A stretch of DNA of 64,000 nt, from positions 1-64,000 of the forward strand of contig NZ_JACSPW010000007.1 in the NCBI RefSeq assembly GCF_014836935.1. The letters are read 5' to 3'. Numbering within the stretch: position 1 is the first letter of the stretch; each line of letters begins with the position of its first letter. A program made the position numbers and the translations under genes. The DNA is from Solibacillus merdavium. GTDB lineage: Bacteria > Bacillota > Bacilli > Bacillales_A > Planococcaceae. The notes under the pieces were generated by a model, which was given only the letters and a program-made list of their open reading frames with translations, made no database searches and was not told the origin of the DNA. Shown here piece by piece: positions 1-64,000 of the stretch.

Positions 1-180
1 ATATACATTTCGAAAAAAATTTTTTGGCACTCAAAAATGGCGTGAGCCATTGATATATCAACATTTATAGAGGGAGGATTTAAAATCGACTCTGAATTCT
101 TATTAAAACTGTTAAGTGATTTCAACAAATTTTCTTCGGTTGCAAATCTTGGTGTAGATATTGAATTTTATAAAAAATAA
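1..180 (+). pseudogene. possible 3' remnant of an interrupted gene
   Basis: The frame ending at the TAA of 178-180 can be read back to a TGA at 43-45. It has no convincing start, and upstream of the TGA the same frame remains open to the window edge. The C-terminal part (IDSEFLLKLLSDF, then GVDIEFYKK) is reminiscent of the end of DUF4279-type proteins, but that likeness is from memory and weak. Either the gene is broken by the stop or these are fragments of something beginning left of the window. Confidence 0.25.
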
Positions 181-208
181 AAAGTTTTAAAATAAATACA
201 AACTTCAA

Positions 209-250
209 CAATCGGGCGCTTTCCTTGAATAAGGAGAGGGTCCTTTTTCG
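209..250 (+). terminator. CAATCGGGCGC-type terminator repeat, copy 1
   Basis: CAATCGGGCGCTTTCCTTG is followed by an AAGGAGAGGGTCC arm and a T-run, giving a hairpin with a U-tail. It is the first of several copies of the same element in the window (see 734, 4569, 8451, 9439, 9523). Confidence 0.55.
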
Positions 251-337
251 CCTTTTCCTTTAAAGGGCAATATAATTGAACACCACCTAGTTATCTAGGT
301 TACAATTTAGAAGATATTGTTAAAAAGTATTCTTAAA

Positions 338-366
338 TTGACGGGTAAATATATTGGAATTAAAAT
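338..366 (+). promoter_or_regulatory. SigA-type promoter for the lipoprotein gene at 394
   Basis: TTGACG at 338-343 and TAAAAT at 361-366 are separated by exactly 17 bases. Transcription would begin near 373, about 20 bases before the ATG, which leaves room only for the GGGGGA ribosome binding site. Assignment is by consensus only. Confidence 0.5.
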
Positions 367-393
367 GAGAAATTTAAATATTGGGGGAATACA

Positions 394-708
394 ATGAAAA
401 AAGCTTCAATTTTAATGATTACAGTCGTTTTATTAGTTCTCGCATCTTGTGGAGGACCTTTCATATCAACTACTTCGATGTTGATTGTTATTGAAAAGGG
501 GCGTTCAAGTGACTATAAAGAGTATTGGGTTAAAGCATACGATCCGAATAATCAAACTAAAGAAGAAGCATTTAAGATTGTAGTTCAAGAAGAAATGGTA
601 TGGAACTTAATTGAGGAAGATAAAGAGTATTTTTCTTTGTATTCAAAAGAAGGAGATAAATCCTGGGTTTTAGAACAAATTGAGCATATAGAAGATCAAA
701 AAGATTAA
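394..708 (+). CDS. small lipoprotein of unknown function
   Basis: This 104-residue protein starts MKKASILMITVVLLVLASCGG, a signal peptide of basic n-region and hydrophobic core ending in a lipobox (LASC). It should therefore be diacylated at Cys19 and anchored on the outer face of the membrane. The mature part is charged and rich in Glu and Lys, with no recognisable domain. The start follows a TTGGGGGA ribosome binding site and a promoter at 338-366. A terminator-like repeat follows at 734, so it is probably monocistronic. The function is unknown. Confidence 0.75.
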   Translation: MKKASILMITVVLLVLASCGGPFISTTSMLIVIEKGRSSDYKEYWVKAYDPNNQTKEEAFKIVVQEEMVWNLIEEDKEYFSLYSKEGDKSWVLEQIEHIEDQKD

Positions 709-733
709 ATTATTTAAGACTACTTTTATTCAA

Positions 734-773
734 CAATCGGGCGCTTTCCTTGAAGAAGGAAAGTCCTTTTTTG
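734..773 (+). terminator. CAATCGGGCGC-type terminator repeat, copy 2
   Basis: CAATCGGGCGCTTTCCTTG pairs through a short loop with AAGGAAAG and ends in a TTTTTT run, closing the lipoprotein gene at 394-708. It is nearly identical to copy 1 at 209-250, so the repeat flanks this gene on both sides. Confidence 0.7.
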
Positions 774-785
774 CGACGCACTTAA

Positions 786-823
786 ACATGAAGTATGGAA
801 TTCTTCTTTTCCACACTTCATGT
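786..823. terminator. intergenic hairpin at the convergent gene ends
   Basis: ACATGAAGTATGGAA at 786-800 pairs with TTCCACACTTCATGT at 809-823 with one mismatch. It lies just past the stop of the minus-strand gene ending at 827. The T-run is weak, so it may be a bidirectional terminator or an mRNA-stabilising hairpin. Confidence 0.4.
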
Positions 824-826
824 CAA

Positions 827-1540
827 TTATTGAATCCTATCCAAATCATAATACATGATAAACTCTAATGTCGTATCCGCTTTCCCTGTCCAATAACTTT
901 CTGTGCCATTTGTCTCGAAATCTTCTAAATTATATTCGGCCGCAATTAAATAATTCGGATTGTAATTGAAAAATGAGAACATAGAATTATTTGTTACGCC
1001 AGCGGACTTATCAAGCTCAGCCATTAGTTTAGACCATTGTTCTGGCACTTTTGTAATGCCGTATTCCGACAATGTTATTTCCTCCGTTAATAGTACCTGT
1101 GGCGTAAAGAAATGATTATCCCCAGATGAAAGGAAGTTACGCTCACGGTAAAATAGTAACGTCATCGTTGCGTCTTCAGCGGAGCTTCGATTCCACACGA
1201 TAAAACTTGATGATAAATCTTTTTCATCTAATTGCCAGCGCATTTTTTGATGGGTTGTTAAATTAACTAATTTCCACTTTGCCTTATCCCATTTCCAAAA
1301 CGACATCGCTTTCGTTCCGTCATAATTTACAAACGGCACGAAGTAATGGTGTTCATCTAATTGGAGCACATCTTGTATTTCTTTTACGTTAAGGGAACTT
1401 GTGTAGCTATTCATTTCCTCGATCATTGCTGCTTCAGACAAAAATGACGTTGGCTGTTTAAAGTTTAGCCATAAAAGAATGCCTGCTATAGCGACCACTA
1501 TGACTACAACGATTCCAATGATAAATTTATTTTTCCCCAT
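827..1540 (-). CDS. membrane-anchored protein of unknown function
   Basis: 237 residues with one N-terminal membrane segment (about residues 5-24, IIGIVVVIVVAIAGILLWL) and a large hydrophilic, aromatic-rich domain presumed outside the cell. No family is recognised. AGGAGGTGACGGCAA precedes the ATG, and this binding site lies inside the last codons of the upstream gene, with which it overlaps by 14 bases. Translational coupling and a shared role with that membrane protein are therefore likely. Confidence 0.7.
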   Translation of the reverse strand: MGKNKFIIGIVVVIVVAIAGILLWLNFKQPTSFLSEAAMIEEMNSYTSSLNVKEIQDVLQLDEHHYFVPFVNYDGTKAMSFWKWDKAKWKLVNLTTHQKMRWQLDEKDLSSSFIVWNRSSAEDATMTLLFYRERNFLSSGDNHFFTPQVLLTEEITLSEYGITKVPEQWSKLMAELDKSAGVTNNSMFSFFNYNPNYLIAAEYNLEDFETNGTESYWTGKADTTLEFIMYYDLDRIQ

Positions 1541-2234
1541 TTGCCGTCACCTCCTGTAAAATCGATTCATCGAGGCGGTAATACAAATGTTTAGTCGGTG
1601 ATGCGATCAGCAGGCCCTTTCCATCCTTCTCCACATAAATCGTTGCCTTCGCCTGACTACCCCATTTCGGCGCTATATTTGCTAAAATGTAGGGGAATCG
1701 TTCAACCTCAACTCGGTCATCACCAACACTTTCGTAGTACCAATCCGTATTCACAGGTTGCTCTTTTGCAGCTTTTACTTGCTCGAGGATAGATGCACGA
1801 ACAGCTATATTGTCATTTGCTGACGGATGAATGCTCAAAATTTCTATGTTTTCCGAATGAGCTATATACGTATGGATATCATTTTTATCATAAAGAAAAG
1901 AATAGAATGGCATAATTAATAACGTACCTACTAAAAATAAATAATTCGAAAAAAATCCAAACCATGCAAATTTTAAATATGTATTAAAATTAGGCCGCTT
2001 TGAAAAAAATAAATAGATGGCTATCACACCTAATGGAATAAGCGCGAAGTGAATTGCCTGTTGCTCAATTGGATAATTTAACGAAAATGCAAATTTACCG
2101 ACAAAATATACAATGACTGCTTTCCAAATAATCGGCTTTATTTCTTGCTTTTTATATAACTTAAAACCGATGACAAAAATTAGCAGCCAGCAAAAGCTGT
2201 AAACGACTGCTTCTACGAAATTCATACCCACCAA
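1527..2234 (-). CDS. multi-spanning membrane protein of unknown function
   Basis: 235 residues. The first ~125 contain four or so hydrophobic spans (about 8-24, 36-52, 60-78, 90-112); the C-terminal half is soluble and mixed alpha/beta. No family is recognised. The chosen start is TTG at 2232-2234, which follows an AAAGGGGG binding site; an internal ATG three codons later is an alternative. The TTG directly abuts the stop of a 12-codon leader ORF. The gene overlaps the downstream membrane-anchored protein, so the pair is one operon. Confidence 0.7.
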   Translation of the reverse strand: MVGMNFVEAVVYSFCWLLIFVIGFKLYKKQEIKPIIWKAVIVYFVGKFAFSLNYPIEQQAIHFALIPLGVIAIYLFFSKRPNFNTYLKFAWFGFFSNYLFLVGTLLIMPFYSFLYDKNDIHTYIAHSENIEILSIHPSANDNIAVRASILEQVKAAKEQPVNTDWYYESVGDDRVEVERFPYILANIAPKWGSQAKATIYVEKDGKGLLIASPTKHLYYRLDESILQEVTANGEK

Positions 2235-2273
2235 TTACGCCCCCTTTAAGAATAATATGAGTCTTTTTTTCAT
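2235..2273 (-). CDS. 12-residue leader-type ORF
   Basis: ATG at 2273 is preceded by TTAGGAGGCAATGTAA, the best ribosome binding site of the neighbourhood, and encodes MKKRLILFLKGA before TAA. The stop codon is immediately followed by the TTG start of the membrane protein. It could be a leader peptide coupling translation, or the true N-terminus of the membrane protein separated from it by a frameshift. No codon bias argues for attenuation. Confidence 0.35.
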   Translation of the reverse strand: MKKRLILFLKGA

Positions 2274-2306
2274 TTACATTGCCTCCTAATATTTCCATGC
2301 AATATT

Positions 2307-2804
2307 TTAACGAGTCTCAGTTGTTAATTGTTCAAGTGTTTTCCATACAACGATTTTTTCAACTTCTTGTCCGTCACTATCGAATGTAATTTTTAATCTG
2401 CGCGAATTATCTACTTTTATATCACCCAATGAAAATTTAATCACAATTTTTCCTTCGCCATTAATTTCTAAACCATTTATGTCTTTTAATTCTCTGTCAT
2501 AAGATTCGTCACGTAAACCAGTTTTCCTTGATGGTTCTGCTCCGAAAATCTCATACTTTATGCCATCTTCTTCGTATGTAGTAAGAGGGTCGGGATAATC
2601 TTTAACGAACTCAATCGATTTTAGTGTTATAGGTGATTCACCTGTCCATTTAATGGGCGCTACCATATAAAAAGTTTCTTTTTTCCAATCAGCACCAAAT
2701 TGCCCTAATAAAAATTCACCGTCAACCTCTTTGACCTGTTCCCTACACCCAGCAAGTGAAGCTAAACAAAACAAAATAAATAAATTGAATAATATTCTTT
2801 TCAT
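2307..2804 (-). CDS. lipoprotein of unknown function
   Basis: The start is placed at ATG 2804 because GAGGTG lies four bases upstream and the protein then opens with a signal peptide, MKRILFNLFILFCLASLAGC, whose lipobox is LAGC. Longer in-frame versions to 2852 lack a binding site. The 165-residue product has a predicted beta-rich ectodomain with no family I recognise. It lies upstream of the leader ORF and membrane genes on the same strand, but over 30 bases and a separate binding site intervene. Confidence 0.7.
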   Translation of the reverse strand: MKRILFNLFILFCLASLAGCREQVKEVDGEFLLGQFGADWKKETFYMVAPIKWTGESPITLKSIEFVKDYPDPLTTYEEDGIKYEIFGAEPSRKTGLRDESYDRELKDINGLEINGEGKIVIKFSLGDIKVDNSRRLKITFDSDGQEVEKIVVWKTLEQLTTETR

Positions 2805-3104
2805 AAAACACCTCTTCAAAATTTTACCATAAATCGTACTTTGCGAACGCATAGATTTAATGCTCCTAGTTATTTCGCAATCGGGCGCATTTCTTTAATT
2901 ATGAATACGTCCATTTTCATTTGAAATAACAAGTTACTAAACGACACTTTGCTAACTTTTTTGTTCAACTAATACAGCATGTAGTTAAGAAAGAAGGACT
3001 TAATGGAAAAATATAGAAGTATTTAAGAAACGGAAGACTATTGTTTTAGACTATAAATGTATGTGTAAAGATTGCGTTCTTTATGCTAACAAAAGGAGTT
3101 ATTC

Positions 3105-3749
3105 ATGAAAGCTGTAGTGTTTGATTTTGATGGAACATTGGCGAATACTTTACCAATTTGTTTTTATGCTTTTCAAACGGTATTTAAAGAATTTGATAAA
3201 AGGGAACTTACTACAAATGAAATTAAAGAAATGTTTGGTCCTTCTGAAATAGGCATTATTATGAATAATTGTTCAAGTCCAAATAAGGAAGATGCAATTG
3301 AATATTTCTACAAAAAATATTCGGAAGTACATAAAAGTTTGGTATTAGACAATACTGAAATCCTAGACTTATTGAAGTCGTTAAAAGATGCAGAAATAAA
3401 ATTAGGTATTTTTACAGGAAAGGCAAAAAGAAGTTTAGATATCTCTCTAAAAGCATTAGGGATGGAAGGTTTGTTTGATGTCATTATAACTGGTGATGAT
3501 GTTATAAAACCGAAACCTGATCCAGAGGGTTTACTGAAAGCCTTGTCTCTTTTAAAAGTTGAGAATTCTGAGGCGATTTATATTGGAGATAGTGATGCGG
3601 ATATTATTGCTGGTGCACAAGCTAACGTCTATACAATCGGTGTTCAGTGGTTACCTGAATACCAAACGTCTGAATTTAGTGTACAACCCGACTTAATTAT
3701 AAAAAGTATAAAGGAATTCAAAAGCTCCTTTAAAGTAGGTGCTTTATGA
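3105..3749 (+). CDS. HAD-superfamily phosphatase (phosphoglycolate phosphatase-like)
   Basis: 214 residues of the haloacid dehalogenase fold. Motif I is DFDGTLANT (residues 7-15, nucleophile Asp7 and acid Asp9), motif II is the Thr in GIFTGK, motif III a Lys in KPKPDP, and motif IV is IGDSDADIIAG. The alpha-helical cap between motifs I and II makes it a subclass I, PGP/pyrophosphatase-like enzyme; the substrate cannot be read from sequence. AGGAGTTATTC precedes the ATG. It overlaps the next NUDIX gene by four bases, so the two are co-translated, as in a small metabolite-cleaning pair. Confidence 0.85.
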   Translation: MKAVVFDFDGTLANTLPICFYAFQTVFKEFDKRELTTNEIKEMFGPSEIGIIMNNCSSPNKEDAIEYFYKKYSEVHKSLVLDNTEILDLLKSLKDAEIKLGIFTGKAKRSLDISLKALGMEGLFDVIITGDDVIKPKPDPEGLLKALSLLKVENSEAIYIGDSDADIIAGAQANVYTIGVQWLPEYQTSEFSVQPDLIIKSIKEFKSSFKVGAL

Positions 3750-4363
3750 GTCATCAATGGTTGGAATGGGCAAAAAGAATTCAAGCATTATCTCAGGCTG
3801 GATTAACATTTTCTAAAGACAGCTATGATATCGAGCGTTATGAGGAATTACGTAAGATTAGTGTAGAGATTATGTCCGAATACACTGAACTTGAAATGAA
3901 AAAAATTAAGAATTTATTTGCAAATGAAACGGGTTACCTAACTCCCAAAGTTGATGTTCGTGGTGTTGTTTTTAGAAACGAGCAGATTTTAATGGTAAAA
4001 GAAAATATTGATGATAAATGGGCATTGCCGGGTGGGTTTTGTGATATCGGATTATCCGCTTCAGAAAACGTCGTAAAGGAAATTAAAGAAGAATCGGGCT
4101 ATGATGTTCTCCCAATTAGATTACTTGCCTTAATGGATAATAATAAACACCCACATCCTCCAGAACCATATCATTACTATAAGATATTTATATTATGCGA
4201 GATCATTGGAGGAGAAGCTGCTGTAGGTATTGAAACGAAAGACATTCGATTTTTTTCTGAATACAATTTACCACAGCTTTCTACTAATAGAAATACCGAG
4301 TCTCAAATTAAAACACTCTTTGAATTTGCGCGGACGCCTACAAAGGAAACGCTATTTGATTAA
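3746..4363 (+). CDS. NUDIX hydrolase with NUDIX_N domain
   Basis: 205 residues: an N-terminal helical domain (1-60, typical of the NUDIX_N family seen in Bacillus YjhB) followed by a NUDIX fold. The NUDIX box spans GGFCDIGLSASENVVKEIKE and continues ESGY, matching Gx5Ex7(R/K)EUxEExGU with Lys replacing the usual Arg. Relatives hydrolyse ADP-ribose or nucleoside diphosphate derivatives; the substrate here is undetermined. It overlaps the HAD phosphatase by four bases (ATGA), so both are probably expressed together. Confidence 0.85.
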   Translation: MSHQWLEWAKRIQALSQAGLTFSKDSYDIERYEELRKISVEIMSEYTELEMKKIKNLFANETGYLTPKVDVRGVVFRNEQILMVKENIDDKWALPGGFCDIGLSASENVVKEIKEESGYDVLPIRLLALMDNNKHPHPPEPYHYYKIFILCEIIGGEAAVGIETKDIRFFSEYNLPQLSTNRNTESQIKTLFEFARTPTKETLFD

Positions 4364-4454
4364 AACTCTAGTCGTCATAAACGTATTAAAGTAAAAAGAT
4401 AAAAAATGAAGAATGAAAAAGATATATCGTTATGTACCTTAAGGGGGAAGTAAT

Positions 4455-4550
4455 ATGAAAAAGTCTTTACTGATTTTTTTAGTAGTAATATTAGGGTTAA
4501 TTATTTTAAGTGGTCTAATGGCTATTGCATTGTTTTTTAAATTCAGTTAA
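4455..4550 (+). CDS. 31-residue single-span membrane peptide
   Basis: A strong AAGGGGGAAG binding site sits five bases before the ATG. The product starts MKKSLLIFLVVILGLIILSG and is almost entirely one hydrophobic helix with a basic N-terminus and a short FFKFS tail. No family is recognised. It is too short for usual gene callers, but the binding site and composition support it. A terminator-like repeat follows at 4569. Confidence 0.5.
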   Translation: MKKSLLIFLVVILGLIILSGLMAIALFFKFS

Positions 4551-4568
4551 CTAGCTAATAAGACATAA

Positions 4569-4600
4569 CAATCGAGCGCTGTTTATTGAATAAACCATAA
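4569..4600 (+). repeat. CAATCGGGCGC-type repeat, diverged copy
   Basis: CAATCGAGCGCTGTTTATTG followed by AATAAAC keeps the head and hairpin geometry of copies at 209 and 734 but has a diverged stem and no good T-run. Confidence 0.45.
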
Positions 4601-4672
4601 ATTTTATTTCAAATAATGAAGGCTTCAGAAGTATTTGAAATTATTAGGGGGTGTAGGCACTAAAACAAAGGG

Positions 4673-4858
4673 GTGCAAGTCAATAGTAAAAAAAATAACG
4701 CAGTTGGGTATAGTGATGCGTCTTTTGGGGTAGGTGTAATAGCAATAATCTTAGCTCTCAATGCAATTCTTATGTTTGTCATAGGAGTTATTTTAAATAT
4801 TTACACATTCATTATAAAGAAACGAAAAGCAAGAGAAAGCCATATGTTAGAAAGATAA
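4673..4858 (+). CDS. small membrane protein of unknown function
   Basis: 61 residues with a polar N-terminus, a long hydrophobic stretch (about 17-49, probably one long or two short spans) and a very basic tail (IIKKRKARESHMLER), which should stay in the cytoplasm. The GTG start at 4673 is poorly placed relative to the AAAGG just before it, so the true start may differ. A hairpin and T-run follow at about 4870-4920. No family is recognised. Confidence 0.45.
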   Translation: MQVNSKKNNAVGYSDASFGVGVIAIILALNAILMFVIGVILNIYTFIIKKRKARESHMLER

Positions 4859-5072
4859 AAATTCACCCAAAAAGGTATCGGATTACAGATTTCCAACTGT
4901 GTTCGATGCTTTTTTATTTTTAAGCAAATACATACGGATTCAATGTCAAGAGATTATTGGAAAAGATATGTATTGATGTGTTAATATTTGGAATAATGCA
5001 AATCTCACGAAATAAGGAAGAAGAGTACTTTTCCAGTTTCATAATGAATTGAAAATGTTAGGGGGAGTTAAT

Positions 5073-6104
5073 GTGTTAATGAAGCCACAAAAATTGCAGC
5101 GGGGAGATCGGGTTGCTACAGTAAGTCCTTCTTGGGGTGGGGCAGGTGAACCAGCACTTAAATGGCGATATGAACAAGGTGTAAAGCGGTTGGAGGAAGT
5201 TTTTGAACTAGAGGTTATCCCAATGCCGAATAGTTTGAAAGGTGGAGAATATCTTTATGAAAATCCACAAGCACGAGCTGAAGATTTAATGACGGCATTT
5301 AAGGATGAACGTATCAAGGGAATCATTGCAAATATTGGTGGAGACGATAGTATTCGCTTACTCCCTTATATTGATTTTGATGTTATACGTAACAACCCCA
5401 AAATATTGATGGGTTATTCCGATGTGACCATTTCTCATTTATTTTGTCACAAAGCAGGTATTTCTTCATTTTATGGTCCAGCAATTTTAACTGATTTTGC
5501 AGAAAATGTGGAGATGGACCCTTATACAATTGAGATGATAAATCGAACGCTATTTTCAAATGAGATTATTGGTAATATTCAACCGGCTAATGAATGGACG
5601 AGCGAGCGTTTGGAATGGGCAGAAGAGAATAAAAATCTTCGCAGGAAAATGCAGAAAAATTCAGGTTATGAAGTACTTCAAGGATCAAGCGTAGCACAAG
5701 GACATTTGATAGGTGGTAGTATTGAAGCTTTAGAGTTTGCTAAAGGAACCGAGATCTGGCCAGCAAAAGAATATTGGGAAAATAGCATCCTTTTCTTTGA
5801 AACATCTGAAGAATACCCTGATCCACATCTTATTAAGTATTGGTTGCGAAATTATGCTGCACAAGGCATTCTACAAAAAACGAATGGTATCATTTTTGGT
5901 AAGCCACAGGATGAGAAATATTATGATGAATATAAAGAGGTAATTCAAATAGTAATGAAGGAATTAGATTTGGAAGACTTACCGATTCTTTATAACTTGA
6001 ATTTTGGTCATACAGAACCTAAATTTATTTTACCTTATGGCGTAAAGGCAGAAATTAACTGCGAGAAAGGGACGTTCAAAATTCTAGAAAGTGGAGTGAA
6101 ATGA
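5073..6104 (+). CDS. S66 family peptidase (LD-carboxypeptidase / MccF-like)
   Basis: About 343 residues of the serine peptidase S66 family, which includes cytoplasmic LD-carboxypeptidases that trim murein tetrapeptides and MccF proteins that detoxify microcin C. The nucleophile Ser is in the GYSDVT turn, the Glu in FFETSEEYPDP and the His in NFGHTEP, completing a Ser-Glu-His triad. No signal peptide is seen. The start is put at GTG 5073 because AGGGGGAG lies five bases upstream; ATG 5079 is also possible. The long insertion around residues 175-200 is more like the MccF branch than LdcA. It appears monocistronic, with a terminator at 6185. Confidence 0.85.
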   Translation: MLMKPQKLQRGDRVATVSPSWGGAGEPALKWRYEQGVKRLEEVFELEVIPMPNSLKGGEYLYENPQARAEDLMTAFKDERIKGIIANIGGDDSIRLLPYIDFDVIRNNPKILMGYSDVTISHLFCHKAGISSFYGPAILTDFAENVEMDPYTIEMINRTLFSNEIIGNIQPANEWTSERLEWAEENKNLRRKMQKNSGYEVLQGSSVAQGHLIGGSIEALEFAKGTEIWPAKEYWENSILFFETSEEYPDPHLIKYWLRNYAAQGILQKTNGIIFGKPQDEKYYDEYKEVIQIVMKELDLEDLPILYNLNFGHTEPKFILPYGVKAEINCEKGTFKILESGVK

Positions 6105-6184
6105 AGGTAAATAGCTTTTCTAGAAACGGGAACCTTATGAAAGTTTCTTTTAAGTGTGTTTTAATGAAGGCAAAGTCTAAATAA

Positions 6185-6224
6185 AAAGGAGGTGCCGGAT
6201 TGAAATTGAGGCATCTCCTTTTTC
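6185..6224. terminator. bidirectional rho-independent terminator
   Basis: AAAGGAGGTGCC at 6185-6196 pairs over 12 bases with GGCATCTCCTTT at 6210-6221, followed by T on the plus strand and preceded by A on the minus-strand side. It lies between the convergent S66 and phospholipase D-like genes. Confidence 0.85.
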
Positions 6225-6227
6225 CTA

Positions 6228-7691
6228 TTAATAAGTAGTTACTTTGGCTATTTTTTGTGCCGTGTAAATCCAGCGCTGCCACCAGGAGAGGTTATCCTGA
6301 AATTCTTCCACATCAAGCGTGTAGAGGGCATCTTCATTTTTCCAAAGCCGTTCAAAATATTGTTCCATATTCAAGACGAGCGCGCTATCATTTGGAGCGA
6401 GGATGCGGACGTTATTTTCCAGATTGTAATCATCTAATGTTCGTTCCGTATAGTTGGAAGAACCGCTTGAAATGATTGTTTGTTCCGCTGTTTGAATCCA
6501 GATGGCTTTTGTATGGTATTGGCCGACTACGGTATTGTACCAACGAATGTTGATCTGTTCCTCTGTATCCTCAAGCAGTTCGTTCACAACCGGCCGATTT
6601 GGCAGACCGGACTTTTCCTGGCCGAATGAGTTTTCATTTGGGTCTAGAATCATATTCACCTGCACGCCTCGGTTTACCGCATCGGTTAAGGCATTGACAA
6701 TGTCGCGCTGGGCAATGAAGAACATGCCAATCCAAATTTTATCTCCTGCTTTTGTCGCCGCTAAATCTTCGAGTAAGGCATCTAAAATCTTCTTCTCGGT
6801 CAAATATTGCACAGCATACTGGCCTTCACCTTGCTGAGGAATATCAGCTCTCGGCAATTTCGGACCATCCGACATAAGCGACACCGCTTCTTCTGACTTC
6901 AGAATATCGTTTATGATGGGCCCAGTTACTTTCAAAGCAAGATTTCCGTGGAAACCACTTGCATCATGTGGGTTTGATGATGTAATAATCGCTTCCTTTT
7001 CCGAAATGGCTGCTTTACGGTGGTTGGCTTTCACATTGAGCAGTTCCAAATAGGAAGATACAGTCATTTTTGGTGCTTTGCTCGACATGGCATTGGCAAT
7101 CCATCCTTTGCCGTCGTTGTCGAACCATTGAAAAAATAATCGGTATAAGCCTGAATAAATCGGTGTGGAATCCCGAAGCGGCTCTAAATTGGTGTAAACA
7201 ATTTCTACCCCGGCTTCACGCATCTTCTTGAACCACGGGGTTTCATAGGAGCCATAGCCTTTATTTAGCGGATCGGTGATGAAAATAACCGGCATATCGG
7301 GATTGTTTTTCTTTTTCTCGGTAAGCTTGTCAGAGAGGAGATTCGCGATTGGGGGGAAATCTTCTTTTTCATCGAAATACCCATCCATCAAAAAGAAATC
7401 GACTACCACAAACTGTTCGGCTTCATCAATCAATGTATAAACTTCATCGAATATATGATTCTCATGTTTCCGATTGGTCCCTTCTTTGTCTTGTGCATAA
7501 GTTAAATCCGTCAGCATTTCAATATTGTCAGTTCTATGCAAGTCTCCTTCATAGGAAATACCTTCCGGCAACGGTTTATATGTATGCCATAACATCTCAC
7601 CTATATATAGCAAAATCAAAAGAAGTAAAAGAGCGCTTAGAACTTTATATTTGCGACTCCGGCTGTTCCATTTCTTCAGAACTTTTTTCAT
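6228..7691 (-). CDS. membrane-anchored phospholipase D-like protein
   Basis: 487 residues: an N-terminal membrane anchor (about 16-34), then two phospholipase D/cardiolipin-synthase-type domains. The first HKD-like motif is NHRKAAISE, the second YHTKAIWIQ, each followed by a conserved SS-N segment (TSSNPHD and SSGSSNYTER). In both motifs the canonical Asp of HxKx4D is replaced (Glu and Gln), so catalytic competence is uncertain although the His and Lys remain. It likely acts at the membrane on phospholipid or phosphodiester substrates. TTGGAGGAATTTCA precedes the ATG. Monocistronic. Confidence 0.8.
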   Translation of the reverse strand: MKKVLKKWNSRSRKYKVLSALLLLLILLYIGEMLWHTYKPLPEGISYEGDLHRTDNIEMLTDLTYAQDKEGTNRKHENHIFDEVYTLIDEAEQFVVVDFFLMDGYFDEKEDFPPIANLLSDKLTEKKKNNPDMPVIFITDPLNKGYGSYETPWFKKMREAGVEIVYTNLEPLRDSTPIYSGLYRLFFQWFDNDGKGWIANAMSSKAPKMTVSSYLELLNVKANHRKAAISEKEAIITSSNPHDASGFHGNLALKVTGPIINDILKSEEAVSLMSDGPKLPRADIPQQGEGQYAVQYLTEKKILDALLEDLAATKAGDKIWIGMFFIAQRDIVNALTDAVNRGVQVNMILDPNENSFGQEKSGLPNRPVVNELLEDTEEQINIRWYNTVVGQYHTKAIWIQTAEQTIISSGSSNYTERTLDDYNLENNVRILAPNDSALVLNMEQYFERLWKNEDALYTLDVEEFQDNLSWWQRWIYTAQKIAKVTTY

Positions 7692-7856
7692 TGAAATTCC
7701 TCCAATACTCTTGTACTTTTAGTTCCCGTGGAAAAGCAAAGTTAAACAGCGGTAGCTTGCGTGGTGGATAGGGCCATTTAACTTTGTGAAACCTTAAAAG
7801 TAAAATGGAAATGTCTGTAGCACCTCATTGTTAATGCTTGTTTGAATAGCCGAAAA

Positions 7857-7882
7857 GTTTAGATGAAAAAAATATCGGGCAT
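7857..7882 (+). promoter_or_regulatory. SigB-like promoter for ytxH-type gene
   Basis: GTTTAG at 7857-7862 and GGGCAT at 7877-7882 are 14 bases apart, each one base off the general-stress SigB consensus GTTTAA-N12-14-GGGTAT. Transcription would start about 40 bases before the ATG at 7927. A second site of the same make-up is upstream of the GlsB-type gene (12506-12531). Confidence 0.55.
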
Positions 7883-7926
7883 TAAGTAGTAAGAGAACAA
7901 AATCAAAACATAAAGGAGCATAAATT

Positions 7927-8397
7927 ATGACACAAACTTCTTATAATGATGTATCGACAACCACGGAAAACGAAAATAATGGGAAGCTTTTAAGAGGCAT
8001 GATGATAGGGGCGGTTATTGGTGGTGCGCTTACAATGCTTGACTCAAACACAAGAAACAAAGTAACTGCCACAACAAAAAATATGAAAGATTCGACAATG
8101 GATATGTACAGCCATGTCAAAAACAATCCATCAGAAGTGAAGGAGGACTTGCAAGAGCGTTTGAAATCCGCTTCTTCTGTTCTCAAAGAAGCAATAAGAG
8201 ATGCACAAAATCTTTATGAAAAAGTAAACGAGAACATTATTCTCCCAGTTAGTACAGTAAAGGAAGAGTCAAGTGAAATTCTCTCTCATGCCAAAGAAGC
8301 CAAGACTGACTTAAAGGTAATCGGAGGGAAAGTAAAAGAAGCCGGCGAAGAAGTGATGGATAATAATAATGGGAAAAACCAAGGTGCTAAATATTAG
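7927..8397 (+). CDS. YtxH domain general stress protein
   Basis: 156 residues. The hallmark YtxH segment is near residues 21-45: a short membrane helix (GMMIGAVIGGALTMLD) followed by a basic N-TRNK patch, then a long amphipathic, coiled-coil-like helical region rich in K, E and S. In Bacillus the family is induced by general stress and may shield membrane or nucleoid; its molecular role is not settled. AAAGGAGCATAAATT precedes the ATG. The SigB-like promoter upstream fits stress induction. Confidence 0.8.
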   Translation: MTQTSYNDVSTTTENENNGKLLRGMMIGAVIGGALTMLDSNTRNKVTATTKNMKDSTMDMYSHVKNNPSEVKEDLQERLKSASSVLKEAIRDAQNLYEKVNENIILPVSTVKEESSEILSHAKEAKTDLKVIGGKVKEAGEEVMDNNNGKNQGAKY

Positions 8398-8450
8398 GAA
8401 GCTTCCATCCCTAATATACAGCTTTCAATTCCTACGAAATAAATAATCTT

Positions 8451-8490
8451 CACCATTAGGACGCTTTTCTTTAAAGGAAAGTGTCTTTTG
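8451..8490 (+). terminator. CAATCGGGCGC-type terminator repeat after ytxH-type gene
   Basis: ATTAGGACGCTTTTCTTTAA pairs with AGGAAAGTGTC and ends in TTTT. It is a diverged member of the dispersed repeat and serves as the likely terminator of the YtxH gene. Confidence 0.6.
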
Positions 8491-8847
8491 CTGTTTAGAG
8501 GGAACGAGGAAATGGTGTAGGTTCAAATATAATAAAGTATCGCAAGGGAATGAGGTTATTCTGAAATGTTTTTGAGTGTTGACCCAGTTGAGAATCCTAA
8601 AATGATAAAGTTAATTTGAAGCAATTTCGCACCCATATTCAAAGGGAGCAGTTTTTTATAATGATGATGGTACTACTTATAATAAAACCTATATAAGAAC
8701 TGATTTGAAAAAGTTGTTGAACTAACGGAGGCTTTAGCGAAGAAAGGGCTTCGACTTCTCTAATATGTGGCTGTGTGAAAAGAATTTACTTTTCCCACAG
8801 CCCATGAGATTTAAGTGTTTACTACATTATATTACTTCATCTGGTAG
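8491..8847. other. intergenic stretch with coding-like debris and a hairpin
   Basis: No intact gene is seen. A short plus-strand frame near 8651-8725 reads like the tail of a lost gene (NDDGTTYNKTYIRTDLKKLLN then TAA) but has no start. At about 8769-8806 GGCTGTGTGAAAAG pairs with CTTTTCCCACAGCC, a strong hairpin without a T-run. Confidence 0.4.
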
Positions 8848-8907
8848 CTAAGTGGAGTCTTTATCCACCCATAAAACTGCATAATTCCTTTTAATCATAT
8901 AAATCAT
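8848..8907 (-). CDS. possible 19-residue peptide next to yrzI-type gene
   Basis: ATG at 8907 is preceded by GAGAGGTGGGAATTGAA and encodes MIYMIKRNYAVLWVDKDST before TAG. It lies 37 bases downstream of the YrzI-type gene on the same strand. The binding site is the only support; no homology is recognised. Confidence 0.25.
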   Translation of the reverse strand: MIYMIKRNYAVLWVDKDST

Positions 8908-8944
8908 TTCAATTCCCACCTCTCAGATTTTTGAATTAACAAAA

Positions 8945-9097
8945 TTAATATTGACGATGACGTGCGTAATTTTCTAATTTCCTTCGGTTCTCTTCAAAGA
9001 TTTTTTTTGCATTTTCATCATGAATTACTTTCTCAAGAGAAATCTCACGCTCACGTTTTGTAATAGCTATTGTAAGAGAAAAAATGTTTAATACCAT
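8945..9097 (-). CDS. YrzI family small protein
   Basis: The 50-residue product begins MVLNIFSLTIAITKREREIS and continues with a charged helical tail ending YARHRQY. The N-terminal hydrophobic strand followed by TKRE matches, from memory, the YrzI family of tiny Bacillus proteins (sometimes called sporulation-associated; function unknown). AAGGAGGTGATAAACC precedes the ATG. It is too short for the 60-residue cut-off of many gene callers. Two GTAGGG hairpins separate it from the 30-residue ORF upstream. Confidence 0.65.
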   Translation of the reverse strand: MVLNIFSLTIAITKREREISLEKVIHDENAKKIFEENRRKLENYARHRQY

Positions 9098-9137
9098 GGT
9101 TTATCACCTCCTTAAATTACCCTAAAAAATGAAAAAA

Positions 9138-9162
9138 ACCGTAGAGAGACTCCCCCTACGGT
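9138..9162. terminator. hairpin with ACCGTAG/CTACGGT arms (first of a pair)
   Basis: ACCGTAG at 9138-9144 and CTACGGT at 9156-9162 form a stem flanked by A-runs on both sides, so on the minus strand it reads as a stem plus U-tract. The arm sequence recurs in the second hairpin at 9181. Confidence 0.6.
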
Positions 9163-9180
9163 AAAAAAAAGGCACAAAAA

Positions 9181-9210
9181 TACCGTAGGGGTACACTTCT
9201 CCCTACGGTA
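9181..9210. terminator. hairpin with TACCGTAGGG/CCCTACGGTA arms (second of a pair)
   Basis: A perfect 10-base stem with a 10-base loop. Its arms are almost the same as those of the hairpin at 9138-9162, so the two could also pair with each other. It lies 3' of the 30-residue minus-strand ORF. Confidence 0.65.
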
Positions 9211-9236
9211 TGGGTATACTTAATTGTAAAAAAACT

Positions 9237-9329
9237 TTAAGCGATCCATTCCAATTTGGTCGAATGTGTGATTTTCGTTTTTGTTGAAGTTGTAACTATT
9301 AGTGACATTAATTTATTGATAATGATCAT
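9237..9329 (-). CDS. 30-residue peptide of unknown function
   Basis: ATG at 9329 follows TTAAGGAGGTCGGATAAA, an excellent ribosome binding site. The peptide starts MIIINKLMSLIVTTSTKTKI and ends LEWIA, a hydrophobic start followed by a Thr/Lys-rich tail. It is not recognised. Its position upstream of a YrzI-type gene, separated by paired hairpins, suggests a two-peptide locus. Confidence 0.45.
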   Translation of the reverse strand: MIIINKLMSLIVTTSTKTKITHSTKLEWIA

Positions 9330-9438
9330 TTTATCCGACCTCCTTAAGAATTTTTTGATTATTGTGTAAGTATAACGGACTCAATATTATTTGTAAACAT
9401 TTATTTACTAATTATATATAAAATGTAAAAATATATAT

Positions 9439-9473
9439 TCGCTTTCCTTGAATAAGGAAAGGGTCTTTTTTTG
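9439..9473 (+). repeat. CAATCGGGCGC-type repeat, headless copy
   Basis: TTCGCTTTCCTTGAATAAGG followed by AAAGGGTC and a seven-T run: the hairpin of the dispersed repeat without its CAATCGG head. There is no plus-strand gene directly upstream for it to terminate. Confidence 0.5.
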
Positions 9474-9522
9474 TTCGTTTTTTAAAACGAACAATGGATG
9501 ATGAGGTACAAAAAATCTTTTA

Positions 9523-9562
9523 CAATCGGACGCTTTTCTGGAATAAGAGTAGCGTCTTTCTT
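9523..9562 (+). repeat. CAATCGGACGC-type repeat
   Basis: CAATCGGACGCTTTTCTGGA pairs with AGAGTAGCGTC and is followed by TTTCTT. It is a second copy within 90 bases, upstream of the serine hydrolase gene rather than behind a gene. Confidence 0.5.
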
Positions 9563-9646
9563 CATGAAAAGGGGGCAGATTTGTGATGTAACCTATATTG
9601 GATATTTATGCTAAAATATATAAAAATTGTGAAGTGGGGTTTTGAG

Positions 9647-10462
9647 ATGGAAAAAGTTCTTGGAAAAATAAAAGAATTAGAGTCAGGTGAAGTGGGAATT
9701 ATTATTTATTCTCAAGTAAAACAAGATGTACTTTTATCATTAAATTCGGGTTTATTACTGCCGCTTGCTTCTGCAGCAAAAGTTCCAATTGCCTTTTGTA
9801 TCGCAAAATTAATTGAAGAAAGACATTATAAATGGACTGATATTGTTGAAGATGTAACTTTTAATCCGGAAGAGGATGGTAAGGAAGTATATCCTCACTT
9901 TCAAAATAGAGATAACTTGTCACTCCAAGATGCGGTGGAAGTGATGATAGCTTGTCACGATAGCTTTGTTGCGAACAGAATCGTTCAATTTTGTGGTGGA
10001 TGGGAAATGATTAACCAAAAATTAAAATCATATTTTAATAACATAAATATTACTCAAAATCCTAGAGACTTAAATAATAAGGGTGAATTGAGTGAGATGT
10101 TAGAACTTTTACGATTAATATATCAAGGGTACGAAATTAATCCTGATTTATGGACTCCAGTTATAAATGGTTTAGTTAGGCAACGAGGTGATATAGATGG
10201 TATACCAAGCCATTACTTAAATCATATGACTGGTGGATTAGATAATCTTATTGTTGATATTGGGATAATGGGTGAGTTCTCCAAAAATCCATTATTATTT
10301 GTTGTGGGGGCAAAGGGGTTACCAAATAGATATAAAGAGAAATTAGCAGATGAAATAATTATTGATGCAATGAAATTAATTTATGATGAATATTGCAATC
10401 AAGAAGTTCATCCGAAGACTAGTTTCAAAGGAGAAAATGATGAACTATATTCAATCTCTTAG
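9647..10462 (+). CDS. class A beta-lactamase-fold serine hydrolase
   Basis: About 271 residues without signal peptide, so cytoplasmic. The SxxK motif is SAAK in LPLASAAKVPIAF, in the expected place. The SDN position reads HDS (CHDSFVANRI) and the KTG position reads MTG (NHMTGGLDN), so two of the three penicillin-interacting motifs are altered. It is therefore more likely a related hydrolase or esterase than a resistance enzyme. The start is set at ATG 9647, where GTGGGG precedes; the ATG at 9608 has no binding site. It overlaps the downstream NUDIX gene. Confidence 0.75.
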   Translation: MEKVLGKIKELESGEVGIIIYSQVKQDVLLSLNSGLLLPLASAAKVPIAFCIAKLIEERHYKWTDIVEDVTFNPEEDGKEVYPHFQNRDNLSLQDAVEVMIACHDSFVANRIVQFCGGWEMINQKLKSYFNNINITQNPRDLNNKGELSEMLELLRLIYQGYEINPDLWTPVINGLVRQRGDIDGIPSHYLNHMTGGLDNLIVDIGIMGEFSKNPLLFVVGAKGLPNRYKEKLADEIIIDAMKLIYDEYCNQEVHPKTSFKGENDELYSIS

Positions 10463-10907
10463 AAATATTATTGGAACGAGACCAATTATTGCTCCTGGAT
10501 CAGCAATCATTGTGATGAAGGAAAAGGAGTTATTACTACAATTACGTTCAGATACAAATGATTGGGGAATTCCTGGAGGCGGGATGGAGATAGGGGATAG
10601 TTTTGAAGAGACAGCTAAAAAAGAATTGTTTGAAGAAACGGGCCTTATTACAAATCATTTAGAAATATTAGGATTAGCTTCTGGTAAGGAGTTTTATTAT
10701 AAATTTCCTCATGGGGATGAGATATACAACGCCACTGTTATATTCAAAGCTGGAAAAGTAAGTGGCAATCTGAAAAAAGATGAAGAAAGTAGGGAACTTG
10801 CTTACTTTCCATTAGATTCTTTACCTGAATTAAATTATACTACCCAAAAAATTTTAGAAAAGATTGGTTACATAGTTGTGGAGGAAGTTGAAAATGAGGT
10901 GGATTGA
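10440..10907 (+). CDS. NUDIX hydrolase (MutT-like)
   Basis: About 155 residues. The NUDIX box is GGGMEIGDSFEETAKKELFE followed by ETGL, fitting Gx5Ex7xEUxEExGU apart from Lys at the usual Arg. The fold is flanked by a strand reading IVMKEKELLLQLR, typical of the YtkD/MutT-like group that hydrolyses nucleotide derivatives. AAAGGAG lies six bases before ATG 10440 (ATG 10437 is adjacent). The start is inside the last 23 bases of the serine hydrolase, implying coupled translation; the shared substrate is unknown. Confidence 0.8.
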   Translation: MNYIQSLRNIIGTRPIIAPGSAIIVMKEKELLLQLRSDTNDWGIPGGGMEIGDSFEETAKKELFEETGLITNHLEILGLASGKEFYYKFPHGDEIYNATVIFKAGKVSGNLKKDEESRELAYFPLDSLPELNYTTQKILEKIGYIVVEEVENEVD

Positions 10908-11240
10908 AAGGAGAATGTTAAATGGATAAATGGTAGGGATGCTGTGTTTTGGACTTTTAAAAGGATATTTAGTGTCGTTTTATTAATAAAAACATAAGGT
11001 ACAACTAAAGAATGGAAAAAGTTTTATCTTTTACCGATGGGATGATTGTTTGTTAAAAATAATTTTTTCAGTATTATCTGCATTTCTTTTTCTGTTAATA
11101 AGTTCATCATTTACAGAAATGCCTTTTGGCTTGGAGGGGAGGAGTGGGTTTTCAAGAGCCATATTCTTTGAATAAGGAATTGTGCCAAGCCCCTAGAAAA
11201 CCCAACATATTATTCTCCGAAATCAAAGGAGGTGATTATA
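10908..11240. other. intergenic stretch with a short hydrophobic ORF and inverted repeat
   Basis: No well-supported gene. A frame from TTG 11050 to TAA 11177 encodes a hydrophobic start (LLKIIFSVLSAFLFLLISSS) then EMPFGLEGRSGFSR, but it lacks a clear binding site. TGGGTTTTC near 11146 and GAAAACCCA near 11200 form an inverted repeat upstream of the YiaA-type gene. Confidence 0.3.
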
Positions 11241-11627
11241 ATGAATAAAATTCTCTTTGGGGTATCCTTAGTTGGTTTAGTGTTCTCTTTTATATTTATG
11301 GTAGTATCAATCTGGAACAATACTGATTGGATGTTACTTGAAAGAGGTTATTATACTTTTGGAATAATTACTGTAACAATAGCCGTATACTTAGCAATTC
11401 AACTCTTAGTGGAATTAAATAATCTCGATATATTAGGTAAATTCAATATGGTTTTATCAGTGGCATTTGCAGTAATATCGATAATCTTCATGGCAATTTC
11501 TATAAGAAATACAGAGTGGGTCCTGCTAGAAAAAGGTTACTATTGGATGGGGCTAGGGTTTGTTACTGTAACGTCAGCAATGGTTTCTGCTACTATATCA
11601 AGTATCCTTAGAAGCAACAAAGAATAA
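11241..11627 (+). CDS. YiaA/YiaB-type inner membrane protein
   Basis: 128 residues with four hydrophobic spans arranged as two repeats. Each repeat carries the motif W-(M/V)-LLE-(R/K)-GYY (DWMLLERGYY near residue 26 and EWVLLEKGYY near 93), matching from memory the YiaAB two-helix domain. The function is unknown. The start is ATG 11241, eight bases after AAAGGAGG; the GTG at 11232 lies in the binding site. Monocistronic. Confidence 0.65.
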   Translation: MNKILFGVSLVGLVFSFIFMVVSIWNNTDWMLLERGYYTFGIITVTIAVYLAIQLLVELNNLDILGKFNMVLSVAFAVISIIFMAISIRNTEWVLLEKGYYWMGLGFVTVTSAMVSATISSILRSNKE

Positions 11628-11831
11628 CGTCAAAGGGTGGTGAGACGCAATGTTTCATCGCTCTTTCTATTTGTATATAAAAAGTTATACGACTTTTACT
11701 ATAAATTGGATATAACATTTTTTTAAACAATGCACTAAACGAATGGGTATGAGTGTTTTAACAATAATGTTTTTTTTTGGAGGATAAGTTATTATTAAGT
11801 TTATGGTTTTTATTTTAGGGAGGTTATGAAT

Positions 11832-12083
11832 ATGAAAAGCACATTTGAAGTTATGCACGATGGTCACCATATTCAAGTGGAGAATAGTTGGTTTTCCGGA
11901 GAAAAGCTATATGTAGATGGTCAATTACAAGATGAAAATCTTGGTATTGGTTTAAGATGTAAATTATATGGTGAACTGAAAAGTAATGTAGATAAAAAAA
12001 TTATTAAAGTAGCTCTCGGGGGAACTTTTAAAATTAAATGTAGTATATTTGTAGAAAATACCTTGATTTATCCTAAACAGTAA
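11832..12083 (+). CDS. small protein of unknown function
   Basis: About 83 residues without signal or membrane segment, predicted all-beta: alternating hydrophobic strands such as HIQVENSWF, KLYVDGQL and IKVALGGTFKIKCSIFVENT. No family is recognised. GGGAGG precedes two in-frame ATGs (11826 and 11832); the second has the better spacing. A strong terminator shared with the opposing GlsB gene follows at 12153. Confidence 0.6.
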   Translation: MKSTFEVMHDGHHIQVENSWFSGEKLYVDGQLQDENLGIGLRCKLYGELKSNVDKKIIKVALGGTFKIKCSIFVENTLIYPKQ

Positions 12084-12152
12084 TAATGCTTCTTACTAGG
12101 AACTTTAACAGTAAAATTTACATAAATAAGTCTAATAACTTTCCAGCTAAAA

Positions 12153-12190
12153 GGTCCTCCACAACTAAAATTGTAGAGGACCACTTTTTT
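12153..12190. terminator. bidirectional terminator
   Basis: GGTCCTCCACAA at 12153-12164 pairs with TTGTAGAGGACC at 12171-12182 (one mismatch), with A's before and a T-run after. It serves both the 83-residue protein gene and the convergent GlsB-type gene. Confidence 0.85.
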
Positions 12191-12202
12191 AAACTATTTA
12201 GC

Positions 12203-12466
12203 TTATGAAGCTCTACGCATTGATTTCATGATGAAGCTTACTATGAACACAAGTATTACGGCTCCAATGATAGCAGGGACGATATAGAAATCTGAAACTT
12301 TAGGTCCCCAACTTCCAAGAAGCATACCACCAATCCATGCACCAACAATACCTGCGATAATATTACCTATAATTCCGCCTGGGACATCTTTACCCAAAAT
12401 TACACCTGCAAGCCAACCGATAAGGCCGCCAATAATTAAAAACCAAATGAAACTCATACTATCCAT
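12203..12466 (-). CDS. GlsB/YeaQ/YmgE family stress membrane protein
   Basis: 87 residues with three glycine-rich hydrophobic helices: FIWFLIIGGLIGWLAGVILG, then GGIIGNIIAGIVGAWIGG, then IVPAIIGAVILVFIVSFIM, and a basic C-terminus. The GG-IGW-AG and GN-I-GI-GA-IGG signatures are diagnostic of the transglycosylase-associated/GlsB family, small membrane proteins linked to general stress. AGGAGATGG precedes the ATG. A near-consensus SigB promoter lies 33 bases upstream of the start region (12506-12531). Confidence 0.85.
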   Translation of the reverse strand: MDSMSFIWFLIIGGLIGWLAGVILGKDVPGGIIGNIIAGIVGAWIGGMLLGSWGPKVSDFYIVPAIIGAVILVFIVSFIMKSMRRAS

Positions 12467-12505
12467 CTCCTAATTTTTATTTTAGATATTTCGCTATAGT
12501 GTTTT

Positions 12506-12531
12506 ATAACCTTTATTGAACGAGTCTAAAC
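12506..12531 (-). promoter_or_regulatory. SigB-like promoter for the GlsB-type gene
   Basis: On the minus strand GTTTAG (12531-12526) and GGTTAT (12511-12506) are separated by 14 bases, close to GTTTAA-N12-14-GGGTAT. The expected start, near 12499, leaves a 33-base leader to the ATG at 12466. Same -35 element and spacer as the YtxH promoter. Confidence 0.6.
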
Positions 12532-12668
12532 TTTAAAGAGAAAAAATATTTTTATTACTTGCAAATAGATAGTTACACTTAAATGTGGGATATCTGAAAT
12601 AACACTGCGTAAAGCCGATAATTTATAACATACTAAAAGTAAGATTAAATATTAAAGGTGTGATTGGA

Positions 12669-13193
12669 TTGAAAAGGGCAGTTTTTTTAGATCGAGATGG
12701 CGTAATAAATGAAGTGCTAACGAATCGAGTGAAATTTGTAAACGAACCGAAGCAATTTTATTTTTTACCTGGTGTAGAAGAAGCAATTAAAAGTTTAAAT
12801 GAGTATTTTGATTATGTGTTTGTCGTAACAAATCAAGGTGGAATCGGATTAGGTTTTATGAAGGAAAAGCAGTTACATAAAATTCATGACCATATGGTAG
12901 TTGAATTGGAGAAAAAGGGAGCAACGATTCATGAGGTTGCCTATTGTCCACATAAACCAAAGGCTGGGTGTAAATGTAGAAAACCTAATAGCAAAATGAT
13001 TGTAGATCTAGGGAAAAAATTCAAAATCGATCTTGAACAATCATATATGGTTGGAGATACGGATACGGACATTCAGGCAGGTAAAAAAGCGGGAACAAGA
13101 ACGGTTTTTATTGGGAAGCACGATCCATTAGCAGATGCAGCGTTTCCAAATTTAAAAGAGGCAGCACAATGGATTATTCAGGATTTAAAATGA
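12669..13193 (+). CDS. HAD-IIIA hydrolase, GmhB/histidinol-phosphatase-like
   Basis: About 174 residues. Motif I is FLDRDGVINE (DxDGx(I/V)N), motif II TNQGGIG, motif IV VGDTDTDIQAGKKAG. A zinc loop CPHKPKAGCKCRKP (C-x-H, C-x-C) is typical of the D-glycero-D-manno-heptose-1,7-bisphosphate 7-phosphatase/histidinol phosphatase group. Gram-positives of this type generally lack heptose LPS, so the substrate is probably another sugar bisphosphate. TTG 12669 is preferred because AAAGGTG lies eight bases upstream; GTG 12660 overlaps that site. Monocistronic with a terminator at 13202. Confidence 0.8.
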   Translation: MKRAVFLDRDGVINEVLTNRVKFVNEPKQFYFLPGVEEAIKSLNEYFDYVFVVTNQGGIGLGFMKEKQLHKIHDHMVVELEKKGATIHEVAYCPHKPKAGCKCRKPNSKMIVDLGKKFKIDLEQSYMVGDTDTDIQAGKKAGTRTVFIGKHDPLADAAFPNLKEAAQWIIQDLK

Positions 13194-13201
13194 TAAGCGG
13201 T

Positions 13202-13237
13202 AGTGCCAAGCGATATCTACTCGGCACTATTTTTTTT
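13202..13237 (+). terminator. rho-independent terminator
   Basis: AGTGCC at 13202-13207 pairs with GGCACT at 13223-13228, followed by A and eight T's. It terminates the HAD-IIIA gene and abuts the stop of the convergent kinase gene. Confidence 0.75.
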
Positions 13238-14099
13238 ACATAACAAAAGTCTTTAATTTAGCTAAATTTTCTTCTAAAAACAAAGCGTTTTTTTCAATAC
13301 CACGACGCTTAGACCAGCCAATACTATTGAAGGCATCTATAAATGAATAAAACGGTAAGACTGTATCTAAATCAATGAGTGGCCTAACGCTTTTATAGCC
13401 TTCTTGAAACGCCTCATAGAAAGCAGGGTTGAAGCTTAAGAAATCACGGTTCAATTTTGTGAAGTCTATTTCTGTTGAACCGAAGCGGACACTTTCAAAA
13501 TCAATCATGCCTGAAACTTGATTGCTGTCAATAATAATATTGGCTGGTCGGAAATCCATATGTACAAAGCTCGGTCCATCATGAGGAGGAAGCTGCTGTT
13601 TCATTTCCTCAAATTTCTCAATGGCTTTCCTGTACAAATAGTCGTCCACAACAGTGATTACATCTTCAGCAAAGCTATAAAATTGTTTCTCGATAAAATG
13701 AGACCAGTTTGGAAATTCATTTTGGATACCGGTTAACAATTTCCCTTCTGGTGGACGAATCGAATGCATAGTGCCTTGAAGAACACCTACTTGAAAAGCT
13801 ACGGTTGGCGAAACATCTGTTGTTAACGGTTTTCCTTTTAATTCAGACAATAAAAAAGCGCCGGAACAGGCATCATCACCAGACCAGTAATCCAACATTT
13901 CCGGAATAGCAACACGCCCCTTCAAAACCTCATAAGCTTCCAATTCACGCTGCCATTTCAATTTTGTATAGGGAATTTTCAAAAAAACATTTTCCCCATT
14001 TAATAATGTGCATTTATAGACGGTAGAACTATGAGAATTTTCCACATCACTAACAGATTGCACCTGCAGCCCAAATCGATCAATTAAACTATTTAACAA
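13236..14099 (-). CDS. aminoglycoside phosphotransferase-family kinase
   Basis: About 287 residues of the APH/choline-kinase fold. The Brenner motif HMDFRPANIIID (catalytic Asp, Mg-binding Asn) and the metal-binding IDFE that follows are intact, as is an ATP-site strand VFLKIPY. The family phosphorylates aminoglycosides, homoserine, fructosamines or other small alcohols; the substrate cannot be called here. Start: TTG 14099 (or 14102), because GGGAGG lies upstream. A longer frame to 14195 runs into the preceding gene. The binding site sits right behind the stop of that gene (14114), so the two form an operon. Confidence 0.75.
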   Translation of the reverse strand: MLNSLIDRFGLQVQSVSDVENSHSSTVYKCTLLNGENVFLKIPYTKLKWQRELEAYEVLKGRVAIPEMLDYWSGDDACSGAFLLSELKGKPLTTDVSPTVAFQVGVLQGTMHSIRPPEGKLLTGIQNEFPNWSHFIEKQFYSFAEDVITVVDDYLYRKAIEKFEEMKQQLPPHDGPSFVHMDFRPANIIIDSNQVSGMIDFESVRFGSTEIDFTKLNRDFLSFNPAFYEAFQEGYKSVRPLIDLDTVLPFYSFIDAFNSIGWSKRRGIEKNALFLEENLAKLKTFVM

Positions 14100-14113
14100 C
14101 AAACAAACCTCCC

Positions 14114-14338
14114 TTAAGCTATCTCTACTTTTGTAAGTATAAAAATAACAAGAATTATAAGCGTTAACATCAGAATCCCGATTAAGGACACCCATTTTGA
14201 ATAACGTATTGTGCCTTCAATTACTTGATGCGCTTCTTTGTACTTCATCCGTTTTAGCCACACTAAACTTTTTTTCGGGTTGAAAAAGATCCAAATTAAA
14301 ACTGCATATATTAGATTAATTGACAGTATTATCGCCAT
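14114..14338 (-). CDS. small two-span membrane protein
   Basis: 74 residues with helices at about 2-19 (IILSINLIYAVLIWIFF) and 50-70 (LIGILMLTLIILVIFILT), linked by a basic cytoplasmic loop containing RMKYKEAHQVIEG. No named family is recognised. AAAGGTGCTGTAA precedes the ATG. The stop lies 12-15 bases before the TTG start of the kinase, so they are probably co-transcribed. Confidence 0.65.
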   Translation of the reverse strand: MAIILSINLIYAVLIWIFFNPKKSLVWLKRMKYKEAHQVIEGTIRYSKWVSLIGILMLTLIILVIFILTKVEIA

Positions 14339-14535
14339 TTACAGCACCTTTCAAGAAGAATAAGTATTAGTTCGCAACCTAAATGAGAGCCACTAAAATC
14401 TGTTAAACTGCTCAAATCCGTACGTTTAAGTATAACAGCTTGAAGTCTTTAAATGGTATAATTTTACACATGTACTTTTTAAAATTTAGGTGAGGTGAAT
14501 AGTGTGAATAACTATGATGGGAAGGTGGTATTGCT

Positions 14536-14982
14536 TTGCTAGAGTTAAGAACAATTAATCAGGACAATTACGAAGAATGTTTAAACTTGCGGACAATTGA
14601 TACCAATGTGGACTTTGTAGATTCTGTAGCGTGGTCATTAGCCGAAGCGTGGGTATATTATGAGGATTCACGACCTTTTGCAATTTATGCCGATAATGTG
14701 ATGGTAGGTTTTGTTTCAATGTATATTGGCGAAAATAACCCCCAAATCATAAATTTTATGATAGATAGCCGGTTTCAAAGAAGGGGCTATGGATCAGCAG
14801 CGGCTAAGCTTTGTATTGAGTATTTATGTAAAGAATTCAATGCACGTAGGATTTCCGCACCAGTTAATCTAGAAAATATCACTGCACAAAAATTTTGGAG
14901 CAACTTAGGCTTTGAATCAAAAGACGATATAGAGGATGGTTATCTTTATATGCGGTTGTACATATCAGAAAAATATGTCTGA
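14536..14982 (+). CDS. GNAT family N-acetyltransferase
   Basis: 148 residues. The acetyl-CoA pyrophosphate loop reads RFQRRGYGSAA (Q/RxxGxG/A), followed by a helix and the C-terminal LGFESKDD strand-turn typical of GNAT folds. It resembles the spermidine/diamine acetyltransferase-like group with an FVSMYIGENNPQIINFMID strand before the loop; the substrate is unknown. TTG start at 14536, with GGAAGGTGG eight bases upstream. Standalone. Confidence 0.75.
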   Translation: MLELRTINQDNYEECLNLRTIDTNVDFVDSVAWSLAEAWVYYEDSRPFAIYADNVMVGFVSMYIGENNPQIINFMIDSRFQRRGYGSAAAKLCIEYLCKEFNARRISAPVNLENITAQKFWSNLGFESKDDIEDGYLYMRLYISEKYV

Positions 14983-15115
14983 AAATATAAAATGAAACCT
15001 ATTTCTATAAAAAGGCTACGATTATAACGTATCCAAAACAAACGGCACCGCCTTGTTAGATGTGTCTAACAAATGGGGTGCTTTGGAATGTTTAGAGGAA
15101 TGGAGGTTCAATACT

Positions 15116-15355
15116 TTGAGTATCAAGACGTTTCTTCTTAGTTCTATCGTTATCTATATAATGATTAGCCTTCCTACGATGTTAGGGATTGGTTATGTTA
15201 TTGATTGGGTGCCAGAAACAACAGAATTACAAAAATTTAAGGGATATGTTATGGAAGGACTTACAAACAACTACCTCATCAAAATTGTAATTTCAATAAT
15301 AATCGGTGCTATCTTTAGCTTCTTTCTACAAAACAGTAATTATAAATTGGATTAA
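15116..15355 (+). CDS. small membrane protein of unknown function
   Basis: About 79 residues with two hydrophobic helices (about 6-27 and 57-75) and a loop reading VIDWVPETTELQKFKGYVMEG. TTG 15116 is chosen because GGAATGGAGG lies eight bases upstream; the longer frame back to 15053 lacks a site. It is convergent with the next membrane gene, six bases away. No family is recognised. Confidence 0.55.
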   Translation: MSIKTFLLSSIVIYIMISLPTMLGIGYVIDWVPETTELQKFKGYVMEGLTNNYLIKIVISIIIGAIFSFFLQNSNYKLD

Positions 15356-15360
15356 TACAT

Positions 15361-15591
15361 TTAATATTTTTTTGCTTTCATTCTAGAATTAAAATTTAGG
15401 ATAAACTCGTACCCAAAAGCTACTAACAATCCAGTCCAAAAGATTACGCCTGAAGTAAGAGGCTCACTTCCAAATATTAGTGAGTAAACATAATTAATAA
15501 ATAATAGCAGCATATAAGTGTAAAAACCGAGGATGGCTCCTTTTCTCCAATTATTCTGCTCAACCTTAGCCATCTTTCTGAAGAATCTCAT
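15361..15591 (-). CDS. small membrane protein of unknown function
   Basis: 76 residues: a basic N-terminus (MRFFRKMAKVEQNNWRKG), two hydrophobic helices (about 19-38 and 48-65) and a basic tail. GGAGGCTTAAA precedes ATG 15591, which is preferred over the frame's upstream ATG at 15642. No family is recognised. Confidence 0.6.
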   Translation of the reverse strand: MRFFRKMAKVEQNNWRKGAILGFYTYMLLLFINYVYSLIFGSEPLTSGVIFWTGLLVAFGYEFILNFNSRMKAKKY

Positions 15592-15720
15592 TTTAAGCCT
15601 CCACATTGTTAGTTTACAAAAGATGATACAGCAATACTCCATACAATTAAAACAAATGACGCTGTTAATAAAAATGTATTGAAAGTGGTAGGTAGGTCTT
15701 CTTCACCCCATCATAACATC

Positions 15721-15756
15721 AAAAAAGCCCAATTCCTTATGAAGAATTGTGCCCTT
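15721..15756 (-). terminator. terminator of the PAS/MCP gene
   Basis: Read on the minus strand, GGGCACAATTC pairs with GAATTGGGC and is followed by six T's. It lies 20 bases beyond the stop of the gene at 15775. Confidence 0.6.
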
Positions 15757-15774
15757 AAGTGGAAAACAAATATT

Positions 15775-16599
15775 CTATTTCATAACACTTTCAAATTCTG
15801 CAATCGTCTTCGTAAATTTTGATTGAGTTTCTAGGACGATTTTTTGTAAATCGTCTGTAATTTTGCTTACATTTTCTACGTCTTGTAAAATGGTTTCAAC
15901 ATTCTGATTGACACTTTTAATGGCATCATCGACATTACCAGCCAATCTCCTCACTTCTTCAGCTACTACTTTAAAGCCTCGTCCCTGTTCTCCTACACGT
16001 GCAGCTTCAATTGCTGCATTTAAAGCCAATACATTGGTTTGTCTGGAAATATTGCGTATCGTTTTAGTGATTTCAGTGATTAGATCAATCTGACTCTTTA
16101 GCGATTCAACTGCTATTATTTTTTCATTAGAATTTCCAACGACCAAATTTACTAATTCGATTGGCATTTCCTTTAATTCCGAAGTGATTTTATTAGTGGT
16201 ATTTTCACGTTGGGTAATATTGGTTGCTATTTTAAGTACAGCTTCAACTTTACCTTCATGATTTAAAATAGGAATATAGGTAGCCTCTAACCAGAGTATA
16301 TGACCTGTTTTATTAACCCGTTGAATCTTTGATTGATACTTTACACCTTTACTAAGATTATTCCATAATTCTTTATATTCTTTGCTGTTTCTAAACTCCG
16401 TAGTGCAAAACTGTTCATGTTGCATGTTTTTCATTTCAGTAACTGTATAGCCTAATGTTTCAGAAAAATTTTCATTTACCCAAATTACTTCTCTATTTAA
16501 GTTGAATTCAATCATTGCTAAACTTGTTTCCATTGCAGCTAAAACAGATTTTTCATTTAGTATCTGAGTACTTATGTTAACGCTCGGAGAAATGATCAA
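15775..16599 (-). CDS. soluble PAS-MCP signalling protein
   Basis: 274 residues with no membrane span. Residues about 20-130 form a PAS domain ([18 protein letters not shown], then a PAC-like [13 protein letters not shown]). The C-terminal third is a short methyl-accepting chemotaxis signalling domain with the conserved hairpin tip [20 protein letters not shown]. It resembles small Aer-type or energy/redox sensors that plug into CheA-CheW arrays from the cytoplasm. The PAS ligand is not evident. TTG start with AAGGGGG upstream. Monocistronic with its own terminator. Confidence 0.85.
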
Positions 16600-16769
16600 C
16601 TCAGAGAAACCCCCTTATAAAGAATTATTAATACCCTATTATCTAGGAAATTTAATTATATAGTAATTTAGTGCTAATTCAATAAAGTATCCACTTATTT
16701 TTTATAATATGCTACATTTAAAGGAAAAAAATGTTAGAGAGGATAAACCAACTGTGGGGTCGCAATTGT

Positions 16770-16962
16770 ACATGTATATTACGCTTGTTTGTATGTCGGG
16801 AGTACTTAATTTGTACTTATGTCTCTATGCCTTTAGTAAACGTCATAAATATACGAATATCGCAAGGAAACACTGCATCAGCTGCTCCATAAAGCAGATA
16901 CAGCTTTGTATGCAGCTAAGCAAGAAGGACGCAATCAGGTGAATGTTTATGTGGGGAGCTAG
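16770..16962 (+). pseudogene. remnant of a 7TM-GGDEF diguanylate cyclase
   Basis: The 5' part encodes MYITLVCMSGVLNLYLCLYA followed by FSKRHKYTNIA, the first membrane helix of histidine-kinase-N-type 7TM sensors. About 100 bases later, in another frame, comes LHKADTALYAAKQEGRNQV then NVYVGS and TAG, the classic C-terminus of a GGDEF domain. The intervening ~450 residues expected in such proteins are absent. It is a deletion derivative with a frameshift, not a functional gene. Confidence 0.75.
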
Positions 16963-17016
16963 GGGAGTTCTTTTAATGAATAGAACTAATATCCACTTTC
17001 AAAGGGAGTGAGTGTA

Positions 17017-17316
17017 ATGATTGGATTTATAATGAGTGGCTTACTGTTGTTATTTGTGAGTATGAAATTTTATAAAAACAGAGAGATTTTCAAACAGCTT
17101 TCAAAAAAAGACTGGCTACAGTATGGCGCAGGATTTTTATTTGCATGGGCTGTAGCGATATTGGTGATTATGGGTGGTGCCAATCTTACGGAAACAATTC
17201 AAATAGGTTGGTTAGAGAACGTTTTGGAGTTTGTCATTATTTTGATTGGATTAGCTTTAGCGGGATTCATTATGAATAAAACCTTACCAGACAAATTAAG
17301 GGAGTTTTACTCGTGA
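17017..17316 (+). CDS. small membrane protein, first of a tandem pair
   Basis: 99 residues with three hydrophobic segments: IGFIMSGLLLLFVSMKFY, WLQYGAGFLFAWAVAILVIM and VLEFVIILIGLALAGFIM. ATG 17017 is chosen, eight bases after GGGAG; GTG 17008 is less well placed. Twenty-one bases separate it from the next membrane gene, so they are one operon. No family is recognised. Confidence 0.65.
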   Translation: MIGFIMSGLLLLFVSMKFYKNREIFKQLSKKDWLQYGAGFLFAWAVAILVIMGGANLTETIQIGWLENVLEFVIILIGLALAGFIMNKTLPDKLREFYS

Positions 17317-17337
17317 TATTAGGAAGGGGGATTTCAT

Positions 17338-17676
17338 ATGGATGATATTATAGGATTCGCTGTCGTTCTGATAATAATTTCAGGTTTAGTTTATGCTTTA
17401 TTAAATCAAATTAAATATTCAAAGGCTAGTGAAAGTATTGTGGGAAGTCCGCTGTTTCGAAAGCAATTGAAAAGAAAAAATAAAGTTATGACTGTGTCAT
17501 TATTTGGAGTGTTATTATTTTACACATTGAATATTGTGAGCGGTTTAAATATCGTTTCAAATCTCACTTTTTTAAATAACTTTACTTCACTCGGTGCCTT
17601 TGTTAGTTTAATAATTTTCCTCTATACAAAATTTGCAATGACACCAAAACAGGTAGATCGTAGTTTATATAATTAA
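17338..17676 (+). CDS. small membrane protein, second of a tandem pair
   Basis: 112 residues: an N-terminal helix (IIGFAVVLIIISGLVYALL), a basic middle (RKQLKRKNKV) and two further helices at about 52-68 and 80-98. GGAAGGGGGATTTCAT precedes the ATG. It probably works with the preceding gene. Immediately downstream is the first four-palindrome repeat element. No family is recognised. Confidence 0.65.
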   Translation: MDDIIGFAVVLIIISGLVYALLNQIKYSKASESIVGSPLFRKQLKRKNKVMTVSLFGVLLFYTLNIVSGLNIVSNLTFLNNFTSLGAFVSLIIFLYTKFAMTPKQVDRSLYN

Positions 17677-17689
17677 GATCACTAGAGAT

Positions 17690-17883
17690 AAAATAAGGGG
17701 AGAATTTTCCGCTATTTCCTCGATGACCGTAGTTTTTGGGGTAAATAAGGGGAAATTTTTCCCTTATTGCTCTGGAAATCATGTTTTTTTAAGTTTTTTT
17801 GGTGAATAAGGGAAGTTTCTTCCGCTATTTTGGCTGATTTTCGGGTGATTTTTAAAATAAGGGGAATTCTTACCGTTATTTTT
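17690..17883. repeat. four-palindrome repeat element, copy A
   Basis: About 193 bases holding four imperfect palindromes of ~25 bases: AATAAGGGGAGAATTTTCC plus GCTATT, AATAAGGGGAAATTTTTCCC plus TTATT, AATAAGGGAAGTTTCTTCC plus GCTATT, and AATAAGGGGAATTCTTACC plus GTTATT, with conserved spacers such as CTCGATGACC and GGCTGATTTTC. Copies B (18844), C (26850), D (27076) and partial E (27303) share length and order. No coding capacity. Confidence 0.8.
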
Positions 17884-17935
17884 AGCGTGTCATAACCGGG
17901 TTACTCCTAAATAAACTTAATAAGTCAAAACGAGG

Positions 17936-17985
17936 CTGCCAAAGGATTAGATGATTGAAATCTAACTCTTTGGCAGTTTTATTAT
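17936..17985 (+). terminator. strong hairpin/terminator
   Basis: CTGCCAAAG at 17936-17944 pairs with CTTTGGCAG at 17968-17976, extended inward by GATTAGAT/ATCTAA, followed by TTTTATTATT. It lies between repeat A and the glycine-rich protein gene and probably ends transcription from the membrane pair. Confidence 0.75.
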
Positions 17986-18119
17986 TATAAATACATAAAG
18001 TCTCATAGTAAAAGTAGCCCATAAAATAAAATTCACTTGTTATTTAATGGGTAGTATATTAGTTTTATTGTATAAGGTACAATATCCTATAAAATAGAAA
18101 GAGAATGGGTGAATAAAGT

Positions 18120-18794
18120 ATGGGTTTTTTGAAAGATCTTGGAGAAGGTGCAGGGTGGTTAGTTGGTAATGTGACTGGTGGCATTATCAAAGGTGTTGGA
18201 GAATTGACTAATTCGGATTTTATACAAGAGGTTGGAGAAGGTGTAAAAAACTCTACTGAATTTGTAGGAAAACAATTAGGTAATGTAGCAGAAGGTGCCT
18301 GGAATGTTGGAAGTGGAATTGTTACTAAAGATGACTATAAAATTGATCAAGGATTCGATGACTTAGGTGAGGGAGTTGGAAACACTGCTAAGGCAATTGG
18401 ACAAGGTATCTCTGTAACGGTAAATAATATTGGAGATGTCGCTGGTGGTTTGATGGATGGAGATTCAAACCGGTCATTAGAAGGGGCAAAGCAACTAGGT
18501 AAAACGGCGCTAATTGCTACCCTTGGCGTCTCGGTTTTGGATATGGCCAATGTAGTTGATGTAAATGGTAATGAAGGTGTAAATATAGCGCAAGAAAGTG
18601 ATGTAAAAGTAGATCATATTCAAGTTGAAAACACTAATTCCCATACGGTTGAACCACATTGGAGAACCCTTCCTTCTGGTGAAACTATATGGGTAGATGG
18701 TGACGGAAATACAGATGTAAATCTTAGTGCGCAAGATGGTGGAGGTTGGTCTCAATCTAACCCTGATTACCGTATACCGACGGATAAAGCATAG
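18120..18794 (+). CDS. glycine-rich amphipathic protein of unknown function
   Basis: 224 residues. Residues 1-135 are a series of Gly/Val-rich amphipathic helices with repeated G-(E/D)-GVGN and GNVAEG-type turns (GEGAGWLVGNVTGG, DLGEGVGNTAKAIGQG), resembling membrane-associating or phage tail-tip helices. The C-terminal 55 residues form a compact, polar tail with VEPHWRTLPSGETIWVDGDG and GGGWSQSNPDYRI. No signal peptide and no recognised family; a PHWR-type tail hints at a secreted or metal-binding module, but that is speculation. The weak GGGTGAATAAAGT site precedes the ATG. Copies of the four-palindrome element lie on both sides. Confidence 0.6.
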   Translation: MGFLKDLGEGAGWLVGNVTGGIIKGVGELTNSDFIQEVGEGVKNSTEFVGKQLGNVAEGAWNVGSGIVTKDDYKIDQGFDDLGEGVGNTAKAIGQGISVTVNNIGDVAGGLMDGDSNRSLEGAKQLGKTALIATLGVSVLDMANVVDVNGNEGVNIAQESDVKVDHIQVENTNSHTVEPHWRTLPSGETIWVDGDGNTDVNLSAQDGGGWSQSNPDYRIPTDKA

Positions 18795-18843
18795 TATTTT
18801 TATTTAATCTCTTTATAAGAAACAGGGAAAAGTTACACCCACG

Positions 18844-19035
18844 AAAATAAGAGGAGAATTTTCCTCTATTTGCTCGATGACCACGGTTCTGGGATTAAAT
18901 AAGGGTAAGATTTCCCCTTATTGCCTGAAAAATCGTACTTTTTCCAACTTTTCAGGTGAATAAGGGAAAATTCTCCCTCTATTTTGGCTGATTTTCGTGT
19001 GAATTTCTAAATAAGCGGAATTGTTACCGTTATTC
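18844..19035. repeat. four-palindrome repeat element, copy B
   Basis: Same order of four palindromes and the same spacers as copy A, with substitutions that often preserve pairing (AAGAGGAGAATTTTCCTCT versus AAGGGGAGAATTTTCCGCT). It follows the glycine-rich protein gene directly. Confidence 0.8.
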
Positions 19036-19062
19036 CAAGCGTTGAGGTATAACCGTATTAAT

Positions 19063-19108
19063 AAAAAAGCATCAAACCCTCCTTTATCCAGGGGTTTGAT
19101 GCTTTTTT
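19063..19108. terminator. bidirectional terminator containing the merR stop codon
   Basis: AAAAAAGCATCAAACCC at 19063-19079 pairs perfectly over 17 bases with GGGTTTGATGCTTTTTT at 19092-19108. The last codons and TAA of the TnrA-like gene lie in the loop and right arm. Confidence 0.85.
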
Positions 19109-19401
19109 GCATTGTCTAGAGCCCCCTTATATTTCTGAGAAGAATAAGGAAGACCGCGCTTTTTGAGCAACGCTTTTATTTCAACTGTTTGAACGCCTTC
19201 TTCCACACATTCTGCGATGAGGCTGAGTATTTCAATATCCTTGAGAGAAAATTTTCTTGTGCCTTTAGTAGATCGCGCGGGGAGGATGAGGCCGCGCTCC
19301 TCATAATATCGGATTTGACGAATGGATAATCCAAGAAGCTCACTAACATTACCGATTGAAATGATTTTCTTATCGCGAAAAGATTGATAGCTTTCATTCA
19401 T
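19084..19401 (-). CDS. TnrA/GlnR-type MerR-family regulator
   Basis: 105 residues. An N-terminal winged helix-turn-helix reads KKIISIGNVSELLGLSIRQI then RYYEERGLI and RSTKGTRKFS, which is strikingly like the DNA-binding domain of Bacillus TnrA and GlnR (known to recognise TGTNA-N7-TNACA). The C-terminal 30 residues (LLKKRGLPYSSQKYKG onward) are short and differ from the glutamine-synthetase-binding tails of either. It probably represses or activates nitrogen genes. The divergent ABC-transporter operon has two perfect boxes of that type upstream. GAGGTGGTCTATT precedes the ATG. Confidence 0.85.
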   Translation of the reverse strand: MNESYQSFRDKKIISIGNVSELLGLSIRQIRYYEERGLILPARSTKGTRKFSLKDIEILSLIAECVEEGVQTVEIKALLKKRGLPYSSQKYKGALDNAKKHQTPG

Positions 19402-19476
19402 AATAGACCACCTCTCGTTAATAAAAGTTACATATTAATATTTTTATATTAAATTTTATTAATTAACTATTCATAA

Positions 19477-19493
19477 TGTTAGGATAGTTAACA
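19477..19493. promoter_or_regulatory. TnrA/GlnR box 1
   Basis: TGTTAGGATAGTTAACA fits TGTNA-N7-TNACA at every fixed position. It lies 52 bases upstream (centre to centre) of box 2, about five helical turns, so both face the same side of the helix. Confidence 0.75.
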
Positions 19494-19528
19494 TTTTATT
19501 TCAACAAAACATCTAAAAACGAGAATTA

Positions 19529-19545
19529 TGTTAGAAAATCTAACA
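19529..19545 (+). promoter_or_regulatory. TnrA/GlnR box 2 at an activation position
   Basis: TGTTAGAAAATCTAACA is a perfect TGTNA-N7-TNACA box and nearly a full palindrome. If TATACT at 19574-19579 is the -10, transcription starts near 19586 and this box is centred about 49 bases upstream, where TnrA sits at promoters it activates. The -35 region is poor, as expected of an activated promoter. Confidence 0.75.
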
Positions 19546-19573
19546 AGATAGTAGTCAGAAAATTATAAAAATA

Positions 19574-19579
19574 TATACT
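19574..19579 (+). promoter_or_regulatory. candidate -10 of the nitrogen-scavenging operon
   Basis: TATACT with no good -35 match 17 bases upstream (GTAGTC). Its placement relative to box 2 is the main support. Confidence 0.45.
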
Positions 19580-19674
19580 AAGAATATCTCAAGCGAATGA
19601 CCTTATCGAAAAATGGAACGCATTCCGTATCGTGAAACAGGTCTCTTGAAAACATTTTAGAGGAGGAAACCAAG

Positions 19675-20673
19675 ATGATGAAATTAAAAAAGAATGGTTT
19701 TTATTTACTAACACTGATGATGCTTCTTTTATTAAGTGCATGCAGTAAAGATGAAGCGAAAACAACGGCTTCAGCCGAAAATGGCGGTGTGATTCCTTTA
19801 AAAGTTGGTATTCAGAAAAATGCTGCTTTAACAAATGCCTGGATTGCAGAAAGTGTCGGTATTTATGAAGAGCACGGATTAGATGTCAAACTTATCGAAT
19901 TTAAATCAGGCTCAGAATCGATCAATGCGCAGCGTTCTGGCAGTGTTGATATTATTTTGTCAGCTCCAGGTACGGCGATGGTGGCGAATGAATCCGGATT
20001 TGACCTTGTGTCCATTGCTCAAAATGAAATTGCACAAGCAGAAGGACCTGATACAGCCTCTGTTCAAGTATTAGCCGATTCAAAAATTGAAAACTTAAAA
20101 GATTTAGAAGGAAAAAAGGTAGCAATTTATGACTCACGTAACCAGTTAGTTTTAGGACTGAAAAAGATTATTGAAGAGTCCGGAGCAGATGTGGATAAAG
20201 TTGAATTTGTAGAAGTACCGTTTTCAAGTATGGGGGATGCCCTTAAGAACAATCAGGTTGACGCCATTTCTTTAGTAGATCCTTATACAACACAGCTCGT
20301 TTCTGAAGGGACAACAAAAGTAATCTCTTGGAATTACGTAGAAAGTATTCCGGAACAACCGGTAGGAGCTTGGTATGCACGTAGTAAATTTGTTGAAGAA
20401 AACCCGGAAGCTGTTTCCCGCTTTTATGATGCGATCTCCGCTTCGATTGAATATATGTTAGCGGATGAAGAGCGTGCCAAAAAACATATCGTTGATTTCA
20501 CAGGTGTGGATGAAAAGTTAATTACCGATATGCCGCAAATTGCGTGGAGCAATGAATTCAATACAGACGTATGGCAGCAAATTGTTGATATGTATGTAGA
20601 AGCAGGCGAGTTAAAACAAAAGCATGAAGCAACAGAGTACTTTTCACAATATGTCACGGAAACTTTGAAGTAA
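19675..20673 (+). CDS. ABC transporter substrate-binding lipoprotein (SsuA/ThiY-type)
   Basis: 332 residues: signal peptide with lipobox LSAC ([20 protein letters not shown] then SACSKDEAK), then a NMT1/SsuA-type periplasmic-binding fold ([40 protein letters not shown]). The family binds aliphatic sulfonates, nitrate, thiamine precursors or related small nitrogen or sulfur compounds; the ligand here is unknown, but downstream enzymes suggest a cyclic amide or ureide. AGAGGAGGAAACCAAG precedes ATG. First gene of a long co-directional run and preceded by two TnrA boxes. Confidence 0.85.
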
Positions 20674-20690
20674 AGGAAGGGTGGATTGTT

Positions 20691-21542
20691 ATGAATTTAT
20701 CAAATGTGTATGAATTAGGTACAGACAATGAAATGCAAATAGAGACAGGGCGTCCGAAAACACTTATCCATATTGAAGGAGTGAACAAGGAGTTTTCTGT
20801 AAACAAAAATAAGATTACCGTATTTGAGAACTTTTCGTACAAAATCCCCGAAGGTAGCTTTCTTTCCATTGTCGGCCCTTCTGGATGCGGGAAGTCAACA
20901 CTGCTGAAACTGATTTCCGGGCTGGAAACTCCTACAAGTGGAACAATCAACTTCGATGGGCAAGTCATTAGCGGACCGCCAAAAGGAATGATTTATGTAT
21001 TCCAGCAATATACGAAATCGATTTTCCCGTGGTATACCGTTTTGGAAAATATTGAATTTGGACTGAATACGCAAAAGAAGAATATTTCCAAGCAAGAAGC
21101 GAAAGAGCGCTGCATGGAATATATAAAACTCGTTGGTCTTGAAGGATATGAAGACTATTATCCATCTCAGCTGTCAGGTGGTATGCAGCAGCGTGTTGTC
21201 ATTGCCCGCGCATTAATTTGCGAACCGAAAGTACTTTTAATGGATGAACCGTTCAGTGCGGTCGATGCGATGACACGAGCAATCTTACAGGAGCTGCTAC
21301 TGAGTATTTGGGAGAAGCTGCCGATCACGATTTTGTTTGTAACACATGATGTAGATGAAGCCGTATTTTTATCAAGCCATATTATTTCACTAGGGAAGGC
21401 ACCTATTGGATTAAAAGAAGATATCGTTGTGAATTTGCCTTACCCCCGAAACCAAATTGATACGAGAAAAAGTAAGCACTTTACGACGATGCAGTTGAAG
21501 CTGTTTTCGAGTATCTTCTCGCAAGAAAAGGGACAGGCGTAA
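20691..21542 (+). CDS. ABC transporter ATP-binding protein (SsuB/TauB-type)
   Basis: 283 residues. Walker [16 protein letters not shown]-loop [11 protein letters not shown], signature [15 protein letters not shown], Walker [13 protein letters not shown] and switch His in [11 protein letters not shown] are all intact. It belongs to the nitrate/sulfonate/taurine importer group. It has an unusual ~20-residue N-terminal extension before the first beta-strand. It lies 17 bases downstream of the binding-protein gene and powers the same importer. Confidence 0.9.
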
Positions 21543-21565
21543 ATATGAAATAGGAGGAGATGTAT

Positions 21566-22324
21566 ATGTTAAAACGTTGGCCGGGATTTGTATTGATAAT
21601 AGCACTTTTAGTAATGTGGGAGATTGCCTCAAAAACGGGGATCGTTGACTCTGTAAGCATGCCTCCAGTTAGTCAGGTATTTACAACATGGGGCGGTATT
21701 ATAGCTAACGGTGAACTATTAAATTACTTGCTGCCGAGTTTAGGAAGAATTTTCAGTGGCTTCTTATTAGCAGCATTAGTAGCAGTTCCACTTGGTTTAT
21801 TAATGGGTACAACGCCTTTTATTTATCGTTTGCTAGAGCCGATTACAGAGCTTATTCGTCCAATACCGGCTTCTGCTTATATTCCGGTAGCAATCTTATT
21901 TTTAGGAATTGAAAATGAAATGAAAGTATTTGTAATCTTCCTTTCAAGCTTATTCCCGATTTTATTAAACACTTACAGCGGTGTACGTGGTGTAGATCCA
22001 ATCTTAATCGATACAGGCCGTACATTTGGTGTTTCGAAAATGAAGTCGTTGTTTAAAATCATTTTGCCGGCAGCACTTCCTTCTATATTAACTGGTATGA
22101 GGGTTTCAGTTGGTATTGCACTTGTCGTAGCGGTCGTAGCAGAAATGATTACGGGTAACAGCGGCATCGGGTATTTCATTTTGGACATGCAGCGCATTTT
22201 CCGTGTAGCAGAAATGTTTGCAGGTATTTTCACATTAGGAATTATCGGTTACTTAATTAACTTCGGCTTCCTAAAAGTAGAGCAATACTTCTTGCGCTGG
22301 AGAGGAAATACAGGCGGAGTTTAA
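21566..22324 (+). CDS. ABC transporter permease (SsuC/TauC-type)
   Basis: About 252 residues with six membrane spans and the cytoplasmic EAA loop DTGRTFGVSKMKSLFKIILP, the docking site for the ATPase. The sequence fits BPD_transp_1 permeases of sulfonate/nitrate/taurine importers. ATG 21566 is chosen, eight bases after AGGAGG; the earlier in-frame ATG at 21560 is too close. It completes the importer with the two preceding genes. Confidence 0.88.
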   Translation: MLKRWPGFVLIIALLVMWEIASKTGIVDSVSMPPVSQVFTTWGGIIANGELLNYLLPSLGRIFSGFLLAALVAVPLGLLMGTTPFIYRLLEPITELIRPIPASAYIPVAILFLGIENEMKVFVIFLSSLFPILLNTYSGVRGVDPILIDTGRTFGVSKMKSLFKIILPAALPSILTGMRVSVGIALVVAVVAEMITGNSGIGYFILDMQRIFRVAEMFAGIFTLGIIGYLINFGFLKVEQYFLRWRGNTGGV

Positions 22325-22369
22325 GGATGCATTTAATAAAAGAAACGAACTATAAAGGAGGAATTGACG

Positions 22370-23068
22370 ATGACAAGAATTTGGGATGAACTACTTTCAG
22401 AAACGGATAAATTGGTGATAGAAAGAGGCGGCTACGGAAAGTCGAGAGGGCTAGGCAAAAGCCCGCTGCTATTAATCATTGATCCGCAATATAACTATAT
22501 GGGAGAAAATGTGCCGATTGAAGAGCAGCTGCATAAGTATCCGAGCGGTGGCGGTGAAAAAGCATGGGCAACACTTGAAAACGTGAAGCTCTTAAAGGCA
22601 TTGGCAGATGAAGTGGGTATCCCGACAATTTACACGCGAAATGTGCAGAAAAAATCAGTTCAGTTTGATTCCTTTGCTTTAAAGGCAAATCGCGATAATT
22701 CCAATTATGTGGATGGCATGCCGGGGACGATGATTATTGATGAACTATTGCCTTCTGATAAAGATATCGTCGTGGACAAAAGCTATGCCAGTGCATTTTT
22801 CGGTACACCGTTAATTAGCTATCTTGTGAAGTTAGGTGTCGATTCGTTAATTGTTGTCGGTGGCTCAACTGGTGGCTGTGTCCGGGCAACGATTGTCGAT
22901 GCTGTTACACATAATTTCAATGTGGCGATTGTAGAAGACGCGGTATATGACCGGATTGAACTGTCCCATAAAGCAGCTTTATTGGATTTATGGATGAAAT
23001 ATTGTGACGTTGTCCCGACCGAGGATATTAAAGAGTACTTGCTTAACTTAAAGACGGCCGTCAGATAA
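22370..23068 (+). CDS. isochorismatase-family amidohydrolase (N-carbamoylsarcosine amidase-like)
   Basis: 232 residues of the cysteine hydrolase fold. The catalytic triad is visible: Asp in LLIIDPQYNYMG, Lys in VVDKSYASAFFGT and Cys in GGSTGGCVRATIVDA. The S-T-G-G-C-V-R-A-T-V/I-V-D-A stretch and N-terminal RGGYGKSRGLGKSP are characteristic of N-carbamoylsarcosine amidohydrolases, which release ammonia and CO2 from N-carbamoyl amino acids. Together with the hydantoinase downstream it would complete ring opening and decarbamoylation. AAAGGAGG lies eight bases before ATG 22370. The exact substrate is inferred, not proven. Confidence 0.8.
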   Translation: MTRIWDELLSETDKLVIERGGYGKSRGLGKSPLLLIIDPQYNYMGENVPIEEQLHKYPSGGGEKAWATLENVKLLKALADEVGIPTIYTRNVQKKSVQFDSFALKANRDNSNYVDGMPGTMIIDELLPSDKDIVVDKSYASAFFGTPLISYLVKLGVDSLIVVGGSTGGCVRATIVDAVTHNFNVAIVEDAVYDRIELSHKAALLDLWMKYCDVVPTEDIKEYLLNLKTAVR

Positions 23069-23090
23069 CTATTTGAATGGAGGTTGTGGG

Positions 23091-23858
23091 ATGAGGCAAC
23101 AAACTTCAAACGTTCAATCAGTAGAAAGAGCTTTGCAAATTTTATCTTGTTTCACAATCGAAGAGAAAAGTTTATCCGTTAAAGAGATTTCAGAAAAATT
23201 ATTGCTTCCTAAAAGTACAGTAGTCCGGATTTTGCACACATTAAAATCGCAGCGCTTTATCGAGCAGGACAGCTTAACGCAGCTTTATCAATTAGGCTTT
23301 AAAGTATTTGAGCTAGGGAATGCCTATGCGGCGACGATTGATTTAAGGCAACTGGCGCTCCCGGTTATGAGGGCGCTTAATGAGGAAACGTTGGAAACGG
23401 TGAGTCTAAACGTACTCGATGGCTACAACCGTGTCTGTATTGAAAAGGTGGAAAGCAGTCAGCAAATCCGAAACTTTGTGAAAGTCGGGGGACGTAGTGC
23501 ACTTTGTTACGGGGCTTCCGGAAAGCTGTTGTTCAGCTATTTATCGAATGATGAGCAAAAAATGGTGATGCAGCAGGAGGCACTTGATTTCAGTCGGCAG
23601 GAAGTTCTGTTGGAGCAAGCCCGGCAAATTCGTAACGATGGCTATGCGATCAGTTTAAGCGAGCGGATTGAAGGGCTGCTATCGATTTCATCCCCGATCT
23701 TTGACAACAAGCACCAGATCATTGGAGGATTATCGATTTCTGGTCCGGTAGCGCGGATGGGGGTCAAGCAGGAGCAGATGATTCAGTCATTATTAAAGGC
23801 TTCTGTCGAAATCTCCGAAAAAATGGGCTACATCCAACTGATTATAGCTTCTGAGTAA
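23091..23858 (+). CDS. IclR-family transcriptional regulator
   Basis: About 255 residues: N-terminal winged helix (VQSVERALQILSCFT, then EISEKLLLPKSTVVRILHTL) and a C-terminal effector-binding IclR domain with GLLSISSPIFDNKHQIIGGL. Family members sense small organic acids or ring compounds and control the adjacent catabolic genes. GGAGG precedes ATG 23091, preferred to ATG 23073. It sits inside the operon, between the amidohydrolase and the MFS transporter, so it probably provides substrate control beneath the TnrA-type nitrogen control. Confidence 0.88.
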   Translation: MRQQTSNVQSVERALQILSCFTIEEKSLSVKEISEKLLLPKSTVVRILHTLKSQRFIEQDSLTQLYQLGFKVFELGNAYAATIDLRQLALPVMRALNEETLETVSLNVLDGYNRVCIEKVESSQQIRNFVKVGGRSALCYGASGKLLFSYLSNDEQKMVMQQEALDFSRQEVLLEQARQIRNDGYAISLSERIEGLLSISSPIFDNKHQIIGGLSISGPVARMGVKQEQMIQSLLKASVEISEKMGYIQLIIASE

Positions 23859-23886
23859 TGGGATCATGAGAATGGAGTAGATGTGT

Positions 23887-25350
23887 ATGGGGGACAAGTT
23901 TAATCCTTGGAAAGTACTGATGATAACGAGCTTAGGTGTTCTGCTAGTCATGATGAATATGAGTACGTTAAATGTAGCGCTTCCCTCGATCACAACGCAT
24001 TTCCAGGCATCTTCTTTAGAAGCAAGCTGGATATTGCTGTCATACATGCTATTCAATACGGTCTTCATACTAGTTTTTGGGAAGGTCGCGGATTTATTCG
24101 GACGTAAAAGGCTTTATATTATCGGCATTGGGAGCTTCACTATTTTCAGCCTTCTATGCGGATATGCAACAGATGTTGGCATGCTGATTGTGTTAAGGGC
24201 ACTGCAAGGAATTAGCGGGGCGCTTGTCATAACGAATACGACACCGATGATTGTATCTGCATTTAAAACGGAAAAATTAAGTTCAGCGCTCGGAATTAAT
24301 GTAGTCGTTTCTTCGATTGCGCAGCTCATCGGACCGGTTGTAGGCGGATACTTCACCTATATGTTTAACTGGCAATGGATGTTCTGGTTCAATATCCCAA
24401 TCGGTATTAGCGGTACGGTTTTAGCAATATGGATGCTACCGAAAAATGTAGTGAAGCAGTCGAAAATAACGTTCGACTATTATGGAAGCTTACTTATATT
24501 AGCAGGTTTAGGCGGATTAATTTACGGGATATCGAGCAGCAGTGAACTTGGTTGGACACATATATCGGTTATTACGGGGATTACGATTTTCGTACTACTA
24601 GCCATTGTATTTTATTTTGTGGAACGAAAGGCGAAAATGCCCGTTGTGAACTTTGCATTATTTCGTCAACAAACCTTTTCAATGGCGAATATGACGACAT
24701 TTTTAAATTCGCTTGCGCGGTCATCGGTTGTTCTGCTGATGGCATTATTTTTCCAAATCGTTTACGGGGCGAATGCTTTTCAGGCAGGCTTATGGGTATT
24801 GCCGATGACGGGAGGCACAGTCGTCGCATCGCTACTGATCGGAAGGCTAAGCTGTTACATACGAACAAGAATGTTAACGACAGCAGGCCTTTTCATTTCA
24901 ACGATCGGAATGAGCTTACTGGCACTAAACATGAATGTGGCAAGTTCGTTTACCGCATTAATGATCGGGCAGTTCTTGATTGGGTTTGGGTCGGGTATTT
25001 TTATGACCCCGAATACACAGTTAATTATGATGAGTGTCCCGAGTCATTCAACAGGTGTCGCAAACGGACTACGATCGATGCTACAAAATATGGGTGGGGT
25101 ACTGAGCACGGCGTTAGCGTTAATGATTGTCGTATCAGCTGTTCCGGGAGATTTAAAGGAAGCGGTGTATGCCGGTGCTGCAGCGAACGTTTCGGTAAAC
25201 GGCTTAGTATTTATTACAAATGGATTCCAGTTGGCATTTATCATTACAACGATGATTACATTGAGTGCTGTATTTGCAGCTTTTTGGACAAGAGTACCAA
25301 CATCACAGGCGAAGTCGGTGGAAGTGCAGGAAAAGCGTGATGTTGCCTAA
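23887..25350 (+). CDS. MFS transporter, DHA2 (EmrB/QacA) family
   Basis: About 487 residues with fourteen predicted spans. Motif A is GKVADLFGRKRLYIIG and the conserved RALQGISGALVITNTTPMI segment (motif B region) identifies the drug:H+ antiporter-2 family. In this setting it may export an intermediate or take up an alternative substrate rather than a drug. GGAG precedes two ATGs; 23887 has the better spacing. It lies between the IclR and hydantoinase genes. Confidence 0.88.
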   Translation: MGDKFNPWKVLMITSLGVLLVMMNMSTLNVALPSITTHFQASSLEASWILLSYMLFNTVFILVFGKVADLFGRKRLYIIGIGSFTIFSLLCGYATDVGMLIVLRALQGISGALVITNTTPMIVSAFKTEKLSSALGINVVVSSIAQLIGPVVGGYFTYMFNWQWMFWFNIPIGISGTVLAIWMLPKNVVKQSKITFDYYGSLLILAGLGGLIYGISSSSELGWTHISVITGITIFVLLAIVFYFVERKAKMPVVNFALFRQQTFSMANMTTFLNSLARSSVVLLMALFFQIVYGANAFQAGLWVLPMTGGTVVASLLIGRLSCYIRTRMLTTAGLFISTIGMSLLALNMNVASSFTALMIGQFLIGFGSGIFMTPNTQLIMMSVPSHSTGVANGLRSMLQNMGGVLSTALALMIVVSAVPGDLKEAVYAGAAANVSVNGLVFITNGFQLAFIITTMITLSAVFAAFWTRVPTSQAKSVEVQEKRDVA

Positions 25351-25368
25351 ACTTAAGGAGGAATGAGT

Positions 25369-26784
25369 ATGAAGACGATTGTAAAAGGTGGAAATTTAGT
25401 TATTCCGTATGAAGGTGTAAAAAGAGCAGATATCATGATAGAGGATGGAATCATTGTAGCAATTGGCAACGATTTAAATGAGCACAATGCCGAAATTATT
25501 GATGCAACTGGCAAGCATATTTTCCCGGGCGCAATCGATGGTCATAGTCATTATGGCGTTTACGGGAGCTTAGCGGAGGACTATTACAAAACTTCGCGTT
25601 CTTCTGCCATTGGTGGGGTAACGTCAGTCATTAACTTTATGCGCAGCTCCCAATCATATAAAGACCAGCTGCCAACGGAAATCGGGATTGGGGAAAACGA
25701 AAGCATCATTGATTTCTGCTTCCACCTAGGTATTATGACGAACAAGCATTTGGAGGAAATGCGGTCCTATGTGAATGAATTTGGTTCCACTTCCTTTAAA
25801 TTATATTTAGGCTACCGGGGTCAGGAGCAAAGCCGCTTTGGCACGGACCGCTTATTGGATGATGAGCTTTTATTAGATATTTTCGCTGAGATGAACAGTA
25901 TTTCAAAAGATCTTATCTTGGCCATTCATTGCGAAAACGTTGATATGGGCAAACATTATACGAAAAAGTATGTAGATGTACCCGATCGGAATGAACTGAT
26001 TTTCTTTGAAAAGTATAATCCTGATATTGTCGAGACGGAATCGGTTGTCCGCTGTGCGACACTGGCACTGCACTATGATGCAAAAATTACAGTCGTGCAT
26101 ATGAGTGCCGGTACAAGTATGCAGGCATTGGAAAAAATGACGCATTTCAATCCGGATATTGTCAATGTGGAAACATGTCCACACTACTTACTCGAAACGG
26201 TAGACAATAAGAAAGGCTTAGGGGCAATTGTGAAGCCACCGCTGCGATATAAGGAAGATAATGAGCTGTTATGGGAAGGCATTAAAAAAGGGATTGTGAA
26301 GTTTGTCGGGACTGACCACGTATCGATTTTCTGGAAGGATAAATTTAAGAATGGCTATGATATTGATAAAACGGTATTAGGATTTGGTGGGGCAGAATTC
26401 ATGTTTCCGTTAATGCTAAGCGAAGGCCATTTCAAGCATGGACTGCCATTGGAAAAAATTGCAGAGCTGACAGCTGCGAATACAGCCAAAACATATGGCA
26501 TGTATCCTCAAAAAGGAACGATCGAAATCGGCTCGGATGCAGATTTAGTGCTAGTGGATTTAGAGAAGAAGCTAACAATCGATGCGAATACTATTCCAAT
26601 CAATTCAGACTACACGATTTATGAAGGCCGCGACATCCAAGGCTGGCCGGTAATGACAATTCGCCGCGGGGAAGTGATCGCAAAGAACGGTGAGGTTGTG
26701 GAACCGAAGACAAAAGGCAGATACATTTTCCGAAAAGCAGAGCCGGTGGGGACTGCACCGTTAGTTGAGGCAGCGGTGAATTAA
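25369..26784 (+). CDS. dihydropyrimidinase/hydantoinase-family cyclic amidohydrolase
   Basis: About 471 residues of the amidohydrolase superfamily. Metal ligands are all present: DGHSHYG (HxH), the carboxylated Lys in TSFKLYLGYRG, His in AIHCENVD, His in VVHMSAGTS and Asp in VGTDHVSI. The C-terminal DADLVLVDLEKK strand is typical of the dihydropyrimidinase/allantoinase branch. It hydrolyses a cyclic amide bond of hydantoins, dihydropyrimidines or similar rings in the cytosol. AAGGAGG precedes ATG 25369. It is the last gene of the operon, followed by a terminator at 26791. The active-site loop GVYGSLAED differs from well-known D-hydantoinases (which have DPHTH and a hydrophobic lid). Confidence 0.85.
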   Translation: MKTIVKGGNLVIPYEGVKRADIMIEDGIIVAIGNDLNEHNAEIIDATGKHIFPGAIDGHSHYGVYGSLAEDYYKTSRSSAIGGVTSVINFMRSSQSYKDQLPTEIGIGENESIIDFCFHLGIMTNKHLEEMRSYVNEFGSTSFKLYLGYRGQEQSRFGTDRLLDDELLLDIFAEMNSISKDLILAIHCENVDMGKHYTKKYVDVPDRNELIFFEKYNPDIVETESVVRCATLALHYDAKITVVHMSAGTSMQALEKMTHFNPDIVNVETCPHYLLETVDNKKGLGAIVKPPLRYKEDNELLWEGIKKGIVKFVGTDHVSIFWKDKFKNGYDIDKTVLGFGGAEFMFPLMLSEGHFKHGLPLEKIAELTAANTAKTYGMYPQKGTIEIGSDADLVLVDLEKKLTIDANTIPINSDYTIYEGRDIQGWPVMTIRRGEVIAKNGEVVEPKTKGRYIFRKAEPVGTAPLVEAAVN

Positions 26785-26790
26785 ATAGAA

Positions 26791-26834
26791 GAAAACGAAT
26801 TGCCCCTTTTAATAGTGAGGGGCGGTTTGTTTTC
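26791..26834 (+). terminator. terminator of the nitrogen-scavenging operon
   Basis: ATTGCCCCT pairs with AGGGGCGGT and the stem extends outward through GAAAAC/GTTTTC. It lies 7 bases beyond the hydantoinase stop. Confidence 0.7.
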
Positions 26835-26849
26835 TGTTTGTGACCAATA

Positions 26850-27042
26850 AAATAAGCGGAGAAATTCCTGTTATTTGCTAGTTGACCACTGTTTTGGGGT
26901 TAAATAAGGGGAAATTTTTCCCTTATCGATGGAAAAGTCACACATTTTCAAGATTTATAGGTAAATAACGGAAATTTCTTCCGTTATTTAGGCTGATTTT
27001 CAAAAGAAACTAAAAATAAGGGAAATTCCTTCCGTTATTTAT
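26850..27042. repeat. four-palindrome repeat element, copy C
   Basis: AATAAGCGGAGAAATTCCTG, AATAAGGGGAAATTTTTCCC, AATAACGGAAATTTCTTCCG and AATAAGGGAAATTCCTTCCG occur in order with the same spacers as copies A and B (GTTGACCACTGTTTTGGGG, GGCTGATTTTC). It is followed by copy D at a period of 227 bases. Confidence 0.8.
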
Positions 27043-27075
27043 TAAAACCAATTACATGAACTTGCCTACTCACCA

Positions 27076-27269
27076 AAAATAAGCGGAGAAAATCCCGCTA
27101 TTTGCTGGTTGACCACCGTTTTGGGGTTAAATAAGGGGAAGTTTTTCCCTTATCGATGGAAAAGTCACACATTTTCAAGATTTATAGGTTAATAACGGAA
27201 ATTTATTCCTTTATTTCGGCTGATTTTCAAAAGAAACTAAAAATAAGGGAAATTCCTTCCGTTATTTAT
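27076..27269. repeat. four-palindrome repeat element, copy D
   Basis: Nearly identical to copy C, including the linker AACCAATTACATGAACTTGC, which shows that C and D arose by tandem duplication (227-base period). Confidence 0.8.
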
Positions 27270-27302
27270 TAAAACCAATTACATGAACTTGCCTACTCAC
27301 CA

Positions 27303-27385
27303 AAAATAAGCGGAGAAAATCCCTCTATTTGCTGTTCAACCACTGTTTTATAGTTAAATAAGGGAAAAAAAGAATTTCTCCCATT
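27303..27385. repeat. four-palindrome repeat element, partial copy E
   Basis: Begins like copies C and D after the same linker, but only the first palindrome and part of the second remain before the sequence diverges. Confidence 0.7.
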
Positions 27386-27424
27386 AAAATATTGTGAAAA
27401 GAGCAGCTAGTAATAAGAAAAACC

Positions 27425-27455
27425 GGTAGCATCCATTCAAGATGCTACCATTTTT
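27425..27455 (+). terminator. strong intergenic hairpin with T-run
   Basis: GGTAGCATC at 27425-27433 pairs perfectly with GATGCTACC at 27441-27449, followed by ATTTTTT. No gene lies directly upstream on the plus strand, so it may terminate a transcript running through the repeat array. Confidence 0.75.
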
Positions 27456-27546
27456 TCATGGGGAATTCCGTTAACAATAACCATCTTCATAGATAGCTGG
27501 AATTTGGTTAATATATTAGCAATATAACTTAGCGGGAGATGATTGA

Positions 27547-28314
27547 ATGGGTTTCTTTGACTTAAAAGCGACTTGTGGTGTGTGTGAACAACAAGTTGGA
27601 TTAAATCGATTTAAATTAAAAAAATCAAATGCGTGGATTTGTCCGAGCTGCTTAAAGGAAGCTGGCGGAGCAACCCGTATTAATGTGAACAAAGTTACGG
27701 TTGAAGAAGTGAAGGCCATTATTCAGGAAAAAGAAGACAAGCTTGGTGATGATCCGATGTCACGAGCAGAGAGTATGTACCAGTACTGTGTAGATAACAA
27801 ATTCGGTTCGGGCTTTAATCAAAAATGGGGAGTAAAACATTTTAAAATATTGCAGGATAATTTAATCGGTGATGAAAAAGTATTGATGACATTTATAGGG
27901 TTGCACAATTATAAATCGGTCACAAAGCATGATAGTAATTATGCATATGCGATTACGAACAAGCGAATCCTATTCGGACAAAAATCCATAACAGGTGAAA
28001 AATTTAAAGCAGTTAACCATGAAAGGATTAATGATATCTCTTTCGAAAAAGGGATGGTCTTTGGTATTTTAACAATCGATACACCTCAGGAAAAATTTGA
28101 GGTTGGTCTAGGTAGCGAATCTGCAACAGCAATAAATAATGCCATTCATGAAGTACTGGATAAATTAAAAACAAGTAACAAAAATGATCCCACATCAGTC
28201 CCTGTACCTATATCAAATGCCGAAGAGATCATAAAATATAAAGAACTATTAGATGCTGGAATTATAACACCCGAAGAATTCGAAGCAAAGAAAAAGCAGC
28301 TTTTAGGATTATAG
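27547..28314 (+). CDS. zinc-ribbon, PH-like and SHOCT domain protein
   Basis: 255 residues. Residues 8-40 form a DUF4428-like zinc ribbon with CGVCEQQVG and CPSCLKEAGG. Residues about 95-190 are a bacterial PH-like domain (DSNYAYAITNKRILFGQK, then ISFEKGMVFGILTIDT). The C-terminus is a SHOCT motif (EEIIKYKELLDAGIITPEEF followed by EAKKKQLLGL). Such domain chains are probable cytosolic adaptors of unknown role. GGGAGATGATTGA precedes the ATG. Confidence 0.8.
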   Translation: MGFFDLKATCGVCEQQVGLNRFKLKKSNAWICPSCLKEAGGATRINVNKVTVEEVKAIIQEKEDKLGDDPMSRAESMYQYCVDNKFGSGFNQKWGVKHFKILQDNLIGDEKVLMTFIGLHNYKSVTKHDSNYAYAITNKRILFGQKSITGEKFKAVNHERINDISFEKGMVFGILTIDTPQEKFEVGLGSESATAINNAIHEVLDKLKTSNKNDPTSVPVPISNAEEIIKYKELLDAGIITPEEFEAKKKQLLGL

Positions 28315-28406
28315 TGTGGTAAGAGAATATAAAGGTGTTGTTAATAATTGTAAAAAGAGTTATTTTTCCATTCAAGTTGGAATATAGTTATCGATAATTA
28401 GGGTAA

Positions 28407-28526
28407 GGAGAGATAAGGACAAAAAAGAGGAGAGGCGGTCGTGGGTTAAAGGGAAGCAAGGTTGATATTTCTCCATATGTGAAAGATCGTTTTGAATATA
28501 TTCGAGAAAAGGGTGAGATAATATGA
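28407..28526 (+). pseudogene. start-less ORF overlapping the next gene
   Basis: A frame from just after TAA 28404 to TGA 28524-28526 ends GLKGSKVDISPYVKDRFEYI then REKGEII. No ATG, GTG or TTG start is available. Its TGA overlaps the next ATG (ATGA), the signature of a coupled gene pair, so it may be the tail of a lost upstream gene. Confidence 0.25.
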
Positions 28527-28834
28527 ATCAAATTTTCAAAAAAGATGAGTTCATTATTATTCCTTTTTATAAAGGGCGAAAGCAAGAATTTATGGTAGTT
28601 AATACAAAGAAGGAATTCAAAAATGGACATACCCACTTAAAGTCATTTAAGATGGCCAAGTATTTGATCAATCTTGCACGGTTCCAAAAAATCAATTCCG
28701 GATTAAGACCCTATTTATTAACAAGCCTTACAAGAATATCAACTGATCATGAATATATTCAGAAATTAGAGGAGCTTCTAGCCGTCAAAAGAAGTAAAGG
28801 AACAAAAGCTTCTTATTATAACCGAGCAATTTAA
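28523..28834 (+). CDS. small basic protein of unknown function
   Basis: 103 residues without membrane span. It begins with a beta-strand-rich part (EFIIIPFYKGRKQEFMVVNT) and continues with Lys/Arg-rich helices (LKSFKMAKYLINLARFQK, EYIQKLEELLAVKRSKG). GGGTGAGATAAT precedes the ATG. A terminator follows at 28851. No family is recognised; it is perhaps nucleic-acid binding, judging by charge only. Confidence 0.5.
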   Translation: MNQIFKKDEFIIIPFYKGRKQEFMVVNTKKEFKNGHTHLKSFKMAKYLINLARFQKINSGLRPYLLTSLTRISTDHEYIQKLEELLAVKRSKGTKASYYNRAI

Positions 28835-28850
28835 ATATAAAAATAGATAG

Positions 28851-28886
28851 ACCGCTTTTTCGATAAATTGAAAGAGCGGTTTTTTG
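28851..28886 (+). terminator. rho-independent terminator
   Basis: ACCGCTTTTTC pairs with GAAAGAGCGGT (one mismatch), followed by TTTTTTG. It closes the gene at 28523-28834. Confidence 0.7.
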
Positions 28887-28923
28887 TATGGGCTGGTAGC
28901 TCCCGTATTTGGCTATCAACCAA

Positions 28924-29211
28924 TTAAATCATTTTTAATAAAGCCTCTTCGCCAGTCATACCTTCTTCGATGCCGTACGCTTTTGCTTCGTATGTGATGG
29001 ATTCTAATGGCGCTTTAAGTAAATCATCAATCGTTCTAACACCAACTGCACGACCAGCAATAATTTTGCGATCGGCTAATTTTTCATTTAAAAGTCCGAC
29101 ATCGAGCGCGCCACACATAATGTACCCATGTTCATTCGAAATCGTCAGCAGTGTTGTCTTAGGCAAATTAACGGTAACTGCAGTAAATAAATGACCTTGA
29201 AGATCAATCAT
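28924..29211 (-). CDS. yunC: YunC family protein (DUF1805)
   Basis: 95 residues. The sequence KTTLLTISNEHGYIMCGALD followed by VGLLNEKLADR and RAVGVRTIDDLL matches the DUF1805/YunC family, small alpha-beta proteins common in Bacilli and archaea with no assigned activity. AAAGGGGGCGAAGGTTATC lies upstream of the region; the annotated start gives MIDLQGHLFTAVTV. Monocistronic, with the GC-rich repeat element behind its promoter. Confidence 0.75.
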   Translation of the reverse strand: MIDLQGHLFTAVTVNLPKTTLLTISNEHGYIMCGALDVGLLNEKLADRKIIAGRAVGVRTIDDLLKAPLESITYEAKAYGIEEGMTGEEALLKMI

Positions 29212-29382
29212 TTCCGTATAGACGATAACCTTCGCCCCCTTTCATATAAATCATATGAAACAATTAGAAATAGGTACTTGTTTTGGGGGAAATAAGTGGT
29301 GTATTTGAAAAAAAGCCGGTGGTGGGACAGAAGTAGAAATTTCATTGGATAAGAAAAAGACTCTTATTAAGAAACGGATACT

Positions 29383-29565
29383 TTAAAAATTGATTGGAAT
29401 GGAGGGCGAGTGTAGCTGACGGCTAACGCCTTTCGCTACAAGCAAAGCTTCCTGCGGGAAAAGCAAAATTTATTTTGCGACGAGTAACCGCAGGAGCACC
29501 GACGCCTGAGACTACAGGCTCAGGCCGTGCCCGCGGAAAGCGTCCCGGAATGGAAATCAATTTTT
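29383..29565. repeat. GC-rich dispersed element with terminal inverted repeats
   Basis: TTAAAAATTGATT at 29383-29395 and AATCAATTTTT at 29555-29565 bound ~160 bases of GC-rich sequence unlike its surroundings. Inside are inverted arms: GACGGCTAACGCCTTTCGC near the left, CTTCCTGCGG with CCGCAGGAG in the middle, CTGAGACTACAGGCTCAG near the right, and a right part ending CCGCGGAAAGCGTCC. I recognise similar sequence as a widespread Bacillales intergenic repeat, from memory. Open frames inside it are fortuitous. Confidence 0.65.
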
Positions 29566-29644
29566 TATGCCAGCGAAAAAATGCCATTTTCCTCAAGGAG
29601 AATAATGGCATTTTTGGGTTATGTCCCAGTCTCAGCTTTTGTAC

Positions 29645-30112
29645 TCACTGACTTTCATTCAATTGTAAAAAGAGATCAGAGAAATGATCCGTTGTTAATG
29701 CATAAAATTTATCATAGTTCTCAAAATTTGAAGGGAAGTTGATATATGTATGATTCGATTCATCCTCATAAATTAGGATTTCTGTCATAAAACCATTATT
29801 ATCTGTAAAAGTTAATGAGCCTATAAATGTAGTCGGACGTTCCGGACTTGGATTCTTTTCTGCGTGTTGCATTTTTAAATTCTTAGTTAAGGTTTTCCGA
29901 ATATCATGAGTTAATTCAATATCAATAATATTATTTCTCCCCTCGTCCATAACTGCTAATGAAAAAAATGCGAAATCATCATACTCAGCGCTAAATCCAC
30001 CTAATGTAGATATTCTTGCTTCCTCAGTACTTTTACCAATTTCTCCATTAAAAAAAACAAACAATCCTATACAAATAATAACTACTAAAGCAATAATGCT
30101 AATTTTTTTCAT
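29645..30112 (-). CDS. membrane-anchored extracytoplasmic protein
   Basis: 155 residues. An N-terminal uncleaved signal-like helix (MKKISIIALVVIICIGLFVF) is followed by a polar domain with alternating strands (FIGSLTFTDNNGFMTEILIY, HTYINFPSNFENYDKFYAL). No family is recognised. AAGGGGGTTCTT precedes the ATG. It is convergent with the GC-rich element. Confidence 0.6.
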   Translation of the reverse strand: MKKISIIALVVIICIGLFVFFNGEIGKSTEEARISTLGGFSAEYDDFAFFSLAVMDEGRNNIIDIELTHDIRKTLTKNLKMQHAEKNPSPERPTTFIGSLTFTDNNGFMTEILIYEDESNHTYINFPSNFENYDKFYALTTDHFSDLFLQLNESQ

Positions 30113-30161
30113 AAGAACCCCCTTTATAAATAGCAGAATATTACAGCACTCCAGCCTGCCG

Positions 30162-31022
30162 TTATATACTATAATGCCCCTTTAAAAAATCCAAAAATAA
30201 ATTAACATGTCTTAGCTTCTCGACATAGGGGTTATAAAATAAACTCGTCTCTCTATAATAAATATCTTCTCCAAAATCGTTCAATGAAATTTTAAATAAA
30301 TCTTCTCCTTCTATACTGATTCCGGGCAATACGGCAATGCCGAGATTATATTTCACCATCTCTTTGCACGTAGCAGCCTGATCGGTTTCAATACTAGGAC
30401 GTATAGGCTGCTGAAAATAAGTGCGCCACCATTTATCGATCATAAGGCTTAACGAAATATCCGTTTTATAAGTGATAAACGGTAAGTTCGGGATATCTTC
30501 TTTTTTAAAAGGCGTTTTCGATACGACATATAATTCCTCTGTACAGAGTATATATTTTTTTGCATTCAATGAATAATCCCCGCGAATAATTGCTAAGTGA
30601 ATTTCCTCTGCATTAAGTGCTTCTTTAATTTCACTGCTCCAGCCAGTTTTTAGTTGTATATAAATATTCGGATAAAGCTCTTTAAAATCATTCAATATTT
30701 TCGGGAGTTGATATAACGAGAACAGTCCGGAAGCGCCAATAGAGATCGTTCCCTGTGTATCTACGGTTAAATTCGCTAATTGATCAACTAGCAATTTTTC
30801 GTTATGTAAAATTTGTTTAGCATGTTCATATAAAATCCGGCCTTCCTCCGTAAAATCGATTCCTTTTGAGCCACGCACAATTAATTCTATTTTATATTTT
30901 TTCTCGAGTTGTTTAATCCGGTAAGTGAGTGCGGGTTGGGATGTATAGAGATTGCTGGCGGTATGTGTAATATTTTTGGTTTTATATAAATCTATTAATA
31001 ATTGGCAGTCATTTATATTCAT
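30162..31022 (-). CDS. LysR-family transcriptional regulator
   Basis: 286 residues: N-terminal winged HTH (INDCQLLIDLYKTKNITHTA, then SQPALTYRIKQLEKKY) and a type-2 periplasmic-binding effector domain beginning GTISIGASGLFSLYQLPKIL. Such regulators sense a small metabolite and control a divergent operon. ATG 31022 is preceded by AAGGAGATTTTC and chosen over the longer frame to 31076. It is divergent from the CitMHS-AbrB-TcuA genes, with two palindromes between them, suggesting control of tricarboxylate use. Confidence 0.88.
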   Translation of the reverse strand: MNINDCQLLIDLYKTKNITHTASNLYTSQPALTYRIKQLEKKYKIELIVRGSKGIDFTEEGRILYEHAKQILHNEKLLVDQLANLTVDTQGTISIGASGLFSLYQLPKILNDFKELYPNIYIQLKTGWSSEIKEALNAEEIHLAIIRGDYSLNAKKYILCTEELYVVSKTPFKKEDIPNLPFITYKTDISLSLMIDKWWRTYFQQPIRPSIETDQAATCKEMVKYNLGIAVLPGISIEGEDLFKISLNDFGEDIYYRETSLFYNPYVEKLRHVNLFLDFLKGHYSI

Positions 31023-31047
31023 GAAAATCTCCTTCGTTTTTACTTGA

Positions 31048-31064
31048 GATAAAAAATTTTTATC
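31048..31064. promoter_or_regulatory. palindrome with T-N11-A core, candidate LysR site 1
   Basis: GATAAAAAATTTTTATC is a palindrome around one base and contains TAAAAAATTTTTA, the T-N11-A pattern bound by LysR-type proteins. It lies 26 bases from the lysR start. Confidence 0.45.
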
Positions 31065-31097
31065 GGTAGCGCTCAAAACTATCTATTTTATTTATTT

Positions 31098-31114
31098 GAA
31101 TATATCATATATTC
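31098..31114. promoter_or_regulatory. palindrome, candidate LysR site 2
   Basis: GAATATATCATATATTC has perfect 8-base arms around a central C. Its centre is 50 bases from that of the first palindrome and it lies just over 50 bases before the CitMHS start, near where an activator would meet polymerase. Confidence 0.45.
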
Positions 31115-31166
31115 TGAAAATGGGGATAGTAAACCGCTTACAAATTAATAAGAACGGGGGAGGTAT

Positions 31167-32456
31167 ATGATAGCCAGCTTAGGCTTTATAATGATTATTC
31201 TATTTACCTATCTCATTATGAGCAATCGTTTGTCACCAATAGTAGCATTAATAACAGTTCCTATTGTATTCGCTATAATTGCAGGATTTGCTTCAACTCT
31301 TGGCGATATGATGTTGGATGGGATGAAACAAGTATCATCAACTGCTGCATTATTATTATTCGCCATTTTATATTTTGGGGTAATGATTGATGCGGGATTA
31401 TTTGATCCATTTATACGAAGGCTTTTAACGATTGTCAAAGGAGATCCAGTAAAAATTGCGATGGGAACAGCTGCATTAGCACTTGCAGTTGCATTAGATG
31501 GAGACGGTACAACAACGTACATGATTACAGTTTCTGCTTTACTGCCATTATATTTGAAAATTGGTATGAATCCATTGATATTGGCAACTATCGCTATGCT
31601 CTCTTTAAGTGTTATGAGTGCGATGACACCTTGGGGAGGTCCTGCAACAAGAGCCATTGTGGCAACCGGAGTAGACCCCACGGAATTTTTTGTTCCATTG
31701 ATTCCATTAATGGTTGTTGGGGCAATATGGGTACTTATAGTAGCTTATTTTTTAGGGAAGAAGGAACGTAAACGTGTAGGGGTTCATGTGATTGCGATTG
31801 ATCACATTATTAATACAGGTGAAGAAAGTGTAGGTAAGCCATCTCGAATTCGTTGGTGGTCGAACCTCGTATTAACAGCTGTAGTCATGGTAATTCTAGT
31901 AAAAGGCATATGGCCGCCATCTGTTATTTTCATTTTTGGGTTTGCTATTGCATTAATGATTAACTTCCCAAAAAATACTGTACAAAAAGAAATCATCATG
32001 AAGCATGCAGGAAATGCATTGATTGTAACAGCACTAGTTTTTGCTGCAGGCGTTTTTACTGGGGTTCTATCAGGAACAGGTATGGTAACCGCTATGTCAA
32101 CAGCTCTCATTTCATTAATACCGGAATCTTTAGGTTCACAATTGCCTTTAATAGTAGGTATTACAAGCATAGCTTTCACGTTTATTATGTCTAATGATGC
32201 TTATTATTTTGGAGTGCTGCCTGTGTTGGCGGAAACGGCTATATCATTTGGGATTGAACCGATTGAAATCGCGCGTGCCTCTGTGCTTGGTCAACCAGTA
32301 CATCTTTTGAGTCCATTAGTGGCTTCGACATTTTTGCTAGTCGGGATGATTTCAAAGGAATTGGGAGAATATCAAAAATATGCATTTCTTTGGTGCTTTT
32401 TAACATCTGTTTTCCTCATTGTCGTTGCAGTCATTACAGGAGCGATTAGTGTTTAA
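31167..32456 (+). CDS. CitMHS-family citrate/tricarboxylate transporter
   Basis: 429 residues, about twelve membrane spans. The conserved half-site loops DGDGTTTYMITVSALLPLY and MSAMTPWGGPATRA, repeated in kind by SNDAYYFGVLPVLAETA in the C-terminal half, mark the citrate-Mg2+/H+ symporter family. It imports citrate or a related tricarboxylate, often as a metal complex. The ATG at 31167 has GGGGGAGG upstream. It is first in a LysR-controlled operon with the AbrB-type and TcuA genes. Confidence 0.88.
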   Translation: MIASLGFIMIILFTYLIMSNRLSPIVALITVPIVFAIIAGFASTLGDMMLDGMKQVSSTAALLLFAILYFGVMIDAGLFDPFIRRLLTIVKGDPVKIAMGTAALALAVALDGDGTTTYMITVSALLPLYLKIGMNPLILATIAMLSLSVMSAMTPWGGPATRAIVATGVDPTEFFVPLIPLMVVGAIWVLIVAYFLGKKERKRVGVHVIAIDHIINTGEESVGKPSRIRWWSNLVLTAVVMVILVKGIWPPSVIFIFGFAIALMINFPKNTVQKEIIMKHAGNALIVTALVFAAGVFTGVLSGTGMVTAMSTALISLIPESLGSQLPLIVGITSIAFTFIMSNDAYYFGVLPVLAETAISFGIEPIEIARASVLGQPVHLLSPLVASTFLLVGMISKELGEYQKYAFLWCFLTSVFLIVVAVITGAISV

Positions 32457-32472
32457 GTTTAGGGGGGATTTT

Positions 32473-33495
32473 ATGCGCACAATTTCCCCTATTGTTACAG
32501 TGATAATTGTAGCAATAGTTGGGGTCACCATTTTTCACTTAATCAACTTCCCAATGCCCTGGATGTTAGGCTCTTTATTTGGTGTATTGTTCACACAGTT
32601 GCTTTGGAAACTTCCGATGAAATGGCCAATCATCATGCGCAATATTGGTTTAGTTATAGTAGGAACTGCGATTGGCCAGCTTTTCACGTTTAATATTTTA
32701 GTTGCCATGAAAGATACACTGTTTTTTATGTTAGTTCTTAACATCGCTTTAAGTGTATTTTGCCTTGCGTTAGCATACTCATTGCAAAGGTGGGCAAATA
32801 TACCATTAGCCACAGCTTTAACAGCGAGCATTCCTGGTGGTTTATCTCAATTAGTTGTTTTTGCAGAAGAACAGGAAGATATCGACGTAGCTGTTGTAAC
32901 GTTCTTTCATGTCATACGCGTACTTTTTGTAGTCGGTTTAATTCCAATTATTGTTTCATTAACAGGTAAAGTGCCTGAAAAAATTGAAACAGGCTCAGCC
33001 AGTTTATTGCAAAGTACCCTATTAATTTTACTGGGCTTTATGTTGTTACCGGTTGGGAAAAAATTAAAATTACCTGTACCGCATTTTTTAACGCCTGTTA
33101 TTATCGGGTTACTTTTAAGTTTATTCAATGTAGAAATATCCCCACTAGATAATAATTTATTGCATATCGCACAGCTTTGTATTGGGGCGTATATCGGGTT
33201 ACTTTTACATCCTCAATCTTTACGTTTACCGATACGTGTATTAATAGGTGGTATAAGCAGCGCAGTTTTACTATTATTCGTAACTTTTTTAATTGCTGAA
33301 GGAATGGTGTTCTTATTTGATATGGATTTTGCTACAAGCTATTTAAGTACTGCCCCAGGTGGTATGGATCAAATGGGCCTGATTGCTACAGCCTTACAAG
33401 CCGATGCCACACAGGTCACTATTTTTCAGTTATTTCGAATGCTATTTATCTATATTCTCATCTTACCGATTTTAAAATGGAAATTACTTAAGTGA
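32473..33495 (+). CDS. AbrB-family (AbrB duplication domain) membrane protein
   Basis: 340 residues, about ten membrane spans in two similar halves; the repeat signatures are MPWMLGSLFGVLFTQLLW near the start and LPVPHFLTPVIIGLLLS in the second half, together with TASIPGGLSQLVVFAE and STAPGGMDQMGLIA. These TxxxPGG motifs typify the AbrB/AidB-like membrane family (unrelated to the AbrB DNA-binding protein), which often neighbours tricarballylate or amino-acid catabolism; transport activity is suspected. AGGGGGGATTTT precedes ATG 32473, preferred to the frame starting at 32419. Confidence 0.8.
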   Translation: MRTISPIVTVIIVAIVGVTIFHLINFPMPWMLGSLFGVLFTQLLWKLPMKWPIIMRNIGLVIVGTAIGQLFTFNILVAMKDTLFFMLVLNIALSVFCLALAYSLQRWANIPLATALTASIPGGLSQLVVFAEEQEDIDVAVVTFFHVIRVLFVVGLIPIIVSLTGKVPEKIETGSASLLQSTLLILLGFMLLPVGKKLKLPVPHFLTPVIIGLLLSLFNVEISPLDNNLLHIAQLCIGAYIGLLLHPQSLRLPIRVLIGGISSAVLLLFVTFLIAEGMVFLFDMDFATSYLSTAPGGMDQMGLIATALQADATQVTIFQLFRMLFIYILILPILKWKLLK

Positions 33496-33593
33496 TAAAA
33501 AAATTTTATGGTAATTACTAAAAATAAAATATTTCATTTATTTCAACATGTTTTTTATAGTAAAGCTAACAAATGGAAAAGGGGATATGTCTG

Positions 33594-35075
33594 ATGTCAA
33601 AATATGATGTAGTAGTTGTAGGTGCAGGAAATGCGGCATTATGTGCAGCGATTTCTGCAAAGGAACAAGGAAGCTCGGTGCTCGTACTGGAAAAAGGTCC
33701 GTTTGAAAAGCGGGGAGGCAATTCATTCTTTACAGACGGTGCAATCCGTGTAGCCTATCAGGATTTAGCATCGATTACAAAGGTGGTCGATTTAAATCAG
33801 GAAACAATTAATAAAATCGATATGCCGATCTATGCGGCACAGGATTTTTATGATGATATTATGCGCGTTTCAAAAAACCAAAGTAAACCGGAGCTGATTC
33901 GCCAATTAGTGGATCAATCGCTCCCAACGATTGAATGGATGAAAAAGCATGGAGTAGAGTTTGAATTAAACTATGCGAACCAATCTTTTGAAAAAGAAGG
34001 GAAGATTCAATTCTGGGGCGGTCTGCCGATTAAAACAGTCGATAAAGGGATCGGCTTAATGAGAAGTCTATTTAATCGCTGTGAACAATTAGGAATTGAT
34101 GTATGGTATGAAAGCGCGGCAACGAATATTGTAACGGAAAATAAGGTCGTTACAGCTATCGAAGTTCAAACAAAAGATGAGCTTAAAACAATTGAATGCG
34201 AAAGTGTTGTTTTAGCTTGCGGTAGTATTGAAGCAAACAAAAAGAAACGTGCCGAAGCATTAGGCGAAGAGTGGGATGAGGCATTAGTTAGAGGAACTGA
34301 ATTTAACACGGGTGATGGAATCGATATGGCGGTATCCATCGGAGCCCAAACATATGGTCAAGTAAATGGCTGTCATGCAATTGGGACAGATGCCAATGCA
34401 CCACGAGTTGGAGATTTCCAAAAACCAGGTGATATCTTTAAGAAACACTCCTACCCGTATAGCGTGATGGTGAACGTGGAAGGGAACCGTTTTGTAGATG
34501 AAGGTGCAGATTTCCGTAACTACACATACGCAAAATATGGTAAGGAAATATTAAAGCAACCTAATAATATTGCCTACCAGATTTATGATGCAAAAGTTCG
34601 TCCGATTTTACGTGCGGAGTATAATCTGGAAGAAGCGACAGTCGCTGAAGCACCTACACTGGAAGCTCTTGCGGATCAATTGGATATTAATAAAGAACAG
34701 TTTTTGCAAACAATTAATGAATATAACGCAGCTGTTCAAGAAGGGGAATTTAATCCTTCTGATAAAGACGGGAAAAGTACAAAAGGGATTACACCACCGA
34801 AATCGAACTGGGCACAAACAATAAGTGAAGGACCTTTCTATGCTTATCCGGTTACTTGCGGTATTACCTTCTCATTCTGGGGATTAGCGACAACTCCAGA
34901 AGGCGAAGTATTAAATACATCAAATGAACTAATTGAAGGCTTATATGCAGCTGGCGAAATGATTGGTGGGATTTTCTATGAAAACTACCCAGGTGGATCA
35001 GGGTTAATGTCTGGTTCGGTATTTGGGAAATTAGCTGGCGCAGCGGCATCACACCGTGCTCAGAAAGTAAGATAA
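33594..35075 (+). CDS. tcuA: FAD-dependent tricarballylate dehydrogenase-like protein
   Basis: 493 residues of the fumarate-reductase/succinate-dehydrogenase flavoprotein fold. The N-terminal FAD site is VVVVGAGNAALCAAISAKEQ, with substrate-domain motifs GGNSFFTDGAIRV and the C-terminal FAD-binding stretch GLYAAGEMIGGIFYENYPGG. It matches TcuA, which oxidises tricarballylate to cis-aconitate so it can enter the TCA cycle. The electron-accepting partner TcuB is not seen nearby. ATG 33594 lies nine bases after AAAAGGGG. A strong terminator follows at 35116. Confidence 0.82.
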   Translation: MSKYDVVVVGAGNAALCAAISAKEQGSSVLVLEKGPFEKRGGNSFFTDGAIRVAYQDLASITKVVDLNQETINKIDMPIYAAQDFYDDIMRVSKNQSKPELIRQLVDQSLPTIEWMKKHGVEFELNYANQSFEKEGKIQFWGGLPIKTVDKGIGLMRSLFNRCEQLGIDVWYESAATNIVTENKVVTAIEVQTKDELKTIECESVVLACGSIEANKKKRAEALGEEWDEALVRGTEFNTGDGIDMAVSIGAQTYGQVNGCHAIGTDANAPRVGDFQKPGDIFKKHSYPYSVMVNVEGNRFVDEGADFRNYTYAKYGKEILKQPNNIAYQIYDAKVRPILRAEYNLEEATVAEAPTLEALADQLDINKEQFLQTINEYNAAVQEGEFNPSDKDGKSTKGITPPKSNWAQTISEGPFYAYPVTCGITFSFWGLATTPEGEVLNTSNELIEGLYAAGEMIGGIFYENYPGGSGLMSGSVFGKLAGAAASHRAQKVR

Positions 35076-35115
35076 AATACGTTACGGGTATGCGCCTTAC
35101 AACGACTAAACGAAG

Positions 35116-35166
35116 AAAGACTGTGCTAAAAGTCAATTTGACTATTAGCGCAGTCTTTTTATTTTT
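35116..35166 (+). terminator. strong terminator of the tcu operon
   Basis: AAAGACTGTGCTAA pairs with TTAGCGCAGTCTTTTT across a loop, followed by a T-rich tail. The opposite strand also ends in an A/T-rich run that could serve the convergent gene at 35176. Confidence 0.8.
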
Positions 35167-35175
35167 TCCGGAAAT

Positions 35176-35805
35176 TTAATGGTAGTGCAAAGTTTTTACA
35201 GTGTAGTTCGCAATGTTATCGTGGGATGATTGCTCTAGTTTTTCCAATACATAAAATGTAGATGGCATGTATTGTACAGATTCCTGATTTAGTAAAATCG
35301 ATTTCATGGAAAGAATGAAGCTTAATTTTTCCTGTTCGGTAAGCTCATTCCATAGCTCTGTGTCCATCTGCTGGTTCTCCTCAAAAGGCATTGTATACAG
35401 GCTCCAGTCACTATAATGGCTTTGTGCATGCTCAGTTTCATATAGTGTCGATAAATAAGCATCAACGTAGAAATCGGCTTTATATAAGCTTCTGTTATAA
35501 ATAGCGCTGTTTAATTGTACGAGCATTGTCTGAGCTTGTTGAAGCAGTTTATAATCCAATCCAGTAGCATTTGTTAAATCCTCCCGCAACTGTTGGATTT
35601 TTAACAATTCACTTTCAATGTCGTACTCATTATCATAATCATACATAGCTACATAATCTGATCGTAGGTATTGATTAATGGATTGTATAACATCGTGATC
35701 ATTATTTTCGTTTGTCGCAAGTGGTGTTGTATTGAAACCTAAAAAAATCAGTGCTAATACAAAGAAAAAGGAAAGAACATATTTTGAAATTCGAGTAATA
35801 TTCAT
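35176..35805 (-). CDS. exported helical protein of unknown function
   Basis: 209 residues with an N-terminal signal-anchor (about 7-27, YVLSFFFVLALIFLGF), then a largely alpha-helical acidic domain (IQSINQYLRSDYVAMYDYDN onward). No conserved family is recognised. AAGAAGGAGTTTAAAGTA precedes the ATG. It lies between the tcu operon and the two-component system but reads away from both. Confidence 0.6.
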   Translation of the reverse strand: MNITRISKYVLSFFFVLALIFLGFNTTPLATNENNDHDVIQSINQYLRSDYVAMYDYDNEYDIESELLKIQQLREDLTNATGLDYKLLQQAQTMLVQLNSAIYNRSLYKADFYVDAYLSTLYETEHAQSHYSDWSLYTMPFEENQQMDTELWNELTEQEKLSFILSMKSILLNQESVQYMPSTFYVLEKLEQSSHDNIANYTVKTLHYH

Positions 35806-36025
35806 TACTTTAAACTCCTTCTTTTATATATTGGACAACTTGTTGGTTATTAAGTAATATTTCTGGGGAGTTTGTTATAGTAATATTTTACTCTCTTAGT
35901 GGGACAAATACAAATTTAAATAATTCATTTCAGTATTATAATGAAATTAAGTTACGGTAATATTGATTAATTCTCCCGATACTCCCATGTTAAAATAGTA
36001 AAAATAGTCGAAAGGGGGCGGAACC

Positions 36026-37606
36026 TTGGTAACTCGCCTAAGGCAATCTTTAACGGCAAGGCTCATTATTACGATTAGCGGGATTATATTTGCGATTTGT
36101 GTGCTGTTTTTATTACTAATCAATCATCATTTGGATGAATCGATACTAGAGGAGATGGGGGAAAAAGCGTTAACGAGTGCGTATTTAATTGCTGAACGTC
36201 CGGATATCGTTTCCACATTTTCTACAGAAGACCCCTCTTCCATTCTTCAGCCAATCGCAGAAGATATAAGGCAGCAGATCGGTGCAAGTTTTGTTGTGAT
36301 TGGGAATGAACAAGGGATTCGGTATACTCATCCTGACCCCCAAAAGATTGGTCAGTCGATGGTTGGAGGGGACAATGATTCGGCACTAATTAACAAAGAG
36401 CCAATTGTTTCGGTAACAACAGGTTCACTAGGAGAGTCGATCCGTGGAAAGGTACCTGTTATTATAGATGACAAAGTAGTTGGGATTGTGTCGGTCGGAT
36501 TTTTAACGAAGGATATCCAGGGAACAATTGATACGGCTTTTAGTGGATGGCTTCAAATAACGCTTCTCGTCGCGGTTTTCGGTATTATTTGTGCTGTTTT
36601 GCTATCGCTTTATGTAAAGGAGCAATTGCTCGGGATGCAGCCTGCGCAAATTGCCAAGCTTTATTCGGCCTATCATACAATATTAGAGGAAACGACGGAT
36701 GGTATTATATTAACAACACTGAATAATGATGTTGTAATAAGTAATTCACGGGCGAAGGAACTCATTTCACCACTGACAGAAGGTATCTCGTTACATACAC
36801 TGCTTCCCGAACGGCTTTTTCAAGAAGAGGTGATTCGTGCTCTGGAAATTCCTTTGCAGCAGCAGGAGATGATTATTTCGAAGGCGCCGTTAAAGCATGG
36901 TAAGCGTCTCGGCTATTTGTATTTTTTACGGACTAAGCTAGAATATGAAGCAGTGATTAATGAGCTGACACTAGTGAAGCAGCAAGCGCGGATGCAACGA
37001 GCAAAAACCCATGAATTTGCCAATAAACTGCATGTAATCCTCGGCTTAATAAAGAATGACCATATTGAAGAGGTAATTCAATATATTAGGCAAGAGCAGC
37101 AGGATACAACAAAACAGCAGCAAGTACTTTCAGCACAACCTTCTATCCTTATACAAGCATTATTAGAGGGGAAAATTTCCGAGGCCAAGGAGCGCGGTAT
37201 CACGATTAAGATTGAATCTCAGGATGATGTAATTGATTATCAAGATGAAGAAGTGGATGCATTATTAACCGCGTTAGGCAATGTACTTCAAAATGCAATG
37301 GATGCGTTACATAATACGAACATAGCCGATAAGCAAATTAACCTTTTTATTCACCAATATAGTCATGAACTGATTATTGAGGTGCATGATAACGGGCCGG
37401 GCATTGATGAAGAAACAGCAGAGCAAATTTTTACACTCGGCTATACGACAAAGGATGGCTATGATCACGGGTACGGCTTAGCAATTAGTGAGCAGGCACT
37501 CCAAAAGGTAGGGGGCTCATTATTATTGGAAGAAAGCGATTTAGGCGGAGCTTGCTTTTTAATCATTTTACAAAGGAAGGGATCCAATGGAGATTTGGTT
37601 AATTGA
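36026..37606 (+). CDS. CitA/DcuS-type sensor histidine kinase
   Basis: 526 residues. Two membrane helices (about 13-34 and 172-194) bracket an extracytoplasmic sensor domain of the type that binds citrate or C4-dicarboxylates. A cytoplasmic PAS (about 205-300) follows, then a SpoOB-type H-box with HEFANKLHVILGLIKND and a HATPase with NVLQNAMDALH, DNGPGIDE and a GYGLAI loop. It autophosphorylates the His in response to external carboxylate and passes the phosphate to the regulator. TTG start after AAAGGGGG. It overlaps the regulator by 20 bases. Confidence 0.88.
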   Translation: MVTRLRQSLTARLIITISGIIFAICVLFLLLINHHLDESILEEMGEKALTSAYLIAERPDIVSTFSTEDPSSILQPIAEDIRQQIGASFVVIGNEQGIRYTHPDPQKIGQSMVGGDNDSALINKEPIVSVTTGSLGESIRGKVPVIIDDKVVGIVSVGFLTKDIQGTIDTAFSGWLQITLLVAVFGIICAVLLSLYVKEQLLGMQPAQIAKLYSAYHTILEETTDGIILTTLNNDVVISNSRAKELISPLTEGISLHTLLPERLFQEEVIRALEIPLQQQEMIISKAPLKHGKRLGYLYFLRTKLEYEAVINELTLVKQQARMQRAKTHEFANKLHVILGLIKNDHIEEVIQYIRQEQQDTTKQQQVLSAQPSILIQALLEGKISEAKERGITIKIESQDDVIDYQDEEVDALLTALGNVLQNAMDALHNTNIADKQINLFIHQYSHELIIEVHDNGPGIDEETAEQIFTLGYTTKDGYDHGYGLAISEQALQKVGGSLLLEESDLGGACFLIILQRKGSNGDLVN

Positions 37607-38282
37607 AGATGATTTTCGCATTGCGGCGATCCATGCCGATTATATAAAAGCGATTCAGCCGGAAGCACAAGTACAGCAATTTTTAAGCGGTGCATCTTTA
37701 ATCGATGCGCTAACACAGACAGCAGCACCCCCAACCGTTCTTTTGATGGATTTATATATTCCGGATGTCAAAGGCTATGATCTCGTTGCCTATGTAAGGG
37801 CTCATTTTCCGAGTATCTACATTATCATGGTGACAGCAGCAGCCGAGCGTGAACATGTGGCAGCATTATTTTCGTACGGGATATTTGATTATATTGTGAA
37901 GCCGTTTGATGAAGCGAGACTGCAAAAAGCGTTTCGGCAGCTTCAACTGACACGCACCGCATTTCAAAAGAAAGCACACTTTACACAGAACGATTTGGAT
38001 GCACTTTTTTACCGGAAAGATAATACTGCGACAGAAAAGACATTGCCTAAAGGAATTGATACATATACGCTCGAGCAGGTTATTCAATTATTTAAGGAGC
38101 AAAAATACACAACGTTAACAGCTACTCAGTTAAGTGAAGTGATTGGGACCAGCCGTTCCACTGCCCGTCGCTATTTAGAATATTTAGTAGAAATGAATGT
38201 GCTTGCAACGCAGCTGCTCTATGGAACAGTCGGTCGTCCGGAACGTAATTATGTCTTGTGTGAAACTTATGAACAAAATTAG
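37587..38282 (+). CDS. CitB/DcuR-type response regulator
   Basis: 231 residues. Receiver domain: acidic pocket in WLIEDDFRIA, phosphoacceptor Asp in LLMDLYIPDVKG and Lys in YIVKPFDEAR. The output domain is the helix-turn-helix of the CitB/DcuR group, ATQLSEVIGTSRSTARRYLE, with no LuxR or OmpR fold. It should bind the promoter of its target carboxylate genes. Overlap with the kinase, and the adjacent CitMHS gene, point to citrate-family control. GGAAGGGATCCA precedes the ATG. Confidence 0.88.
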   Translation: MEIWLIEDDFRIAAIHADYIKAIQPEAQVQQFLSGASLIDALTQTAAPPTVLLMDLYIPDVKGYDLVAYVRAHFPSIYIIMVTAAAEREHVAALFSYGIFDYIVKPFDEARLQKAFRQLQLTRTAFQKKAHFTQNDLDALFYRKDNTATEKTLPKGIDTYTLEQVIQLFKEQKYTTLTATQLSEVIGTSRSTARRYLEYLVEMNVLATQLLYGTVGRPERNYVLCETYEQN

Positions 38283-38329
38283 CTTTATTGTTTTTATTGA
38301 ATAAATGATCACATTATTCCCCCATACAC

Positions 38330-38357
38330 ATAATTGTCATAAAATTATTACAATTAT
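38330..38357 (+). promoter_or_regulatory. inverted repeat upstream of the second CitMHS gene
   Basis: ATAATTGT at 38330-38337 and ACAATTAT at 38350-38357 are perfect inverted arms with centres 20 bases apart (two helical turns), in the 94-base gap between the response regulator and the transporter. This is a plausible dimeric binding site for the regulator. Confidence 0.5.
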
Positions 38358-38376
38358 AAGCAATGGGGGTTGTTTT

Positions 38377-39690
38377 ATGTTAAGTATTATAGGAATTATA
38401 ACGATTTTAGTTATTGTCGCGCTGTTAATTAGTGGGCGTGTATCACCAATTGTTGCAATGGTTATTCCACCTGTCATTGCAATGTTTATTGCAGGCTATT
38501 CGTTTGATGATTTAGGGGTGTTTTTCGGGGATGGGATTGACTCCGTAATTAGTGTTGCGATTATGTTTATTTTTGCAATTATCTTTTTCGGGATAATGCA
38601 GGATGTCGGGTTATTCGAACCAATTATCAATAAAATGGTAGCGCTATCAAAAGGAAATGTCGTGCTTGTTGCGATCGTAACGGTTATTGTTGCTGTCATT
38701 GCCCAGCTAGATGGTTCAGGTGCTTCTACATTTTTAATTTCGATTACAGCATTATTGCCACTTTATGTTCGACTTGGCATGAATCCGTACTTACTTTTAT
38801 TATTAGTCGCTGGTTCTGCAGCCATTATTAATATGATTCCGTGGGGTGGTCCATTAGGGCGTGTTGCTTCCGTTCTTGATACAGATGTAACAGAGCTTTG
38901 GCATCCGTTAATCAAGATTCAGGTGATCGGTGTTGTGTTAATGCTACTACTTGCTGTATTTATGGGCTTCCGTGAAAAACGCCTAATTGCCAAACGAGCG
39001 CAAACAGGACAAACGTTAAACTTTGATTTAAGTAACAGTATTCTTAACAATGAAGTAGATGAATCATTGAAACGTCCAAAGCTAATTTGGGCAAATGCTA
39101 TTTTAGCTATTGTTGTTCTAGCTATACTTATGTCAGGACTTTTACCGGCTGGCTTGGCGTTCTTAATCGGTGTGGCAATCGCGTTACCACTTAATTACCG
39201 TACACCGAAAGAACAAATGGGACGCATTCAGGCACACGCATCGAACGCCTTAACAATGGCTTCGATCATCATTGCTGCCGGGCTGTTTTTAGGAATTTTA
39301 AATGGTACAGGCATGTTAACAGCGATTGCGAATAATGCCGTAAATATCCTGCCAAGCTTTTTAGCTCAATATTTACATATTATTATCGGTGTACTTGGCG
39401 TACCATTTGATTTGCTGTTGAGCACAGATGCCTATTACTTTGCCTTGTTCCCAGTCGTAGATCAGATTGGCCTAACGTATGGCATCGATTCGTTATCGAC
39501 AGCGTATGCGATGATTATCGGTAACATTGTCGGAACATTCGTTTCTCCACTTGCACCAGCAGTATGGCTAGCACTTGGTCTATCAGGTCTGGAAATGGGC
39601 AAACACTTAAAATACTCATTCTTCTGGATGTGGGGATTAAGTATTACACTACTATTTATCGCAGTTTTATTAGGTGTAATACAGGTTTAA
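38377..39690 (+). CDS. CitMHS-family citrate/tricarboxylate transporter, second paralogue
   Basis: 437 residues, about twelve spans, with QLDGSGASTFLISITALLPL, MIPWGGPLGRVASV and STDAYYFALFPVVDQ in the diagnostic positions of the citrate-Mg2+/H+ symporter family. The start is ATG 38377 (GGGGGTTGTTTT upstream), since a longer frame to 38305 gives no binding site or extra span. It lies immediately downstream of the two-component system and its candidate binding site, and differs clearly from the paralogue at 31167. A terminator follows at 39699. Confidence 0.86.
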   Translation: MLSIIGIITILVIVALLISGRVSPIVAMVIPPVIAMFIAGYSFDDLGVFFGDGIDSVISVAIMFIFAIIFFGIMQDVGLFEPIINKMVALSKGNVVLVAIVTVIVAVIAQLDGSGASTFLISITALLPLYVRLGMNPYLLLLLVAGSAAIINMIPWGGPLGRVASVLDTDVTELWHPLIKIQVIGVVLMLLLAVFMGFREKRLIAKRAQTGQTLNFDLSNSILNNEVDESLKRPKLIWANAILAIVVLAILMSGLLPAGLAFLIGVAIALPLNYRTPKEQMGRIQAHASNALTMASIIIAAGLFLGILNGTGMLTAIANNAVNILPSFLAQYLHIIIGVLGVPFDLLLSTDAYYFALFPVVDQIGLTYGIDSLSTAYAMIIGNIVGTFVSPLAPAVWLALGLSGLEMGKHLKYSFFWMWGLSITLLFIAVLLGVIQV

Positions 39691-39698
39691 ATAGATTG

Positions 39699-39735
39699 AA
39701 AAGAAGCTTCTTTTATAAGGAGCTTCTTTTTTATT
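39699..39735 (+). terminator. rho-independent terminator
   Basis: AAAAGAAGCTTCTTTTATAA then GGAGCTTCTTTTTT: a short stem with a long T-run directly after the CitMHS stop. Confidence 0.7.
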
Positions 39736-39827
39736 TCAATGAAAATGCAAAACCCTCCACTAAAGCACCAGCCATAGTTATTAAAGTATACTGGAAACAG
39801 ATTATACGAATAGTTGAGGGTGATAAG

Positions 39828-40490
39828 ATGGAGCAATTTATTTCAATTGAAAACGCTTATGAAGGAAATTTGAAAAATATATCATTACAAATTCCGAGGA
39901 ACAAATTGGTTTGTATAACGGGTGTGTCAGGTTCGGGGAAATCGACATTGCTGCTCGATACACTTTATCAGGAGTGTCAGCGACAGTATTTAGAGGCGAC
40001 GGGCTATCAGGGTATTCAAAAGCCAGGTGTCGATGCGATTACGAATTTGTCACCAGCGATTCAAATTAATCAGCATCATACAAATAAAAATCCTCGTTCG
40101 ACTGTCGGTACGCTGACGAATATGTATACGGATCTACGTGTCATGTTTGAAAAAATTGGTCAGCGTGTGTGCGCGAGTTGCCAGCAAGCATATTCGCAAA
40201 TTGAAGGGACGCAATCGTTTGAAAACAAAGGTGGTCAACACTGCATGTAACGGCAAACGTTTTAAAGATGAAATATTGGAAGTGACACTTATTTAGTGCT
40301 CCTGCAGCGTATTGTCGATGCAGGAAATACAGTAATCGTCGTCGAACATAACGAACAAGTTATACGGGCAGCGGACTGGATTATTGAAATCGGTCCTGAA
40401 GGCGGTGCAAAAGGTGGCAACATCATCGCAACAGGTACCCCAGCAGAAATAAAAGAGAGTAATGGTTCAATTATTCGGATGTTTTTGTAA
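39828..40490 (+). pseudogene. decayed UvrA-like ABC ATPase gene
   Basis: Fragment 1 (39828-40250) begins MEQFISIENAYEGNLKNISL with Walker A GVSGSGKSTLLLDTLY and the first zinc module CASCQQAYSQIEG, as in UvrA and the drug-resistance UvrA-like proteins. A frame-shifted [15 protein letters not shown] follows, which in intact relatives lies ~500 residues later. Fragment 3 (40296-40490) is the C-terminal [20 protein letters not shown] then EGGAKGG end. Two internal deletions leave about a quarter of the ~750-830-residue parent. The ribosome binding site and start survive. Function is certainly lost. Confidence 0.85.
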
Positions 40491-40521
40491 AGACACATAG
40501 TAGGTGCACCAGATCAGAAAG

Positions 40522-40558
40522 GCACGAACGTTGATTTAACAATGTTCGTGTCTTTTGT
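40522..40558 (+). terminator. terminator behind the UvrA-like remnant
   Basis: CACGAACGTTG pairs with CAATGTTCGTG (one mismatch) followed by TCTTTTG. It isolates the ABC exporter pair from the pseudogene. Confidence 0.7.
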
Positions 40559-40746
40559 ATGGCCAATTATTTATACTTACGGGGTTTGTTAATTAATTTG
40601 CATGTTGTTCAATTATAATGATAAATTAATGTGGAAATTATTGTATAATTGAAGAAATGTTCCACTATCTATGTAAGGCAACTTTAATGTGAATGTCTTT
40701 ACCGAATTTCAGCAAGAAAAATGTGGGAAGATGGAAGTGGTTATTC

Positions 40747-41565
40747 ATGAACATATTCGAGGCAAATCAAGCATGCAAGCAGATTGACGGAATCATGATT
40801 CTTAAAGAAGTCTCTTTAAGCATTTCAAAAGGTGAGAAGGTAGCAATCACCGGAAATAATGGATCCGGGAAAAGCAGCCTTTTAAAACTCATTGGTGGTA
40901 TATATGAAGAAACTGCCGGGAAAGTGAAAAGATTTCAAAATAACATAGGATATGTACCTGAACATTTTCCAGAAAGTATAAGGTTCAAATTACAGGACTA
41001 TTTAATTTTAATGGGGAAAATGACTAATAAATCAGATGAAGAAATGTTTAAAAGAATTGCGAATTATGCTGAGTTATTTTCCATTACAGAATTTCTAACG
41101 ACCCCTTTAAATCATTGTTCAAAAGGGACAAAGCAGAAAGCTGGAATTATCCAGGCATTGCTGAAGAACCCTGATTTATTATTACTGGATGAGCCGCTTA
41201 CTGGGTTGGATGATAAAGCAAAAATTGAGCTTACTAATCAGCTAAGTTTACTTTCAGGAGATAAAACGATTATTTTTACTGCTCATGAGCCACTACTAAT
41301 TGAAAGAATAGCAAATAGAGTTTTAACTGTAGAAAGTGGAAGAATTGTCTCTGATTCTACTGTGAAGGGCAATAAGGAGAAATTTATTTGTATAAGGGCG
41401 AAAATCCCTGCTAGGGAGATAATTGAAGATATTCCTTCTATTAAATACAAAGTTATAGGGATGAATTCTGTTGAAATAATTGTTTCAACTAAAGAGTCTG
41501 ATAAGGTATTGGCTATATTGCTTAATAGAGGATGCTCGATATTAGAACTAACAGAGAAGAGGTAG
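40747..41565 (+). CDS. ABC transporter ATP-binding protein
   Basis: About 272 residues. Walker A GNNGSGKSSLLKLIGG, Walker B LLLLDEPLTGLD and His-switch FTAHEPLL are present; the signature is the unusual HCSKGTKQKAGIIQA. The C-terminal ~60 residues are an extra beta-rich domain often found in exporters of the YhaQ/CcmA type. It pairs with the TTG-started permease four bases downstream. ATG 40747 has GGAAGTGG upstream; a longer frame from 40693 lacks a site. The transported substrate is unknown. Confidence 0.82.
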   Translation: MNIFEANQACKQIDGIMILKEVSLSISKGEKVAITGNNGSGKSSLLKLIGGIYEETAGKVKRFQNNIGYVPEHFPESIRFKLQDYLILMGKMTNKSDEEMFKRIANYAELFSITEFLTTPLNHCSKGTKQKAGIIQALLKNPDLLLLDEPLTGLDDKAKIELTNQLSLLSGDKTIIFTAHEPLLIERIANRVLTVESGRIVSDSTVKGNKEKFICIRAKIPAREIIEDIPSIKYKVIGMNSVEIIVSTKESDKVLAILLNRGCSILELTEKR

Positions 41566-41569
41566 TAAT

Positions 41570-42274
41570 TTGTCAGCATTTATCCGTTACCAATTGATAA
41601 GCTTTGTACGTTCATTAAAATTTATCCCTCCCTTTGCTATTTTTTTTGTATGGGTGTTTATTTTATATGCCTATAAAAATGTACCGATCCTCAGTAGTTA
41701 CGGTGCATCTTCAATTGCAATGTACTTAATCATGACATGGATTACAATGTCCATTTTTACGTTGGATGAAGAGAGTGAAAAGCATATTTTAATCTCACAT
41801 CTAAAGAGAAAGGTGAGTTACTTATTTGGCAAATGGCTAACTATTCTAGTAATAATGATGCCTTTACTTTTATTTGCAATTTTTTACCCGATCTTTACAG
41901 AAAGTTTTAAAGGGGATATGTCACTTAAGCTATATGTTTATGCATTTTACAGCCATTTAGCCTTTATGACATTTGGGATATTAGTTGGAACCCTATTTTC
42001 GGCTACAAAACTTGCTACAAAAAAATATGCCTGGCTTTCTTCTGTATTAATAATCGTAGTTTCACTCTCCTCAAAATCAATTATCGAGATATCTTCGTTT
42101 TTTAAATGGATTATGTGGATCTTCCCACCTGTGTTCAAGGTAATTGGGTATATGGAAGGGGAAGATCAAGTTCTATTAAATACATCAGTAATCATTGATA
42201 GTGTGTTTGTAGCTATTTATCTAATCATCGTAGCTGTTATGTTAGTTTCTCTATTTAGAAAAAAAGAGAGGTAG
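41570..42274 (+). CDS. ABC transporter permease of the exporter pair
   Basis: 234 residues with six membrane spans. It has no EAA loop, consistent with an ABC-2-like exporter. The TTG start follows GAGGTAGTAAT and lies four bases from the ATPase stop, so they are co-translated. No resemblance to named families beyond the general ABC-2 organisation. A terminator-like hairpin (AAACGCTAA/TTAACGTTT) follows near 42283. Confidence 0.72.
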   Translation: MSAFIRYQLISFVRSLKFIPPFAIFFVWVFILYAYKNVPILSSYGASSIAMYLIMTWITMSIFTLDEESEKHILISHLKRKVSYLFGKWLTILVIMMPLLLFAIFYPIFTESFKGDMSLKLYVYAFYSHLAFMTFGILVGTLFSATKLATKKYAWLSSVLIIVVSLSSKSIIEISSFFKWIMWIFPPVFKVIGYMEGEDQVLLNTSVIIDSVFVAIYLIIVAVMLVSLFRKKER

Positions 42275-42282
42275 AGGATTAA

Positions 42283-42313
42283 AAAACGCTAACCGGAATG
42301 ATTAACGTTTTAT
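42283..42313 (+). terminator. weak terminator hairpin
   Basis: AAACGCTAA and TTAACGTTT form a 9-base stem with one mismatch, followed by TATAG rather than a proper T-run. Confidence 0.4.
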
Positions 42314-42358
42314 AGTTGATTGAGGGACTCGCGGACATTGAATATTGCGTTTCTAAAT

Positions 42359-42601
42359 TTAATATAGAGTAGGAGTCGGAGGAGAGCAATGGAAGGAAAC
42401 AATATCTCTTAAAGCTATTGAATATTCATTCCATCTTCCACCGAAAAACCTATAGCCATAAGCCCTTTCATGGCCAACGGATGTTAAAAAGAACCAAAAA
42501 TTATCTCCGTTTCGAAGCCACATATATGTGAAACGATATATACAATTATCGAGCCCCCTAGTATTCTGACCATAGAAAGGTGTTTGTTCCATATTTCGCA
42601 T
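42359..42601 (-). CDS. small protein with GGRW-type fold
   Basis: 80 residues rich in aromatic and polar residues: NCIYRFTYMWLRNGDNFWFF, then AYGYRFFGGRWNEYSIALRD and IVSFHC. From memory it resembles the short Bacillus proteins of unknown function that end in a GYRW-x-GxxW-x-Y-x-(I/L)-DLRxIxSFxCF pattern. AAAGGAGTAGATCTTGACTT lies upstream of the ATG with long spacing, so the start is uncertain. Orphan gene. Confidence 0.5.
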   Translation of the reverse strand: MRNMEQTPFYGQNTRGLDNCIYRFTYMWLRNGDNFWFFLTSVGHERAYGYRFFGGRWNEYSIALRDIVSFHCSPPTPTLY

Positions 42602-42871
42602 AAGTCAAGATCTACTCCTTTTGAAATTAGATATTTGACTAGTTTATGCTCAGGACAAAGCACGGGTTGGATGAATGCCCAAGGTAATTGATAGCATCCA
42701 TCGAGGCTGTAGTAATAGAACGTTTACGCTTAAGGGACATTCGGGCGCTTTTCGGTAGTGACCCCTTAACGTTATATTTTTATTTGAAAAAAAGTCGAAA
42801 AGGTTTAAAAGCGGTAATGGAGATTTGATAATTTATTGCTTTGTGCTAACGATAGGTAGGGGGAAGGAATA
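42602..42871. other. intergenic stretch with a partial CAATCGGGCGC repeat
   Basis: ATTCGGGCGCTTTTCGG near 42738 is a truncated copy of the dispersed repeat; the rest shows no gene. Confidence 0.35.
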
Positions 42872-43279
42872 GTGAAAAAACTTATATGTCTGTTCTTTTG
42901 TGTAGTTCTTTTATCGGGGTGCAATGATGATATTAGAAGCTATGAGTATGTTGGAGAAGGTGATAATTGGAAGGTAGTTTATAAGTATAAAGTCAACTAT
43001 CTCCAAAATGGTGACAATCGGAGCGAAAATGAGATGAGAATAAACTATATAGGCGAAATTGAGAAACTACAAGATGGAGAAGTAATTGAAGTTACTTATA
43101 AAATTGGACAAAAAAGTGGTTCACAAACTTTAAAAGTTGAGGATGTAAGTGAATCTTTAAATATTGGAAGTGCTGGTGGTCTCAATGCTTCTACTTTGGA
43201 AGGAAGCGAAGTTGGTATAATTACAGTGTCATGGGGTGAAAATTACGAGGAGTTTGAAATTAAAAGTTCTAAAGAATGA
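42872..43279 (+). CDS. lipoprotein of unknown function
   Basis: 135 residues with MKKLICLFFCVVLLSGCNDD, a lipoprotein signal with lipobox LSGC. The mature part is beta-rich and acidic (WKVVYKYKVNYLQNGDN, KLQDGEVIEVTYKIG), with a possible immunoglobulin-like fold; no family is recognised. GTG start after GGGGGAAGGAATA. Similar in style to the lipoproteins at 394 and 43741. Confidence 0.72.
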   Translation: MKKLICLFFCVVLLSGCNDDIRSYEYVGEGDNWKVVYKYKVNYLQNGDNRSENEMRINYIGEIEKLQDGEVIEVTYKIGQKSGSQTLKVEDVSESLNIGSAGGLNASTLEGSEVGIITVSWGENYEEFEIKSSKE

Positions 43280-43343
43280 GAGAATTAATCTACTATGAGA
43301 TGCATAAGCTATTCTCAAAATTATTGCGTTATGCCCATTTAAC

Positions 43344-43562
43344 TTAAACGTCTTTCTGATATTTTTTATTCTGAATAGCAAAGTACATCCAAATCAAAAC
43401 TAAAATAGTAGTAGGTCCATTTACTGAAGAGAAATTTATATTAAATATCCACTTAATCAAGCCTTGGGTAATTATAGATAGTAGTGTCAAAGCGATGACT
43501 AAAAGCAACGAGTGTAATATTAATTTTGGGAGTCGTATTTGAGAAAGTCTTGGAAAATTCAT
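43344..43562 (-). CDS. small two-span membrane protein
   Basis: 72 residues: ILHSLLLVIALTLLSIITQG and TTILVLIWMYFAI are hydrophobic; the C-terminus is KKYQKDV. GGAGGTGGTAAAAT precedes ATG. No family is recognised. Confidence 0.6.
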   Translation of the reverse strand: MNFPRLSQIRLPKLILHSLLLVIALTLLSIITQGLIKWIFNINFSSVNGPTTILVLIWMYFAIQNKKYQKDV

Positions 43563-43740
43563 ATTTTACCACCTCCGTGTTAAAAATATTCTAATAATTC
43601 AATTATACACTTCCTGTTAAATTAAAGTAAAATTCATTCCCAAGCAGTTTTTTAGTGGTCCATCGTTACAAATAATGGTATTTTATTTTTGCATGTAATA
43701 GTAAAATAATACAAAAATAGATGTATTTTGGGGTATAAGT

Positions 43741-44241
43741 ATGAAAAAATTTAGTTTGTTATTCACGGGTTTATTTTTTCTATTATTGACAGCCTGTAGT
43801 AATGAAGAACCTTCCATAGAAATTGAAGTAAAAGTTTCTTCAATCAGTGATGAAGAATACAGTAAAGTTGGTGCCACTCAAGATTTAATTGATCCAAAGC
43901 AAGAAGATTTTAAGGTACTTGAATATACATTTAATATGAAACACACAAATGCTGTGATAAATCGACACATTGAGAGTTTTGAAGATTGGAGAAACGCGCT
44001 AAATAGCATAGATGAAATTGACCGATATTGGTATGGAGGTGGTTCATCAAGAGATAACGAATCTGAAAACTTTTCGGAATATCAAACTAAACTTGTTTAT
44101 TACGCAAAAGGTTTATCTGAAGAGGAACTTAAGGAAGCGTTTAGTAATTCAAAGACTACAGTAACGTGGGTTGATAAAGAAAATGAACAAATAATAAAAC
44201 AGTACAAAATAGCAGATTTAATAGAGTTTAGTAACGAGTAA
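43741..44241 (+). CDS. lipoprotein of unknown function
   Basis: 166 residues. The signal peptide MKKFSLLFTGLFFLLLTACS gives lipobox LTAC. The mature part includes EPSIEIEVKVSSISDEEYSK and several acidic helices. No family is recognised. The ATG at 43741 has a weak GGGG before it. It stands apart from the following membrane-protein gene by about 70 bases. Confidence 0.7.
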   Translation: MKKFSLLFTGLFFLLLTACSNEEPSIEIEVKVSSISDEEYSKVGATQDLIDPKQEDFKVLEYTFNMKHTNAVINRHIESFEDWRNALNSIDEIDRYWYGGGSSRDNESENFSEYQTKLVYYAKGLSEEELKEAFSNSKTTVTWVDKENEQIIKQYKIADLIEFSNE

Positions 44242-44314
44242 GAAGGTTTTATTCGAATATGGGGTTATTGTGAGATAATAGTGAACATAAAAAGTGTAAG
44301 GGGTATGGTAGTAA

Positions 44315-44743
44315 ATGGAGCCGACAATCTTAATCGGGTTATTTTTTATTACAACAATTATTTTTGCAGTAGGTCTACTAACCTTTTTATTGCCAAAGAG
44401 AGTTAGGAAGTTTGTTTGGATTATATTGGGCACCATTTTAATTTGTAGTTATATCTATCAAGGGACAATTAGACCGTTGATTATTGAGCAACAAACTGAA
44501 AAAGCAATAGAAGTATTAGAGGGGCATTTAGAAGAAAAATATCCAATGGATTCATGGAGAATTACAGATACAGATGACTTTAGAATAGAATCTGTTATAA
44601 ATCTTCATGTAATTTTCGATAGTGAGCCAAAAGTAGTTTATGATTATACAGTTGAAGATACAGCGGTAAGACAAGTAAATATGTGGACAGTATCAGGCAA
44701 ATCGGTAGAAGAAAGTGGAATTGAACCACAACATGCCGAGTAA
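44315..44743 (+). CDS. membrane protein with extracytoplasmic domain
   Basis: 142 residues with two N-terminal spans (LIGLFFITTIIFAVGLLTFL, FVWIILGTILICSYIYQG) and a C-terminal polar domain (about 68-142) containing DSWRITDTDDFRIESVINLH. No family is recognised. An AAGGGG lies 12 bases upstream, rather far; the start could be slightly different. A terminator follows at 44785. Confidence 0.6.
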   Translation: MEPTILIGLFFITTIIFAVGLLTFLLPKRVRKFVWIILGTILICSYIYQGTIRPLIIEQQTEKAIEVLEGHLEEKYPMDSWRITDTDDFRIESVINLHVIFDSEPKVVYDYTVEDTAVRQVNMWTVSGKSVEESGIEPQHAE

Positions 44744-44784
44744 TGATAGCAAGCTCAATATGAAGTTGTCGTAGTATAAAAATA

Positions 44785-44825
44785 AAGAACGAGTTTCCAT
44801 GAGGGAATCCGTTCTTTTTATTTTT
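44785..44825 (+). terminator. rho-independent terminator
   Basis: AAAGAACG with inner GTTTCC pairs with GGAATCCGTTCTTT, followed by TTATTTTTT. It serves the plus-strand gene ending at 44743 and abuts a minus-strand remnant. Confidence 0.7.
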
Positions 44826-44941
44826 TATTTACTTAATAATTCCCATTGTTCGATGAAACTAGCCGTTAATTTCTCTACTTCTTCTTCACTCGGAATATGG
44901 CTCAGTCTACCAGCAGTATTTAATTTATGAAGAGTTAGAAG
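44825..44941 (-). pseudogene. C-terminal remnant of a lost gene
   Basis: A 38-codon minus-strand frame between TAG (44942) and TAA (44825) reads LHKLNTAGRLSHIPSEEEVE followed by KLTASFIEQWELLSK. It looks like genuine protein (amphipathic helix, natural stop), but there is no start or upstream coding sequence. Family not identified. Confidence 0.4.
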
Positions 44942-45047
44942 CTAGATAGGTTATATTTGGTGTTTACCGGAATAACTCTTTGTGTTATTTTTTACATTAA
45001 ATGTAATATTATTCGACTCTTCATAAGAAATTATATGGGGGAATGGT

Positions 45048-45914
45048 ATGTTAATTGTAGGTTTATTGCTATACATAGCACTTTTATTTATTTTACTGAA
45101 GGTAAACTTCTATGTAGGGCTCGGCTTTATTTTTGTAACATCGATTGTTTTTAAGAGTATTTTTCCACAGCTGAAAGGGTACATCGGGGAGCAGAGGATT
45201 CGAAAATTACTGGATAAATTAAGTGAGGAAACTACAGTTTACAATGACCTGTATGTACCTAAAAAGAATGGGGAAATGACACAGGTGGATCATGTTTTGC
45301 TTTCGACTTACGGACTTTTCGTAATCGAAACAAAAAATTACACAGGGTGGATTTTTGGAGACGAAAATCAAAGGAATTGGACTCAAACAATTTACAATAA
45401 AAAATCTCGTTTCTATAATCCAGTTATGCAAAATAATACGCATGTAAAAGCATTGCAGCACTACTTAAATATGGAGGTGCCAATACATTCAATTATTGTT
45501 TTTTCAAATGCGGCTACGTTCAAATTTAAAGAACCATTTCAAACAGCGCATGTTATTCAAACCAAGCATTTAAAACGTACAATCGAACAATTTAAAACAA
45601 AGGAAATCTCTTCAGAGCAACTGAGCCGAATTTCGCAACTTCTGAAAGCTTTAGTTCCTGAAACGAAGCAACAAAAGAATGAAATTAAAAAGCAACACTT
45701 GGAGCATGTGAAGAAGATTTCAAAACCTGCAAGGAAAAAAGCGAGTAAGGTGCAGGTGAAGCCGGTTTCTGCAGGAGCTGCTAGTGTTGAACCAGAAACT
45801 TGTCCGAAATGCGGCAGTAATTTAATTTTACGAACTGGTAAACGCGGATCCTTTTATGGGTGTCAGGGCTTTCCAAAGTGCCGATTTACGAGGGATGCAA
45901 TATTAGGGAAATAA
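45048..45914 (+). CDS. NERD domain protein with topoisomerase-type zinc ribbon
   Basis: 288 residues. Two hydrophobic helices at the N-terminus (about 2-36), then a NERD nuclease-like domain with GYIGEQRIRKLLDKL, TQVDHVLLSTYGLFVIETKN and YTGWIFGDE containing the D...E-x-K catalytic core, followed by a basic linker, and a C-terminal four-Cys zinc ribbon (CPKCGSNLILRTGKRGSFYG, then CQGFPKCRFTRD) like those of topoisomerase I. Together these suggest a membrane-tethered DNA-processing enzyme. GGGGGAATGGT precedes ATG. Possibly tied to DNA uptake or foreign DNA turnover, which is inference. Confidence 0.85.
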   Translation: MLIVGLLLYIALLFILLKVNFYVGLGFIFVTSIVFKSIFPQLKGYIGEQRIRKLLDKLSEETTVYNDLYVPKKNGEMTQVDHVLLSTYGLFVIETKNYTGWIFGDENQRNWTQTIYNKKSRFYNPVMQNNTHVKALQHYLNMEVPIHSIIVFSNAATFKFKEPFQTAHVIQTKHLKRTIEQFKTKEISSEQLSRISQLLKALVPETKQQKNEIKKQHLEHVKKISKPARKKASKVQVKPVSAGAASVEPETCPKCGSNLILRTGKRGSFYGCQGFPKCRFTRDAILGK

Positions 45915-46006
45915 AATGAAGAACTACCTCACTTTGAACTATCATTGGCTTAAACGCTACTGACAATTTATAATAAAGCGATATGAGGTTAAAAGGAGTT
46001 TTTTAG

Positions 46007-46318
46007 ATGACTACAATGAATACACGCTATAAAATTACACGTCACGACCAACAAGGAAATCCAACGCTAAGCCTGGAAGAATGCCAAAGCTTCTTTGCAA
46101 AGCTATCGGATTTTGAGTATCATGATTCGTTTGGTGCCAGTCAGGATGGTGTCCATATGAAGATTAAAGGCCACTTTTTCATGTGGCAAGTGGAAGATGT
46201 ACAGGTTCCGTTCCGTTTTTATGAGGGGGAGCTTTATGTGGCAGTGTCCCACCCGGCCGTTTTGGATAAAACTAAGGAAGTTGCGCGCAGCTTGGAAGCA
46301 AATTATATCGAAGGTTAA
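46007..46318 (+). CDS. small soluble protein of unknown function
   Basis: 103 residues, all beta plus one helix. Sequence landmarks are TLSLEECQSFFAKLSDFEYH, HMKIKGHFFMWQVEDVQVPF and RFYEGELYVAVSHPAV. No family is recognised. AAAGGAGTTTTTTAG precedes the ATG. A perfect terminator follows at 46329, so the gene is monocistronic. Confidence 0.6.
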   Translation: MTTMNTRYKITRHDQQGNPTLSLEECQSFFAKLSDFEYHDSFGASQDGVHMKIKGHFFMWQVEDVQVPFRFYEGELYVAVSHPAVLDKTKEVARSLEANYIEG

Positions 46319-46328
46319 TCGATCATAA

Positions 46329-46372
46329 CTAGGAAAAGAGAGATTCGTTTCTTTCTTTTCCTAGTTTTTTTA
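46329..46372 (+). terminator. rho-independent terminator
   Basis: CTAGGAAAAGA pairs with TCTTTTCCTAG across a short loop and runs into TTTTTTT. Confidence 0.85.
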
Positions 46373-46530
46373 TGAGATAATAAATCATTTTTTTAACAAA
46401 CAAATACGTAATTTAATCAATTTATAAGAATAATTTACTGAAAATTAATAAAAATAAGATATTATAAGAATAAGTTAGTTAGCTAGCTATTGCTGATTGA
46501 ACTTAAATTGCTAATATAGGAGGAGAAAAA

Positions 46531-47706
46531 ATGGGTAAAAACCGTACGACACGTGTTCTGTTTTCATGGGTACTAATTCTTTTCATTTTCGTTCAGCCTC
46601 TTCAGTCTATGGGAACGCATGCAGCGAGTGGGGACGGGTCATCCTCGTCACCTTATTCGGTTTCGCAGGCAATCAGCAATCAAAATAACAGCGTTAAAAC
46701 AGTACAAGGCTATGTGGTGGGTCAACCGACAGCAACAACGACCGTCCTGACAAGCAATTTTCCGAATGACTATGCAATAGCCATTGCGGACAGTGCGACC
46801 GAAACGAATACAACCAAGATGATCTATGTTCAGCTGCCGACTTCTTTCAGATCTACTTTCGGCTTAAAAATAAATCCGTCCTTAATGGGCAAAAGCGTGA
46901 AAATCACGGGCACATTGACAGCCTACTTTTCACATGCGGGTATGAAAAACGGGACAGCGTTTGTACTGCAGGACGGAAATCCGACAAATCCCGTACCAAA
47001 CCCGGAACCTCCTCCAACAACAGGCGACTATTATAGTGCGGCTTACGGTAAAACAGGGGCAGCATTAAAAACGGCATTACACAATATTATTGATGATCAT
47101 ACAGAAATTTCGTATTCGAACGTGTGGGTCGCTCTTCGTGAAACGGATGAAGATCCGAATAACCCGAACAATGTGATTTTACTTTATACAGGACGCTCAC
47201 AAGGGAAATTCACAAACGGCGGGAATGCGAATGATTGGAACCGCGAGCATGTTTGGGCAAAATCACACGGAAACTTCGGGACATCAATGGGGCCAGGTAC
47301 AGACTTGCATCATCTGCGTCCTACCGATGCCAGCGTCAACAGTTCAAGAAGTAATCTCGATTTTGACAATGGGGGCAACGAACATTCAGAAGCAAGAGGC
47401 AACTATTTTGACAACGATTCATGGGAGCCAAGAAATAGTGTGAAAGGCGATGTTGCCCGAATGCTATTTTATATGGCGGTTCGTTATGAGGGAGACAGCG
47501 GAGAACCAGATTTAGAATTAAATAATGTAGTGAATAACGGCTCTGCTCCTTATCATGGGAAATTGTCAGTGTTGCTTCAATGGCATAAAGCAGATCCGGT
47601 AGATGCATTCGAACGTACACGAAATGAAATTATTTATACCGACTATCAGCACAACCGCAATCCATTTATCGACCATCCTGAATGGGTATCTGCGATTTGG
47701 GAATAG
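46531..47706 (+). CDS. secreted endonuclease I family nuclease
   Basis: 391 residues: a signal peptide (about 1-32, ending THA-AS), a beta-rich N-terminal module (40-150, containing VQGYVVGQPTATTTVLTSNF, the DUF6359/OB-like region seen in Bacillus nucleases), a proline-rich linker and an endonuclease I domain with NREHVWAKSHG, DLHHLRPTDASVNSSRSN and VKGDVARMLFYMAVRYEG. His in EHVW and Asn/Arg in SSRSN are the metal-site residues. It should degrade extracellular DNA or RNA for phosphate or nutrition. TAGGAGGAGAAAAA precedes the ATG. Monocistronic. Confidence 0.9.
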   Translation: MGKNRTTRVLFSWVLILFIFVQPLQSMGTHAASGDGSSSSPYSVSQAISNQNNSVKTVQGYVVGQPTATTTVLTSNFPNDYAIAIADSATETNTTKMIYVQLPTSFRSTFGLKINPSLMGKSVKITGTLTAYFSHAGMKNGTAFVLQDGNPTNPVPNPEPPPTTGDYYSAAYGKTGAALKTALHNIIDDHTEISYSNVWVALRETDEDPNNPNNVILLYTGRSQGKFTNGGNANDWNREHVWAKSHGNFGTSMGPGTDLHHLRPTDASVNSSRSNLDFDNGGNEHSEARGNYFDNDSWEPRNSVKGDVARMLFYMAVRYEGDSGEPDLELNNVVNNGSAPYHGKLSVLLQWHKADPVDAFERTRNEIIYTDYQHNRNPFIDHPEWVSAIWE

Positions 47707-47732
47707 TTGTATTCTGATTTATTGTAAAAAAA

Positions 47733-47780
47733 TATACTCTCCTTTACGGTTTTAATGCTGCAAAGGGGAGTATTTTGTTT
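47733..47780 (+). terminator. rho-independent terminator of the nuclease gene
   Basis: ATACTCTCCTTT pairs with AAAGGGGAGTAT, followed by TTTGTTT. The short frame beyond it (about 47770-47882, ending LTKEGFNRIIEKYFFM) has no convincing start. Confidence 0.7.
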
Positions 47781-47927
47781 GGGCATTTTGAAGTGAAAAG
47801 CTTACGTGTTTTAAATGGAAGTAAGGCTATTCTAACGAAAGAAGGATTTAATAGAATAATAGAGAAATACTTCTTCATGTGAGTATTAAATATCGTGGTT
47901 TTATTAATTTACAAGGGGTGGGAAATA

Positions 47928-48110
47928 GTGGAGAAAATCATATGGGTTAAAAGTAATATGCGCACAATCGGTGCAAAGGAAGACGATGGGCTGGCTGAAG
48001 TAAACAAATACTTGGAAGGCGGCTGGAAAGTAAAACATATTTCTGCAAGCGCTATGGGAGATAGCATGGTTTCAGGACAAGCGTATATAGTTATTGAAAA
48101 GGATGAATAA
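47928..48110 (+). CDS. small DUF4177-like protein
   Basis: 60 residues. The core is EVNKYLEGGWKVKHISASAM followed by a strand QAYIVIEKDE, matching from memory the DUF4177 pattern (L-N-x2-(G/A)-x2-GW-x-(V/L)). The function is unknown. GTG 47928 is chosen because AAGGGGTGGG lies just upstream; longer frames lack a site. Monocistronic, followed by a 12-base perfect hairpin at 48123. Confidence 0.6.
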   Translation: MEKIIWVKSNMRTIGAKEDDGLAEVNKYLEGGWKVKHISASAMGDSMVSGQAYIVIEKDE

Positions 48111-48122
48111 TAGTCTTTCTAA

Positions 48123-48160
48123 AAACCTTAGCTAAACGGAAACTCCTATAGCTAAGGTTT
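48123..48160. terminator. hairpin between convergent genes
   Basis: AAACCTTAGCTA and TAGCTAAGGTTT are perfect 12-base arms. The plus-strand continuation lacks a T-run, but it sits where both converging transcripts must end. Confidence 0.6.
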
Positions 48161-48191
48161 CGTCGATTATAAGTGAATTAAATCATTCCGC

Positions 48192-48467
48192 CTAACTAAA
48201 CCTGGCCGTAATCGTTTTGAAAATACCAATGCCGGTAAGTTTCAATATCATTTTTTCATGCCGTAAAAGATATTTCTCCACAAAAATTGCTGAGTTGTCT
48301 ATTTTAAATTCCGCATAGTTATGTAAATCTCTCGGCTTCCCGAAATGAGTCATACATTCCTGAACAGGGGGAGCACAGCACGCAGTCACTTGAATCATTT
48401 TTACGGATACAGGCTTTCCTTTTGACTGAATCCATTGTTTCGTATTAGCATCGAGCTCGATGTGCAA
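48192..48467 (-). CDS. CC/Se-motif family protein (cysteine version)
   Basis: 91 residues. The diagnostic centre is MIQVTACCAPPVQECMTHFG: a CC pair followed by APP and then a third Cys. From memory this is the CC/Se-motif family, in which some bacteria encode selenocysteine at the second position; here it is an ordinary TGC/TGT Cys, so no selenium machinery is needed. A redox or metal-binding role is suspected. TTG start after GAGGG. The four surrounding minus-strand genes do not share its function obviously. Confidence 0.65.
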   Translation of the reverse strand: MHIELDANTKQWIQSKGKPVSVKMIQVTACCAPPVQECMTHFGKPRDLHNYAEFKIDNSAIFVEKYLLRHEKMILKLTGIGIFKTITARFS

Positions 48468-48557
48468 TATAATCCCTCGCTTTCATCCCTTTTAAAATGA
48501 ATATACAACATATTTTAAAATATATGCCAATAAAGAGTAAATTCGCCATCGCAAAAG

Positions 48558-48732
48558 TTCTAATATGTCCGCTCAAACTTCTAATAAAATCTAAAATGTT
48601 CTAATAAAATTGTGATCTGCTAATATGTGTAACCGATCTTCTAAAATAAGTCCTCGATTTTCGAATATCTGTTTCAGAAGTTCTAATAAAGCACCGCGAT
48701 GTTCTAAAATAGCAAAAAAACTTCTAATATCC
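48558..48732. repeat. phased array 1: nine ~20.5-bp units starting TTCTAATA
   Basis: Unit starts at 48558, 48579, 48599, 48618, 48639, 48660, 48681, 48702 and 48722 (spacing 19-21). Each unit begins TTCTAATA or a one-base variant (TGCTAATA, TTCTAAAA, TTCGAATA) and then has 11-13 variable bases. The spacing is two helical turns. No coding capacity. The second array at 49900 has the same number of units. Confidence 0.8.
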
Positions 48733-48773
48733 GCCGTACCCTGTACACAAGGCCACCCCCGAGAAACACCACA

Positions 48774-48803
48774 AAAAAACGAACTACACGAATAGTCCGT
48801 TAC
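48774..48803 (-). terminator. terminator of the PH-domain gene
   Basis: On the minus strand ACGGACTA pairs with TAGTTCGT (one mismatch) followed by TTTTTT. It lies just after the stop at 48816. Confidence 0.6.
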
Positions 48804-48815
48804 CTAAATCTAGCT

Positions 48816-49196
48816 TTACAATGCCAAAATATTCTCAGCCAAAACTCGTTGAACCGCATAAATATTCGTCGCTTTATTGAACTTCTTTTCTATAGGGACG
48901 CTATTGCCGGAAATCCAAATTTTCAACTCCGCATCCAAATCGAATGTGCCGGCTGTTTCGATAGAAAAGTTCGTTATACTTTTGTACGGGATCGATAAAT
49001 ACTCTGTTTTCTTACCAGTCATACCTTGTTTATCAACGAGTATCAATCTTTTATTCGTAAATATAAATGTATCCCTTATTACTTTAAAAGCATGCTTTAC
49101 CGTTTCTCCACTCGTTATAATTTCATGCATATCCTTTTGAACATCTTCTGTCTTCAATTCACTTGCATTGCCCATCAAACCGTCAAAAATACCCAA
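48816..49196 (-). CDS. bacterial PH-domain protein
   Basis: About 126 residues of the bacterial pleckstrin-homology fold (DUF1696/YvbH-like): VIRDTFIFTNKRLILVDKQG followed by KTEYLSIPYKSITNFSIETA and a C-terminal helix NIYAVQRVLAENIL. Typically a cytosolic adaptor of unknown partner. TTG 49196 is preferred, with GAGGTG six bases upstream, giving the usual MGIFDGLMGNASE start; GTG 49205 would put the start within the binding site. Confidence 0.8.
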   Translation of the reverse strand: MGIFDGLMGNASELKTEDVQKDMHEIITSGETVKHAFKVIRDTFIFTNKRLILVDKQGMTGKKTEYLSIPYKSITNFSIETAGTFDLDAELKIWISGNSVPIEKKFNKATNIYAVQRVLAENILAL

Positions 49197-49274
49197 TATG
49201 CTCACCTCATCTTTTTCTGTTTTCTATATATTTTTCACAACATTCATCCAAGCTATACTCGTACAATTATGTAA

Positions 49275-49306
49275 ATAAAAAGAACACGAAAGTAATCCCG
49301 TGTTCT
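49275..49306 (-). terminator. terminator of the HEAT-repeat gene
   Basis: Read on the minus strand, AGAACACG and CGTGTTCT form a perfect stem followed by TTTTTATTT, 11 bases after the stop at 49318. Confidence 0.75.
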
Positions 49307-49317
49307 CCCAAATAGAC

Positions 49318-49770
49318 TTATTTCTTAGTTGTTGTCGTTTCCCACATATCCTTCAGCCAAGCGTCAAATTGTGCGCCTTTTTCGCCTTCATATGTGTTGT
49401 AAATATCGCTGCGCATTTTTTCTAATTTCACCTTGAAGTCCTCGTATGTGTGGTCAGCAGGTAAGCTTTTCTTAATACGTTTGAAAATTTTGCGAAGGTC
49501 TTTAAATAAATCGCCTTTAGGTGTTTCAGCTGCTTCAACCTCTTGACCCATTTTCTTTAAATGGCGTGCTGCTGCTTCACGAACCTTTGTTACTAAATCC
49601 GCTTTTGCTACATATTGTAAAATTTTAATCGTTTCATCCGATTTATATTTCGCTAATTCCTGAACCGCATTTAAACGTTCTTCCCAGTCTGCTGTTCTAT
49701 TGACAGCCTTCTTTAACTCACTGAAATTTTCAGGTAATTGTTGTGTTGATTCTTGTTTTTGTTGATTCAT
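49318..49770 (-). CDS. HEAT-repeat protein
   Basis: 150 residues, entirely helical. Residues 25-75 form a HEAT-type repeat: ADWEERLNAVQELAKYKSDE followed by TIKILQYVAKAD and VREAAARHLKKMG. The rest is charged helices. Possible protein-binding scaffold. AAAGGAGATAACATA precedes the ATG. The TTCTAATA array 2 begins about 130 bases upstream of its start. Confidence 0.75.
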   Translation of the reverse strand: MNQQKQESTQQLPENFSELKKAVNRTADWEERLNAVQELAKYKSDETIKILQYVAKADLVTKVREAAARHLKKMGQEVEAAETPKGDLFKDLRKIFKRIKKSLPADHTYEDFKVKLEKMRSDIYNTYEGEKGAQFDAWLKDMWETTTTKK

Positions 49771-49899
49771 TATGTTATCTCCTTTGTCAATGCCTTACTA
49801 GCAATGATCTACTTTACCCATTATAGCATGAAAGTGAAGCATTTACCTGCTGCAATGGATTGCTTGACCTAAAGCTGGGCGATATACCGTAATTTAATT

Positions 49900-50076
49900 T
49901 TCTAATAAAGACCTTAATTGTTCTAATATGTTGTGCAATTCTTCTAATAAAAATCGTATTTTCTAATATAAGTTTAAATTGTTCAAATAAGTGTCCGAGA
50001 TATGCTAATAAAGACCGCTAATGTTCAAATATTCTCCCCAACTCTTCTAATATCCGCACAAACTTTTCTAATAAAA
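49900..50076. repeat. phased array 2: nine ~21-bp units starting TTCTAATA
   Basis: Unit starts at 49900, 49921, 49942, 49961, 49982, 50003, 50024, 50045 and 50066 (spacing 21 except once 19). Units begin TTCTAATA, TTCAAATA or TGCTAATA. Many units alternate AATAAAG and AATATG endings. Together with array 1 it flanks the PH and HEAT genes at both sides. Confidence 0.8.
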
Positions 50077-50152
50077 TCCCAACCCTCATGCACGAAATTC
50101 CAACCCATTTCAGTTACACTCTTAATAAGCAATTTATAAGGGAGGAAATGAA

Positions 50153-50890
50153 ATGTTTCAAAATAAAACAGTCGTCATCACAGGTGCAGCGCAAGGTATT
50201 GGCCGCGCGAATGCGATTCATTTTGCCAAAGCCGGTGCAAATGTTGTCATCGCGGATATGGAGCATGACTTAGGTGTCCAACTGGCAGGGCAACTCCAAA
50301 CAGAAGGCCATTCTGCCATCTTTATAGAAACGGATGTACGCAGTGAAGAGAATGTTCGTCAAACGATGGAAATGGCAGCAAACCGTTTTGGCGGGCTTCA
50401 TATTTTAATCAACAATGCCGGAAAAGGGAAATGGGTTTCACCGCTGGAATTATCAATCGATGATTGGGATGACATTATTAATACCAACTTGCGCAGCGTC
50501 TTTTTATGCTCGCGTGAAGCGGCAAAATTAATGAAAAGCGGTGGTGCCATTATTAATCTGGCATCTACACGTGCTGAGATGTCTGAACCGCATTCTGAAA
50601 GTTATGCAGCTTCTAAAGGTGGGATTGTGGCACTGACACATGCATTGGCAAGCTCGTTCAGTGAATTAAATATAACAGTAAACAGCATTTCACCGGGATG
50701 GATTGAAACAGGAGACTACGATGCCCTCAAATCGTCCGACCATTCACAGCATCTTTCAAACCGTGTCGGCAAACCGGATGACATTGCGCGTGCGTGCCTA
50801 TATTTAGCAAACCCGGACAATAATTTTATAACAGGAACGAACTTAACAATTGACGGCGGGATGACGAAGAAGATGATTTACGAAGAATAA
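50153..50890 (+). CDS. short-chain dehydrogenase/reductase
   Basis: 245 residues of a classical SDR. NAD(P) site TGAAQGIGRANAIHF with ADMEHD after beta2 (Asp suggests NAD), NNAGKG, and the catalytic Ser-Tyr-Lys in NLASTRAEM and ESYAASKGG. C-terminal ITGTNLTIDGG. It oxidises or reduces an unknown alcohol/ketone. GGGAGGAAATGAA precedes the ATG. It is followed by a terminator at 50901, so it is monocistronic and not part of the dhb locus. Confidence 0.85.
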   Translation: MFQNKTVVITGAAQGIGRANAIHFAKAGANVVIADMEHDLGVQLAGQLQTEGHSAIFIETDVRSEENVRQTMEMAANRFGGLHILINNAGKGKWVSPLELSIDDWDDIINTNLRSVFLCSREAAKLMKSGGAIINLASTRAEMSEPHSESYAASKGGIVALTHALASSFSELNITVNSISPGWIETGDYDALKSSDHSQHLSNRVGKPDDIARACLYLANPDNNFITGTNLTIDGGMTKKMIYEE

Positions 50891-50900
50891 TAAATAAGTC

Positions 50901-50937
50901 CAATGCGCTTTCCTTCAAAAGGAATAGCGCATTTTTA
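50901..50937 (+). terminator. terminator with GCGCTTTCCTT arm
   Basis: CAATGCGCTTTCCTTC pairs with AGGAATAGCGCA, followed by TTTTTAG. The arm shares the GCGCTTTCCTT core of the dispersed repeat. Confidence 0.75.
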
Positions 50938-51047
50938 GTGTAAGCGGTTCCTATTGGTTCTATTATCGTATTTTAACAGAACTCTCTATATTTTCTAATT
51001 TAGGGGTGGTACATTAACAATTAATAAATTGAGGGAGGGCTGCTGAA

Positions 51048-52229
51048 ATGAAAATTGTTATCGTCCCATCAGGATTTAAAGAATGTATGGACGCAGAGGA
51101 AGTAGCTTTAGCAATGGAACGTGGGGTAAGGCGTTTTAATGCGACCGCAGATTTGGAAGTGATACCTATGATTGATGGCGGAGAAGGTTTTGTAAAAACA
51201 ATTGTTCGTTTAAAGCATGGGGAACTAATTTATAAAAAAGTAACCGGACCTCTCGGTAAGAAAATAAAAAGCTACTTCGGCATTTATGAAGAGAATGGGA
51301 AACGGACTGCGGTAATTGAAATGGCGGCGGTAGCTGGTTTAAAGCTGGTGCCGCGCAATCAAAGAAACCCATTAAAAACGACTACATATGGTGTTGGGGA
51401 ACTAATCGTTGCAGCACTGGATATCGGAATTGACAATATGCTCATTGGCTGTGGGGATTCAGGTACATCGGATGGTGGTGCAGGAATGGCACAAGCATTA
51501 GGTATTCAATTTTTAGATGAAAACGATCAAATCATCAAGGTGAATGGCGCGGAAGATCTATTGGCTGTGGATTCCATTGTGACAAAAAATTTAGATCGAC
51601 GGTTAAAGGACGTTTCGATTAATGTTGCCTGTAACTGGAAAAATATTTTATGCGGGGAAAAGGGAGTTGCCTATATATTTGGACCACAAAAAGGAGCCAC
51701 GCCAAAACAGGTAAAACGATTATCATCCGCTTTGGACCATTATGCATCCTTAATCGAAAAAGCAACAGGGCTGGATGTCCGTTCATTGCCTGGCAGCGGG
51801 GCATCCGGTGGGTTAGGCGCGGGACTAATTGGATTTACGGGTGCTAAACTACATCCGAGATTCAAGATCATTATGGAGTATATTAAGATTGAAGAGAAAA
51901 TTTTGACAGCGGATATTGTATTAACTGCGGAAGGCTCTCTGGATTTCCAGACACCGAACGGAAAAATTCCAGCGGAGGTTGCGCGAATAGCGAAAAAAAA
52001 TAATATCCCGGTCATTGCCATTACGGGAACAATTGGAAAAGGTGCAAATCTCAACTATCAGGCGGGAATTGATGCATTTAGTAGTATCATCCAAAAACCA
52101 ACATCTTTGGAAAATGCGATAAAAAAGGCTCCAAAATGGATTGAGGAAAGCATAGAATCCATATTACGAAAAGTTTCCATTGGTATGGAAATTGCCAATA
52201 AAGAACATAGGAAAGAAAGAGTCCACTAA
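51048..52229 (+). CDS. garK: glycerate kinase (GarK type)
   Basis: 393 residues of the GckA/GarK-type glycerate kinase family (Glycerate_kinase family 1). Landmarks are MKIVIVPSGFKECMDAEEVA, IPMIDGGEGFVKTIV, GCGDSGTSDGGAGMAQALG, GSGASGGLGAGLIGFTGAKL and TAEGSLDFQTPNGKIPAEVA. It phosphorylates glycerate to 2- or 3-phosphoglycerate in the cytosol. GGGAGGGCTGCTGAA precedes ATG. One base separates its stop from the ATG of the DASS transporter, so the two form a coupled import-and-phosphorylation pair. Confidence 0.88.
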   Translation: MKIVIVPSGFKECMDAEEVALAMERGVRRFNATADLEVIPMIDGGEGFVKTIVRLKHGELIYKKVTGPLGKKIKSYFGIYEENGKRTAVIEMAAVAGLKLVPRNQRNPLKTTTYGVGELIVAALDIGIDNMLIGCGDSGTSDGGAGMAQALGIQFLDENDQIIKVNGAEDLLAVDSIVTKNLDRRLKDVSINVACNWKNILCGEKGVAYIFGPQKGATPKQVKRLSSALDHYASLIEKATGLDVRSLPGSGASGGLGAGLIGFTGAKLHPRFKIIMEYIKIEEKILTADIVLTAEGSLDFQTPNGKIPAEVARIAKKNNIPVIAITGTIGKGANLNYQAGIDAFSSIIQKPTSLENAIKKAPKWIEESIESILRKVSIGMEIANKEHRKERVH

Positions 52230-52230
52230 A

Positions 52231-53673
52231 ATGAAAAATCAAATCGAGAGTAAGAGGGAAAATATCCCAAAAACAAAGATTCCATCAATACCGAAGAAGA
52301 CATTGATTATTATTGCTATACACATCCTCATAATGATTGCAGTTATTTCCATTAATGATTTGAACTACAGTGCAAAGGTAGCTCTATTTGCATTCTTATC
52401 TGCAATGATCTTATGGGTTACAACCAAATTTTCAGCCGGCTGGGTGGCAATCTCACTCATAGCGTTTATTATTTTAATGAATGCAGCAGAGCCGGATTTG
52501 TTATATAACTCCTTATCCGAGAAAGTCGTATGGCTGATGATTGGGGCTTTTATTATAGGAGAAGCCGTAAAAAAATCTGGATTAGCCGAGCGATTATCGC
52601 TTTTCATCCTAAGCAAGTCGAATCAAAAAGACAATGTCGTTCTTGGGCTCAGTTCTGTATTATTCACTTCTGCTTTTTTTATTCCCTCTACATCAGGAAG
52701 AGCGGCTTTATCTATGCCGATTATTAAACAAGTTAGTCAGAAATTTTCGTCAAATGAGCAAAGGGTGCTGGCGATTATCGCACCTGTCATTATTTTAATG
52801 AGTACATCCGCTACATTAGTCGGGGCAGGTTCGCATTTAATCGGAATCGGCTTTCTGGAAAGCACGGTTGGTGAATCCATTTCCTATATCCAATGGTTAA
52901 TATGGGGTGTGCCGTTTGCATTGGTTGTGACGATTATATCCTTACTCGTTATTAAATGGCTGCTGTGGCCACGTGATGGCGAAAAGACAATAGAAAATGT
53001 CCAACATGAAGAAAAAATCATAACAAGAAAATTTCAAAATGATGAAAAAAAGACGATGATTCTTATTTTCTTTTTAATCATCGGGTGGATGACAGAAAGT
53101 CTTCATGGATTGGATATTGAATTGATTACAGTAATCGGTGCCATTATTTTCATGATGCCGAACTTCGGAATCATTAGCTGGAAACAAGGAATGAATGCCG
53201 TTTCATGGAATTTGGTTGTCTTTGTTGCAGCAGCAACCGCGCTCGGCAAAGTATTGGTAGATACGGGGATCGTTCAATGGATCGAAAACGAAATGATCAG
53301 TGTGCTGCATATGTTTGTCGGGGCACCTGATTGGCTGATTGTGCTAATGATTCTAGTTATAACCGTAACTAGTCATTTGTATATTACCTCACATACGACC
53401 CGTGCCATTGTCTTTATTCCGGGCCTAATCATATTCAGCGAATTAATCGGCGTGAACCCTTCAACCGTCGTTTTCCTAAGTTTAATCGGGATGAATTATT
53501 GTGTCACAGTGCCAGTCAGCTCGAAAGCACTGCTGCTGTTTTATGAAGAAGGGGAAATTTCCTATGATGCGCGGAACCTAGTAAAGCTAAGCGCATTATT
53601 AATGCCCCTTTATATACTCGTCATCATGCTGTTCTACTTTTCATATTGGCAATGGACAGGTATGCAATTATAA
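52231..53673 (+). CDS. DASS (SLC13) family anion transporter
   Basis: 480 residues with about twelve spans. Family landmarks are PSTSGRAALSMPI, the second-half TSHTTRAIVFIPGLIIF, and MSTSATLVGAGSHLIGIG (an SNT-like motif loop). Family members import sulfate or di/tricarboxylates with Na+. Coupling to glycerate kinase (one base between stop and start) suggests glycerate or a related hydroxyacid as substrate, which is inference. ATG 52231 starts MKNQIESKRENIPKTK, with GAAAGAAAGAG as a weak binding site; a longer frame from 52180 lies in the kinase. Confidence 0.82.
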   Translation: MKNQIESKRENIPKTKIPSIPKKTLIIIAIHILIMIAVISINDLNYSAKVALFAFLSAMILWVTTKFSAGWVAISLIAFIILMNAAEPDLLYNSLSEKVVWLMIGAFIIGEAVKKSGLAERLSLFILSKSNQKDNVVLGLSSVLFTSAFFIPSTSGRAALSMPIIKQVSQKFSSNEQRVLAIIAPVIILMSTSATLVGAGSHLIGIGFLESTVGESISYIQWLIWGVPFALVVTIISLLVIKWLLWPRDGEKTIENVQHEEKIITRKFQNDEKKTMILIFFLIIGWMTESLHGLDIELITVIGAIIFMMPNFGIISWKQGMNAVSWNLVVFVAAATALGKVLVDTGIVQWIENEMISVLHMFVGAPDWLIVLMILVITVTSHLYITSHTTRAIVFIPGLIIFSELIGVNPSTVVFLSLIGMNYCVTVPVSSKALLLFYEEGEISYDARNLVKLSALLMPLYILVIMLFYFSYWQWTGMQL

Positions 53674-53684
53674 AAACAATGGAG

Positions 53685-53717
53685 AATGCCATGCCTTTTT
53701 AAGTGATGGCATTTTTT
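53685..53717 (+). terminator. terminator of the garK-transporter pair
   Basis: AATGCCAT at 53685-53692 pairs with ATGGCATT at 53706-53713, followed by TTTTC. A second, GC-richer hairpin follows at 53720. Confidence 0.75.
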
Positions 53718-53719
53718 CA

Positions 53720-53757
53720 GGCGCTTTCCTTCAAAAAAAGGAACAGCGCCTTTATAG
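53720..53757 (+). terminator. GGCGCTTTCCTT hairpin
   Basis: GGCGCTTTCCTT pairs with AAGGAACAGCGCC across a short A-loop, then TTTATAG. Like the hairpin at 50901 it uses the GCGCTTTCCTT core. Confidence 0.65.
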
Positions 53758-53824
53758 TTAGAAAAATTTTTTTTTACATAATGAACTAAGCATCACACAT
53801 CCTAAAAAGAGGAGGTGTGAAAAA

Positions 53825-54067
53825 ATGAAGGAATCAAACGTTAATAATGAAAAACAAAAGACCATAAAGCAAATTGGAGAGGTACTTGGCTTTTCACAAC
53901 ACGATAGTGAAGCATTGCTTGTACAAGCAACTGAAGTTCAAACGACAGATATTATTCCAATAGACACTGTAAAGGCTCATGACGAAGTAGATAGTACACC
54001 GACAACATTAAATAACCAGCATGCAGAAAACACTTCAGCAATTTTAAGTCGAAATGCACCTAGATAA
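53825..54067 (+). CDS. small protein of unknown function
   Basis: 80 residues, hydrophilic, low complexity, rich in Thr, Gln, Glu and Asn, with KQIGEVLGFSQHDSEALLVQ as the only ordered-looking segment. Probably cytoplasmic and partly disordered. AGAGGAGGTGTGAAAAA, an extended and strong ribosome binding site, precedes the ATG and suggests abundant expression. No family is recognised. Confidence 0.6.
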   Translation: MKESNVNNEKQKTIKQIGEVLGFSQHDSEALLVQATEVQTTDIIPIDTVKAHDEVDSTPTTLNNQHAENTSAILSRNAPR

Positions 54068-54133
54068 AGGGAAGCGCTTTATAAAGATATTATGTCATTC
54101 CCCAAAATCGATATAACACAAAATATAAAAAGC

Positions 54134-54166
54134 GACCGTCACAAAGATTTATTCATTGTGACGGTC
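54134..54166. terminator. bidirectional terminator
   Basis: GACCGTCACAA at 54134-54144 pairs with TTGTGACGGTC at 54156-54166 over 11 bases, with A's on the left and ATTTAA on the right. It lies between the small gene and the convergent membrane gene. Confidence 0.8.
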
Positions 54167-54172
54167 ATTTAA

Positions 54173-54964
54173 CTATAAGGAATACAGAGCATAGATTACT
54201 GTGAAAATGAGCGTAATTAAAATAAGTCCACAAAAAACTTCTGCAAAATGGACGAACATTATTTTTTCAGTACTGAGCTCACTTTTACGGAAACCAAAAA
54301 GATCTCCATTATGAATAATATAAATAAAAGTGCTGATTACCATCAAACTGGACATTAAAAACGAAAGCATCGGAAGAGAAGCGGCGTAGCGCGCGTTGCC
54401 ACTTGTTTCCATATAAAATGGAATTTCCCATTGCTTGCTCAAAACAAAGCTCACTATAACAAGAATATAAATAATAAGTGAAATGTTAAACGGATGTTTA
54501 CGATAATCAATCAAATTCATCAGTTTCTTTGTTTTTCCTTTAAATTCAAAATCAACCGCTTCCAGTCTATCTTCTTTCAATAAATAAACGAAACCTGCCA
54601 AAACAATGCCTAAAAATAAATACACTTTAAGTAGGACGAAAAGTAAATCCCAGCTATAAAATGCTGAAATTACTAATGGGATAAGTATTATTCCTGTAAA
54701 CCATTTATTCGATGGGCCATTAGCTTGAAGCCACTTATTTAAAGAATCCCGGTAATCCTTTTGAAGAGCATGTTCATCCTCACGGTAAGTAGATAATTTA
54801 CTCACTATAAAACCACAAACTACAACAATTAATCCAATCCCGAATGTAATAGTAGAACTTTTCGGATAGATGGATACCTTGTCATAATTGAGAATGATCC
54901 AATTGCCACTGAAAGCGACAACAAATATTCCAAAAAACATAATATACGAAGATAAATTTCTCAT
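54173..54964 (-). CDS. multi-spanning membrane protein of unknown function
   Basis: 263 residues with about seven hydrophobic segments (near 6-25, 37-55, 93-110, 115-130, 160-175, 195-215, 240-260). Loops are basic at the predicted cytoplasmic side (LSTYREDEHALQKDYRDSL, FEFKGKTKKLMNLIDYRK). No family is recognised. GGAGGTGACTGA precedes the ATG. It reads away from the dhb locus. Confidence 0.7.
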   Translation of the reverse strand: MRNLSSYIMFFGIFVVAFSGNWIILNYDKVSIYPKSSTITFGIGLIVVVCGFIVSKLSTYREDEHALQKDYRDSLNKWLQANGPSNKWFTGIILIPLVISAFYSWDLLFVLLKVYLFLGIVLAGFVYLLKEDRLEAVDFEFKGKTKKLMNLIDYRKHPFNISLIIYILVIVSFVLSKQWEIPFYMETSGNARYAASLPMLSFLMSSLMVISTFIYIIHNGDLFGFRKSELSTEKIMFVHFAEVFCGLILITLIFTVIYALYSL

Positions 54965-55296
54965 TCAGTCACCTCCATGATGATTTAATTAGAACCCTCC
55001 TCGTAATCTACGATAGTTTTCCATGAATTGTTTCAAATATTTTGCCAAAAGTATGAAAACAGTCGGAAACGTATATTAGAAAAGGGTTTCGAGATTTGGA
55101 TATTAGCTAGTTTGACCTCTCAAATATGAAATTGTAAACACTGCCTTAAACAGTTAGCACGGTTCACGCCAATTCCTTTTTATGGTTATTTGAAAAACCA
55201 ATGTCCTTATAAATTAAAGAAAAATAGTGATTTTTTCTACTAAAATGTATTTTTAAATCTATTTTTAGGTCTTTATTAGTGAAAATGATAAGGACC
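54965..55296. other. intergenic region upstream of the dhb promoter
   Basis: AT-rich, with no ORF or clear repeat. It separates the membrane gene from the Fur-controlled promoter at 55297. Confidence 0.4.
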
Positions 55297-55325
55297 TTGA
55301 CGGTGTTGGAAGTTATCGCTATCAT
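55297..55325 (+). promoter_or_regulatory. SigA promoter of dhbACB
   Basis: TTGACG at 55297-55302 and TATCAT at 55320-55325 with a 17-base spacer. The expected start near 55332 puts the Fur box directly downstream of the start site, a position where bound Fur would block initiation. Confidence 0.6.
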
Positions 55326-55342
55326 TGCTAATAGAATCAACT

Positions 55343-55361
55343 GATAATGATTATCATTATT
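55343..55361 (+). promoter_or_regulatory. Fur box of the dhb operon
   Basis: GATAATGATTATCATTATT matches the classical GATAATGATAATCATTATC in 17 of 19 positions (one of the two differences is the A/T at the symmetric centre) and contains TGATAATGATTATCA, the 7-1-7 Fur motif, intact. It lies 82 bases upstream of the dhbA start. It implies repression by Fe(II)-Fur. Confidence 0.85.
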
Positions 55362-55433
55362 GATTGATGAGATTCTTATAGGAAATTAAGCTATCTTTAC
55401 ATATCGCTATAAATTGAGAAAGGAAGTGTTGAT

Positions 55434-56222
55434 GTGAACTTTCAGGAATTGAAAGGGAAAGTTGCACTTGTAACAGGGGGAGCCCAAGGAATTGGTAGAA
55501 TCCTTGTCGAGAGTTTGGCTATACAAGGTGTAAAAGTTGCGGTTGTAGATTATAACGAGGAACAATTAAATCTCCAGGTTAAACGCTTTAAGGAGCAAGG
55601 ATTCGAGGTATTCGCTTTTCCAGCAGATGTAGGGGATAGTATGGCAATCGATGCAATTGTAGACACAGTCGAAAGTGAAATAGGACCAATTGAAATGCTT
55701 GTAAATGTTGCTGGAATACTGTCTAGCGGTCCTATTCAGACATTTAGTAACCAAGATTGGGCGAGAACATTTTCGATTAATACGACAGGGGTTTTTAACG
55801 TTTCAAGAGCGATAAGTCGTTATATGATTCCAAGGGAAAAAGGATCTATCGTAACAGTCGGCTCTAATGCGGCTAGTGTGCCCAGAATTTCAATGGCAGC
55901 CTATGCAGCATCAAAGGCAGCAACCGTTATGTTTACAAAGTGTCTAGGTTTAGAGCTCGCAGAACATGGCATTCGCTGTAACATTGTCTCACCTGGCTCA
56001 ACTGATACGGACATGCAGCGTTCTCTTTGGACAGATGATAATGGGGCTGAAATGATGATTAAAGGTATACCTGAAAGTTTTAAAGTAGGAATTCCGCTGA
56101 AAAAGATTGCTCAGCCCCAAAACATTGTCGATGCTATTTTATTTTTCCTATCCGATCAATCTAGCCATATTACAATGAGCAACCTTGTCGTGGATGGTGG
56201 AGCAACGTTAGGAGCGAGTTAA
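55434..56222 (+). CDS. dhbA: 2,3-dihydro-2,3-dihydroxybenzoate dehydrogenase
   Basis: 262 residues of the SDR superfamily: TGGAQGIGRILVESL (NAD site), VVDYNEEQ after beta2, NVAGILSSGPI, and active-site Ser and Tyr-Lys in TVGSNAASVPR and YAASKAATVMF. In context with an isochorismate synthase and isochorismatase it is DhbA/EntA, which oxidises 2,3-dihydro-2,3-dihydroxybenzoate to the catechol acid. GTG start after AGGAAGTGTTGAT. First gene of a Fur-controlled operon. Confidence 0.88.
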   Translation: MNFQELKGKVALVTGGAQGIGRILVESLAIQGVKVAVVDYNEEQLNLQVKRFKEQGFEVFAFPADVGDSMAIDAIVDTVESEIGPIEMLVNVAGILSSGPIQTFSNQDWARTFSINTTGVFNVSRAISRYMIPREKGSIVTVGSNAASVPRISMAAYAASKAATVMFTKCLGLELAEHGIRCNIVSPGSTDTDMQRSLWTDDNGAEMMIKGIPESFKVGIPLKKIAQPQNIVDAILFFLSDQSSHITMSNLVVDGGATLGAS

Positions 56223-56267
56223 ATCTGCCTGTTGAATTCTGAATAATTAAATAAAAGGAGAGGTAGT

Positions 56268-57470
56268 ATGGTAAGCAAACAAAACGCAGTAATTGAACAA
56301 GAACTTTTAGATGATTATCGAGTTGGTGACTTCTTCATCGAGACTCCATACCGAACGATTTTAGGAAAAGGTGTATTCATGCAAGTGCCGTCTGAAGAAG
56401 ACCATGAAAAACAAATGGTTGAGTTGCCTAAAAAGGTTGCCTTGACACTTAAAAAAGCAAAAGAGCAGGGACACCCATATCCAATCGTGACTGGGGCTGT
56501 ACCCTTTGATTCCTCTAAAAAGGCCTGTTTGCATGTTCCTAATTCCGTTCATTTTTCTCCTTCATTTCAAAAAGAGGGAAGAGGACAGGTCAGTTCCGCT
56601 CCAGTAGCTGTCAATGAGCTAATATCTGTTCCATCTCCTGAGTATTACATGAAAGGAGTAGAGCAAGGTATTGAAAAAATTCGTTCCGGTGAGCTGGACA
56701 AAATCGTAATCTCACGTTCATTGGAACTGAGCTTAACGGAGTCTGTTGATATTCCACAGCTTTTACATAATCTTGCCTATCAAAATAAACATGGCTATAC
56801 GTTTGCAACGGATATTGCTTCCGAGGAGCAAAGGACCACACTAATCGGCGCTAGTCCAGAGCTGCTCGTTTCAAGACAAGGTATGCATGCGATTGCGAAT
56901 CCGTTGGCAGGTTCAAGACCACGAAGTAAAGATCCTGTAGAAGATCAAAGACGCGCAAAAGAGCTGCTATCTTCTCCAAAGGACCTGTATGAGCATGCGG
57001 TAGTAGTGGAGAATGTAGCGAATGCTTTGTCTCCATTCCTTAAAAATATGGAGGTTCCAGAAAAACCTTCGTTGGTCACTACTGAAACGATGTGGCATCT
57101 CTCGACTGTCGTTAAAGGAGAGTTGCTGGATACGGAAATATCATCGTTTGATTTGGCGGCTGCACTACAACCTACTCCAGCTGTTTGTGGTTCTCCTACT
57201 GAAAAGGCAAGACAGGCAATCTCTGAAATTGAACCGTTTGACCGTGGATTCTTTACGGGCATGGTTGGCTGGTGTGATGCCGAAGGAAACGGAGAATGGG
57301 TCGTAACAATACGATGTGCAGAGGCAAATGGGCATTCATTACGATTATTTGCAGGTGCAGGCATTGTCGGCGAGTCGAAGCCTGAAGAAGAACTAGCCGA
57401 AACTGGTGCTAAATTCCAAACGATGCTTCGCGCAATGGGGATTAATACAGAGCAGTTTAAAGATATTTAA
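56268..57470 (+). CDS. dhbC: isochorismate synthase
   Basis: 400 residues of the chorismate-utilising fold. Conserved landmarks are KIVISRSLELSL, LIGASPELLVSRQG, NPLAGSRPRSKDPVEDQRRA, KDLYEHAVVVENVANALSPF, MWHLSTVVKG, PTPAVCGSPTEKARQ and GFFTGMVGWCDAEGNGEWVV. It converts chorismate to isochorismate with Mg2+, the committed step to 2,3-dihydroxybenzoate. AAAGGAGAGGTAGT precedes the ATG, 45 bases after dhbA. The usual next gene, dhbE, is absent here. Confidence 0.9.
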   Translation: MVSKQNAVIEQELLDDYRVGDFFIETPYRTILGKGVFMQVPSEEDHEKQMVELPKKVALTLKKAKEQGHPYPIVTGAVPFDSSKKACLHVPNSVHFSPSFQKEGRGQVSSAPVAVNELISVPSPEYYMKGVEQGIEKIRSGELDKIVISRSLELSLTESVDIPQLLHNLAYQNKHGYTFATDIASEEQRTTLIGASPELLVSRQGMHAIANPLAGSRPRSKDPVEDQRRAKELLSSPKDLYEHAVVVENVANALSPFLKNMEVPEKPSLVTTETMWHLSTVVKGELLDTEISSFDLAAALQPTPAVCGSPTEKARQAISEIEPFDRGFFTGMVGWCDAEGNGEWVVTIRCAEANGHSLRLFAGAGIVGESKPEEELAETGAKFQTMLRAMGINTEQFKDI

Positions 57471-57510
57471 TTGAACGAATCAACTAAAAACATATAAAAG
57501 GAGTGATTCG

Positions 57511-58200
57511 ATGGCTATTCCAGCTATCTCTTCATACGAAATGCCAAAAGAAAGTAATCTTCCGAAAAATAAAGTACTATGGGAAGCGGATTCGAACAGA
57601 TCTGTTCTATTAATTCATGACATGCAGCAATACTTTATTGATTACTACAAGCAAGATGAATCATTAATCCCTCAATTAGTCGCCAACATACAGGCAATCC
57701 GAAAAAAATGTGATGAGCTTGGCATCCCTGTTGTATATACAGCGCAATCGGGTAATCAAAAAGCTGAGGACCGGGCGTTGCTGACTGATTTCTGGGGACC
57801 AGGACTTAAAGATGATCCGAACATTACAAAAGTAATTGATGAATTGGCACCAGGATCAGACGATATCGTGTTGAAAAAGTGGCGCTACAGTGCATTTAAG
57901 AAAACAAATTTATTGGAAATCATGCACGAACAAGGACGTGATCAGTTAATCATCTGTGGCGTTTATGCTCATATTGGTTGCCTCATGACAGCTGGAGAGG
58001 CTTTCATGACGGACATACAGCCATTTTTCATTGCAGATGCGGTCGCTGATTTCACAATAGAGGAGCATGAAATGGCAATTAAATACGTAGCACAACGCTG
58101 TGGCGCGGTCTTTTCTACAAAGCAGATTATTGACCAGCTAAACAGTGAACCGTCTTCCGTAGAGGAGCTAGTACAAGTAACAAGCAACCCTGCTTGGTAA
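57511..58200 (+). CDS. dhbB: isochorismatase without aryl-carrier domain
   Basis: 229 residues, whereas DhbB/EntB proteins are about 285-312 because of a C-terminal aryl-carrier domain. The isochorismatase domain is intact: LLIHDMQQYFIDYY, KKWRYSAFKKTNLLE and CGVYAHIGCLMTAGEAFMTD, hydrolysing isochorismate to 2,3-dihydro-DHB and pyruvate. No LGGxS carrier motif is present; the sequence ends SSVEELVQVTSNPAW, so the carrier must be supplied elsewhere. AAAGGAGTGATTCG precedes the ATG, 40 bases after dhbC. A terminator follows at 58232. Confidence 0.85.
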   Translation: MAIPAISSYEMPKESNLPKNKVLWEADSNRSVLLIHDMQQYFIDYYKQDESLIPQLVANIQAIRKKCDELGIPVVYTAQSGNQKAEDRALLTDFWGPGLKDDPNITKVIDELAPGSDDIVLKKWRYSAFKKTNLLEIMHEQGRDQLIICGVYAHIGCLMTAGEAFMTDIQPFFIADAVADFTIEEHEMAIKYVAQRCGAVFSTKQIIDQLNSEPSSVEELVQVTSNPAW

Positions 58201-58231
58201 GCCGAAACGAAGTGAAAAGTTTAATTTAAAT

Positions 58232-58275
58232 AGCCAGGTAGTGAAAAACAATTTGTTTTTTGCTGCCTGGTTTTT
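58232..58275 (+). terminator. terminator of dhbACB
   Basis: CCAGGTAG with inner AAAAACA pairs with TGTTTTTTGCTGCCTGG, then TTTTTG. It separates the siderophore precursor operon from the P450 gene. Confidence 0.7.
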
Positions 58276-58374
58276 GATTTTTATTGGCGGTATTAATCAG
58301 AGGTAAGTTTTTTAAAAGAATAAACAGGGAATTGGTTACCAACAATGTTATTTATATAAAAAGGAGTGAATAAT

Positions 58375-59625
58375 ATGTCAAATTCAGTACCAAAGGAAGA
58401 AGGACTTGACCACAGCTTAAATCTTCTGAGGGAAGGCTATTTGTATATATTGAATAGACGTCAAAGTTTCCATTCAGACGTTTTTGAAACGAGGTTACTT
58501 GGAAAAAAAGCGATCTGTATGGGCGGAAAAGAAGCCGCAGATATTTTTTATGACAACAGCAAATTCAAAAGGCAAGGTGTTGCACCAAACCGTGTTGCGG
58601 AAACATTGTTTGGCAAAAATGGTGTGCAGTCACTAGACGGAGATGCCCATAAACATCGTAAAGAAATGTTTATGTCGATTATGACACCGAAACGACTTGA
58701 AAAATTGAATGAAATTGTAGCTAAAGAGTGGGAAATGGCTTTATATAAGTGGCAGCGGATGGACGAAATCGAACTTTATGAAGAAACTCTGGAAATCATG
58801 TGCCGTACCGCCTGTGAGTGGGCCGGTGTGCCAGTAGAAGAAAAGGACATGAAAAAACTGGCGCACGATTTAAGGGCAATGTTCGAATCAGCAACAGCTA
58901 TTGGACCAGCGCATTGGGCAGGGAGACATGCACGAAATCAAGTAGAAAAGTGGATGGGTAATATTATCGATGAAGTGCGTGGTGGCAAACTGAATCCAGA
59001 AGAAGGTACGGCATTGTATACATTTGCGTGGCACCATGATTTGGAAGGCAACCTTCTCGATACGAAAATCGCTTCTGTTGAAGTAATCAATATATTAAGA
59101 CCAATTGTAGCGATTTCAGTCTATATTAACTTTTCTACATTAGCCGTCCACCATTACCCGGAAGAGCGCGAAAAACTTAAATCCGGCGATAGAAAGATTG
59201 CGCAGATGTTTGTTCAGGAAGTGCGACGTTTTTATCCATTCTTCCCATTTGCCGCTGCAGAAGTAAAAGAAGATTTTACTTGGAAAGATTATACGTTTGA
59301 AAAAGGTACTTTAACCTTGCTTGATCTGTATGGTACGAATCATGATATTAATATTTGGGGAAATCCTGAAGTGTTTCAACCGAGCCGTTTTGAGAACTGG
59401 GATGGCAGTCCTTTCAGCTTTATTCCACAAGGTGGCGGTGATTACTATCTAGGCCATCGCTGTGCAGGTGAGTGGGTAACGATAGAAATTATGAAAGTGA
59501 GTCTCGACTTTTTGGTCAACAAAATGACATACGATATTCCGGAGCAGGATTTAAGCTACAGCAAAGTAAGCATTCCAAGTCTCCCTAAAAGTAACTTCAT
59601 TATGAAAAATGTCCAGCGACTGTAA
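58375..59625 (+). CDS. CYP152-type fatty-acid peroxygenase P450
   Basis: 416 residues, the length of Bacillus P450-BSbeta (CypC). The heme-thiolate loop is [17 protein letters not shown], and [13 protein letters not shown] carries the conserved Arg-Pro of the I-helix that in CYP152 replaces the acid-alcohol pair and binds the substrate carboxylate. Such enzymes use H2O2 to hydroxylate fatty acids at the alpha or beta carbon. ATG 58375, eight bases after AAAGGAG. A short palindrome (TTGGTTACCAA, 58332-58342) lies upstream. Nestled between the two halves of the siderophore locus, it may modify a lipid part of the product; that is inference. Confidence 0.88.
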
Positions 59626-59639
59626 AATGAATAGGAAAA

Positions 59640-59673
59640 GCCTGCAACCGGTTCTAAATGGTTACAGGCTTCT
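59640..59673. terminator. bidirectional terminator between P450 and sfp-type gene
   Basis: AAGCCTGCAACC pairs with GGTTACAGGCTT (one mismatch), with A's on the left and TCTTTAA on the right. Confidence 0.7.
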
Positions 59674-59684
59674 TTAATGAAAAT

Positions 59685-60338
59685 CTAGACACTATTAAAA
59701 AATGCTCCAATTTGTTCCCACTCATACCGGGTAACTGCTTCTAAGGAATCCTCGATACATACCGTAGCACTGTACTTAGGAGCAATAACAAAAGAAACAG
59801 CAAGGGCCTTTTCGATTCTATCAGGAAGGTGGATTGTCCCATCTTGATGAATGGTTACTTCTGTCAAACAACTTTGCAGACCAAAGCCTTTGTACTTCCC
59901 GTAACTTTCCTTTGCAGTCCACAGCGAATAGAATGCTTCCTGTTCATGAAGCGGATAAAGCTGCTTTTCCTCATCACTCCATAAAGATTGAAAGAGCGAG
60001 AAATCTCTTTTTACGTGTTGTTCAATATCTATGCCGACCGGAAATTTACTAATGGCACAGGCTACATAATTCCCGGAATGGGTAATATTGAATTGAAGGT
60101 TTTGTTCTATTTGGTACTTATCGTTTGAATCTTTGGAAAAGCAAACATCCGACAATTCCTTTTTGAAAGTCGTCACCAATACCATTTTCGTCAGCAAATG
60201 GGCACAAACTGTTCTCAACTGATCTTCCACTTTCCTCATTCGCTCAACACGCTGAACCACTTCCGCTTCTAAAAAAGGTAGATAATGTTGCCATTCTGCA
60301 GGCATATCTCCGATTTTACAATAGGCAACTGTAGTCAT
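59685..60338 (-). CDS. sfp: Sfp-type 4'-phosphopantetheinyl transferase
   Basis: 217 residues. The FAVGIDIE-type motif is FPVGIDIEQHVK and the catalytic/Mg2+ motif SLWTAKESYGKYKGFGLQ (WxxKEx) is intact, matching the Sfp/EntD family that attaches phosphopantetheine to the carrier domains of NRPSs. It lies last in the minus-strand siderophore operon, overlapping the MFS gene by four bases. It should activate the NRPS upstream and any aryl-carrier protein. A terminator follows at 59640. Confidence 0.88.
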   Translation of the reverse strand: MTTVAYCKIGDMPAEWQHYLPFLEAEVVQRVERMRKVEDQLRTVCAHLLTKMVLVTTFKKELSDVCFSKDSNDKYQIEQNLQFNITHSGNYVACAISKFPVGIDIEQHVKRDFSLFQSLWSDEEKQLYPLHEQEAFYSLWTAKESYGKYKGFGLQSCLTEVTIHQDGTIHLPDRIEKALAVSFVIAPKYSATVCIEDSLEAVTRYEWEQIGAFFNSV

Positions 60339-61702
60339 GCTTTCTCACCTTTTAGAATGGTTTCCTGTTCTTTGGCAAATAAAGAACAGCCTAGACCTGC
60401 CAAAAGCAGTCCAACCGTAGCAATAAGTGCATATTGATAAGAAAGCATTTCTGAAAAGTAACGACCAGTCACTGTTAATGTAGTCGCGACAAGCGCAATT
60501 CCTGCAGCCGCGCCAACTCGATTGAGCATATTGTACAGTGTTGTTGCTTTACTCATTTGGCTTTTCGCTACATGATGAAAGGCAGAGATTTGAGAGCCGA
60601 TTACGCTATGACCTAAACATATACCCATTGCGAACATCAAGCCGCGCAATAGCCAAGGGTTTGCAGAAGGACCAATGATGGCGATGCAGCAAAAAATAAT
60701 AACAGTCCCGATCAGACCAAGACGTACTGTGAAAAGCATGCCAAAACGTTTAGCCGTTCCAGGCAGTAATTTTGATGCCACCATCAATCCGAGTGCTTCG
60801 GTAAACGTAATTAGGGAGCTTTCTAACGGTGAAGCCGAGTAAGTATATTGATACATAAGAGGGAACAGGTAAAGCATTCCCATTAAGGCACCCATAGAAC
60901 ACATCGCAACAAGACTTGAAGAACGAAACTGTGGCTCTTCATAAAGACGTACATCTAGAAGAGGTTCCTTTATTTGTTGTTCATATACATAAAAGCGTCT
61001 TAATAAAAATACACCGATGACCGCGCTTATTACGACAGCTAAAGAAATACCTTGAGAAGCAATGAGACTAAGTGTCAGCATTAACATTGGCAAACCGATT
61101 GCAATGAGCACATAGCCCTTCGTATCAAATGGTGCTTTAAATAGCTCGAACTCGTTGACGGCATAAAGCCCGATCAGTACGATTATGAGGCCAAACGGAA
61201 TATTAATGAAAAACGCCCAGTTCCATGATAAATATTCGGAAAACAGTCCTCCCACAAGGGGGCCAATCGCCGGTGCAAAAGCGATTGGCAATACTAATGA
61301 ACGGGACAGGTTTTGTCTTTCAGGTGGAGAAAATGTCCGAAATAGCAAGGTCATGCTCACAGGTGTAATAATACCCCCTGCCAGTCCTTGCAGAACCCGT
61401 GCCAGAATAAGTGCCTCCAAGCTGTCCGCCAACCCGCATAGTAGAGAAGCAAATGTAAACATACTGACAGAAAGCAGGTACATTTTTTTTACGCCGAAAC
61501 GATTGCTTAAATAGCCGGCAGCAGGCAACGCAACAGCAATGCTGACAAGGTAACCGATATTAATGGCGTTTGTCGCACCTGGAGCTACACCAAATTCATT
61601 GGCAATTGTGGGAAGTAGCACGTTGACGATTGTTCCATCAATGGAAACCATGAACATCGCCACTACATAGAGAACGATAATAATTGCGCGTTGGGCTTTC
61701 AT
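60335..61702 (-). CDS. MFS exporter (DHA2-like), probable siderophore efflux pump
   Basis: 455 residues with 12-14 spans. LSNRFGVKKMYLLSVS (motif A) and ARVLQGLAGGIITPVSMTLL with NWAFFINIPFGLIIV mark it as a major-facilitator drug:H+ antiporter. Its place between MbtH and Sfp genes in the NRPS operon, with ATGA overlaps at both ends, argues that it exports the siderophore (as Bacillus YmfD does for bacillibactin). Substrate by inference. Confidence 0.85.
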   Translation of the reverse strand: MKAQRAIIIVLYVVAMFMVSIDGTIVNVLLPTIANEFGVAPGATNAINIGYLVSIAVALPAAGYLSNRFGVKKMYLLSVSMFTFASLLCGLADSLEALILARVLQGLAGGIITPVSMTLLFRTFSPPERQNLSRSLVLPIAFAPAIGPLVGGLFSEYLSWNWAFFINIPFGLIIVLIGLYAVNEFELFKAPFDTKGYVLIAIGLPMLMLTLSLIASQGISLAVVISAVIGVFLLRRFYVYEQQIKEPLLDVRLYEEPQFRSSSLVAMCSMGALMGMLYLFPLMYQYTYSASPLESSLITFTEALGLMVASKLLPGTAKRFGMLFTVRLGLIGTVIIFCCIAIIGPSANPWLLRGLMFAMGICLGHSVIGSQISAFHHVAKSQMSKATTLYNMLNRVGAAAGIALVATTLTVTGRYFSEMLSYQYALIATVGLLLAGLGCSLFAKEQETILKGEKA

Positions 61703-61905
61703 CCTAAAAGACTCCGCAGACTTTTAGGTCTCATATCCACCCATGTTTCTTCTATATATAGTTGACACGATGCTTTTATAGCTGGTCCGAAAGCAATCTC
61801 CCATCCAGCAGGGGCAGGAATCGCTGCTGGCCATAAGGAATATTGTTCTTCCGCATTTCGCAAAACATAGTATTCACGATCAGCTTGTTCAAAAGGGTTA
61901 GACAT
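61699..61905 (-). CDS. MbtH-like NRPS accessory protein
   Basis: 68 residues with the hallmark pattern: YVLRNAEEQYSLWPAAIPAP then GWEIAFGPAIKASCQLYI and EETWVDMRPKSL (NxExQxSLWP, P-GW and W-DxRP). It binds NRPS adenylation domains and supports their folding and activity. It overlaps the NRPS gene by eight bases and the MFS gene by four. Confidence 0.93.
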   Translation of the reverse strand: MSNPFEQADREYYVLRNAEEQYSLWPAAIPAPAGWEIAFGPAIKASCQLYIEETWVDMRPKSLRSLLG

Positions 61906-64000
61906 ACATTTTTTTCTCCTTTACTAAGTGGTTGATTAAAGTTTGACCGATTTCATTTAATGGGATGGATTGACACATATCTTTATGGCGACAGGCAATA
62001 TCAATCTGTGTTAGCTCTCCCTTGATATATGGTTTCCATGACGCTACATCAACATCAGGTATCCAATCTGGTACGAGTGTAGATTTATAAAATAAAAGGT
62101 CTCCATTATAAATTTGAGGCTTATGTTTTTTCAATAAGTTAATCGAGTTTTTATAAACTTCTTTTAAGCGTAAAATCGTCGTTTCATCCAATGTAGCAAT
62201 TGCACTTCCTTCAGCTTTCAATGCGTCTATCACATATTCCTGAGTAACCTCATCTTCCATGTCAGGTTCAAAGCCGGCTAGGGCAAGCAGCGCAACAAGA
62301 GCCTCCTGTTCCTCGGTCAATTCAACTGGAGGAACGAATGTAAACGGATAAGCATCCAAAATGCAAAGAAGCGATACAGATTCTCCTTGTCGTTCCAGTT
62401 GTACAGCCATTTCCTGAACGACATTTCCGCCAAGTGACCAGCCGAGCAAACGATAAGGTCCTGTTGGTTGAATTTCCTTAATTGCCTCAATATAGCTCAT
62501 TGCCATTTCAGTCAACGAGTGAGGGAATTCGCAGTCTTCCGCAATACCTTGCGCTTGAATGCCGTAAAGGGCAAATTCAGCAGGCAGATTTTTTAATAGT
62601 CCGGCATAGCACCAACTCAATCCGCCGGCAGGATGAATGGCAAAGATCGGCTGTTCCCCAGCACGCAGCGGCAGAACAACGTTTAAAGCTTGAGAATCCT
62701 TTCCATTTTGCAGAGCATGGGCCAGTCCGGATACGGTAGGTGCTTCAAATAGATGTCCGATTGCGAGCTCTTTACCGAAAGCCTCGCGAATGCGTCCAAT
62801 AAGCTGAACGGCTAATAACGAGTGGCCGCCAAGTTCAAAGAAGCTGTCGTCTGTTCCAACCTGTGGAAGATTCAGTACTTCACAGAATAGTTCACAGAGC
62901 AAAGTTTCCTGTGGTGTTTTTGGTAAAACAAGCTCCTGCAATGTGATGACTGGTGCAGGAAGCTGCTTCGTATCGAGCTTTCCGTTCGCTGTTAGTGGCA
63001 TCTGCTCCAAGCAAGTGTAGCTAGTCGGGACCATATAGGCTGGTAACGACAAGGAAGCGAAATCCTTTAGCATTTGTTCGGTTACAGCACTGCCTTGCTC
63101 CGGAATATAGTAGGCAGCCAAGCGTACATCTTCTTTTCGATCTTCTCTAGCGATGACAGCTACTTGTGCAATTTGCGAATGTTTCAGAAGAACTTGTTCG
63201 ATTTCACCAAGTTCGATACGGAATCCACGTATTTTCACTTGATGATCGATACGTCCGATATAATCCAACTCGCCGTTTTTCGTCCATCGAGCTAAATCAC
63301 CAGTACGGTACATACGACTTCCCGGAGTGCCATAAGGGTTGGCGATAAAACGTTCAGCAGTAAGGGATGCCTGATTTAAATAACCTTGTGCCAAACCTTC
63401 TCCTGTGACATACATTTCACCAACAACACCAGGCGGAACAGGCTTTAACTGCTCATCAAGAACATAAATATTCAAATCGGGAATCGCCGTACCAATCAAG
63501 CTATTCGCCTGTGACTGGCTAAGCTCTTCGTTTAAACTCAAGTAGCTGACATGTACGGTTGTCTCCGTGATGCCATACATATTCACAAGGGTAGGGGCAT
63601 CTTCCGGATGTCGGTCATACCATTCCTGTAAACGAGTGAGATTAAGTGTCTCACCACCAAAAACAATGTAACGAAGCGCCAGTTTTTCGGATAATTCGGG
63701 CTGTTCTTTATCCACCGTCATTAGCTGATAGAAAGCGGATGGTGTTTGGTTCAGCACCGTAATTTTCTTCTCGGCAAGCAATTCCAAAAAGTCGATTGGC
63801 GAGCGGCTTACGTTGTATGGAATGACGACAAGCTCGCCACCGTATAACAGGGCGCCCCAAATTTCCCATACCGAAAAGTCAAATGCATAGGAATGGAAGA
63901 GTGACCAGCGATCTTCTTCATTGAAGTGGAACCATTCATTTGTTGCATCAAGTAAGCGGATGACATTTTGGTTAAGAATCACCACACCCTTTGGTCGGCC
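61898..64000 (-). CDS. dhbF: NRPS terminal module (A-T-TE), partial, threonine specific
   Basis: The visible 700 residues begin inside core motif A3 (GRPKGVV) at the window edge, so the gene continues to the right. Order: adenylation domain (A4 FDFSVWEIW, A5 NMYGITETT, A7 YRTGDLARW, A8 RIDHQVKIRGFRIELGEIE, A10 NGKLD), carrier domain with ELGGHSLLAVQLI, and a type I thioesterase (IHPAGGLS, active-site GWSLGGNV). Residues at the ten specificity positions read D-F-W-N-V-G-M-V-H-K, which differs from the threonine code DFWNIGMVHK at one position. That agrees with the last module of DhbF, which ends bacillibactin by lactonising three DHB-Gly-Thr units. Function by analogy. Confidence 0.9.
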   Translation of the reverse strand, partial: GRPKGVVILNQNVIRLLDATNEWFHFNEEDRWSLFHSYAFDFSVWEIWGALLYGGELVVIPYNVSRSPIDFLELLAEKKITVLNQTPSAFYQLMTVDKEQPELSEKLALRYIVFGGETLNLTRLQEWYDRHPEDAPTLVNMYGITETTVHVSYLSLNEELSQSQANSLIGTAIPDLNIYVLDEQLKPVPPGVVGEMYVTGEGLAQGYLNQASLTAERFIANPYGTPGSRMYRTGDLARWTKNGELDYIGRIDHQVKIRGFRIELGEIEQVLLKHSQIAQVAVIAREDRKEDVRLAAYYIPEQGSAVTEQMLKDFASLSLPAYMVPTSYTCLEQMPLTANGKLDTKQLPAPVITLQELVLPKTPQETLLCELFCEVLNLPQVGTDDSFFELGGHSLLAVQLIGRIREAFGKELAIGHLFEAPTVSGLAHALQNGKDSQALNVVLPLRAGEQPIFAIHPAGGLSWCYAGLLKNLPAEFALYGIQAQGIAEDCEFPHSLTEMAMSYIEAIKEIQPTGPYRLLGWSLGGNVVQEMAVQLERQGESVSLLCILDAYPFTFVPPVELTEEQEALVALLALAGFEPDMEDEVTQEYVIDALKAEGSAIATLDETTILRLKEVYKNSINLLKKHKPQIYNGDLLFYKSTLVPDWIPDVDVASWKPYIKGELTQIDIACRHKDMCQSIPLNEIGQTLINHLVKEKKMYV

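Follow-up and report, generated by a model that had tools for sequence, protein, structure and literature searches.

Helically phased arrays of short DNA boxes, in several dialects, between the genes of Solibacillus and related bacteria

The window examined here is a 64,000-nucleotide stretch of the Solibacillus merdavium genome (assembly GCF_014836935.1, contig NZ_JACSPW010000007.1, positions 1 to 64,000). It contains two arrays of short repeated boxes in non-coding DNA (Table 1). Array 1 lies between a 91-aa ORF and a gene for a bacterial PH domain protein, and array 2 lies between a HEAT_2 repeat gene and a short-chain dehydrogenase gene. The flanking genes, whose positions follow from a simple longest-ORF rule rather than an annotation, are neighbors that are not known to be part of the element. 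An earlier note, made from the sequence alone, had described two non-coding arrays of nine units with starts 19–21 bp apart and 11–13 variable bases after each box, and this observation is confirmed. The note missed only one box variant, TTCGAATA at 48660.

Table 1. Features of the two array loci in the window.
Feature	Positions	Strand	Description	Box starts or Pfam support
Flanking ORF	48192..48467	-	91 aa, ACCAPP motif	No Pfam family at E 0.001
Array 1	48558..48729	+	Nine boxes; spacing 21,20,19,21,21,21,21,20; TTCTAATA x5, TGCTAATA, TTCTAAAA x2, TTCGAATA	48558, 48579, 48599, 48618, 48639, 48660, 48681, 48702, 48722
Box 4 of array 1	48618..48625	+	19 bp after box 3 (short junction)	
Flanking gene	48816..49205	-	Bacterial PH domain protein (bPH_1)	E 6.1e-54
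Flanking gene	49318..49770	-	HEAT_2 repeat protein	E 8.2e-07
Array 2	49900..50073	+	Nine boxes; spacing 21,21,19,21,21,21,21,21; TTCTAATA x6, TTCAAATA x2, TGCTAATA	49900, 49921, 49942, 49961, 49982, 50003, 50024, 50045, 50066
Box 4 of array 2	49961..49968	+	19 bp after box 3	
Flanking gene	50153..50890	+	Short-chain dehydrogenase	E 4.8e-64

Chance AT-rich sequence was rejected as an explanation. The word TTCTAATA occurs 15 times in the window against 5.70 +/- 2.26 in 100 shuffles, none of which reached 15, and thirty locally shuffled windows gave no chain of four or more boxes on either strand. Genome-wide, the pair pattern TTCTAATA-N11-14-TTCTAATA has 76 matches in about 25 loci, whereas its reversed control has none. 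Neither of the conditions that would have reduced the arrays to chance (random spacing of the word, or arrays at this place only) holds. Tandem Repeats Finder at a minimum score of 30 reports nothing in window positions 48000–51000, because only about 8 of every 21 bp are conserved. The arrays are also unlike a minisatellite or a coding heptad repeat, as the whole unit is not alike and the 19- and 20-bp steps break any reading frame. CRISPR arrays have repeats of about 23 bp or more with unrelated spacers of similar length, but the conserved part here is about 8 bp with a flanking preference of a few bp more, and no Rfam family matches the window.

In the stretches around the matches in this genome (G000; related genomes and the stretches taken from them carry G and L numbers, respectively) we identified 27 chains of four or more boxes, with a few loci giving more than one chain. 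Seventeen chains have exactly nine boxes, and all 17 have 19 bp between boxes 3 and 4, while their other steps are 20 or 21 bp. Their first-to-last starts span 163–166 bp, a mean step of about 20.5 bp. Of 69 distinct arrays of five or more boxes (559 units) pooled from Solibacillus loci, 45 have nine boxes. In these units C3, A5, A6 and A8 of the box are at least 99% constant, and weaker preferences extend to about A-R-W-T-B before the box and W-M after it. An orthologous nine-box array lies beside the PH gene in G003 (matching Solibacillus faecavium A46), G006, G009 and G010, and a decayed one, judged by eye, in G005. No chain of three or more boxes was present in the six other PH loci read (G001, G002, G007, G008, G012 and G015). 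Array 2 has an orthologue with the same spacing in G003 (L064).

We compared orthologous arrays to ask whether boxes and register are conserved while spacers vary, a test that the earlier note had set and that is passed strongly. In the 19 G009–G010 pairs with spanning alignments, boxes changed at 39 of 1357 sites, spacers at 374 of 1885 and 60-bp flanks at 449 of 2109 (boxes versus spacers, odds ratio 0.12, p 5e-54), with gap columns of 4, 4 and 242, respectively. Independently, 11 G000–G003 pairs gave 27 of 728 sites in boxes, 164 of 1006 in spacers (p 3e-18) and 225 of 1670 in 80-bp flanks, with gap columns of 18, 16 and 151. Twelve more of these pairs, among them window array 2, were dropped for lack of a spanning alignment, and of the 34 array gap columns 21 come from one pair (a missing unit) and 10 more from another. 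All nine boxes are constrained (1–10 changes in 134–136 sites each). The arrays were picked for having intact boxes in one species, which favors box conservation somewhat but does not explain the rarity of indels or a four- to seven-fold difference. So in the TTCTAATA dialect boxes and spacing are under purifying selection while spacers drift like flanking DNA. For arrays built on GTGCGA (see below) one orthologous pair gave too little data, and no orthologous arrays of TTACTTGC or CTCTCGT were found to compare.

In G009, G010 and two G000 loci the nine-box array is followed by a second array, usually of four boxes at 21 bp. Of 93 arrays, 46 had such a companion within 400 bp, at gaps of 42, 53, 54, 61, 63 (7 cases), 64 (2), 72, 73 (19), 74 (9), 84 (2), 155 and 166 bp. 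Up to 84 bp (44 of 46 cases) the lengths step by about ten and a half bases, or a helical turn, although the gap sequence is mostly unrelated; lengths 155 and 166 and the one of 61 fit the steps less well. The best period was 10.25 bp, and the Rayleigh vector length at 10.5 bp, computed on 45 of the 46 lengths, was 0.90. As the gaps include orthologous and copied arrays, this value is not a probability, but for eight lengths picked one per class p is 0.0022. Ureibacillus arrays show a related rule. For example, blocks of four TTCTAATA boxes at 21 bp repeat every 103 bp, and long TTACTTGC arrays run 21,21,21,21,18 or 19 bp or close to it. A single run of 56 TTACTTGC boxes in G033 (L327, about positions 406–1550 of the reverse strand), far longer than the other arrays read, has mostly the supra-period 21,21,21,21,19.

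The earlier note had proposed a curvature element, a cooperative protein-binding array or a nucleoid insulator, an interpretation that our data support in part. Intrinsic curvature from phased A-tracts is not supported and is very unlikely. The arrays are 73% A+T with helical phasing, but AA/TT power at 10.3 bp in 20 arrays was 0.0365 against 0.0322 +/- 0.0035 in shuffles, which is not significant. Furthermore, dialects such as CTCTCGT and GTGCGA share the step without A-tract boxes, and curvature does not explain the conservation of exact words. A function as RNA, with boxes in the 3' untranslated region bound by an RNA-binding protein or small RNA, is also unlikely. RNAalifold gave 0.0 kcal/mol for 26 arrays on one strand and -0.71 on the other, while 50 column shuffles of the first strand reached -0.78. 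The gaps step by about a turn of B-DNA, some arrays (10 of 92) lie between divergent genes, and in the three sites read in G154, a genome of another genus, the boxes lie beyond terminator-like hairpins. The preference for the region beyond gene ends, with the array reading against the gene that ends towards its 3' side, is what favors the RNA reading.

None of the 93 arrays lies inside an ORF of 150 aa or more. In array orientation the neighboring genes are -- in 37, +- in 29, ++ in 16 and -+ in 10 cases, so in 66 of 92 the next gene ends towards the array, whereas array-free gaps of 200 bp or more in the same loci are -- 18, ++ 14, -+ 12 and +- 5. The 92 include orthologues from three genomes; per genome the counts are 15 of 19, 24 of 38 and 27 of 35, a modest bias that is not significant in G010 alone (p 0.14). 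A simple scan found a terminator-like hairpin pointing at the array within 130 bp for 25 of 76. This location fits the insulator idea but does not show it. Hits to the 19-bp junction pattern (50 in G010 and 48 in G009) gave no evidence of a replication-strand signal, as the G010 hits are 16 forward and 34 reverse with no obvious switch along the contig, judged by eye without locating the origin.

We also identified signs that arrays are gained, lost and copied as blocks. At three sites compared by eye between G154 and G145, one array is missing as a clean block of about 200 bp, one lies inverted in place between conserved flanks and a third is replaced by unrelated DNA; in all three the block begins shortly after a terminator-like hairpin. 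In G010, the mean identity of spacers 4–7 between 36 arrays is only 0.41, yet some distant composites share spacers, the 73-bp tail and the 4-box block, with ends that look sharp. So blocks are copied and gained or lost over time, then kept under selection on boxes and spacing. These observations, together with pair matches that vary from 0 to 408 between species of one genus, could suggest small non-autonomous mobile elements whose boxes bind a transposase or recombinase and whose selfish copies are only temporarily kept. We consider this unlikely, although it is the strongest of the alternatives. A dead copy fixed at one place should decay evenly, but boxes changed 4 to 7 times less than spacers in orthologous copies and indels inside are rare. 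Unlike MITEs, which have terminal inverted repeats and target-site duplications, the three regions searched (both window arrays and one L262 composite) have no inverted repeats at their ends apart from one 76% pair with an arm at the left edge of array 2, and the one empty site has no clear duplication by eye.

Arrays with the same step but other boxes occur in other species and genera. Within Solibacillus, G001 (matching Solibacillus palustris MA9), G002 and G013 have only 10, 11 and 13 TTCTAATA pair matches in 2, 2 and at least 4 arrays, all with plain 21-bp steps where read. These three genomes carry GTGCGA arrays at 20–21 bp (28, 11 and 10 three-box matches), whereas the other 13 have none and the controls gave zero. 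Four Solibacillus genomes have no TTCTAATA pair match and one has a single match, so these arrays are dispensable in the genus. A finder that presupposes no word gave no hit in 80 kb of each of these five genomes (400 kb in total), nor in shuffles of 2.09 Mb. Elsewhere it identified CGAGCATA (107 bp from a GTGCGA array in L271), TTGGCGAATA (220 bp from a TTCTAATA array in L123, from a genome taken to be Ureibacillus acetophenoni), GTAGAA in G009 and TTACTTGC in a genome taken to be Ureibacillus manganicus. Of the 18 hits that remained in this search after removal of the words already found, 2 are decayed TTCTAATA arrays and about half are coding, tandem or low-complexity repeats from other loci.

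In 20 stretches of 20 kb from eight genomes of other genera, the same finder detected arrays in two genomes: GGATAGAA in G049, and CTCTCGT (ten boxes with one 19-bp junction), TTACTTG and CCACATAA (21,21,19,21,21,21) in G154. A later survey of 20 stretches in the family (327 kb) gave three hits, one convincing (TAATAGAC in G074), one a near-identical tandem repeat and one of low complexity, and 368 kb from 19 genomes of other families gave one low-complexity hit, though at 20 kb per genome these surveys are shallow. Three-box matches of TTACTTG occur in 19 of 261 family genomes and 8 of 19 genera. However, reversed controls hit three genomes (1, 1 and 5 times), at least one positive (G033) is a single very long array, and some others have near-identical units. 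Three-box GGATAGAA matches occur in 26 of 32 genomes of the genus of G049 with controls at zero, and CTCTCGT matches in 4 of 19 genomes of another with controls of 1 and 2 in two genomes. Pairs of TTCTAATA occur in 32 of 261 genomes, of which 12 are Solibacillus (one with a single match) and 2 Ureibacillus; the other 18 have one or two matches each, the level of the controls. The TTCTAATA-rich Solibacillus genomes are G000, G003–G006, G009, G010 and G014. Nine-box arrays spanning 163–165 bp recur in TTACTTGC (L331 and L155) and CTCTCGT (L360). Neither nine boxes nor a mean step of 20.5 bp is universal, as many arrays have fewer boxes and G118 uses a uniform 20-bp step. In that genome, eleven CACGCTC boxes (L359, position 16594) have rather similar spacers (0.68), and TTACTTGCG arrays are also spaced at 20 bp. 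Two different dialects can also lie side by side, as in G097 (L348, 7546–7819 and 14355–14640), where TTACTTGC occurs with GCAGATA and with TCATAGA.

A three-box pattern search also hit unrelated bacteria and 13 viral contigs. Of the 26 chains of five or more boxes checked there (one of which, L177, is a G003 locus), most have spacers at least 0.67 alike or lie in an ORF, as ordinary tandem or coding repeats do. Three chains of five to seven TTCTAATA-like boxes outside ORFs have spacer identity below 0.6: L106 from an uncultured Clostridia MAG, L152 from Methanobrevibacter cuticularis (with irregular steps) and L167 from Hungatella hathewayi. The class may therefore reach beyond the family. 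Only two of the 13 viral contigs have chains of five, one inside a long ORF and one with identical spacers.

Direct repeats at two helical turns resemble iterons, and the presence of several dialects in one genome raised the possibility of chromosomal decoys, that is, copies of plasmid or phage replication repeats that titrate an invader's initiator. This reading is very unlikely on present evidence. In searches that are weak for 8-bp boxes, one array each of GGATAGAA and CTCTCGT and two of TTCTAATA had no match in a plasmid collection, and GGATAGAA had none in a phage collection. Partition centromeres and plasmid iterons (parC, tubC, Rep iterons) likewise have direct repeats at whole helical turns, and blocks with a phased gap, that seat a cooperative protein complex. 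The boxes and gaps described here are phased in this way, with binding an inference from sequence alone. However, those systems are a single locus beside their own rep or par gene on a replicon, whereas these are dozens of chromosomal loci. Furthermore, an all-against-all comparison of predicted proteins in 19 stretches returned only common genes (an ABC-ATPase type in 5 genomes and one other type in 3) or syntenic neighbors, and no specific partner.

The closest described elements are the STAR elements of Staphylococcus (PMC3532100), which, like the arrays here, are short conserved direct repeats dispersed between genes, with spacers that differ between loci, stability at a locus, copy number unrelated to species phylogeny and no known function. 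STAR elements have a 14-bp GC-rich motif, T(G/A/T)TGTTG(G/T)GGCCC(C/A), with 40–44 bp spacers and no helical register in the description consulted. By contrast, the boxes here are 6–8 bp with 10–15 bp between them, recur every two turns, often in a fixed nine-box register, and exist in dialects that replace each other between species. In filaments of H-NS type nucleoid proteins (PMC5418058), the arrangement of many binding sites also directs the shape of a long nucleoprotein structure. H-NS sites are an AT-rich motif rather than short boxes in a fixed nine-box register. DNA uptake sequences and Chi sites are also genome-dispersed short words with species dialects, but they are single sites, not phased arrays, and are found inside genes as well. 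A partial search of the open literature, which left out most subscription papers and all bioRxiv preprints, so that a description could exist, returned nothing describing such arrays.

The simplest account of selection on short words, strict helical register and free spacers is a cooperative protein complex on one face of the DNA, and we consider it more likely than not that each array is a DNA-level assembly site. In this view, a sequence-specific protein would bind each 8-bp box, and because boxes sit about 20.5 bp apart, all nine protein units would lie on one face of the helix. The units could then join into one ordered complex about 172 bp long, often together with a second block of 3–5 boxes a near-whole number of helical turns away. 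At least some arrays spread by copying of a composite 9-box + 73-bp + 4-box unit. The analysis itself establishes the boxes, their register and 19-bp junction, the turn-sized steps of the gaps, the selection on boxes and spacing but not on spacers in the TTCTAATA dialect, the absence of conserved RNA structure, the location between genes and mostly beyond gene 3' ends, the other dialects with the same step in related species, and the presence, absence and inversion of whole blocks. A dialect-specific binding protein, its cooperative assembly and the role of the complex are inferred, and no such protein was found. The role we favor, a boundary or road-block complex beyond transcription terminators that stops read-through or anchors the nucleoid, fits position and orientation but is a guess and, taken on its own, doubtful.

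A broader reading, possible but somewhat less likely than not, is a previously unrecognized, family-wide chromosomal system. Many species would maintain dozens, perhaps over a hundred, helically phased arrays of their own dialect, or of several dialects side by side, each read by a matching DNA-binding protein that assembles an ordered complex beyond gene ends. Dialects would turn over between and within genera, as centromere or uptake-word systems do, so that array and reader must co-evolve or move together. If true, much of a bacterial family carries a genome-organizing or gene-boundary system that a standard tandem-repeat finder misses, because only about a third of each unit is conserved. 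Array DNA as bait, one predicted register and species dialects as built-in specificity controls would provide a clean experimental handle, and the dialect turnover would make protein-DNA co-evolution directly testable.

In G010, eight nine-box arrays lie in about 30 kb around the window's own locus (3.034–3.074 Mb; L259 and L260), well above the density of about one junction hit per 78 kb over the chromosome. In G009 (L077), the orthologue of array 1 has two 19-bp steps and seems, by eye, to be interrupted near its end by an insertion that looks like an IS element, with a repeated stretch of about 24 bp at its ends.
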